Shown here one piece after another: positions 1-34,857 of a stretch of 34,857 nt of DNA. The stretch is from Geitlerinema sp. PCC 9228. Lineage in GTDB: Bacteria > Cyanobacteriota > Cyanobacteriia > Cyanobacteriales > PCC-9228. The translations under genes were made by a program, and so were the position numbers. Positions within the stretch are counted from its first letter, which is position 1, and each line of letters starts with the position of its first letter. Below the pieces are notes generated by a model. It searched no databases and was not told where the DNA came from. It worked only from the letters and a program-made list of their open reading frames with translations. The stretch is from NCBI RefSeq assembly GCF_001870905.1, contig NZ_LNDC01000111.1:1-34857 (forward strand), written 5' to 3'.

Positions 1-60
1 TATAGGCGACTAAAGTCGCCGTCCGTTTTTCCTCCCTGCGCTAAAGCGACAGGGCTTCTA
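1..60. mobile_element. Possible end of an IS200/IS605-type element (two hairpins)
   Basis: Two compact hairpins lie at the window edge. GGCGACT (5-11) pairs perfectly with AGTCGCC (14-20) and is followed by a T-run. CCCTGCGC (34-41) pairs with GCG (46-48) and CAGGG (50-54) around a TAAA loop with one bulged A. Hairpins with a TAAA-like loop followed by 'cttcta' resemble ends of IS200/IS605 (TnpA/TnpB) elements in cyanobacteria. No transposase is visible because the body would lie left of the window. A plain terminator of an upstream gene is the alternative. Confidence 0.35.
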
Positions 61-219
61 AACGTATCGAGGTATTTTCCGTGAGGCGATCGCTAATAGT
101 GCGGTTGCTCGCCCAAACCGAAAGTTATGTTGCACGTTGCCACCAGCGCTCGTTTTTAATCAATTCCACAGTGTAATATCTTAACCAATTCTAATTTATT
201 TGTCAATACTGGTTCTGAA

Positions 220-1416
220 ATGGGAAGCAAAGTTATGACGACCGCTAATATTTCCAAAAAAGATACAACTTCTCTCAAGGAACAATTGGAAAAGCTTGCT
301 GCTCAAGGGTTTACTGGCAAGCTAGAAATAAGTGCAATTCAAAGAAAATGGGATATCTTTTTCTGTTTGGGTCGCCTAGCCTGGGCAACAGGAGGCGATT
401 TTCCCCAGCGCCGATTTCGTCGCGTTTGGCGGCAACACGGTTTGCAAAATGGTAACAAAATGCTTAGCGAATTTTCCCTAATGAAAAGCCGGTCGGTTAT
501 TTGCGAGCATTACGAATTTTTCCGAACTGCCGCCAAACAAAATCAATTCGACCGCAGGCGAATTACTGCGATTGTTGGTAGCAACTGTCAGGAAGTATTT
601 TTTGATATTTTGCAGCAGGAAGCTTGGGAGTTACTTTCCTACCAGGCATTACCGGAAACGGGGTTGGACAAAACTTCCCTACTCATGTCAGGGTTGCTCT
701 GGCCGAAGCAAGTTTTTCCAGAGGCATACCAGGAGTGGTTGGCGTGGCAAAAGGCGGGGTTGCAAAATATTTCTCCTCACCAAATACCAGCGATCGCGCA
801 ACCGCAGAAACTCCAGCAAATGACTTCACCAGGAACGTACAGCGTTTTGACGAAAGCCATTGACGGCCGGCGTTCCTTATGGGATTTAGCGATCGCAACG
901 CAAAAGGAACTGTGGCGCTTGGGCAAGGCATTACTTCCCTATATCCAACAAGGAATTATTAAACTTAAAACAGTGGAAGCCGCCGATGGCGACGAAGATA
1001 CCACTGGCGCGATCGCTTCTGTAGGCCAGTCGGCAACACCACCATCCAAGCCATTTTGCATTGCTTGCATCGATGACAGCAGCTACATCCACCAGCAAAT
1101 GGAACACATTGCCACGCAAGTAGGTTGGCGGTTTGTGGCTATTGAAGATTCCGTGAAAGCAGTACCTATATTATTGGAGTCTTCTCCAGATTTAATTTTT
1201 CTGGATTTGGTGATGCCAGTTGCTAACGGATACGAAGTTTGCGCGCAAATTCGCCGGGTGGAAGTTTTAAAATCGGTGCCTGTGGTGATTCTAACCAGCC
1301 AAGGTGGGGTTATCAACAACACCCGCGCGCGCCTGGCGGGTGCTAATGCTTTTCTCAATAAGCCAATTCAGCCAGCTCAAATTATCGCGATCGCGCAGCG
1401 GTTGGTTTCTCAGTGA
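220..1416 (+). CDS. PatA-like response regulator (PATAN domain plus CheY-like receiver)
   Basis: The protein has 398 residues. Roughly residues 15-250 resemble the PATAN domain of cyanobacterial PatA: early motif FTGKLEI, then FFCLGRLAWATGGDF and RRFRRVWRQ. The C-terminal 120 residues are a CheY-type receiver with the acidic pair IDDS near 284, phospho-acceptor Asp near 329 in FLDLVMP, the conserved Thr in ILTSQGG and Lys in NKPI. There is no DNA-binding output domain, so signalling is probably through protein contacts of the PATAN domain. PatA of Anabaena affects heterocyst pattern; paralogues with this layout often act in phototaxis or pilus control, so a specific role is not claimed. No kinase gene is adjacent. 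A second in-frame ATG at 235 is preceded by GGGAAG and may be the true start. Confidence 0.88.
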   Translation: MGSKVMTTANISKKDTTSLKEQLEKLAAQGFTGKLEISAIQRKWDIFFCLGRLAWATGGDFPQRRFRRVWRQHGLQNGNKMLSEFSLMKSRSVICEHYEFFRTAAKQNQFDRRRITAIVGSNCQEVFFDILQQEAWELLSYQALPETGLDKTSLLMSGLLWPKQVFPEAYQEWLAWQKAGLQNISPHQIPAIAQPQKLQQMTSPGTYSVLTKAIDGRRSLWDLAIATQKELWRLGKALLPYIQQGIIKLKTVEAADGDEDTTGAIASVGQSATPPSKPFCIACIDDSSYIHQQMEHIATQVGWRFVAIEDSVKAVPILLESSPDLIFLDLVMPVANGYEVCAQIRRVEVLKSVPVVILTSQGGVINNTRARLAGANAFLNKPIQPAQIIAIAQRLVSQ

Positions 1417-1544
1417 AGACAGAAATACTTTTTTCAATTTTGGTAAATTTGTAGGTGTTTTGGCACGATGGGAAGTATGGCGAACAGAAGCGATCGGGGT
1501 TTTAATGATTGTAAGATTGAATGATATTCTTCATTAATCAAGCC

Positions 1545-1690
1545 TAATACCATTTCCTTAATAATCTGCAAGAGATAATATAGGCATTTTTGTAGGGGCG
1601 CAACGCGTGAGTAGGGGCGCAACGCGTGAGCGCCCCTACCAGGGCAATTGGCAAATACCATACAATCGTTGTTTTTCAGAAATGGTATAA
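1545..1690. mobile_element. MITE-like repeat, copy A
   Basis: The element is bounded by near-perfect inverted ends: TAATACCATTTC at 1545-1556 and GAAATGGTATAA at 1679-1690. Inside is a palindrome with 10-bp arms, GTAGGGGCGC (1611-1620) and GCGCCCCTAC (1630-1639). Its left arm and loop are duplicated in tandem just before it (19-bp unit GTAGGGGCGCAACGCGTGA at 1592-1610 and 1611-1629). The inner part CCAGGGCAATTGG and the block ACAATCGTTGT are shared with copy B at 1815-1922. There is no coding capacity. TA at the tips would fit mobilisation by an IS630-type transposase in trans, which is inference. Confidence 0.7.
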
Positions 1691-1712
1691 TTCTATTGCT
1701 GCCCGGAATTGT

Positions 1713-2028
1713 TTTAAACAAAAAACTGGCAGTAGGGTGGGCAATGCCTACCCTACAATTTTCTATGGGTTCTCGAAATATTTTTTATAGAAATAAGCTT
1801 TTTGGGAATTTAGGTAATATCATTTCCTGAATAGAGGCATTTTGGTAGGGGACTTGGCGAATCGACCCTACCAGGGTAATTGGGAAATTCCAGACAATCG
1901 TTGTCTTTCAGAAATGGTATAAGTTTAATAGGGTGACAATGTCCACCCTACAATTTTGAATATGGTTTTTGTATGGTCAAATTCTTATCTTACATCAACG
2001 AAAAATGCTTTAAACTAAAAACTGGCAG
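1713..2028. repeat. Diverged 20-bp direct repeat and companion hairpins flanking the MITE-like copies
   Basis: A 20-bp block beginning TTTAAAC and ending ACTGGCAG occurs at 1713-1732 and again at 2009-2028 with one mismatch. Each MITE-like copy is also followed by a second hairpin: GTAGGG with CCCTAC around 1732-1756, and TAGGGTG with a CACCCTA arm around 1928-1950. The order of 20-bp block and hairpin differs between the two halves, so this is a rearranged duplication rather than a simple one. The 1417-2045 interval otherwise shows no gene. Confidence 0.6.
1815..1922. mobile_element. MITE-like repeat, copy B (shorter, diverged)
   Basis: This 108-bp element has ends TAATATCATTTC (1815-1826) and GAAATGGTATAA (1911-1922). 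The central hairpin GGTAGGG (1844-1850) with CCCTACC (1866-1872) is kept, although the loop sequence differs from copy A. The segments CCAGGGTAATTGG and ACAATCGTTGT align directly with copy A. It lacks the tandem 19-bp unit of copy A. Confidence 0.68.
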
Positions 2029-2045
2029 CACTCTAGCATCCTTGT

Positions 2046-2546
2046 ATGATAACCGATCGCGATCGCCAAGCCCCTATCCTCGCGCAACTGCGTTCCCTCA
2101 GCCATATCCTCGATAACGCCATTCCCCTTCCCGGTACTTCCTTTCGCATTGGCATCGACCCGTTGTTAGGATTGTTCCCAGGTGTCGGCGATTGGATCGG
2201 CGGCTTTATTTCCGGGTATATGTTTTTGCTAGCATTGCGTTTGGGATTGCCAGTTGCCATCCTCTTTCGGATGCTGTTTAATCTCCTGCTGGATTTGCTG
2301 GTGGGAACCTTGCCAGTGGTAGGTGATATTTTTGATTTTGGTTACAAAGCCAACGCTCGCAATTTACGTTTGATTGAAGAAAATCTGGAAACTCCTGCTA
2401 TCAGGGAGTCTGGCGATCGCGCTTCCCAAACCATTTCCATTGTAGCGCTGGCAGTAGCAGCGATCGCTTTCATCCTCTTGGCGATCGCGGTAGGCATCGG
2501 CACGATCGTTATCTCGGTTGAGTTTTTGTTCTCCCTTTTCAACTAG
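2046..2546 (+). CDS. DUF4112 domain membrane protein
   Basis: The 166-residue protein fits DUF4112 over most of its length: LDNAIPLPGTSFRIGIDPLLGLFPGVGDW near the N-terminus, followed by the GG...SGYM segment and LVGTLPVVGDIFDFGYKANARN. These repeated P-G-x-G-D turns are the family signature. A first hydrophobic block lies at about residues 50-100 and a clear transmembrane helix at the C-terminus (about 130-160), so it is probably an inner-membrane protein. The family's biochemical role is not known. It stands alone; the gene upstream ends about 630 bp away and sbcC begins about 400 bp downstream. Confidence 0.85.
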   Translation: MITDRDRQAPILAQLRSLSHILDNAIPLPGTSFRIGIDPLLGLFPGVGDWIGGFISGYMFLLALRLGLPVAILFRMLFNLLLDLLVGTLPVVGDIFDFGYKANARNLRLIEENLETPAIRESGDRASQTISIVALAVAAIAFILLAIAVGIGTIVISVEFLFSLFN

Positions 2547-2943
2547 GGGTAGTGTTTTTTGAATTTCTAATAGCAAAACAACGCTACATCTAGTGTATTC
2601 TCCAGAGAAAACTACCTATCCAACCAACTGCAAATGGGGCAAAAGTTCCCACCTCTGCCAAAATTCTCTACCCATCTTTGGGCTATCGAATGTTGTTCAT
2701 CATACTAGCGATCGCAGCAACTTGCCAATAACATTCCCACCGCTGGTAAAAATGGGGATACAATATTAAGAATTGTAAAAAAAATGCCATTAGAGCGGAA
2801 AAGCAGGGTCGCAGAAGACCAAAATAGTCTTTAGATCCGCAAAAACTCTTGGAAAAATGCCGGATTTTCATTTCCTCGATTGACATCCGGCGTTCCATTC
2901 CCACCATTTTAACCGTGTAATTCTGAGGAGCGATCGTTTTTGC
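2547..2943. other. Intergenic region before sbcC, no gene seen
   Basis: No convincing coding frame or RNA gene is visible. It contains a weak hairpin (AAGAC/GTCTT near 2815-2833) and, at its end, a GAGGAG ribosome-binding site (2925-2930) for sbcC. Confidence 0.5.
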
Positions 2944-5900
2944 ATGATTCCGTACAAACTAACCCTAAAGAACTTCCTCAGCTATCACCAAGCCACCATC
3001 AATCTCAAAGGTTTGCACACAGCCTGTATTTGTGGTGCCAACGGTGCCGGCAAATCTTCGCTACTCGAAGCCATGGCATGGGCCATTTGGGGTCAAAGTC
3101 GTGCCGCCTCGGAAGACGATCTCATCTATTACGGTGCTAAGGAAGTCCAAGTAGACTTTATTTTTCACGCGCGCGGACACACCTACCGCATCATTCGCCG
3201 CCGTCGCCGCCGCCAAAGTGCCTCTCTGGAATTTCAAGTAGCCAACAACGATGCGGAAGACCCGCAAAATGCTGACTTTCGTTCTCTCACCGAACGCGGG
3301 GTGCGCGCTACTCAACAGAAAATTATCCAACATATACGACTCGACTACGACACTTTTATCAATTCCTCTTATTTGCGTCAAGGTCGAGCAGACGAGTTCA
3401 TGCTCAAACGTCCCAAAGAGCGCAAACAGGTTTTGGCAGAATTGCTCAAACTCGACCGCTACGAAACCCTTGCCGAACAAGCCAAAGAAAAAACGCGCAA
3501 CCTCAAAGCTAAAGCGGAAGCCACCGAACCGCAAATCCAAGAAATTGACAGCAAATTACAAGAAAAATCCGCGATCGCGCGTTCTTTAGAAGAAGTTGCT
3601 GCCACTATAGAAAAATTACAAAACCAACAGGAACAAGACCAAGCCAGCTACAGACAACTACAAGCCAAGCAAAACCAGCGCCAAACTACCCAGCAGCAAC
3701 TACAGTGGCACCAGGAACAAGTCCGCCACCTACAAGCAGAATATCAAGACTTAGAACAACAGCAACAAACTGCCCAACAACAGCGACAAAAATTAGACCA
3801 ACTGCTAGCGCGGGAAGCGGAAATTACCGCCGGATACCAACAATATCGCAACTTGCAAGCACAAGAAGAAGAAATCGAAGGCAAATACAACACTTACCAG
3901 CAACTAGAAACGCAACGCCAGCAACTTACCGAAGAACTGCAAAATGCCATCGCTGAAATTAACGAACGGTTGGTGCAGTCGCAAACCCAACTGGAAAACT
4001 TACAGCAACAGGAACAAGAATTGCAACCCATGCTGGAAAAAACTGAAGAAGTGGAAGCGGCGGTGGCGCGGTTGCAGGATGCCAGAAATCGCTTGCACCA
4101 GTTGGACAATCTACAAACCCAAGTTTCGCCGTTGCTGCAGCAGCGACAGGAAGTACAAAACCAACTCGATCGCTTGCACGCACAATATACGGCGCGGTGG
4201 GAAGCTTTGGACAGCGATGCCAAAAAATACCGCCAGCAGCTAGCGCGTACGGAACATTTAGAACGAGAATTAGAAACTGTAGAAGCGGAAATTGCGGAAC
4301 TGGAAAAAACACAAACTTACAAGCAGCGGGTTGAAGATAAAGGCAAGGAACGGCGCAGCTTTCTGGACCAGTTAAAAACCCAAGAGAAAGAATGGCAGCG
4401 GCAGATGGATGAGTTGGAACAGAAACAAGCGCTGCTAGAGAATACTAGTCAAAGCACCGACGATCGCGATTCCGAGTATCCTCCTTGCCCTCTGTGCGAT
4501 CGCCCCTTAGATGAATATCACCAAAACTTGGTGCGGGAGAAAACCACCGCCGAACAGCAAGAACTGCGGGAACGCCTGTGGTTGGTGCGCGAGCAAATTA
4601 CCGTTTCCGAACGGGAGATTCAGGTGTTGCGCCAGGAATATACCCGCCTCAAAGAACAGCTTACTTCCTATAACGAAGCTTTCCGCCGGCGCGGTCAGTT
4701 GCAATCCCAGTTAGAAAATCTCACAGAAATCAAACAAGCCCTCGCCGACACCGAACAGCAGCGCGATCGCTTGGGGACGTTGCTGGCATCTGGGGTAGAT
4801 AGCGACCTCAGCCAGCAGTTGCAGCAGCTAGACGCGCAAATTGTGGCTATGAACTACGACGAGAAAAACCACGCGCTGGTGCGGGGGGAAGTGGAAAACT
4901 TACGCTGGGCAGAAATCAAACAAGGAAAAATCGAACAAGCCAAGAAAAATCTCGCTCAAATTCGCGAACGGCAACCCCAAGTAACCGCCACCATCCAGCA
5001 GCTGCAAACCCAGCGGGAACAGATGCAAAGTAATTCCGAACTGGCGCAAAAAATCAACCGGGTACAGCAACAGATGGAAGCTTTAGGCTACGACCGCAAC
5101 CGCCACAACCAACTGCGCCAGCAACTCCGGCAGCTGTCGAAATGGGAAGTGGAGTATCAAACGCTACAGCAAGCCAAACAGGACTATCCCCAGGTGCGAA
5201 ATCGGGTGCAGCAGTTGCAGGAATCCCTCCAGGCGCGATCGCAAAAACTGCAACAACAGCGCGATCGCATTGCCGCCATGCAACAGGAACTCGCCAATAC
5301 CGAAGATCCGACCCCAGAGTTGGAACGGTTGGAAAAACAAATCCAGCAACGCCGGGAGGCGTTGGACCAACAATTGGCTTTGCAAGGCAGCTACCAACAG
5401 CAGGCATCCCATCTGGAAGCATTGCAAACCCAACGCCAAACCTTGAAACAGCAATTGCAAAGTATCCAACGCCAAAAACGGGTGTATCAGGAACTGTCGG
5501 CGGCGTTTGGCAAAAACGGTATTCAGGCGCTAACCATTGAAAACGTTCTGCCGCAGCTGGAAGCGGAAACCAACCACATTCTCTCCCGCCTCAGTGCCAA
5601 CCAACTTCACGTTCAGTTCGTGACTCAAAAACAAAGCCGTTCAAATTCTAAGAAAAATAGCAAACTAATCGATACGTTGGATATTTACATTGCCGATGCC
5701 AGGGGAACGCGACCTTACGAAACCTATTCCGGCGGCGAAGCGTTTCGGATTAACTTTGCCATTCGGCTGGCGTTGGCGAAGTTGCTGGCGCAGCGGTCGG
5801 GAACGCCGTTGCAAATGCTGATTGTGGATGAGGGGTTTGGCACCCAAGACAACGAAGGCTGCGAACGCTTGATTGCGGCGATCGAGGCGATCGCGCCGGA

Positions 5901-6012
5901 TTTTGCCTGTATTCTCGCCGTTACCCACATTCCCCACCTCAAGGAAGCTTTTCAAACCCGCATTGAAGTGCGCAAAGATGCCAACGGTTCGCAAGCGCGT
6001 TTGCTGGTTTAA
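2944..6012 (+). CDS. sbcC: SbcC-type exonuclease ATPase subunit (SMC/Rad50 family)
   Basis: The protein has 1022 residues, the usual SbcC length. Walker A GANGAGKSS is at residues 31-39, and two very long Gln/Glu-rich coiled-coil arms (about 180-500 and 530-850) flank a zinc hook CPLC at 515-518. The ABC signature YSGGEAFR is near 928-935 and Walker B LIVDEGFGTQD near 959-969. With SbcD it forms the nuclease that opens hairpins and processes blocked DNA ends. sbcD is not adjacent in this window. The ATG is preceded by GAGGAG at 2925-2930. The coiled-coil part is very rich in CAG/CAA codons. Confidence 0.95.
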   Translation: MIPYKLTLKNFLSYHQATINLKGLHTACICGANGAGKSSLLEAMAWAIWGQSRAASEDDLIYYGAKEVQVDFIFHARGHTYRIIRRRRRRQSASLEFQVANNDAEDPQNADFRSLTERGVRATQQKIIQHIRLDYDTFINSSYLRQGRADEFMLKRPKERKQVLAELLKLDRYETLAEQAKEKTRNLKAKAEATEPQIQEIDSKLQEKSAIARSLEEVAATIEKLQNQQEQDQASYRQLQAKQNQRQTTQQQLQWHQEQVRHLQAEYQDLEQQQQTAQQQRQKLDQLLAREAEITAGYQQYRNLQAQEEEIEGKYNTYQQLETQRQQLTEELQNAIAEINERLVQSQTQLENLQQQEQELQPMLEKTEEVEAAVARLQDARNRLHQLDNLQTQVSPLLQQRQEVQNQLDRLHAQYTARWEALDSDAKKYRQQLARTEHLERELETVEAEIAELEKTQTYKQRVEDKGKERRSFLDQLKTQEKEWQRQMDELEQKQALLENTSQSTDDRDSEYPPCPLCDRPLDEYHQNLVREKTTAEQQELRERLWLVREQITVSEREIQVLRQEYTRLKEQLTSYNEAFRRRGQLQSQLENLTEIKQALADTEQQRDRLGTLLASGVDSDLSQQLQQLDAQIVAMNYDEKNHALVRGEVENLRWAEIKQGKIEQAKKNLAQIRERQPQVTATIQQLQTQREQMQSNSELAQKINRVQQQMEALGYDRNRHNQLRQQLRQLSKWEVEYQTLQQAKQDYPQVRNRVQQLQESLQARSQKLQQQRDRIAAMQQELANTEDPTPELERLEKQIQQRREALDQQLALQGSYQQQASHLEALQTQRQTLKQQLQSIQRQKRVYQELSAAFGKNGIQALTIENVLPQLEAETNHILSRLSANQLHVQFVTQKQSRSNSKKNSKLIDTLDIYIADARGTRPYETYSGGEAFRINFAIRLALAKLLAQRSGTPLQMLIVDEGFGTQDNEGCERLIAAIEAIAPDFACILAVTHIPHLKEAFQTRIEVRKDANGSQARLLV

Positions 6013-6442
6013 ACCAAAAAACGGGGAATTTGGACGTTTTGTAACCTAAATTACTTTTTATAAATAGGTAAGGCTTATATCCTAGATGTATCCCTCGATA
6101 AGGGACAATTTTTGCCAAAAAGCCAAGCACGGCAGCTATGGTGTGCTCCTTGGCTAGCTATTGGGTTGGTTCTTGGCGATCGCCACTTTTCCCTCAAAAC
6201 TTGCCATGCGTGCATCTACCCTTCAGGATACCCAAAAAACCATAGGCGATCGCCCAACCCAGCCTATAAAACGCTTGAAAAAACCAAAATATTTCACCGT
6301 TTGGCAAGCTGGTTGCTTTTAATTTGACGCCGGGAGCAATTTCCTTTACACTCCTACAGATTAAGAAAAACAAAAGAAACTGTTTCCCGAGCCAACCAAG
6401 CAACGCAAAAATCCAATTGTTCCGCAGTCATACAGAGCAAAA
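6013..6442. other. Intergenic region after sbcC, no gene seen
   Basis: No believable gene is present. It holds a possible weak terminator just downstream of sbcC and several GCGATCGC octamers. The reading frame of the following kinase is open back to 6365 but has no ATG or GTG there. Confidence 0.5.
6091..6113 (+). terminator. Weak hairpin terminator candidate after sbcC
   Basis: TCCCT (6091-6095) pairs with AGGGA (6101-6105) around a CGATA loop and is followed by CAATTTTT. The stem is only 5 bp, so the call is weak. Confidence 0.35.
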
Positions 6443-8722
6443 TTGCGTTTTGGTGTTTCCCATGTTAGCGAACAACCACAATCGAAAGTGCCAATTGTTT
6501 CTTCCGAATTGTTGGGTTCCTTTCAGTTCCTGTTGGACCGTACCATGAGACTTCAAGAAAACGATCGTACCCTATCTTCCTTTCGTCAAGAAATTGCCCT
6601 CGTTCGAGAACGCAGCGATCGCATGTATCCTCAATTTTCTCCTGCCGAAACCAGCACAGCGATTATCAATATTAGCGGTCGCCAGCGCATGCTGCTGCAG
6701 CGAACGGCCTTGTTTTGTTCCAAAATTGCCAACCAAAAATCTCCACAAAAACGCCAACAAGATCGCGCACAATTGCGCCAAGCGATCGCGCAAATGGAAA
6801 CTGGTCACCAACAATTGTTGCATGGCGATTCCCACCTCGGATTGCCTGGTATTACCTCCGAAACCATCCGCACCATATACTTTCAACCCCCCTGGGAAGC
6901 GGATGCCAAAATTCGCGCATATATTGCTAATGTCAAAGCCTTTTTAGCCTCTACCGACGAAGAACAAAACGCCGACCATCCCGCTTTAGAACCCATTGTG
7001 CGCGCGGCGACCAGCGAACTGCTTGATATTTTAGACCACCTCGTCAAACAGTACCAACAGGAAATGGACGAGCGCAACCAATCGCTTTTTGAAAAACAAC
7101 AGCAACTCCAGCATCAAAGCACAGAAATTGCTTCCCGCATGTCGCAACTTTACGAGCAAACTTTACAGCAATCGCGCCGGGAACAGTTGGTCAATCAAAT
7201 CACCTACCAAACCCGACAAAGCTTCGATACGGAAACCATTTTAACCGAAACCATTGCCCAACTTCTCGATGCCATGGATGTCGATCGCTGCATCATTCAC
7301 CTGTTAGAAGAAACCAACAGCCAAGCCAGCGCATCCTCTAGCAACCAGCCGGAAGTTCTCGACCAATTTTCCCCCTCCGAAAATCACCAAAAAAGAGAAA
7401 TTACCGCCTTTCGCAAGAAAAATCTATTTGAAGTATGTCGGGAACCGTTTTCTTCTTCCGTAGCTTACTTTGAACCCCGCGGTCCCATTACTGACTGGGT
7501 TATCAAATACCGCCAGTCGGTGGTTATTGCGGATGTGACCCAAGACCCGCGCATCGACCCCAGCAACCAAGAATATCAAAAAGCCAAAATCAAATCTTCG
7601 TTGGTGGTTCCCGTACAAACCCAAGACCGCCTGTACGGAATTTTGTATTTAAATCAATGCGATCGCCAGCGCCAATGGTCGGATAATGACTGTCAATTTG
7701 CCCAATCCGTCGCCGACCACTTAGCCTTATCCATACAACAATCTGACTTGTATGCCCAAGCTAAATTCGCTGCCCAACAAGCACAGGCAAAATCAGAGAA
7801 ACTAAAGCAAGTCTTGTACGAACTCCAAAAAAGTCAAACCCAACTGGTGCAAGCTGAAAAAATGTCCAGCCTGGGGCAAACCGTCGCCGGTCTGGCCCAT
7901 GAAATTAACAATCCCATTAACTTTATCTACGGAAATATCGCCCACACCCAGGACTATGTCAGCGACTTGCTATCTCTGTTGCAGGCATACCAAACCCACT
8001 ATCCCGACCCGGTACCAGAAATTCAAGACCTCATGGAAAACATAGAACTCAATTACATTTGCGACGATTTAGACAAAATTTTCCATTCCATGCGCACCGG
8101 GGCCGACCGCATTCGCGAATTGGTGTTGTCCTTGCGTAATTTCTCCCGTTTGGATCAAGCTGAAATCAAAGAAGTAGACTTGCACGAAGGGATTGAAAGT
8201 ACGCTTTTAATTTTAAGCCACCGCCTCAAACCCAGAAAAGAACTGGACATGAGAAAAGTTCAAATAATAAAAGAATATGGAGATATCCCGCCAGTAGCCT
8301 GTTTTGCCGGACAGTTAAATCAAGTATTTATGAACATACTGAGCAATGCCATCGATGCTTTAGAAAGCCAACGGTACCAAAACAGCGGTTCCCAGGCAGA
8401 TACCCCCACCATTTGGATTCGCACGCAAGTACAAGACGGCGAGTATGTTTGCGTACGCATTGCTGACAACGGTCCGGGAATTCCCAAACAAGCACAATCT
8501 TCCTTATTCGATCCATTTTTCACCACCAAACCCGTAGGTCAGGGAACTGGGTTGGGATTGTCCATTAGCTATCAAATCGTGGTAGAAAAACACGGTGGCG
8601 AAATTTGGTGTGAATCTCCAGCCACTGGGGAAAGGGGAACGGCATTTGCTATCAAACTGCCAATTCGCAGCGATCGCGAAGGCAACCCAAAAACCCCTCC
8701 TCGACCCAGCTGGTCTGCCTAA
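6443..8722 (+). CDS. Soluble histidine kinase with PilJ-like N-terminal domain and GAF domain
   Basis: The 759-residue protein has, in order: a PilJ N-terminal-type sensor (about 60-190, with the family motif INISGRQRMLLQR), a coiled coil (about 200-245), a GAF domain (about 250-430), a second coiled coil, a dimerisation/phospho-acceptor helix with His486 in GLAHEINNPINF, and an HATPase domain (about 590-745) with the N-box FMNILSNAIDAL, IADNGPGIP, DPFFTTKP and GTGLGLSI. No transmembrane helix is seen, so it should act in the cytoplasm. There is no receiver domain and no adjacent response regulator. The frame opens with TTG at 6443; the first in-frame ATG is at 6545 and would still keep the whole PilJ-like domain, so the start is uncertain. 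Its transmitter half closely resembles that of the kinase at 9446. Confidence 0.88.
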   Translation: MRFGVSHVSEQPQSKVPIVSSELLGSFQFLLDRTMRLQENDRTLSSFRQEIALVRERSDRMYPQFSPAETSTAIINISGRQRMLLQRTALFCSKIANQKSPQKRQQDRAQLRQAIAQMETGHQQLLHGDSHLGLPGITSETIRTIYFQPPWEADAKIRAYIANVKAFLASTDEEQNADHPALEPIVRAATSELLDILDHLVKQYQQEMDERNQSLFEKQQQLQHQSTEIASRMSQLYEQTLQQSRREQLVNQITYQTRQSFDTETILTETIAQLLDAMDVDRCIIHLLEETNSQASASSSNQPEVLDQFSPSENHQKREITAFRKKNLFEVCREPFSSSVAYFEPRGPITDWVIKYRQSVVIADVTQDPRIDPSNQEYQKAKIKSSLVVPVQTQDRLYGILYLNQCDRQRQWSDNDCQFAQSVADHLALSIQQSDLYAQAKFAAQQAQAKSEKLKQVLYELQKSQTQLVQAEKMSSLGQTVAGLAHEINNPINFIYGNIAHTQDYVSDLLSLLQAYQTHYPDPVPEIQDLMENIELNYICDDLDKIFHSMRTGADRIRELVLSLRNFSRLDQAEIKEVDLHEGIESTLLILSHRLKPRKELDMRKVQIIKEYGDIPPVACFAGQLNQVFMNILSNAIDALESQRYQNSGSQADTPTIWIRTQVQDGEYVCVRIADNGPGIPKQAQSSLFDPFFTTKPVGQGTGLGLSISYQIVVEKHGGEIWCESPATGERGTAFAIKLPIRSDREGNPKTPPRPSWSA

Positions 8723-8789
8723 GCCGGTTGGCTTCACAAAAAGTGTGGTGGCATGGAAGAATCAAGATGTGTCACTATAAGAAAGTCTG

Positions 8790-9310
8790 GTGCGATTCGT
8801 TCTCGCCAAAAGCTGAAAGGAAACAACCTAAAGCGTGAGCGAGACAAGGAGTCAGAAGCGAACGATTGGGGTAATACCCAATATATGCTGACAGACTCTC
8901 GATGACTTGGAAGATAAGGTCGAAAGTAGCATTACATCCAAAACGATTGGAAACAATACGGTGAGACTGGAATGGCGGGATATCGACTGGAAACAGGTCG
9001 AACGTCACGTCTTCCACCTGCAAAAACGAATCGGAAACAGAAAGGGAAATGTGCCCATTGTGGACTGACATTCCGTGAGGAAGATATAATGGAAGTCGAC
9101 CAAACCATTGTCCCAAAAGCCCTAGGCGGAAAGGACAAATACGACAACCTACAACTTCTTCACAAACATTGCCACGATGTAAAAACTGCCAACGATGGTA
9201 GTCTTGGTACTTGTGACAAGAGCCAAGTTGTTGAGTCCCCGGATGATGCGAAAGTATCACGTCCGGTTTTGAAGACGAGTCAGGTGGGTGACTGTCTGGC
9301 TTAGTTTAAC
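8790..9310 (+). mobile_element. Decayed group II intron with two internal deletions
   Basis: The copy starts with the group II 5' consensus GTGCG and matches the intron at 34203 for its first 60 bases. It then jumps from GAGACAAG to GAGTCAGAAGCG, losing about 435 nt of domain I-III RNA relative to that copy. The start region of the reverse transcriptase follows, then a second junction near 9015-9035 fuses it to the C-terminal HNH segment. The end keeps recognisable domain V (the hairpin around GATGCGAAAGTATC at about 9246-9259, then GGTTTTGAAGACGAG) and domain VI ending TTAGTTTAAC. It lies in the gap between two kinase genes, so it does not interrupt a visible gene. With most of domain I gone it should not self-splice. 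Confidence 0.85.
8931..9304 (+). pseudogene. Remnant of group II intron reverse transcriptase/maturase (N-terminus plus HNH domain only)
   Basis: From 8931 the sequence encodes TSKTIGNNTVRLEWRDIDW and a short continuation, which is the conserved N-terminus of intron-encoded reverse transcriptases, but the start codon reads ATT. All of the reverse transcriptase and maturase (X) domains are missing. A different reading frame then carries the C-terminal HNH region, with KGKCAHCGLTF, VPKALGGKDKYDNLQLLH and HCHDVKTANDG. The expected first catalytic histidine (DH) is DQ here. The 9024-9304 stretch remains open to the intron end, but it has lost its normal start and a catalytic residue. Confidence 0.85.
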
Positions 9311-9424
9311 CCAAATGGCCAACATTTGCATTCGCCATGGGGGTAGACGTGCTGGGTTTTCTGTTTTTCTGCAAACAGCAGGTAAAGAATAGGCTGTGCA
9401 ACACCTTAACTTGCCCACACCCAC

Positions 9425-9430
9425 AGGAGG
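9425..9430 (+). promoter_or_regulatory. Ribosome-binding site with long spacing
   Basis: AGGAGG is the only strong Shine-Dalgarno sequence before the kinase start at 9446. The spacer is 15 nt, longer than usual, and no alternative in-frame ATG or GTG lies closer. Confidence 0.5.
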
Positions 9431-9445
9431 AAAAATCCCCAACCC

Positions 9446-12205
9446 ATGACTGGTTCCACAGTAAAGGTAGGCATTTTACACGCTCTCAGCGGCACCATGG
9501 CGATTAGCGAAACTCCCCTCAAAGATGCCGCCATGATGGCGATCGCGGAAATCAATGCTGCCGGTGGCGTTCTAGGCAAGCAAATCCAACCCACCATCGA
9601 AGACGGGGAATCGGCAGTGATGGGTTTTGCCTTGCAAGCCAAAAAACTCATCGAACAAGAACGGGTGGCAGCGTTGTTCGGCTGTTGGACTTCTTCCTGT
9701 CGCAAAGCCGTATTGCCAATTGTGGAAAAATACAATAGCCAGCTGTGGTATCCCGTACAGTACGAAGGTTTGGAACGTTCCCCCAATATTTTTTACACTG
9801 GTATGTGTCCCAACCAACAAATCGAACCGGCGGTCCGTTGGTTGCTAGAACAAGGAAAAACCCACTTGTATTTGCTGGGGTCAGATTATGTATTTCCGCG
9901 AACGGCGAATAAAATTGTGAAAGCCACTGTCAAGCAAATGGGGGGAACCATCCTCGCTGAAGAATATTTGCCGTTGGGGGAAAAACAGTGCGCCGCCGCG
10001 ATCGCGCACATTCAAGAAAAGCAACCCGACGCTGTTTTGAGTACCCTCAACGGAGACACCAACATAGCCTTTTACCAACAATACCACCAAGCCGGGATTT
10101 CTGCGGCCGAGATTCCCATTTTGGCTTTGAGCGTTGCCGAACCCACCTTGCAGGAAATTGGGGAAGCCGCTGCCGGTCACTACGCCGCTTGGAGTTACTT
10201 CCAAAGCTTGGATATCCCCGAAAACCATCATTTTATTCGCAACTTTCGCCACCGCTACGGCAGCGATCGCGTCACCAGTGACCCCATCGTCTCAGCCTAT
10301 ACTCAGGTTTATTTATGGAAACAAGCTGTAGAAGCCGCCGGCAGCTTTCACATCGATGACATTCGTCCAGCCGCCAGCGAACAAAAAGTTTTATCTCCCA
10401 GCGGTTGGGTTTATTTACGTCAAAACCAACACATAGAAAAACCCTTTCGCATCGGCAAAATTCGCCGCAACGGACAATTTGAAATTGTCAGCACCAGGGA
10501 AACCCCCATCAAACCGCTGCCTTTTCTAGGAGCAGACGAACAAAACCATTTATTTAGACCAGTGGTCGTCGATCTGTTGGGAGAAGTTTCCCATTCTATC
10601 CAGTATAGCTGCCAGTTAGAGGATAAATCCCGCCAGTTAGAAAACGCGATCGCCGAACTGCAAAGCAAAAACGAACAATTGCAAGCTACCCAAGCAGAAC
10701 TGGTGCGATCGCAGCAGCGGCTGCGGGAATTTCAAGACCGACAGGAAGTCTTGCGGCGTCGCCTGTACCACCAAATTCGTTGTTCTCTAGATTTGGATAC
10801 AGTTTTGCAAACGACAGTCCAGGAAATTCGCCAGCTATTGCAGATCGATATTTGTCAGTTTGTGTGGTACGAACGGGATGAAAACGGCCGAATTCTCGGC
10901 TTTCGCCACGCCGCCGTGGATAGTCTGGCAGATCCTCCTCCCAATTGTCAGCTGCTGGCGGCAAATCCCGATTTAGGAGAAATTTTATTAAATAACTATT
11001 GTTTGCAAATTGATGACTTACATTCCGGAGAAGTCCTGGCAAAAACCCCACAGCAAGCTTTTTTACAACACGGTATCCAATCACTTTTGGTTACTTCCGT
11101 GCGTCCCAACTGCAGCCAAGATGGGTTGCTTCTGTGCCAGCATCGCCAAGGAAATAGGGTCTGGGAAATTGATGAAATCGAACTCATGTTGGAAATTCGC
11201 GAACAACTCGCGATCGCCATCGACCACGCTCACCTGTACCGCCAAAGCCGAGAATCAGAGATTGCCGCCAACTCTCAGGCACAGCGTCTCAGCCAAGTTT
11301 TGCAAGAATTGCAAGACAAACAGGCACAACTCATTCAAGCCGAAAAAATGTCCAGTTTGGGACAAATGGTAGCGGGCATCGCTCACGAAATCAACAACCC
11401 CGTTAATTTCATCAGCGGCAATTTAACCTATGCAGAAAACTATTTTTTCGACCTCCTGCAGCTACTAGGCACTTACCAGGAACGCTGCCAGATCCAAGAC
11501 CCGCGAATCCAACAGCAAATTGCCGAAATTGACTTAGATTTTATTAAACAAGACTTTCCCGAAATTATCGCTTCCATGCAAAGCGGTACCGAACGCATCC
11601 AAGGCTTGGTGCAATCGCTCAAAAGATTTTCGCATCTGGACGAGGCGGAAAACAAAGCAGTTGACCTGCACCACGGCATCGACAGTACCTTACAAATCTT
11701 GCAGTATCGCCTGCAAAGCCAACCGGGACGACCGGAAATTCGGGTGGTTCGCGAATACGGCAATTTGCCTGTGGTAGAATGCTACCCCGGACAGATGAAT
11801 CAAGTGTATCTTAATATTATTAGCAATGCCATCGATGCGGTGGATGCCTGGCTAGAAACCACCAGCGATCGCCACCAGCGGATTCCCACCATTTGGATTC
11901 GTACGCAACGAACCGCCGATGATTGGGTGTCTATTTGCATTGCTGATAACGGGGTAGGGATTTCTCCCCAAATCCAAAACCGCTTGTTCGACCCGTTTTT
12001 CACCACCAAACCCGTGGGAAAAGGAACGGGATTGGGACTGGCCATTTGCTACCAGATTGTCGTTCAAAGGCATCAAGGCAAAATTTGGTGTTCCTCGACA
12101 GCCGGTGAAGGGAGCGAATTTTGGATTCAAATCCCCCGGACCAACCGCTACCAGCATGATGAGGGAACAACCAACGACAACCAATCGAGCCACTTTTTTT
12201 CCTAA
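9446..12205 (+). CDS. Histidine kinase with UrtA/AmiC-like amide-binding domain and GAF domain
   Basis: The protein has 919 residues. Residues about 5-380 form a type I periplasmic-binding fold of the urea/short-chain-amide group (VGILHALSGTMAISE, DGESAVMGFALQAKKLI, FGCWTSSCRKAVLPI, WYPVQYEGLE, YLLGSDYVFPR, STLNGDTN). A coiled coil (about 385-435), a GAF domain (about 440-600) and a kinase core follow, with His647 in GIAHEINNPVNF, N-box YLNIISNAIDAV, IADNGVGIS and GTGLGLAI. The binding domain starts at residue 5 with no signal peptide, and no transmembrane helix separates it from the kinase, so it should sense a cytosolic ligand as AmiC does in Pseudomonas. The ligand (urea, an amide or a branched-chain amino acid) is inferred only from the fold. 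The transporter gene begins 33 bp downstream. Confidence 0.9.
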   Translation: MTGSTVKVGILHALSGTMAISETPLKDAAMMAIAEINAAGGVLGKQIQPTIEDGESAVMGFALQAKKLIEQERVAALFGCWTSSCRKAVLPIVEKYNSQLWYPVQYEGLERSPNIFYTGMCPNQQIEPAVRWLLEQGKTHLYLLGSDYVFPRTANKIVKATVKQMGGTILAEEYLPLGEKQCAAAIAHIQEKQPDAVLSTLNGDTNIAFYQQYHQAGISAAEIPILALSVAEPTLQEIGEAAAGHYAAWSYFQSLDIPENHHFIRNFRHRYGSDRVTSDPIVSAYTQVYLWKQAVEAAGSFHIDDIRPAASEQKVLSPSGWVYLRQNQHIEKPFRIGKIRRNGQFEIVSTRETPIKPLPFLGADEQNHLFRPVVVDLLGEVSHSIQYSCQLEDKSRQLENAIAELQSKNEQLQATQAELVRSQQRLREFQDRQEVLRRRLYHQIRCSLDLDTVLQTTVQEIRQLLQIDICQFVWYERDENGRILGFRHAAVDSLADPPPNCQLLAANPDLGEILLNNYCLQIDDLHSGEVLAKTPQQAFLQHGIQSLLVTSVRPNCSQDGLLLCQHRQGNRVWEIDEIELMLEIREQLAIAIDHAHLYRQSRESEIAANSQAQRLSQVLQELQDKQAQLIQAEKMSSLGQMVAGIAHEINNPVNFISGNLTYAENYFFDLLQLLGTYQERCQIQDPRIQQQIAEIDLDFIKQDFPEIIASMQSGTERIQGLVQSLKRFSHLDEAENKAVDLHHGIDSTLQILQYRLQSQPGRPEIRVVREYGNLPVVECYPGQMNQVYLNIISNAIDAVDAWLETTSDRHQRIPTIWIRTQRTADDWVSICIADNGVGISPQIQNRLFDPFFTTKPVGKGTGLGLAICYQIVVQRHQGKIWCSSTAGEGSEFWIQIPRTNRYQHDEGTTNDNQSSHFFS

Positions 12206-12238
12206 CACCAACACCGAGAACAACCCCAGGGTAGCTTC

Positions 12239-13714
12239 ATGCAAGACAAACTCCATCCCACCGTTAAATTTGCCTATGGTGCTGGCGTTATGGGTGGGGC
12301 CATGACCACCAATATTTTAGCCTTCTTTGCTTTATTTTTTCTGACCAATGTTGCTGGTTTGGATCCTGCCTTAGCAGGCAGCGTCTTGCTGGTTGGCAAT
12401 ATTTGGGATGCCTTTAACGATCCCCTCATTGGCACCCTCAGCGATCGCTGCGATCGCTTTTTGCCTCCCAACATTATCCACCGCTGGGGAAAACGCTACC
12501 CCTGGATGCTGGCTGGTGGCATTTCCCTGGGAATTGCCTTCTTTCTGGTGTGGTTTATTCCCCCTTTTGAGAAAGATTGGCAAATGTTTGCCTACTACAG
12601 TTTCGTTGCTATTTTGTTTTTCAGTGCCTATACCTCAGTCATGCTACCAGCTTCGGCTTTGGCACCGGAACTCACCCGAGACTACGACGAACGTACCAGT
12701 TTGATGAGCTTTCGTTCTGCCTTTAGCATTGGTGGTGGCATGTGCGGTTTGCTACTGGCAAAAAGCATATTCGCTGTCATGGCAACTGGACCGGAACGCT
12801 ATTTGGTCTTGGGGGCCATTGGCGGCATGTTCGCGATCGTGCCGACTTATTTTAGCATTTGGGGCACCTATCCGCGATTTCAGAAAGTACGCTACCAACA
12901 GCCTCCCCAAGATGCCAAACGGTTGCCCTTCAAACAGCAAGTGAAAACAATTCTCAGCAACCGTCCCTATTTATTGGTTATCGGTATCTATTTGTGTTCC
13001 TGGCTGGCAGCGCAACTAACCGCTTCGATTCTGCCTTATTTTGTGGTTAACTGGATGAAACTATCGGAAAATCACTTGGTGCAAGCCGCCATTGCCGTTC
13101 AGGGAACCGCACTGGCAGCAGTATTTGGTTGGAGTGTCATCGGCAGGCGTTTTGGGAAAAAGATCGTTTATTTGCTGGGGGTTCCTTTGTGGTTAATTGC
13201 ACAAGTGGGTCTTTTGTTACTCCAACCCGACAGCGTTGGCTGGATGTACTTTTTCGCCGTTATGGTAGGCATTGGCTTATCTACCGCCTATCTCGTCCCG
13301 TGGTCCATGTTTCCCGATGTGGTCGATTACGACGAACTGCTTACTGGCGAACGTCGCGAAGGGATTTTCTACGGTTTTACCGTATTTTTGGAAAAATTGG
13401 GGACCGCGATCGCTTTATTTTTGGTAGGTAGAATTCTCGCGATCGCTGGCTTTATCTCCATTCCCCGCGGCGAAACTGCACCCCCGCCACAGCCGGAATC
13501 GGCGATGCTGGCTATTCGCTTAATTATCAGTCCCTTACCAGCCATTTTACTAATTTTTGGATTAATTTTAGCTTATTTCTATCCTATTAGCCGGGAAGTT
13601 TATCAAGAAATCTATTTGAAACTGATGGCACGCCGCCGGGGAGAGGAGAGAGAATGGGACCTCGGGAGTTGGGATTCTGGAATAGGAAGAAGGAAAAGAA
13701 AAAGAAAGTCGTAA
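12239..13714 (+). CDS. MelB-type (GPH family) sugar/cation symporter
   Basis: The 491-residue polytopic protein has about 12 hydrophobic segments and MFS_2/GPH family marks: FAYGAGVMGGAMTTN near the start, NIWDAFNDPLIGTLSDR after helix 2 with the conserved acidic residues, RWGKRYPWML, and late LVPWSMFPDVVDYDELLTGERREGIFYG. Family members take up glycosides, pentosides or hexuronides with Na+ or H+. The substrate here cannot be read from sequence. The gene follows the amide-binding kinase by 33 bp and probably shares its transcript. The C-terminus ends in an unusual Arg/Lys-rich tail (GRRKRKRKS). It converges on the c-di-GMP gene, leaving 35 bp between stop codons. Confidence 0.88.
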   Translation: MQDKLHPTVKFAYGAGVMGGAMTTNILAFFALFFLTNVAGLDPALAGSVLLVGNIWDAFNDPLIGTLSDRCDRFLPPNIIHRWGKRYPWMLAGGISLGIAFFLVWFIPPFEKDWQMFAYYSFVAILFFSAYTSVMLPASALAPELTRDYDERTSLMSFRSAFSIGGGMCGLLLAKSIFAVMATGPERYLVLGAIGGMFAIVPTYFSIWGTYPRFQKVRYQQPPQDAKRLPFKQQVKTILSNRPYLLVIGIYLCSWLAAQLTASILPYFVVNWMKLSENHLVQAAIAVQGTALAAVFGWSVIGRRFGKKIVYLLGVPLWLIAQVGLLLLQPDSVGWMYFFAVMVGIGLSTAYLVPWSMFPDVVDYDELLTGERREGIFYGFTVFLEKLGTAIALFLVGRILAIAGFISIPRGETAPPPQPESAMLAIRLIISPLPAILLIFGLILAYFYPISREVYQEIYLKLMARRRGEEREWDLGSWDSGIGRRKRKRKS

Positions 13715-13749
13715 ATTGGTTGGTGTTTCTCCCCTGCTTCCACACTCCC

Positions 13750-16527
13750 CTACAAATGCAAATTTCCCGAAGCCAGCAATTGCGCGATCGCAGAATTAGC
13801 TTCCGGTCGGGAAAATAGATACCCCTGACCGTACTCGCATCCTAAATTTTGTAAATGAGCCAACTGCTCCAATGTTTCGATCCCCTCGGCAATAATTTCC
13901 ATATTTAAATTGCGTGCCAAAACCACAATCGTGTGCATGACCGATTCGCTTTCGGTTTCGATACCAATGCGTCTGACGAAAGAGCGATCGATTTTTAACG
14001 TATCGAAAGGAAACGAATGTAGGTAGCTCAAAGAAGAATATCCCGTCCCAAAATCGTCAATACAAATACTCAGTTTCCGTGCCTTCAACTGCTCTAAAAT
14101 TCTAATAATCTGTTGCGTATTTTCCACCAAAACACTTTCCGTAATTTCTAATTTTAAATTTTGGGGGTCAATGCCAGTGGTATTTAAAATACTATCAATT
14201 TGTTCGATAAAATTAGGCTGCTTGAGTTGCATGGCAGAAATATTCACGCTCACCGTGAGGGGAAACGAAATTTGATATGCCTGCTGCCACGCTCTAATTT
14301 GCTGGCAAGTTTCGTACAAAACCCACATTCCCAACGAAGAAATCAACCCAATTTCCTCGGCAAGGGGAATAAACTCTGCCGGCGAAATAAAGCCTTGCAA
14401 AGGATGTTGCCAGCGTAGCAGTGCTTCAAAACCGCTCAAACGGCGATCGCTTATAGAAACAATTGGCTGGTAGTATACCATGAGTTCTTGATTGTCTAAA
14501 GCACGTCGCAAATCCAAATCGAGTTGAAACTTGCGCGTTGCTTCCGCTTGCATTTGTTCGTCAAAAACAACATAATTATTGGCTGTATCTTGAATTTGAG
14601 CGCTATGCATTGCCGTATCGGCAGCTTGCAAAAAACTTTCGGCATCAATATTGGGAAGCGAACTCAAAACCACCCCAATACTTGCCGTAGTAAAAATTTC
14701 GTGACCGGAGAGATGAAACGGTTTGACCAATTCATTTTGAATTTGCTGGCAAATATGAATAGCATCGCTATGTTCGGCAACCGTTTCCAAAATTATGGCA
14801 AACTCATCCCCTTCAATTCTAGCCAGCATGGCTGGGGTTGGCGAATAGGATTCCAAACGTCTGGCAACGGCCATACAAAGTTGTTTGGCAATATTATGGC
14901 CGAGGCTGTATTTAATAAATTGAAACCGGTCTAAAGAAAGATAGAATAAAGCAAACGTTCCCCGCTCCTGATTTTGATATTCCTGCAACATTTGTTCCAG
15001 CCGTTTGAGGAACAATTCCGTCTTGGGAAGTTGGGTAACCGCATCGTAGAAAGCATACCGCCACATGCGGTCTTGGATGCTCTGGTGTTCGGTAATATCT
15101 TTGACCATCGACAAAACCCCGGTAAAATTGCCTTTGGCATCCCGCAGGGAAGTATTGTGCCACTCGCAGGTAATCAAATGCCCATCTTTGGTAATATTTT
15201 TATTAACGCTACGCGCGCTAAAATGACCCGATTTCAAGGTTTGAAAAATTTCCTCGACTTCACTTTGTAAAGCAGCCGGAACAATGAGCTCGTAGGGATG
15301 TTTTCCCAAGACTTCTGATTTGGAATACCCAAAAATTTCGGCGGCGGCTGGGTTCCAATCGGTAAATTTCATTTGGCGATCGTGTAAAATACAACCAATG
15401 GGCATGCGTTCGATTTGCAGTTGCAGGCGTTCTTGCAGTTGTTTGGTGGTTTCGTATAGCTGTGCGTTTAAAATCGCCATGGCACAGCGTTCGGCGGTAA
15501 TTTCTAACAGGTGAATTTCCTGTTCGCTGTAGGGATGGAGGTCGTGCCACTCAATTTGCAAAACCCCAACGAAATTCCCATTTCTTTTTAAAGGTACCCC
15601 CATCCAAGACCGGGTTTTTTCGCTAGCAGCACGGAATCGCTTGTCTCGCTGGATATCTTCAATATAAATGGGTTGGTTTTGCGTTGCGATCGCATTGGCT
15701 AATCCCCGGATGGAAATTTGTCCGTATCTTTCTAATTTTCTCTCGGGAATTCCCACACCGCAGCGGGGATATAAAGTACCGTTGTCATAAAGGAAAATAA
15801 TCGCCGCATCGGCAGCAATCACAGCCGCAATTCGTTGCAACAAAACATGCAACAAATCGTCCAATTCTAACGTACTAATAGCATTAGCAGTTACCGCACT
15901 TAAGGCTTGTAGGGAATGGGTTTGCCGCCGTAAATCTTCTAATAATTGCTTGCGTTCGGTGATATCGCGGGCAATCCCAATGATTCCTTTGGGTTGTCCC
16001 TGACGAGAACGCCAAATATATTTGTTAGAGAGAAAAGTTTTGGTCTCTTGAGAAAGCTGTACGGTTTCTTCCAAAGTTTGTGGCTGACCAGATTCTAAAA
16101 TTGAACGCTCGTTTTCGACAATTTCTTGAGCTTCTGCCTCGCCAAATAAATCGCGATCGCTTTTTCCAACCACTTCTTCGGTAGTGCAGTTGAGAGCTTT
16201 TGCGGTGGCTGTATTGCAAAGAATGTAGCGACCTTGCCAATTTTTTACGAAAATAGCATCAGGAGTGCCCTCAATAATATTGAGTAGCAAATTATTAGCT
16301 TGTTCCAGCGATCGCCGCGACCGACGAATGAGTTCGTATAAAAGTCCAGTGACCACTAATGTATAGACCCATCCCTTAATTGTTTGCAGTCTCGCCGTCA
16401 CTTCAACGCGGTCGGTGATGCCTAAAATTAACTGGTCGGAGAATAAAATCCACAAACTGCTTACCACTAGGTAGATGAAAGCAATTTTCAACGCCGTAAA
16501 CTTTTTGCGGTTGCGTTTGGGAAACAT
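13750..16527 (-). CDS. Membrane PAS-GAF-PAS-GGDEF-EAL protein, probable c-di-GMP phosphodiesterase
   Basis: The 925-residue protein has two N-terminal transmembrane helices (about 12-33 and 51-67), a PAS domain (about 80-195, ending GIARDITERK), GAF (about 210-365), a second PAS (about 370-490), GGDEF (about 495-655) and EAL (about 670-915). The EAL domain is canonical: GFEALLRWQHP, ITESVLVEN, DDFGTGYSSLSYL, KIDRSFV and AEGIET. The GGDEF domain looks inactive: the signature reads EGDEF, the metal-binding FIDLDRF motif reads YLSLDRF, and the entry motif DxLTGLPNR reads DAVTQLPKT. It therefore probably hydrolyses c-di-GMP, with the GGDEF part regulatory. The signal could be light, redox or a small ligand through PAS/GAF; no chromophore cysteine is claimed. 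Confidence 0.9.
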   Translation of the reverse strand: MFPKRNRKKFTALKIAFIYLVVSSLWILFSDQLILGITDRVEVTARLQTIKGWVYTLVVTGLLYELIRRSRRSLEQANNLLLNIIEGTPDAIFVKNWQGRYILCNTATAKALNCTTEEVVGKSDRDLFGEAEAQEIVENERSILESGQPQTLEETVQLSQETKTFLSNKYIWRSRQGQPKGIIGIARDITERKQLLEDLRRQTHSLQALSAVTANAISTLELDDLLHVLLQRIAAVIAADAAIIFLYDNGTLYPRCGVGIPERKLERYGQISIRGLANAIATQNQPIYIEDIQRDKRFRAASEKTRSWMGVPLKRNGNFVGVLQIEWHDLHPYSEQEIHLLEITAERCAMAILNAQLYETTKQLQERLQLQIERMPIGCILHDRQMKFTDWNPAAAEIFGYSKSEVLGKHPYELIVPAALQSEVEEIFQTLKSGHFSARSVNKNITKDGHLITCEWHNTSLRDAKGNFTGVLSMVKDITEHQSIQDRMWRYAFYDAVTQLPKTELFLKRLEQMLQEYQNQERGTFALFYLSLDRFQFIKYSLGHNIAKQLCMAVARRLESYSPTPAMLARIEGDEFAIILETVAEHSDAIHICQQIQNELVKPFHLSGHEIFTTASIGVVLSSLPNIDAESFLQAADTAMHSAQIQDTANNYVVFDEQMQAEATRKFQLDLDLRRALDNQELMVYYQPIVSISDRRLSGFEALLRWQHPLQGFISPAEFIPLAEEIGLISSLGMWVLYETCQQIRAWQQAYQISFPLTVSVNISAMQLKQPNFIEQIDSILNTTGIDPQNLKLEITESVLVENTQQIIRILEQLKARKLSICIDDFGTGYSSLSYLHSFPFDTLKIDRSFVRRIGIETESESVMHTIVVLARNLNMEIIAEGIETLEQLAHLQNLGCEYGQGYLFSRPEANSAIAQLLASGNLHL

Positions 16528-16662
16528 CTATACTTATTTTCTGGGTGTTTTTTCGAGAAACTTCTGGTTGCCTGACCTCTAGTATGCTACGGTAAAGTTC
16601 CCTTTGCCAATATCTTTTTTGATTTCGTTTTCAGCCAAGCAACCATTGTCTGAAAATTTCGC

Positions 16663-17385
16663 TTATTTTCCAGATTCGCAAGCCGCCGCGATCGCCGATA
16701 AAGCCACCAAAGGTGCCGTAACAGCTCGTAAAATTCTTTTTCCAAGGGAAACTGGCTGAAAATGATATTCTTGGAAACAGATTGTTTCCCTGTCGCACCA
16801 TCCCCCTTCCGGTCCTGTGGCGATCGCAATTTCCCCAGAAACAGGTATCATTTCCGCCAAATGGGGAACATCTGCTCTAGCAACTGCAACCAAGCGATGG
16901 GATATAGCAATGGTATCAGATACAGTGGAACAATAAGCCGCCAGAGAAAGGGGTTCGGTGATTTCCGGAATCATTTGGCGTTCCGACTGTTCCGCCGCCT
17001 CCGCCGCTATCCGCTGCCAACGTTGGCGTTTTTTGGCACTGGGTTGCAGCAAAGTGCGATCGCTTTGTAGGGGAACGATGCGAGTGACTCCCAACTCAGT
17101 GCTGTAGCGTACAATTTCTTCAAACCCACTTCCCTTCGGCATAGCAGCCGCCAGAGTAACAGCAACTGGTAGTTCGTTGTTGGCATCGAGGAATTCCACA
17201 ATTTCCGCTTGCGAGTCTCCGGTTAGTTGGGAAAGCCACCAATTGCCACCACCATCCATAGCAATAAAACGATCGCGGCGTTGGCATCGCAACACCCGAT
17301 ACAAATAATGTTGCTGGTGGGGAGTGAGGGAAATGGTATTGCCTCGAACTTGGGAAGGTGCGATCGCGATTCGCTGGAGTTGCAT
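16663..17385 (-). CDS. rsmE: 16S rRNA (uracil-1498-N3)-methyltransferase RsmE
   Basis: The 240-residue protein matches RsmE: N-terminal PUA-like domain with HYLYRVLRCQRRDRF, then the SPOUT knot with KGSGFEEIVRYSTELGVTRIVPL, RWQRIAAEAAEQSERQMIPEI, the SAM-binding loop ATGPEGGW and LGKRILRAVTAPLVAL. RsmE methylates N3 of U1498 in 16S rRNA. The knot motif, usually ILRTETA, reads ILRAVTA here, so the normally conserved Glu is Val. It lies 30 bp downstream of trmH on the same strand and probably shares its transcript. Confidence 0.93.
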   Translation of the reverse strand: MQLQRIAIAPSQVRGNTISLTPHQQHYLYRVLRCQRRDRFIAMDGGGNWWLSQLTGDSQAEIVEFLDANNELPVAVTLAAAMPKGSGFEEIVRYSTELGVTRIVPLQSDRTLLQPSAKKRQRWQRIAAEAAEQSERQMIPEITEPLSLAAYCSTVSDTIAISHRLVAVARADVPHLAEMIPVSGEIAIATGPEGGWCDRETICFQEYHFQPVSLGKRILRAVTAPLVALSAIAAACESGK

Positions 17386-17415
17386 GGTTGGGAAAAAGGC
17401 AAGAAGATAGCTAGC

Positions 17416-18072
17416 TTACGCCATTTCTCTGACAATATCTCCCACTTCATTGAGGGGAGGATAGGGTTTGCCGAGTTTGCGGTAACGTTCGGCAACTTCG
17501 GGATACGACCATTCAAACAACACCTGCCGGTAGGTGTCTTGGTCAAGACGACAGCTGTCGTAGTAGCCGGCGGCTTGTCGCTGTCGCATGGCTTCAAACA
17601 CGATCGTCGCGGCAGCAACCGAAACGTTGAGCGATTGTACCATACCCACCATGGGAATTCGGATGTGGTGGTCCACCAAAGAGGCAGTTTCATCGCTCAC
17701 CCCAAACTTTTCCGTTCCCAGCACGATCGCTGTGGGTTGGGTATAATCAATTTGGCGGTAGTCTATCTGGTTTGGGGATAAATGTGCCGCATACAGGGTA
17801 AAGTTGCGTTCTTGCAAACACGCGATCGCACTTTCAATATCGGCATGGATGCGTAAAGGGACCCATTTTTGACTGCCCTGTGCTACGCTGCTGTAAGTAG
17901 GAACGCCACCGGTGGGATTGACGGCATGAGCTTCAAAAACCCCTACCGCATCGCAAGTACGCAGAATAGCAGATAAATTATGGGGTTTTTTAACGTTCTC
18001 CGCTAAAACGGTTAAGTCGGGTTGTCGTTGGTTGAGGATTTGTTGGAGTTTTTGGTATCTTGTAGGGTTCAC
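17416..18072 (-). CDS. trmH: tRNA (guanosine-18-2'-O)-methyltransferase TrmH
   Basis: The SpoU-family enzyme has the expected motifs: LAENVKKPHNLSAILRTCDAVGV, VAQGSQKWVPL, IVLGTEKFGVSD and IPMVGMVQSLNVSVAAA. It methylates the ribose of G18 in tRNA. The frame is open upstream to 18300, but a start there would overlap the SDR gene by about 150 bp and add unrelated residues. The GTG at 18070-18072 begins MNPTRYQKLQQILNQRQPD, which is where TrmH proteins normally begin, and gives 218 residues. No strong ribosome-binding site precedes it. The product lies between the SDR gene (74 bp upstream) and rsmE (30 bp downstream). Confidence 0.88.
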   Translation of the reverse strand: MNPTRYQKLQQILNQRQPDLTVLAENVKKPHNLSAILRTCDAVGVFEAHAVNPTGGVPTYSSVAQGSQKWVPLRIHADIESAIACLQERNFTLYAAHLSPNQIDYRQIDYTQPTAIVLGTEKFGVSDETASLVDHHIRIPMVGMVQSLNVSVAAATIVFEAMRQRQAAGYYDSCRLDQDTYRQVLFEWSYPEVAERYRKLGKPYPPLNEVGDIVREMA

Positions 18073-18146
18073 GCTATACGTTTTTAACGCTAGAATAGCT
18101 TTTTCTACGCTTCCATTGTATAACAAACTACGAACCAAACGAATAC

Positions 18147-18947
18147 CTAGCGAGCCTGACCGAGGAAACCACGCACCAGCGGCGGAAACAACCGGTAGGC
18201 TTCTGTTAGCCAAAAAGCAGCACCCACAATCACTTCGCTGCGTTTTTGTTGGTAGGCTTGCCAAACCGCCTGTGCGATATCTTCCGGCTGGCTGACCCAA
18301 GGCGATCGCAAAATAGCATTCATTCTTTCCTGTGCCTCGCTAGCATTGTTTTCATCGGTAGAACGAAATACGGCACGTTCCATAAAACTACTATTGATTA
18401 CCCCGGGATGAACCGCACCCACGTGGATGCCTTTCGCCTCCAATTCCAGATGCAAAGTTTCGGTCAATCCCGTCACGGCGTATTTGCTGGCACAGTAAGC
18501 GGTCATATTGGGGAGTGGCATTTTGCCGCCAAAGGAACCCACATTGATAATGCTGCCGGTTCCCCGTTCCAAAAAGTGAGGCAGTAAGGCATCAATGGTA
18601 TGCACATATCCCCAAAAATTCACATCCATCAACCGATGCCAATCTTCCAGGGAGGTGTTTTCCGTGGTTCCCGTCAGGCAAATTCCGGCATTGTTAACCA
18701 ATACATCAATGTTGGAAAAAGTTTCCCAAGCTTTGGCGATCGCAGTTTGCACTTGGGTGGCATCGGTGACATCGGTGGGAATGGCAAGGGATTGACCGTT
18801 ACTCCCCGCCAGTTCTGCGGCGGTGGCTTGCAAGCGATCGCTTTGTCGGGCAATCAATACCACATTGTAGCCTTTTTCGGCAAAAAGTTTGGCCGTGGCC
18901 CGGCCGCTGCCTTGGGAAGCACCCGTAATGAAAACAGTAGCAGTCAT
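18147..18947 (-). CDS. Short-chain dehydrogenase/reductase (classical SDR)
   Basis: The 266-residue protein has the classical SDR signatures: cofactor loop TGASQGSG at residues 9-16, NNAG after IDVLV, Ser in NVGSFGG, and the catalytic pair YCASK. An Arg in LIARQSDRL after strand 2 suggests NADP(H) preference. The substrate is not predictable; family members reduce ketones, sugars and lipids. It is the first gene of a likely three-gene run with trmH and rsmE, although no functional link is evident. It diverges from the cation transporter gene, sharing a 103-bp intergenic region. Confidence 0.88.
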   Translation of the reverse strand: MTATVFITGASQGSGRATAKLFAEKGYNVVLIARQSDRLQATAAELAGSNGQSLAIPTDVTDATQVQTAIAKAWETFSNIDVLVNNAGICLTGTTENTSLEDWHRLMDVNFWGYVHTIDALLPHFLERGTGSIINVGSFGGKMPLPNMTAYCASKYAVTGLTETLHLELEAKGIHVGAVHPGVINSSFMERAVFRSTDENNASEAQERMNAILRSPWVSQPEDIAQAVWQAYQQKRSEVIVGAAFWLTEAYRLFPPLVRGFLGQAR

Positions 18948-18951
18948 AGGT

Positions 18952-18986
18952 TTTGCAATTAGTGATTTTTTTCGATTTGCAATTAG
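18952..18986. repeat. 11-bp direct repeat in the SDR/transporter divergent promoter region
   Basis: TTTGCAATTAG occurs at 18952-18962 and 18976-18986, a 24-bp period, immediately upstream of the SDR start. It could be a tandem operator, but chance in an AT-rich leader is also possible. Confidence 0.35.
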
Positions 18987-19033
18987 AAAATCGTATTAGG
19001 ATTGGGGAGAAGGATCTTCAAGTGGCGATCGCC

Positions 19034-19039
19034 AGGAGG
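19034..19039 (+). promoter_or_regulatory. Ribosome-binding site fixing a GTG start
   Basis: AGGAGG lies 11 nt before GTG 19051. The next in-frame ATG is far inside the first membrane helix, so this site supports the GTG start of the cation transporter. Confidence 0.7.
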
Positions 19040-19050
19040 AAACCCATTCC

Positions 19051-19980
19051 GTGGTCACCGACAATCGTTTTCAAGTTCGTCGCGTTTTGCTGGTCACCCT
19101 AGCATTGAACATTTTGGTCATGGCAATCAAAGCAACCATTGGCTTGCTGACCGGTTCCCTCAGCTTGCTAGCCGATGCCTTGCACAGCATCACCGACAGT
19201 GCCAACAACATTTTGGGATTGGTCGCCAACCACTTTGCCACCCCCAAGCCAGACCGGGAACATCCCTACGGTCACCAAAAATTTGATGCCATTGGTGCTT
19301 TGGGAGTGGCGGCTTTTTTGGGAATCGCCTGTTTTGAAATTCTCAAAGGTGCCATCGATCGGCTTCTAACTGGCACCCAGGAAATTTCCATTACAGCCTC
19401 CCACCTGTGGTTGTTGTTAGTAGTATTGGGGGTCAATATTTTTGTAGCATTTTACGAGCGTTCTGTGGGGCAGAAGATTGGTAGCAGCATCCTGATTGCC
19501 GACGCCAAGCATACCATGGGAGATGTTTGGGTCACCATGATTGTTATTGGTGGTTTGGTAGGCATTTGGTCGGCAAGGAATGTCGATCTTCCCCAGTTGC
19601 AATGGCTGGATGTGTTGCTAGCGTTCCCCGTGGCGTTGTTGGTTTTTCAAAGCGGCTGGGATGTGGTCAGAGAAAATTTACCCTGGCTGGTGGATGAAAT
19701 CGCGATCGCACCGGAAGCCATTTACGAAGAAGTGATGCAGGTTCGGGGAGTTCGCAACTGCCACGCGATCGCCTCTCGCGGCATCGTCGGTCGTCAGGTC
19801 TTTATCGAAATGCATTTAATCGTCAATGCCAATGACGTAGAAACGGCTCACCAAATCACCGAAGCTGTGGAAGATAGACTGGAACAGCGATACGCACCGG
19901 TACGCACCATCATCCACGTGGAACCCCCAGAATACATGTCGCAGTATATCAGCTACGACGCCGACCCCGGACACAAATAG
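19051..19980 (+). CDS. Cation diffusion facilitator, probably Zn2+-type
   Basis: The 309-residue protein begins with GTG. It has six predicted membrane helices followed by a cytoplasmic dimerisation domain. Metal-site motifs are HSITD in helix 2 (LADALHSITDSANN) and HTMGD in helix 5 (DAKHTMGDVW). Two HxxxD motifs are the pattern of Zn2+/Co2+ exporters such as ZitB, whereas Mn2+ members carry DxxxD. The motif PDREHPYGHQKFD between helices 2 and 3 is typical of the family. The C-terminal part (HAIASRGIVGRQVFIEMHLIV) has the ferredoxin-like fold of the family. It would export divalent metal in exchange for protons. Confidence 0.92.
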   Translation: MVTDNRFQVRRVLLVTLALNILVMAIKATIGLLTGSLSLLADALHSITDSANNILGLVANHFATPKPDREHPYGHQKFDAIGALGVAAFLGIACFEILKGAIDRLLTGTQEISITASHLWLLLVVLGVNIFVAFYERSVGQKIGSSILIADAKHTMGDVWVTMIVIGGLVGIWSARNVDLPQLQWLDVLLAFPVALLVFQSGWDVVRENLPWLVDEIAIAPEAIYEEVMQVRGVRNCHAIASRGIVGRQVFIEMHLIVNANDVETAHQITEAVEDRLEQRYAPVRTIIHVEPPEYMSQYISYDADPGHK

Positions 19981-19996
19981 AAAAATAACTCAAAAA

Positions 19997-20067
19997 GGCG
20001 ACACCCGGATTCGAACCGGGGAATAGAGGTTTTGCAGACCCCTGCCTTACCGCTTGGCTATGTCGCC
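19997..20067 (-). tRNA. tRNA-Cys (GCA)
   Basis: Read on the minus strand, the 7-bp acceptor stem is GGCGACA with TGTCGCC on the plus-strand ends. The T-arm contains GGTTCGAATCC. The anticodon stem GGGGT/ACCTC encloses the loop CTGCAAA, giving anticodon GCA for cysteine. It has 71 nt with no encoded CCA (the next bases are TTT). Confidence 0.95.
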
Positions 20068-20137
20068 ACTGCGAGAATCATAATAACATATGAACTACAG
20101 GCGTTGGCCGTTCTAGAAAAAAATTTTTTGAAGACGT

Positions 20138-20920
20138 ATGAATCCCAATTCCCATTCCGCTCTAGTGGCAGTGCAAATTACCGACACCCACCTGTTTGCC
20201 AGCGAATCTCAAAAACTCAAAGGCGTCAACACGGCCAAATCCCTACAAACTGTACTCCATGGCGTGCAGCAGTTGCAACCAAAACCCGATATGCTACTGC
20301 TAACCGGGGATTTATCCCAAGACGAAACCATGGACTCTTACCAGCGATTGTACGACGCGATCGCGCCATTGCAGATTCCCACTTACTGGTTGGCTGGAAA
20401 TCACGACTGTTTTGCCGCCATGCAACCGATTCTCTCCCAACCTCCCTTTCACCCGCAAAAATCTTTTCAACTGGGAGGTTGGCAGTTCCTGTTGTTGCCT
20501 TCACAGGTGCCTGGTTGGGTAGGTGGCAAACTCTCCGCCGATACCCTGACGTGGCTGGATCGGGAATTGCAACAATGTCGCGATCGCCCTACCCTGGTAG
20601 CTGTACACCATCCGCCGTTTCTGGTCAACACCACTTGGGTGGATGGCAGTACCTTGGAAAATCCAGAGGAATTCTGGCAAGTGCTTGACAAATACCCGCA
20701 AGTACGTTTAGCGATCGCCGGACATATCCATCAGGAGTTTGCTGCCGAACGTCAAGGCGTACAGTATCTAGCTACGCCTTCTACCTGCATTCAGTTTGCT
20801 CCCTTTAAAGAACCCTTTTCCAGCGATCGCCAACAACCGGGATTTCGGGTTTTCTATTTTTACCCGGATGGCACTTGGCATACCCAAGTGCAAAGAGTAC
20901 GATACGCAGCAGTTACCTAG
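20138..20920 (+). CDS. CpdA-like metallophosphoesterase
   Basis: The 260-residue protein carries all blocks of the calcineurin-like phosphoesterase fold as in CpdA/Icc: QITDTHL near residue 14, LTGDLSQD, LAGNHD, VAVHHPP and AGHIHQE. The CpdA-type segments LPSQVPGWVGGKL and LATPSTCIQF are also present. In E. coli CpdA hydrolyses cAMP. Cyanobacteria use cAMP as a signal, so a cAMP phosphodiesterase role is plausible, but this family also includes enzymes for other substrates. There is no signal peptide, so it is cytoplasmic. It is convergent with the small gene at 20925, with only 4 bp between stop codons. Confidence 0.85.
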   Translation: MNPNSHSALVAVQITDTHLFASESQKLKGVNTAKSLQTVLHGVQQLQPKPDMLLLTGDLSQDETMDSYQRLYDAIAPLQIPTYWLAGNHDCFAAMQPILSQPPFHPQKSFQLGGWQFLLLPSQVPGWVGGKLSADTLTWLDRELQQCRDRPTLVAVHHPPFLVNTTWVDGSTLENPEEFWQVLDKYPQVRLAIAGHIHQEFAAERQGVQYLATPSTCIQFAPFKEPFSSDRQQPGFRVFYFYPDGTWHTQVQRVRYAAVT

Positions 20921-20924
20921 AAGC

Positions 20925-21281
20925 TTAACCAAACCAACTCGAAGGGGCCTGTTCGGCTTCCACTCCTAATGGATAAGAAGTAGGTTGGGATTGGTACCAG
21001 TTGTCTTCTGCTAGCAATTCCCGCAACTTTTGCCGCACCGCGGATTTCACTTGATGCCTCAGTTGGTGGGGAATCAAGGTCCGCGGTGAATTTTCATCGT
21101 CGTTTTCGTTCATAACGGCATAGCAAGGCTGCACTTGTTGGAGAACGTAAGTACGCAGTTGCTCGCGAATTTTGCCATTTTGTACCGTCACACCACTGCT
21201 TTGGCAACGGCGGCTGTACAAAGCAGCATCGATCTCTTCATCAATAATATGTAGCGTCAAATTGGTAATTGTTACAGACAT
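20925..21281 (-). CDS. Small conserved protein, possibly ComFB-like
   Basis: The 118-residue protein has a good ribosome-binding site (AGAGGG, 7 nt before ATG). I do not recognise it with certainty. Its layout of NLTLHIIDEEIDAAL, then a short linker, then REQLRTYVLQQVQPCYAVM and an acidic patch followed by a basic helix (VKSAVRQKLRELL) resembles the ComFB fold (N..LV..EI, then YALN.LPP.YA). The resemblance is partial: the usual LPP is VQP. ComFB-like proteins in cyanobacteria have been linked to cyclic nucleotide binding; that role is not claimed here. It ends 4 bp from the phosphoesterase stop. Confidence 0.6.
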   Translation of the reverse strand: MSVTITNLTLHIIDEEIDAALYSRRCQSSGVTVQNGKIREQLRTYVLQQVQPCYAVMNENDDENSPRTLIPHQLRHQVKSAVRQKLRELLAEDNWYQSQPTSYPLGVEAEQAPSSWFG

Positions 21282-21728
21282 GTTAAATCCCTCTAATCCT
21301 CAATAAAATCCCACCAAATCTTTTTAAAAGCAGTAGAAATGAAAACGAGAACGAGGAAAACAACCGCGCTTCCACGACCCCAATGGGGAATCACTAGATA
21401 GGGATCGAGGGAATGTCCGTACTCGCTAGCTCGTTTTCTCTTTCTATCTCCTACTTATTAGGATAATTGATGTTTTTTCGCGATCGCTTTTCACCTGGTA
21501 AAATAGCAATATTTTTTTATCGAAATTTACCTTTTGCAACATCTTTCTGGTTTTCTGTAAAGAAAAATAAATAAACCCCAGATTCTCGAAATAAGAATGC
21601 CTCAACCCATGGAATCGCTAAGCATATCTACCGAGTACTTTCCCATATTTTTTCATAGTAGCAGCCAAACTAAGTACAAATACTGCCCAAAAACCACAAT
21701 TTTCCCAACCATCTCTTGCCAGCAATTG
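21282..21728. other. Intergenic region, no gene seen
   Basis: This 447-bp gap holds the promoter and leader of the small protein gene on its left side and the 3' flank of cofG on its right. A short palindromic CCCCAATGGGG occurs near 21380-21390. No coding frame or RNA gene is supported. Confidence 0.5.
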
Positions 21729-22736
21729 TTACAAATTTTTTCGGCGATCGAAAGCATGCTCCGCGATCGCACAGTCTGCCGCCACCCGTTCCCGCCACCG
21801 ACTTACAGGGATACGGAACCATTGGGGAAGCCAACCATCGTATTGGGGATACACCGGCAAACGCGGTTGCAACTGCCAGCCAGCCGGTTCCAGAATTTCC
21901 TGCAACTGCCGCCGGTGGGGATGGGGATAGTCAGGATTTACCTCATCGGTAGGTCCAATCCCCCCCAAATCCCGCGCGCCTGCTTGCAAGCAATCCAGTA
22001 AAATTTGCGGCTGCAAAACCAAATTCGGCGGAATTTGAATCGTCATATTCTCTGGTAAAATTTCCCGTGCTTTGCTGACAATTTCTGGCAATTGCTGGTA
22101 AATAGGAAACGTATTTTCCTGCCAAATTTGACGGGTTCCTTGGGTATGCGGTTGCAAAATTACTTCTTGAATGTGACCCCAACGGCAATGCAAAGTGGCA
22201 ATGGTTTCCAACGTTTCCCACCAATCTTCCTCAGACTCACCAATTCCCAACAACAATCCCGTTGTAAATGGAATTTGCAACTCCCCAGCCCATTCTAGCT
22301 GCTGCCGGCGCACTTGGGGAATTTTGCTAGGCGCGTAGCGATGTACGGTTTCTAGCAATTTCGGGGTCATTTGTTCCAACATCAACCCCATAGACACGTT
22401 CACCTGCCGCAATTTCGCCATTTCTTCGCGATGCAAAGGCCCCACATTGGTATGGGGAAAAAATCCCATTTCCGCCGCTAACACGCACAGGTCGTAAATT
22501 CTGCTAAACCAAGCCGGTCGTTGCTGGCTGTTGGGGTGAACTTCGCCGCTGAGGAGTAAAACTTCTAACGTACCTCTATTTTGCTGCGATCGCAATAAAT
22601 TCCTCGCCTGGGAAAGTTCCAACCATTTATCTTTCCCCGGTTCGGTGCGAAAATTGCAGTAGCTACAGCGATTGAAACATTCGTAGGTAGGCACAATCGT
22701 ATAAGCAGGACTGTACGAGATCGTATTCGCCATCAT
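21729..22736 (-). CDS. cofG: FO synthase subunit CofG (radical SAM)
   Basis: The 335-residue protein has the radical-SAM iron-sulfur motif CFNRCSYC near residues 20-27 and CofG features: FRTEPG, LLLSGEVHP, GFFPHTNVGPL, MGLMLEQMTPKL, FTTGLLLGIGES and the late GARDLGGIGPTDEVNPDYPHP. With CofH it makes the 8-hydroxy-5-deazaflavin (FO) ring from 5-amino-6-ribitylaminouracil and tyrosine; in cyanobacteria FO serves as antenna of DNA photolyase. cofH is not adjacent. Two ATG codons open the frame (MMAN), so the start may be one codon later. It is divergent from the export operon. Confidence 0.94.
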   Translation of the reverse strand: MMANTISYSPAYTIVPTYECFNRCSYCNFRTEPGKDKWLELSQARNLLRSQQNRGTLEVLLLSGEVHPNSQQRPAWFSRIYDLCVLAAEMGFFPHTNVGPLHREEMAKLRQVNVSMGLMLEQMTPKLLETVHRYAPSKIPQVRRQQLEWAGELQIPFTTGLLLGIGESEEDWWETLETIATLHCRWGHIQEVILQPHTQGTRQIWQENTFPIYQQLPEIVSKAREILPENMTIQIPPNLVLQPQILLDCLQAGARDLGGIGPTDEVNPDYPHPHRRQLQEILEPAGWQLQPRLPVYPQYDGWLPQWFRIPVSRWRERVAADCAIAEHAFDRRKNL

Positions 22737-22851
22737 CTATGCCAAAATAACAATATTTTCCAAACCAGCAGCAATAAAAAGGGTTTACCTACTGGAATCG
22801 GTAGAAAATCCAAGATAAAATACGAACATATCTGTGGGTGTGGGAATACCA

Positions 22852-24375
22852 ATGGCCATCAAACTCACCAAAAAACATGGCATGCGTTGGTTGTTAGGAT
22901 CGGCTATCCTCGCTGGCATTAGTCTGGGAGGTTGGGGAATTTATGTTTGGCAAATTCGCCATACCAGCCAGACGGTTGTCGCTCGCGTGTTGCAAGTCAA
23001 AAAAGATACCGTCGAAGAAGTGGTTAATGAAAACGGTACCGTAAAATTAGGCGGACAGCAAACCCTCAAGGCCCCCATCGAAGGAATTGTCAAGGAAGTA
23101 TTGGTGGATGCTGGCGATCGCGTCAACCGCGGCAATTTACTAATTGTTTTAGCCGATGTGGACCAACAAAGCCAACTAGAAAAACAAGAATTAGAAATCG
23201 CCAAACACCAGATAACCTTAGAAAACCAACGCCAAAAAGGAAGGGAAGCACAACAAAAGCTAGAAAACGCTCAAGCCAAACTTCAAACTTTACAAGCCGG
23301 AAACAGCGAATACCACCGCGAATTGCGGGAAAAACAGTTAGAAATCGCACAACAAAAGCGGAAAATCGATAACCAAGTACAAACCGTTCGAGAAGCCAAA
23401 GCCGACCTTGCCAACGCAGAACGAAAACGACAAAACGCCCAAACCTTGTTAGACAAAGAATTTATCTCCGAGGATAGTTATTTCGACACAGAAAAAAACG
23501 TACGCGACGCACGCGCTCGCCTGCGCAGCCAAGAAATTACCTTAGAAGAAGAAAAAATAAATTTGCAAAAACAGCGTTTGAATGTAGAAGACATCCAGCA
23601 AACCATCCAAGAAAAGCTACGAGAAGCGCGCGAACAGGTAGCAAGTGCAAAAACAAATCTGCAGCAAGCCCAAGTCGAGCTAGAAACCAGTCTGCTCAAG
23701 CAAGAAGAATTGATGTTAAAACGCCAAGAACTCTTGTCAGAACAACAAAAACGTCGCATTCGAGCGCCTTTTGCCGGCGTTGTATTGGATGTGAAAACCC
23801 TTGCGGAGGACGTAGTTTCCCAGGAAGACGAATTGGTGATTTTGGGAAATCCCCAACAGGAAGTTGTCGAACTACAGTTACCTATCTTCACAGCCAGCCA
23901 AGTAGAACCCAACCAACAGGCTCGCATTAACAAGATTGGTCCGCAAATGGAAACGTTTTCTGGCAAAATCGAGCATATTGCCTTGTTAGCCGACAGCGAT
24001 AATAATAACAGCGAGTCTTCTGGTAAAATACCCGTAACAATTCAGTTAGATAAGCCAACGGGAGAATTAATTCCTGGATCTCAAGTAAGTGTAGAAATTG
24101 TGGTGCAACAACGTCAGGATGTGGTTGCCGTTCCCACAGAAGCTGTGATGGCAATGGGTTCGGAGAAACCGTTTGTCTGGCTGCAAGACGAACAAAACCA
24201 ATTGCAACAACAACCCATTGAAATTGGTATGGAAGGATTGACCAAAGTAGAAGTCAAGGAGGGGTTGCAAATTGGCGATCGCATTGTTCTTCCCACACCG
24301 GATATGAATTTGGAACCGGGAATGTTGGTGGCAGCCAAACCAAAACCAAAACCATCGGAATCAGAACAGGAGTGA
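22852..24375 (+). CDS. Periplasmic adaptor (HlyD/MacA-type membrane fusion protein)
   Basis: The protein has about 507 residues from ATG 22852; an in-frame GTG at 22834 would add six residues. It has an N-terminal membrane anchor (WLLGSAILAGISLGGWGIYVW), a lipoyl half-motif (LKAPIEGIVKEVLVDAGDRV), a long coiled-coil hairpin rich in Glu, Gln and Lys (about 105-300), the second lipoyl half (RIRAPFAGVVLDV) and a beta-barrel with membrane-proximal domain (VVAVPTEAVMAM). It should bridge the inner-membrane permease and TolC. The following permease gene starts 2 bp after its stop, showing translational linkage. Confidence 0.9.
   Translation: MAIKLTKKHGMRWLLGSAILAGISLGGWGIYVWQIRHTSQTVVARVLQVKKDTVEEVVNENGTVKLGGQQTLKAPIEGIVKEVLVDAGDRVNRGNLLIVLADVDQQSQLEKQELEIAKHQITLENQRQKGREAQQKLENAQAKLQTLQAGNSEYHRELREKQLEIAQQKRKIDNQVQTVREAKADLANAERKRQNAQTLLDKEFISEDSYFDTEKNVRDARARLRSQEITLEEEKINLQKQRLNVEDIQQTIQEKLREAREQVASAKTNLQQAQVELETSLLKQEELMLKRQELLSEQQKRRIRAPFAGVVLDVKTLAEDVVSQEDELVILGNPQQEVVELQLPIFTASQVEPNQQARINKIGPQMETFSGKIEHIALLADSDNNNSESSGKIPVTIQLDKPTGELIPGSQVSVEIVVQQRQDVVAVPTEAVMAMGSEKPFVWLQDEQNQLQQQPIEIGMEGLTKVEVKEGLQIGDRIVLPTPDMNLEPGMLVAAKPKPKPSESEQE
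24368..24372 (+). promoter_or_regulatory. Ribosome-binding site deciding the permease start
   Basis: AGGAG lies 5 nt before ATG 24378 and overlaps the alternative GTG at 24372. The ATG is therefore the likelier start. Confidence 0.6.
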
Positions 24376-24377
24376 CC

Positions 24378-25553
24378 ATGTCAGTAAAAAAATGGGATTT
24401 GCTGCGTCTAACTTTACTGTCTTTGCGATCGAATCTTTTGCGTTCGGGATTGACCATGGTAGGGGTATTTATGGGAGTAGCGGCGGTGATGGGGACGCTA
24501 CAGGTAAGAACCATTAGCCAGCAAGTCATTGCCAAGCAACTCTCCCAACAAGAAGCACCGCAAGCACTACTGTTTTCTTGGACGTTGGATTTTCAACATG
24601 AGGATTTGGAATACTTGCGATCGCGTATGAGAGATGAAGTGAAAGCAATTGCCGGCATAAGTTGGAATATAAGCAATGCCGTACGTTTTCAAGATATTGA
24701 ACGAGAAAATTTAGATAGTAAAGCCGTTACTCGTAAATTCTTAGAAGCTTCCGGACGTAAATTATTACAAGGACGTTTTTTTACAAAAACCGATATTGAA
24801 AAGTATCGTCCTGTTATTGTTATCGACCAAAAACTAGCAGCGGAATTATTTCCTAATGACAATCCTGTAGGCAAACGCATCTTTTTTGGCCAACGACCCT
24901 ATTTCATTATTGGCGTTGTAGAAACCAAAAATAGCCTGTTTTCTAGAAATCAGTCCGAAGGACTTTTGCTGGTATCAACAGTTTACTACGAAGCAATGAC
25001 CGCTCAACGACAAATCGATCGAATTGCCATCCGACCTTACCATCGTCAAAATTTGGAAAAAGTAAACCAACGTGCCGAACAATTACTCAAACAGCGTTTT
25101 CCCCATGAAAAATTTAGGGGGTTTAATAATATTAGACGCATTCAGCGACAAGAAGAAACCCTAACAATGGTATCGCGATCGCTTTTAGCCGTTGGAGTTG
25201 TTTCCCTGCTAGTAGGCGGTGTAGGCATCGCCAATATTACCATTGCCACCGTCACCGAAAGAACCCCAGAAATCGGTTTGCGAATGGCAATAGGCGCTAC
25301 CCAAAAAGATATTATGCTGCAATTTATCCTCGAAGCCACACTATTAAGTTTATTAGGCGGAATCCTCGCGATCGCCACCATTCATAGTATTACCATTATT
25401 GTAGCGCAAACCTTTACCCTTCCCTATACCTTTAGCACATTCAACGCTGCGATCGCCATTGGTTCGTCCATATTTGTCGGCGTTGGCGCTAGTTTTTTTC
25501 CTGCTTTACAAGCCAGCAAACTCGATCCAGTAGCCGCTTTACGAGGAAATTAA
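24378..25553 (+). CDS. MacB/DevC-type ABC transporter permease (FtsX fold)
   Basis: The protein has about 391 residues. It has one N-terminal helix (SGLTMVGVFMGVAAVMG), a periplasmic core of about 230 residues (MacB-PCD type, including GRFFTKTDIEKYRPVIVI, NPVGKRIFF and FIIGVVE) and three C-terminal helices with FtsX marks (LLVGGVGIANI, TERTPEIGLRMAIGATQKDIMLQFILEA, FFPALQASKLDPVAALR). In this family the permease moves substrate from the periplasmic side into the TolC channel, powered by a cytosolic ATPase. Unlike MacB, it has no fused nucleotide-binding domain, and no ATPase gene is beside it, so the ATPase must be encoded elsewhere. Confidence 0.9.
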   Translation: MSVKKWDLLRLTLLSLRSNLLRSGLTMVGVFMGVAAVMGTLQVRTISQQVIAKQLSQQEAPQALLFSWTLDFQHEDLEYLRSRMRDEVKAIAGISWNISNAVRFQDIERENLDSKAVTRKFLEASGRKLLQGRFFTKTDIEKYRPVIVIDQKLAAELFPNDNPVGKRIFFGQRPYFIIGVVETKNSLFSRNQSEGLLLVSTVYYEAMTAQRQIDRIAIRPYHRQNLEKVNQRAEQLLKQRFPHEKFRGFNNIRRIQRQEETLTMVSRSLLAVGVVSLLVGGVGIANITIATVTERTPEIGLRMAIGATQKDIMLQFILEATLLSLLGGILAIATIHSITIIVAQTFTLPYTFSTFNAAIAIGSSIFVGVGASFFPALQASKLDPVAALRGN

Positions 25554-25585
25554 CCAGTTCTAGTGTCACTTTTCTATTTTGCTTT

Positions 25586-27580
25586 ATGGAGTCTCCTTCT
25601 CGCTTGCAAATTATCTACTTTTGCCGTCGCATAGCATTTGGTCTTGGCATTGTTTCCCTAGCTAGTTTGACCACATTAGGTAGTTTTTCGCTGCTGCTGC
25701 AGGGAGAATCTTCACCGCCAGGTACCAGTTCTGCCAAACAGGAATCTTCCCCATCTCCAAAACCAAAAATTTCTATCTCTTCCCTCATTTTTACCGCACA
25801 AAAAGCCATCTACAAAACCTTTTCTTCTTCTTCTCCTACTTCCCCACCACCCTCTCCAGAAATTACCATTGAGCAAAAAACAATAAACCCGCAACGCGCG
25901 ATCGCAACATGGCATCGCATACCACAAACATCCCCACCGCCACCGCAAGCAGAAGTTTTGCTTCCCCAACCACCAAAAATTCCTCCTTCCCCTTCACCAA
26001 CTCCCCAACCTTCTCCCGATACCAATGCGATCGCTGTAGAAAACTCCCCATCCCAACCGAAAAATTCTACCACAAAACCCACCTACCAACATCGGGTGGC
26101 TGCTCTCAAAGAATCCTCATCCAATCAAACCAGTACTTCCCAGTTCAAACTAACCTTAGAAAATGCTATTATTTTGGCTCTGCAAAACAACAGACAAATT
26201 AAAAATGCCTATCTCGACAGAATTATTGACCGGCAAAATTTAGCAGTTGCAGAAGATGAATTTGTTCCTAACTTTTCCCCAAGAATTTTTACAGATTTTG
26301 TGGAAAATCGTTTTGGAGACAATTCGACCAGCCGCGGTGAAATAGGAATCGATACTGGTTTAACCATGGATTTACCCACAGGAGGGAATATTCAAATCCT
26401 ATGGCAAGGGAGGCGAAATTGGCAAGAAATAGCCGAAAATATTTGGAATCAAGAAATTGCTGTTAACATCGAACAGCCTCTATTGCAAGATGCAGGAATT
26501 GATGTTAATCGCGAGCCAATCGAACGAGCTAGAATACAAGAAAAAATCAACATACTTACCCTAAAAAATAGCCTGATCGGTACCATCGATCGTGTCACCA
26601 GAGCCTATCGCAATCTTATCCAAGCACAACAGGCATTGATAATTCGAGAAAATGCCTTGCAAAGTACAAAACGACAATTAGAAGTTACGCAAGCCTTGAT
26701 TGATGCCGGTCGTCGTCCAGGTATTGATATTGTCAGCAGCCAAAGCTCAGTTGCCGAACAAGAAGTCGAACTGCAAAGAGCACAAAATAACTTACAAGAA
26801 GCACAACTCAATTTATTGGAAATTTTAGACATCCAACGCGATCGCGATATGACCATCATTGCCGCCGAAACGCCATCCTTAGAAAACATCAATCTGGAAA
26901 CATCTCTAGCCGGTTTAGAAATTGAAAATATCACCTTAGACTCTCTAACTGTTAAAAAACTCCTTCCCATTGCCTTAGCCAACAATCCCGACTACTTGCA
27001 AGCTAAATTAGCAGTAGAAATTGAAAAACTCGATTTACTGTTAGCAAAAAATGAGCGCCTGTGGCAATTTGATGTGACGGGAGGATATCGCAACAATCTA
27101 GATACCAGCAGTGAAGATAGCCAGGAATTTCGCGTTGGTCTGCAATTGCAACGGGAGTTTGGGGATTTAAGACGAGAACAAAGCGTTAGCCGTGCTCGAA
27201 TTCAATTGCAAAAAGAACAAAATCGATTAAAAGAAGAGCGAGAAAATTTGACCATCGAACTACAAAACCGCTTGCGAGACCTTCGTTTTCAGCGCCGTCA
27301 AATAACTTTAGAGCAAGAAGCTTTGCAGTTAACCGAACAACAACTAGAAAACGAACGGGAAAAACTGCGTTTGGGGGTTGACGTGAGCATTTTAGACATT
27401 GCCAACTTAGAAGATGACGTTGTGGAAGCGCAAAATCGGGAATTGCAAGCAGTTATCGACTATTTAAACCAACTAACGAGTTTGCAAATTACCCTAGGAA
27501 CCACATTAAAGCGTTGGGGGGTGAGTGTAGAAGCGGTAGACCCTTCTGGAAATCAAGAAAATGGGGAAAATGAAAGATGA
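25586..27580 (+). CDS. TolC-family outer membrane efflux protein with long Pro/Ser-rich N-terminus
   Basis: The 664-residue protein starts with a hydrophobic signal segment (about 12-37) and then about 130 residues rich in Pro, Ser and Thr (SPPPSPEITIEQ, SPTPQPSP) before the TolC core begins near LTLENAIILALQNNRQIKNAYL. The core has the repeated coiled-coil helices (RAYRNLIQAQQALIIREN, VDVSILDIANLEDDVVEAQN). The Pro-rich stretch is longer than in proteobacterial TolC and probably crosses the peptidoglycan-rich periplasm. It lies 32 bp after the permease, in one operon. Confidence 0.88.
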   Translation: MESPSRLQIIYFCRRIAFGLGIVSLASLTTLGSFSLLLQGESSPPGTSSAKQESSPSPKPKISISSLIFTAQKAIYKTFSSSSPTSPPPSPEITIEQKTINPQRAIATWHRIPQTSPPPPQAEVLLPQPPKIPPSPSPTPQPSPDTNAIAVENSPSQPKNSTTKPTYQHRVAALKESSSNQTSTSQFKLTLENAIILALQNNRQIKNAYLDRIIDRQNLAVAEDEFVPNFSPRIFTDFVENRFGDNSTSRGEIGIDTGLTMDLPTGGNIQILWQGRRNWQEIAENIWNQEIAVNIEQPLLQDAGIDVNREPIERARIQEKINILTLKNSLIGTIDRVTRAYRNLIQAQQALIIRENALQSTKRQLEVTQALIDAGRRPGIDIVSSQSSVAEQEVELQRAQNNLQEAQLNLLEILDIQRDRDMTIIAAETPSLENINLETSLAGLEIENITLDSLTVKKLLPIALANNPDYLQAKLAVEIEKLDLLLAKNERLWQFDVTGGYRNNLDTSSEDSQEFRVGLQLQREFGDLRREQSVSRARIQLQKEQNRLKEERENLTIELQNRLRDLRFQRRQITLEQEALQLTEQQLENEREKLRLGVDVSILDIANLEDDVVEAQNRELQAVIDYLNQLTSLQITLGTTLKRWGVSVEAVDPSGNQENGENER

Positions 27581-27780
27581 AATTTAGCAAAAGCTGCATT
27601 TGTGTGGTTTTCCGAGCTATCTTTGGATCGCTTCTGGACAAACCCAAGTGGCTATGTGCTATAGTCGTTGCGAAGCCTTTTGATGGCAATTGCTTTCAAA
27701 TTCATACAAAGGCATTCCACAACAACGAAACATTACGTTTCTGCTAAACTAATAGAAATGTCGTAACTGGAGTAGGTATT

Positions 27781-27951
27781 ATGCCCTATACAACCGAAGA
27801 TGGCGGTCGTCTAAATAACTTTGCTCGCGAACCGAAAGTTTATCAAGCAGAACCACCCACAAGTACTCAAAAGCGCAATTATGCCATTATGGGAGTTTTA
27901 GCGATCGCATTTGTAGCTGGATTGGTTGCTATCGCCGTGGGAATTAGCTAA
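27781..27951 (+). CDS. psb34: Psb34 (ssl1498-type), photosystem II assembly protein
   Basis: This 56-residue protein has the conserved N-terminal face MPYTTEDGGRLNNFAREPKVYQAEPP, followed by one transmembrane helix (about 36-54). Homologues are called ssl1498-family light-harvesting-like proteins or Psb34 and associate with photosystem II assembly intermediates (established for Synechocystis and Thermosynechococcus). A GGAG sequence (27769-27772) stands 8 nt before the ATG. It is monocistronic, 200 bp after the TolC gene. Confidence 0.93.
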   Translation: MPYTTEDGGRLNNFAREPKVYQAEPPTSTQKRNYAIMGVLAIAFVAGLVAIAVGIS

Positions 27952-27991
27952 ATATCTGTTTCCCAGAACTGCCAAAAAATCCCTGATGGGT

Positions 27992-28025
27992 GGGTGGGCC
28001 GTGTCCCGCCCTACTAGGTTTTTTT
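27992..28025 (+). terminator. Hairpin terminator candidate after psb34
   Basis: GGGTGGG (27992-27998) pairs with CCCGCCC (28005-28011), with one G-U pair, around a 6-nt loop. A T-run follows at 28019-28025 after a 7-nt spacer, which is longer than ideal. Confidence 0.5.
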
Positions 28026-28129
28026 CTGCTAGCATGCAGTAGAATGACAGGCGATCGCTGCTTCTCTTAGCTGCTCGCATATAATTTTTCTATATATTAT
28101 TCTTCTAAAAATCAAATTTCTCTATCAAT

Positions 28130-29254
28130 TCAGCGAGAAACAAGTTTGACCTCTACATCCAACAAACTAGCAACTGGTTGACCTGCCGTTTGTGCGGGTT
28201 GAAACTGCCACTTTTCGACCAAAGAACGTGCTATCCTCTGGTAAGGATGGTTTGACGATATGGTTTCCCCTTGCTGGGAATGTACGGCAATTACATGAGA
28301 ACTGCCATCAGCTTCTACTAACACAGTTATAACCATCACCCGACCAAAATCCGTTTCGCCTTCTGACAAGTAAAAGACGGCATTTCCATGGGTTGGGTTG
28401 GGTTTGGCAGGTCTATCGGGGATATCGCGATTGGGGTCGGCAAGACGGGAAGCTAATATATTAGCCGTAACACCAATTTCACCAACAGTAGCATTTTCCG
28501 TGGTGTTTGTGCCAGGTTCTGTCGAACGATTGCTGCGTGAGTTATCTATATTCGGCGATTTTTCTTCAGAAACGCTTGGCGAACTTGCAATTTCTCGATT
28601 TTCCCTAGGATAACCATTTTCCCCAGTTGGCGATGACAATATTTCTGGTTGTGGATTGGTTGCTGGCTTCGTTGTTGTCGTCGGCGAGGGTTTCGTTGCT
28701 AAATTTTCTGGATTATCAGTAGCAGGCGAAGGCGTCGGCGAGGGTTTCGTTGCTAAATTTTCTGGATTATCAGTAGCAGGCGAAGGCGTCGGCGAGGGGT
28801 TGGTTGCTAAATTTTCTGGATTATCAGTAGCAGGCGAAGGCGTCGGCGAGGGTTTTGTTGCTAAATTTTCTGGATTATCAGTAGCAGGCGAAGGCGTCGG
28901 CGAGGGGTTGGCTGCTGGAATTTCAGATTTGGTAGCTACACTCGTATTATTCGCTTCCGAATCGGGAGAAGGTTTTGGCGAAGTAGCTGGCTGGGGAGTT
29001 TCCTTCCTTGTTGCTGGCGATGAATTCGTAGATGGCGAATCCGAACTAGAGGATGGTGTATTTGGTTTCCTTTCTACTAATTTAAAAGAAATATGGCTTT
29101 GGCTGTTAGAAGTAGACCTAGGTTGGGAAGCTACAATAAAACTATCTCGCAACATCCACAAAGCGATCGCGTGTAAAACGATAGAAGTAAAAACCGCCAC
29201 CAACCAAAAACTGGGAGAATCACGGCGAAAATCGGATAAAGACCAATGCTGCAT
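28130..29254 (-). CDS. TonB-like energy-transducing protein with Pro-rich tandem repeat
   Basis: The 374-residue protein has one N-terminal membrane helix (about 16-38, SFWLVAVFTSIVLHAIALWML), a long Pro/Ser/Thr-rich periplasmic linker (about 60-250) and a C-terminal TonB-like domain (VLVEADGSSHVIAVHSQQG, SLVEKWQFQPAQTAGQPV, LLDVEVKLV). The linker contains four near-identical copies of an 18-residue unit, PSPTPSPATDNPENLATK, encoded by a 54-bp tandem repeat. The domain order fits proteins that couple inner-membrane energy to outer-membrane transporters, but no ExbB/ExbD or receptor gene is in the window. It follows modB by 46 bp on the same strand. Confidence 0.78.
   Translation of the reverse strand: MQHWSLSDFRRDSPSFWLVAVFTSIVLHAIALWMLRDSFIVASQPRSTSNSQSHISFKLVERKPNTPSSSSDSPSTNSSPATRKETPQPATSPKPSPDSEANNTSVATKSEIPAANPSPTPSPATDNPENLATKPSPTPSPATDNPENLATNPSPTPSPATDNPENLATKPSPTPSPATDNPENLATKPSPTTTTKPATNPQPEILSSPTGENGYPRENREIASSPSVSEEKSPNIDNSRSNRSTEPGTNTTENATVGEIGVTANILASRLADPNRDIPDRPAKPNPTHGNAVFYLSEGETDFGRVMVITVLVEADGSSHVIAVHSQQGETISSNHPYQRIARSLVEKWQFQPAQTAGQPVASLLDVEVKLVSR
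28677..28911 (-). repeat. 54-bp tandem repeat, four copies, inside the TonB-like gene
   Basis: The marker AAATTTTCTGGATTATCAG (plus-strand reading) begins at 28701, 28755, 28809 and 28863, exactly 54 bp apart. Copies differ at only a few bases (Lys/Asn codons and third positions), which points to recent expansion or ongoing homogenisation. The unit keeps the reading frame. Confidence 0.92.
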
Positions 29255-29300
29255 TTGGGTTTGCCGCTGCCATCAAGATTCCTGCTATACCACCATTCGC

Positions 29301-29969
29301 CTATTCATTTAACGAACTGGAAAATAAAATAATTCCCATAGACACCAAACTCAGAATCGCCACCAATAAAAACCCCAAACCATCCTTGCCAGTTTGAACT
29401 GCCTCGTAAATCGCTATTGGCATAGTCTGGGTTCTACCAGGAATATTCCCAGCTACCATTAACGTAGCACCAAATTCTCCCAAACAGCGCGCAAAACTCA
29501 ACACCACCCCTGCCAACACCCCTTTCCAAGCCAAAGGCAGCCAAACGCGAAACAAAACCGCCATTGGCGATTGACCCAACGTTGCCGCTGCTTGCAAATA
29601 CACCGAATCGACACTTTCCAAAGCCGCTTTGGTGGTTTTGGTCATAATCGGCAATGCCATAATGGTAGCCGCTACCACAGCGCCTTGCCAGGTAAACACC
29701 AAACTCCAGCCAGTCAAATCGTATAAAGGTTTTCCCAAAACACCATTTTGACCGAACAACAACAGCAAATAAAATCCCACCACCACCGGTGGTAAAGTTA
29801 GGGGAAGGGTGACAATCGCTTCTACCCATTTTTTCCCAGAAAACTTAGCTTTGGCTAACCAATATCCCAAACTGCCACCCACCAAAGTGACAAAAACCGT
29901 GGCTAGCAGGGAAACCTGCAGCGAAAGGCGCAAAGCATTGCCAACATCAATTGCCGCTAGAGGAACCAT
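29301..29969 (-). CDS. modB: Molybdate ABC transporter permease ModB
   Basis: The 222-residue protein has five predicted membrane helices and the EAA loop AAATLGQSPMAVLFRVWLPLAWKGVLAG. ModB marks include LPLTLPPVVVGFYLLLLFG near residues 55-75, PIMTKTTKAALESVDSVYLQAA and FARCLGEFGATLMVAGNIPGRTQTMPIAIY. It forms the membrane channel for molybdate (or tungstate) import with ModA and ModC. Neither modA nor modC is adjacent. It begins 33 bp after the aminotransferase gene on the same strand and may be read with it. Confidence 0.88.
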   Translation of the reverse strand: MVPLAAIDVGNALRLSLQVSLLATVFVTLVGGSLGYWLAKAKFSGKKWVEAIVTLPLTLPPVVVGFYLLLLFGQNGVLGKPLYDLTGWSLVFTWQGAVVAATIMALPIMTKTTKAALESVDSVYLQAAATLGQSPMAVLFRVWLPLAWKGVLAGVVLSFARCLGEFGATLMVAGNIPGRTQTMPIAIYEAVQTGKDGLGFLLVAILSLVSMGIILFSSSLNE

Positions 29970-30002
29970 ACCATTCAGGCTGCCAAAGATATCTATATTT
30001 AT

Positions 30003-31172
30003 CTATACTTGCGATCGCAGAAATTTCTCCAATCGATCCATTCCTTTCTCAATGGTTTCCCTATCCGTCGCATAAGACAGGCGAATCGCCTTATCGTCGC
30101 CAAAAGCCACCCCCGGAATCGCCGCCACCTGTTGGCTATCCAAAAGTTTTTGGCAAAAATCGAGAGAATTTTGACCGGTTGGGCGAATATCCACAAAAAA
30201 GTAAAAAGCACCGTAGGGCATGCTAACCTGAATACCAGGCATAGCTTGCAAGCGATCGCCCATTAATTTCCGACGTTCGGCAAACGCTTGACGCATTTCT
30301 TCCACGCAATCTTGGGAAGACTCCAAAGCCGCGATCGCACCGTACTGCGCAAACGTACATACATTAGAAGTACTGTGGCTTTGAATAGAACTCACCGCTT
30401 GAATTAACTCCCTATTGCCTGCCAAATATCCCAACCGCCAACCCGTCATAGAATACGCCTTGGCAAAACCGCTGCTAACCACAGTTCGTTCAAAAGCCGC
30501 CACAGAAGCCGCGCCAATACTCAAATGCTGCGCGCCGTCGTAAAGAATTTTCTCGTAAATCTCATCCGAAACCACCCAAATATCCGCCTCGGCAACCACT
30601 TCTGCCAACGCGCGAATTTCTGCTGGCGAATACACGCTACCGGTGGGATTGGCAGGAGAGTTAAGAACCAACAGCCGCGTTTTCTCGGTAATTGCCGAAC
30701 GCAGCGCTTCTGGGGTAATTTTATAATCATTATCGCGAAAAGCAGGCAAAAAAACAGGTACTCCCGATGCCAGCTTCACCATTTCCGGGTAACTGACCCA
30801 GTAGGGAACCGGTATAATCACCTCATCTCCCGGATCCAACAGCGCCACCATTAAATTATATAGGGAATGTTTGCCGCCGTTGGTAACAATGACATTTTCG
30901 GCTGTATAATCAAGCTGGTTGTCGTTTTTTAATTTTTTCGCGATCGCTTCGCGCAAAGCCGGTTCCCCAGCCACCGGACCGTATTTGGTTTTTCCCGCAT
31001 CTAAAGCTTCCTTGGCAGCCGTTTTAATATGTTCCGGCGTATCAAAATCCGGTTCTCCGGCGCTAAAACTACATACATCCTTCCCCTCAGCTTTCATAGC
31101 TTTTGCCTTCGCCGAAATCGCCAGGGTTAGGGAAGGGGTCACTTGAGAAACTCTTTCTGACAGCTTCACCAT
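30003..31172 (-). CDS. aspC: Class I aminotransferase (aspartate aminotransferase type)
   Basis: The 389-residue PLP enzyme carries all fold-type I landmarks: [58 protein letters not shown] and the Schiff-base lysine in [20 protein letters not shown]. It matches the aspartate aminotransferase I-beta group, some members of which also act on prephenate. The ATG is preceded by GGAGGT with a very short spacer. It diverges from the epimerase gene. Confidence 0.9.
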
Positions 31173-31404
31173 CGACCTCCATCACATTTGGAAATCTTCG
31201 TTTCCATGTTGCCTGTTGTTTGCCATTTGTCGATTTGCCTATTTTACTGCAATTGGCAAACCGCAAAATGGGAAAATTTCACCAATTGCTGACATTTCTG
31301 CCATTTCAGCAACAACGGCTGCCTATGTTATCGCTTGGACGCGAATTTTTCTAGGATAGAGAATATATTCAGCGTAAAATTTCGGAATTTTTTAGGATTT
31401 ACCC

Positions 31405-32328
31405 ATGAAAATTGCCATTACAGGCGCAACGGGATTTGTTGGTTCTCGCCTAGTACAAAAGCTACACCAACAGGGTCATTCGCTGCTAGTCTTTACCCGT
31501 TCTTCCCAAAAAGCCAAACGCATGTTCCCCCCATCGGCGTTTGCCAATTTAGAAGTGGTCACCTACACGCCAACCCAATCGGGAGAATGGCAAAATGCAC
31601 TGTCTGGCTGCGATGGGGTCGTAAATTTAGCCGGAACGCCAATTGCTGACGAAAGATGGACCTCCCAACGACAACAATCTATTTTAGACAGCCGTCAGTT
31701 GGGAACGCAAAAAATTGTGGAAGCCATGGCCAACGCCAATCCCCAACCTGCCGTGTTGGTCAATCCTTCCGCCGTCGGCTACTACGGAACCAGCGAAACC
31801 GATACTTTCGACGAAACCAGTTCCCCCGGTAACGATTTTCTAGCACAGGTTTGCCAAAAATGGGAAGCGGCCGCCGAAGAAGTGAAAAATCATGGTACTC
31901 GCCTGGTGATTTTCCGGTTTGGCATTGTAGTCGGACCCGGTGGCGCTGTGGAGAAAATGCTGCTACCGTTTAAATTATTTATGGGCGGTCCTTTGGGAGA
32001 AGGCAATCAGTGGTTTTCTTGGATCCATCGGGAAGATTTGGTGGATTTTATTATCCGCGCTTTGCAAGACCCGCAAGTTGCCGGTACGTTTAATGCGACG
32101 ACGCCCAATCCGGTTAGAATGAAAGAATTATGTCAGGTTTTGGGGGAAGTGATGCACCGACCTTCCTGGTTGCCGGTTCCTAGTTTTGCTTTGGAATTGC
32201 TGTTGGGAGATGCGGCTAAGGTGGTTTTGGAAGGGCAAAAAGTTCTTCCCAAACGAACGCAAGAGGCGGGGTTTGAGTATCAATATCCCGATATTCAATC
32301 GGCTTTGAAGGCAACGTTAGAATCGTAG
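31405..32328 (+). CDS. TIGR01777-type NAD(P)-binding epimerase
   Basis: The 307-residue protein opens with a Rossmann motif MKIAITGATGFVGSRLVQ. Family marks follow: VVNLAGTPIADERWT, NPSAVGYYGTSE, FRFGIVVGPGGAVEKMLLPFKLFMGG, WIHREDLVDF and FNATTPNPVRMKEL, with a C-terminal extension (LLLGDAAKVVLEGQKVLPKR) of the DUF1731 type. It is an extended-SDR/nucleotide-sugar-epimerase relative; no exact reaction is established. The usual YxxxK pair appears as YYGTS, as in the family. Confidence 0.87.
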   Translation: MKIAITGATGFVGSRLVQKLHQQGHSLLVFTRSSQKAKRMFPPSAFANLEVVTYTPTQSGEWQNALSGCDGVVNLAGTPIADERWTSQRQQSILDSRQLGTQKIVEAMANANPQPAVLVNPSAVGYYGTSETDTFDETSSPGNDFLAQVCQKWEAAAEEVKNHGTRLVIFRFGIVVGPGGAVEKMLLPFKLFMGGPLGEGNQWFSWIHREDLVDFIIRALQDPQVAGTFNATTPNPVRMKELCQVLGEVMHRPSWLPVPSFALELLLGDAAKVVLEGQKVLPKRTQEAGFEYQYPDIQSALKATLES

Positions 32329-32380
32329 TTGTGGTTGGCGCGATCGCTGGAACGTCCCACCATTTCAATTTCAAAAAATA

Positions 32381-32512
32381 TTATACCAAATCCGATGTAC
32401 ATAAACCCATAAAAATGTCGGGGTAGCGCCCTTCTACCCCGACACAAAGAATCCCCAACAGAGAGTTCCCCCTACAGGAAAATTGTGGTTTTGCGTCGCG
32501 GATTTGGTATTA
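32381..32512. mobile_element. MITE-like element with 14-bp inverted ends
   Basis: TTATACCAAATCCG (32381-32394) and CGGATTTGGTATTA (32499-32512) are inverted repeats with one mismatch. The 132-bp interior is non-coding and includes GTCGGGGTAG (32417-32426) with CTACCCCGAC (32434-32443), a 10-bp hairpin. Ends like ATACCAAATCC with TA at the tips are typical of small IS630-linked repeats in cyanobacteria. The sequence differs from the pair at 1545 and 1815, though its outermost TA-ATACCA is similar. Confidence 0.75.
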
Positions 32513-32529
32513 GATGATAGCAAAAATAT

Positions 32530-32567
32530 GGCTGTACTTGCTACCAAGTACAGCCTTGGTTTTTTTT
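32530..32567 (+). terminator. Strong intrinsic terminator
   Basis: GGCTGTACTTG (32530-32540) and CAAGTACAGCC (32545-32555) form a perfect 11-bp stem with loop CTAC, followed by TTGG and a run of T to 32567. It ends transcripts going rightwards, most likely from the epimerase gene across the MITE-like element. The A-rich left side may let it act leftwards too. Confidence 0.8.
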
Positions 32568-32714
32568 ATCAAATTTAAGGGATTTTTTCCGGTATAGAGT
32601 TTTGGGTCGCGGAGTTTTTTTTTAGGTTTGGTCCAACTGGGGATTGGACAATTTTTCAGGTTTAAGACCCAAATTCCTGTAGAATTCTGAGTAGATCTTC
32701 TCACAAATTAGAAG

Positions 32715-32909
32715 CTAGCTTTCAATTTGACAAGATTTGCTGTGCAATTGCAAATCGTCTGGATCGACGTAGTGGCAAACAGCATCATCCAGGCAAATTA
32801 AAGCCCATCCATACTTGTTAATATCTATTAGTTGATAGTTGCCTTTCTGTAGAAAGAAGCCTTTGTGATTGCGAGCGCCTGGTTTGATATTTACGTTACC
32901 TGCAGTCAT
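32715..32909 (-). CDS. Small hypothetical protein
   Basis: The 64-residue frame begins with ATG preceded by GAGAGG about 8 nt upstream. I do not recognise the family. It has no membrane helix or signal peptide. Its acidic middle (CLDDAVCHYVDPDDLQL) contains three cysteines in all, and the N-terminus is basic. The protein-like composition and ribosome-binding site support a real gene, but only weakly. It lies alone between the epimerase terminator region and the TPR gene. Confidence 0.5.
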   Translation of the reverse strand: MTAGNVNIKPGARNHKGFFLQKGNYQLIDINKYGWALICLDDAVCHYVDPDDLQLHSKSCQIES

Positions 32910-33081
32910 TTGTCCTAACCTCTCTTAAGTTTCGCTACATTGAGATCCAGAAAAATTTGAGGATAAAGTTTCCTCATCGTCGATTTCACTAAATCTTATC
33001 ATTGGCAACCTGAAAATCTCATAAAGTTGTATAAGGAATTATGAAGCGAATTTGATTAATTTCTATAAACTGACCAGCAAG

Positions 33082-33108
33082 AAAAAATGCCGGGACAAGA
33101 CCCGGCAT
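33082..33108 (-). terminator. Intrinsic terminator after the TPR gene
   Basis: ATGCCGGG (33087-33094) and CCCGGCAT (33101-33108) form a perfect 8-bp stem with loop ACAAGA. On the minus strand it ends in a run of six T. It lies 18 bp past the TPR gene stop. Confidence 0.85.
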
Positions 33109-33125
33109 CCCAGCAGTCAATAATT

Positions 33126-33551
33126 TTAGCTGCCAAACAACCAATTTTGGACTTTTTGTAGGCTTTTCCAATCTGGCTTGCGCTTTAGTCCATCTGTAAA
33201 GTTTTGTTGCAATTCTTGGCGTAAATCGGAAGAGGTAACCATCAACTGGTTGGCTTTATCGATATGGTCGCGAACGCCTTTTTTGTTGGTTTCCAACATA
33301 GCGATCGCTAAATTGACCCGTGCTTGGGGGTCGTGGGGATTGTACTTCACAGCTTTCGAGGCGGCTTTGTAGGCAGCTTTAGGTTGGTCGGTAAGCAAAT
33401 ACAACCAAGCCAAAGAAGTCCAAGGGGGACTGTTTTTTGAAGCGCGATCGCATACAGTTTTAAACAGAGGAATCAAATCCTCGGGATTTTCGCCGGCGTG
33501 GTAGCGTTCTACGCCTTCATTAAAAAGTTCTTCTGCCGTTTTCTCGCTCAT
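33126..33551 (-). CDS. Small TPR-repeat protein
   Basis: The 141-residue protein is helical and carries about two to three tetratricopeptide units: AEELFNEGVERYHAG, PPWTSLAWLYLLTDQPKAAYKAASKAVKYNP and DPQARVNLAIAMLETNKKGV. It has no signal peptide or catalytic residues, so it probably serves as an adaptor. The partner is unknown. It lies 119 bp downstream of the Fe-S carrier gene on the same strand, and a strong terminator follows it. Confidence 0.82.
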   Translation of the reverse strand: MSEKTAEELFNEGVERYHAGENPEDLIPLFKTVCDRASKNSPPWTSLAWLYLLTDQPKAAYKAASKAVKYNPHDPQARVNLAIAMLETNKKGVRDHIDKANQLMVTSSDLRQELQQNFTDGLKRKPDWKSLQKVQNWLFGS

Positions 33552-33670
33552 AAGCTAGCTTTTCAGGGGATAGATACAAAAAATTGGATTGACGGAAAAA
33601 ATACCTAGAAACACCATTGAATTCTAGTTTTCCGCCAACCCAAATGAAAATTGTACCTTGTTGTTCGCGC

Positions 33671-34039
33671 TTAGGCCGAGAAGGATTTACCGCAACCGCA
33701 GCTTTGGGTGGCATTGGGATTGGTGAACTGGAAGCCACCGCCAATCAAAGCATCGCTGTAGTCGAGAACCAAGCCATAGATGTAAAGCAGGCTTTTGGGG
33801 TCGCAAACCACCTTAAACCCGTCGTAGTCAAACACCTCATCGTCAGCACGAATATTGCCCTCCTGTTCGAAATCCATCATGTAAGACATTCCCGAACAGC
33901 CGCCTTGGCGAATACCGACCCGCAGGCATAAATCCTGGTTGCCTTTCTCTTCGCGCAAAGCCAATAGGTGTTTGAGGGCCTTATCGCTAACTTGAATACC
34001 GTTTTGTTTTTCTTGGGTTTGGGTTGCTGCCTGTGTCAT
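33671..34039 (-). CDS. A-type iron-sulfur cluster carrier (IscA/SufA family)
   Basis: The 122-residue protein matches the A-type carrier family: IQVSDKALKHLLALREEKGN, LRVGIRQGGCSGMSYMMDF and the C-terminal CGCGKSFSA. The three invariant cysteines are present (one in GGCSG, two in CGCG). It carries iron or Fe-S clusters to target proteins; IscA and SufA cannot be told apart by sequence alone here. A ribosome-binding site AAGGA precedes the ATG. A 14-bp imperfect direct repeat lies just upstream. Confidence 0.93.
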   Translation of the reverse strand: MTQAATQTQEKQNGIQVSDKALKHLLALREEKGNQDLCLRVGIRQGGCSGMSYMMDFEQEGNIRADDEVFDYDGFKVVCDPKSLLYIYGLVLDYSDALIGGGFQFTNPNATQSCGCGKSFSA

Positions 34040-34040
34040 A

Positions 34041-34074
34041 GCGTTTCCTTAAACCTTGCTGCGCTTCCTTAAAC
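34041..34074. repeat. 14-bp direct repeat in the Fe-S carrier leader
   Basis: GCGTTTCCTTAAAC (34041-34054) recurs as GCGCTTCCTTAAAC (34061-34074), 13 of 14 identical with a 20-bp period. It includes the ribosome-binding site on the minus strand. It does not look like the SufR operator pattern; tandem regulation or translational duplication are both possible. Confidence 0.4.
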
Positions 34075-34202
34075 GAAAATAGGTTTCATCTATATTCCAC
34101 ATTGTACATTTCTTCGCCAGAATGCAACCTCCCGCCCGGGTATAACAACAACAAAATCAGCCACGATAAAATAGGGAAAGCGACCTACAATAGCTTTAGA
34201 AA

Positions 34203-34857
34203 GTGCGATTCGTTCTCGCCAAAAGCTGAAGGAAACATCCTAAAGCGTGGGCGAGGCAAGGGTTTCACCCCTTGACAACCGGATACTGATGACGGTGCAA
34301 GTCCGTCCCGCAAGGTGTGTTGCGTGAAAGCACATCCCCCACCGAGGAGAATGGTTATCAAATCGGTGAAGCGGGGATGAAAGGAGGTTAAGCCTGGGTC
34401 CAAACAGGTATCCCTTCGAGCAAGTGCCTACGGATAGACAACGAAGTCATGATTGAAGCGTCGCCATGTAGACCCTGCGAAAATTGGACTGAAACGCAGG
34501 AACCAAAAGGTTAAGGATATAGGAAAGGCTGGTATCTCTCAGACCTTTCACACACCCGAAACCAACCCGGCGTAAAGTGACATCCTAAGGGCACAACCAA
34601 TCGGTATCTGGAACGAAGTAACCCCCGTATGGCTCTCAAGGGACAAGGTCGATACCTTGAGTAGGAAACCATCCGCAAGCCTGCGGTGGGCAGGATAGAG
34701 TCAGAAGCGAACGCCAGCCTGTAATGGGTTGGATAGGCCGACAGACTCTCGATAACTTGGAAGGTAAAGTCTTAGTAGCATGGATACGTCCAAAACGGTT
34801 GGAAACAATACGGTGAGACTGGAATGGCGAGATATCGACTGGAAGAAAGTCGAACGT
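34203..34857 (+). mobile_element. Group II intron, 5' portion (truncated by the window end)
   Basis: It starts with GTGCG, followed by about 575 nt of structured, non-coding RNA typical of intron domains I-III. The region shares its first 60 bases, then from GAGTCAGAAGCG onward, with the decayed copy at 8790. An intron-encoded protein begins at 34780. The insertion point lies about 160 bp upstream of the Fe-S carrier gene, in the opposite orientation, so it does not break a visible gene. Confidence 0.85.
34780..34857 (+). CDS. Group II intron reverse transcriptase/maturase, N-terminus (partial)
   Basis: Only 26 codons are inside the window: MDTSKTVGNNTVRLEWRDID followed by WKKVER. This N-terminus is characteristic of cyanobacterial intron-encoded reverse transcriptases and aligns with the remnant at 8931, where the ATG has become ATT. 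The frame is intact up to the window end. The rest (reverse transcriptase, maturase, HNH) lies outside. Confidence 0.85.
   Translation, partial: MDTSKTVGNNTVRLEWRDIDWKKVER

Follow-up and report, generated by a model that had tools for sequence, protein, structure and literature searches.

The 919-aa protein encoded at positions 9446 to 12205 of the window, the 34,857-nucleotide stretch of Geitlerinema sp. PCC 9228 DNA, is probably a soluble sensor histidine kinase that has, as its receptor, a urea-binding domain of the UrtA type lacking an export signal. Urea is our best guess for its ligand, predicted from the binding pocket and from the surroundings of its nearest homologue. The gene, its domains and the transporter gene that follows it are as follows:

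9446..12205, + strand: UrtA-GAF-histidine kinase reading frame, ATG start, 919 aa in one protein, cytosolic as judged by sequence
9461..10534, + strand: UrtA-type (Peripla_BP_5) domain, residues 6-363, from Pfam, pocket alignment and Foldseek
10547..10783, + strand: long helical linker, residues 368-446, predicted in the AlphaFold2 model
10790..11221, + strand: GAF domain, residues 449-592, from Pfam
11357..11536, + strand: HisKA-like region, residues 638-697, with AHEINNP at 646, from Pfam just under the cut-off and from the motif
11792..12142, + strand: HATPase_c kinase domain, residues 783-899, from Pfam, with intact N, G1, F and G2 motifs
12239..13714, + strand: GPH/MelB-type MFS symporter (MFS_2), from Pfam, starting 33 bp after the kinase stop codon

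The Pfam scores of the fusion are far beyond chance. Peripla_BP_5 (PF13433) matches residues 6-363 at 483.8 bits against a cut-off of 27, Peripla_BP_6 matches residues 5-343, the GAF domain scores 37.7 bits and HATPase_c reaches 91.1 bits, above its cut-off, while HisKA, at 25.7 bits, lies 1.2 under its cut-off of 26.9. The H, N, G1, F and G2 motifs of histidine kinases are found at 646, 790, 834, 848 and 858, and we infer that H647 of AHEINNP is the phosphoacceptor. The full-length AlphaFold2 model is of moderate confidence (mean pLDDT 66.8, pTM 0.41), with pLDDT under 50 for residues 358-395. Thus, the domain order given in the preliminary description, a UrtA/AmiC-like binding protein fused to GAF and kinase, is borne out by the Pfam domains together with the kinase motifs.

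This fusion has many relatives. The receptor domain was matched in 335 of 388 genomes of the class at E <= 1e-30, and many of the listed matches lie in frames of roughly the size of leader-bearing UrtA, some 430-470 aa. Our fusion set was defined as the listed matches with an open frame of at least 577 aa, 37 besides that of the window, one of which was read as locus L006; adding L005 and another fusion from L060 gives at least 39 cyanobacterial fusions besides the window protein, and weaker ones may exist. At least 13 of the others among the matches listed carry a kinase closely similar to that of the window (phmmer, 311 bits or more).

Judged by sequence, the absence of both a membrane helix and a leader places the protein in the cytosol. 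In a hydropathy scan with 19-residue windows, which is not a trained topology predictor, the highest mean was 1.23 against a threshold of 1.6 and no membrane helix was called; an MFS control gave 11 stretches at the same threshold. No signal peptide was found. Moreover, an in-frame stop lies 13 codons 5' of the initiating Met, leaving 12 codons, which is too few for a leader, and with no ATG, GTG or TTG between that stop and the Met, a signal peptide missed through a wrongly assigned start is ruled out. The RR-type leader motif was present in all 23 leader-bearing UrtA proteins compared and in none of 42 fusions, a count that includes the window protein and L053, which is cut at its 5' end. 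With no helix by hydropathy and with the frame closed 13 codons upstream, the fusion is, by sequence, soluble and cytosolic; its H, N and G boxes and the lack of a membrane helix are what is expected of a soluble sensor histidine kinase, and its ligand should therefore be cytosolic. The earlier claims that the protein has neither signal peptide nor membrane helix and that it reads a cytosolic ligand are both supported in this way.

As to what this ligand may be, the closest solved structure to the receptor domain is 8tg1 (430 bits), titled as a periplasmic urea-binding protein, followed by three cyanobacterial UrtA proteins (7s6e, 8hic and 7s6f, 336-348 bits), with AmiC (1pea) at 177 bits. Foldseek ranked the structures likewise when run on the predicted model, the identity being 46-53% with the urea-binding proteins and 29% with AmiC. 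On the NCBI UrtA model TIGR03407 the window protein scores 482.5 against a cut-off of 492.75, which the fusion at L006 exceeds (511.6).

PMC10392092 places nine residues near urea in the UrtA of Prochlorococcus MIT 9313 (W120, S122, Y141, Q144, E146, Y190, F192, N246 and S274), and reports that mutation at every one of these positions except 192 abolished or reduced urea binding. The Kd of this UrtA for urea is given there as 141 nM. At the equivalent positions the window protein has W81, S83, Y102, Q105, E107, Y148, F150, N202 and S229, that is, 9/9 identical to that published pocket. All nine are also found in 23/23 leader-bearing UrtA proteins compared and in 24 of the 39 other cyanobacterial fusions among the matches listed. 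AmiC, in an alignment read by eye, has Y, S, Y, P, E, Y, Y, V and T, sharing 4/9. Of the 164 columns without variation in leader-bearing UrtA, the window protein retains 131, so that the chance of retaining all nine is P = 0.12; taken alone, its pocket fits urea and speaks against a specificity like that of AmiC, the retention being not significant and no proof. Urea is nevertheless better supported than an amide, because the receptor is closer to UrtA than to AmiC and its pocket is of the urea type. An AmiC-type amide receptor is thus disfavoured by both pocket and scores, and of the amide sensing on AmiC logic that had been proposed earlier, the idea of a binding protein acting as sensor holds and the amide ligand is less well supported than urea.

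The strongest evidence for urea, though it is one locus of one MAG, comes from L006, in a Pseudanabaenaceae MAG, which is the closest homologue among the fusions in the matches listed, both by tree path and by its identity of about 60% over the domain. There an Hsp70 gene comes first, followed by urtE (327 bits against a cut-off of 285.8), the UrtA-kinase fusion, ureD, ureA and ureB, with the fusion starting 37 bp after urtE and 0 bp separating it from ureD. A partial urease-alpha match lies at the end of G310:C249, taken by its length and coordinates as the contig of L006. L071 (G098), a homologue with 66% identity, has WD40 and Uma2 genes as neighbours in place of urea genes. Altogether, with UrtE, UreD, UreA and UreB as the probes, urea genes were found beside 1 of the 39 other cyanobacterial fusions among the matches listed, whose flanks vary and are in some cases short.

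The tree took in 63 of 65 rows, with L060_4588 and L065 left out. In it, the window receptor falls outside the leader-bearing UrtA set, on a long branch (0.8), and it groups with L006 and L071 at an SH-aLRT support of 83, under the 95 mark. Such a long branch would also suit a different reading, to which we give a small chance, namely that the receptor domain is degenerate or binds a protein partner and that GAF is the true sensor. The GAF domain is indeed real by its Pfam match, and 10 of the 13 other kinase fusions match it (best stretch 54-98 bits). Against this reading, all nine pocket residues are retained in the window protein, and no GAF match was obtained in the remaining three, L006, L071 and L073, of which the first lies beside urea genes; in these the receptor reaches the kinase without a GAF domain.

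That Geitlerinema sp. PCC 9228 itself deals with urea is suggested by another contig of its genome, where a separate, leader-bearing UrtA gene is followed by urtB, C, D and E with ureG nearby, and by a urease-alpha fragment truncated where its contig ends. From these genes urea uptake and use are likely, and urea is a plausible metabolite. Urease alpha is present in 31 of 34 fusion-bearing genomes, own genome included (30/30 of those of good quality), and in 327 of 388 genomes of the class sample (295/334 of good quality). This difference is weak, and urease presence was dropped as a discriminating test, the enzyme being too common in the class sample.

Pocket changes within the family raise the question of whether all of its members bind the same compound. 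One or two such changes occur in seven of the 13 fusions with a similar kinase (in MIT 9313 numbering, Y190I in L076, L078, L080, L081 and L083, Q144E in L072, and Y190H with F192Y in L079), which indicates that ligand specificity drifts in the family. In L076 and L083 the fusion is located after an ABC permease/ATPase pair and a RidA-like (Ribonuc_L-PSP) gene, so that the changed pocket and the neighbours together suggest a different ligand. The wider family seems to reach amides as well, since a UrtBC-like transporter adjoins amidase genes in Bradyrhizobium, according to PMC3098086. These observations speak for a cytosolic sensor kinase of the same kind in which the ligand is another small nitrogen compound, such as formamide, acetamide or a ureide. 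For the window protein we hold this to be a secondary option, with roughly one chance in a handful, as its own urea pocket is unmodified and L006, its nearest homologue, is flanked by urea genes on both sides.

Urea sensing by a UrtA-type domain may not be limited to kinases. The output domains were scanned in 25 fusions, comprising 24 of the 26 cyanobacterial ones outside the 13 (L060_4588 and L065 left out) and L023 of Brevibacillus. SpoIIE was matched in 16 (L053, L055, L056, L074 and L075 included), which makes the fusion to a SpoIIE-type PP2C phosphatase the most frequent of the other architectures in the set that was read. HATPase_c was found in three, GGDEF in two (one with EAL), a nucleotide cyclase domain in one and a sigma-54 activator in one, and no output domain was matched in L077, which is cut by a contig end. 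Perhaps, then, leaderless UrtA domains make up a modular class of cytosolic urea receptors in cyanobacteria, with outputs that range from histidine kinases and SpoIIE-type PP2C phosphatases to c-di-GMP enzymes and an adenylate cyclase. Internal urea would serve as a general nitrogen signal for several outputs, and sub-branches would be re-tuned to other small ligands by pocket changes; we consider this broader proposal somewhat short of an even bet.

Not every UrtA fusion is clearly soluble, given the hydrophobic stretches of four of them. In L066 (9282-12209) and L067 (2864-5737), a leaderless UrtA domain with an intact urea pocket precedes two strong hydrophobic stretches, followed in L066 by HAMP, kinase and receiver; these two form one fully supported set with leader-bearing UrtA in the tree. 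One or two borderline or strong stretches follow the domain in L065 and L085. In Brevibacillus, L019 (7785-10877) and L023 (7543-10014) carry a UrtA-like domain with a pocket resembling that of AmiC: the two share F192Y and N246V, and L019 has W120Y besides. The domain of L019 is joined to a sigma-54 activator and L023 is likely the sigma-54 case among the 25 scanned fusions, so this type is a possible amide-sensing one-component activator.

The symporter gene downstream of the kinase had led the preliminary description to link sensing with transport. Its distance of 33 bp from the kinase gene is confirmed by the reading-frame coordinates, and the position on the same strand is what an amide-sensing kinase coupled to uptake through this MelB-type neighbour would call for. 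Among the 39 fusions in the matches listed, however, 33 have at least 1.6 kb of downstream sequence, and a symporter homologue was found in the flanks of none of them; lack of conservation of the pair was the outcome named beforehand as speaking against the link. At E <= 1e-60, 59 of the 60 genomes of the order contain homologues of the symporter, and in the four other fusion-bearing genomes among these (G051, G123, G277 and G378) the homologues are found on a different contig from the fusion or at a distance from it of more than 3 Mb. GPH symporters are known for sugars and the pocket is not AmiC-like, which weigh further against the coupling. We therefore rejected it, leaving it a very slim chance, and most simply the adjacency is accidental.

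Other genes of the window were inspected as well. Just upstream, at 6443-8722, lies a second histidine kinase with PilJ-like, GAF and kinase domains, the last similar to that of the fusion (321 bits). Between the two kinases there is a small HNH-family gene (8972-9304) that weakly resembles part of the IscB model, at 26 bits against a cut-off of 175, and a PAS-GAF-PAS-GGDEF-EAL protein (13750-16527) is convergent with the symporter. In the Pfam scan of 20 window reading frames, the sole receiver was at 220-1416, 8 kb from the kinase gene, and no ANTAR domain was found. Of the 13 other kinase-fusion loci, four (L005, L071, L079 and L081) have a receiver gene no more than three genes away, in no constant arrangement, and no candidate for the cognate response regulator is named. 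The neighbour scan took in 69 genes from the 13 loci, with 25 of 117 families viewed. The NtcA-like site GTAN8TAC was absent between 8457 and 18117; the whole window has five copies against 2.9 expected, a number reached in 18 of 100 shuffles. A scan of 8700-13900 gave three promoter-like matches against 4.7 expected and 13 terminator-like matches against 7.1 (sd 2.8), the latter mostly inside genes, which makes the scan uninformative.

Returning to the reading of the window protein as a cytosolic urea-sensing kinase, urea that is imported or released by internal nitrogen turnover would close the Venus-flytrap domain, and the kinase dimer would feel this movement by way of the 368-446 helix and then the GAF domain, with a change in its autophosphorylation. 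The phosphate would then pass to a response regulator encoded elsewhere, the likely purpose being to match nitrogen or urea metabolism to how much urea the cell contains. For the ligand step there is support from the pocket and the L006 locus; the remaining steps we infer by analogy with Venus-flytrap receptors and soluble kinases.

Nitrogen control in cyanobacteria is described mainly through 2-oxoglutarate, PII and NtcA. If our reading is true, this control would gain a dedicated input in the form of a direct urea receptor in the cytosol, which would also offer a simple test case of a transport receptor becoming a signalling domain. Such sensors could be hidden under the annotation of urea-transporter binding proteins, and an equivalent annotation warning is given for NasS in PMC3795266. 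In the open-licence PMC literature, searched by titles and the starts of abstracts, we found no account of a UrtA-kinase fusion among the hits listed; subscription papers, hits beyond those listed or database notices could hold one.

Among known systems, UrtA of the UrtABCDE urea ABC transporter (7s6e, 7s6f and 8hic, also 8tg1) shares with the window protein its fold, the nine pocket residues and 46-53% identity. The window protein differs in having no RR-type leader and in its fusion to GAF and kinase, and in its genome the urtABCDE genes, which include a leader-bearing urtA, are on another contig; since export fails without a leader, it is not a UrtA in the transporter sense. AmiC of the AmiC-AmiR antiterminator system (1pea, 1qo0), whose location is cytosolic, shares the use of the binding-protein fold as a sensor, yet it has 29% identity and four of the nine pocket positions, and acts in trans on AmiR. 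NasS of NasS-NasT, according to PMC3795266, is a leaderless, NrtA-like nitrate sensor that retains the ligand residues and is predicted to be cytosolic. It is likewise a leaderless relative of a transporter binding protein serving as a nitrogen sensor, but one related to NrtA, with nitrate as ligand, a separate regulator and no kinase, whereas the window protein is fused in cis and its predicted ligand is urea. Cytosolic binding-protein sensors are thus already known from AmiC and NasS, and what appears to be new here is the fusion in cis to the output, with urea as the predicted ligand.
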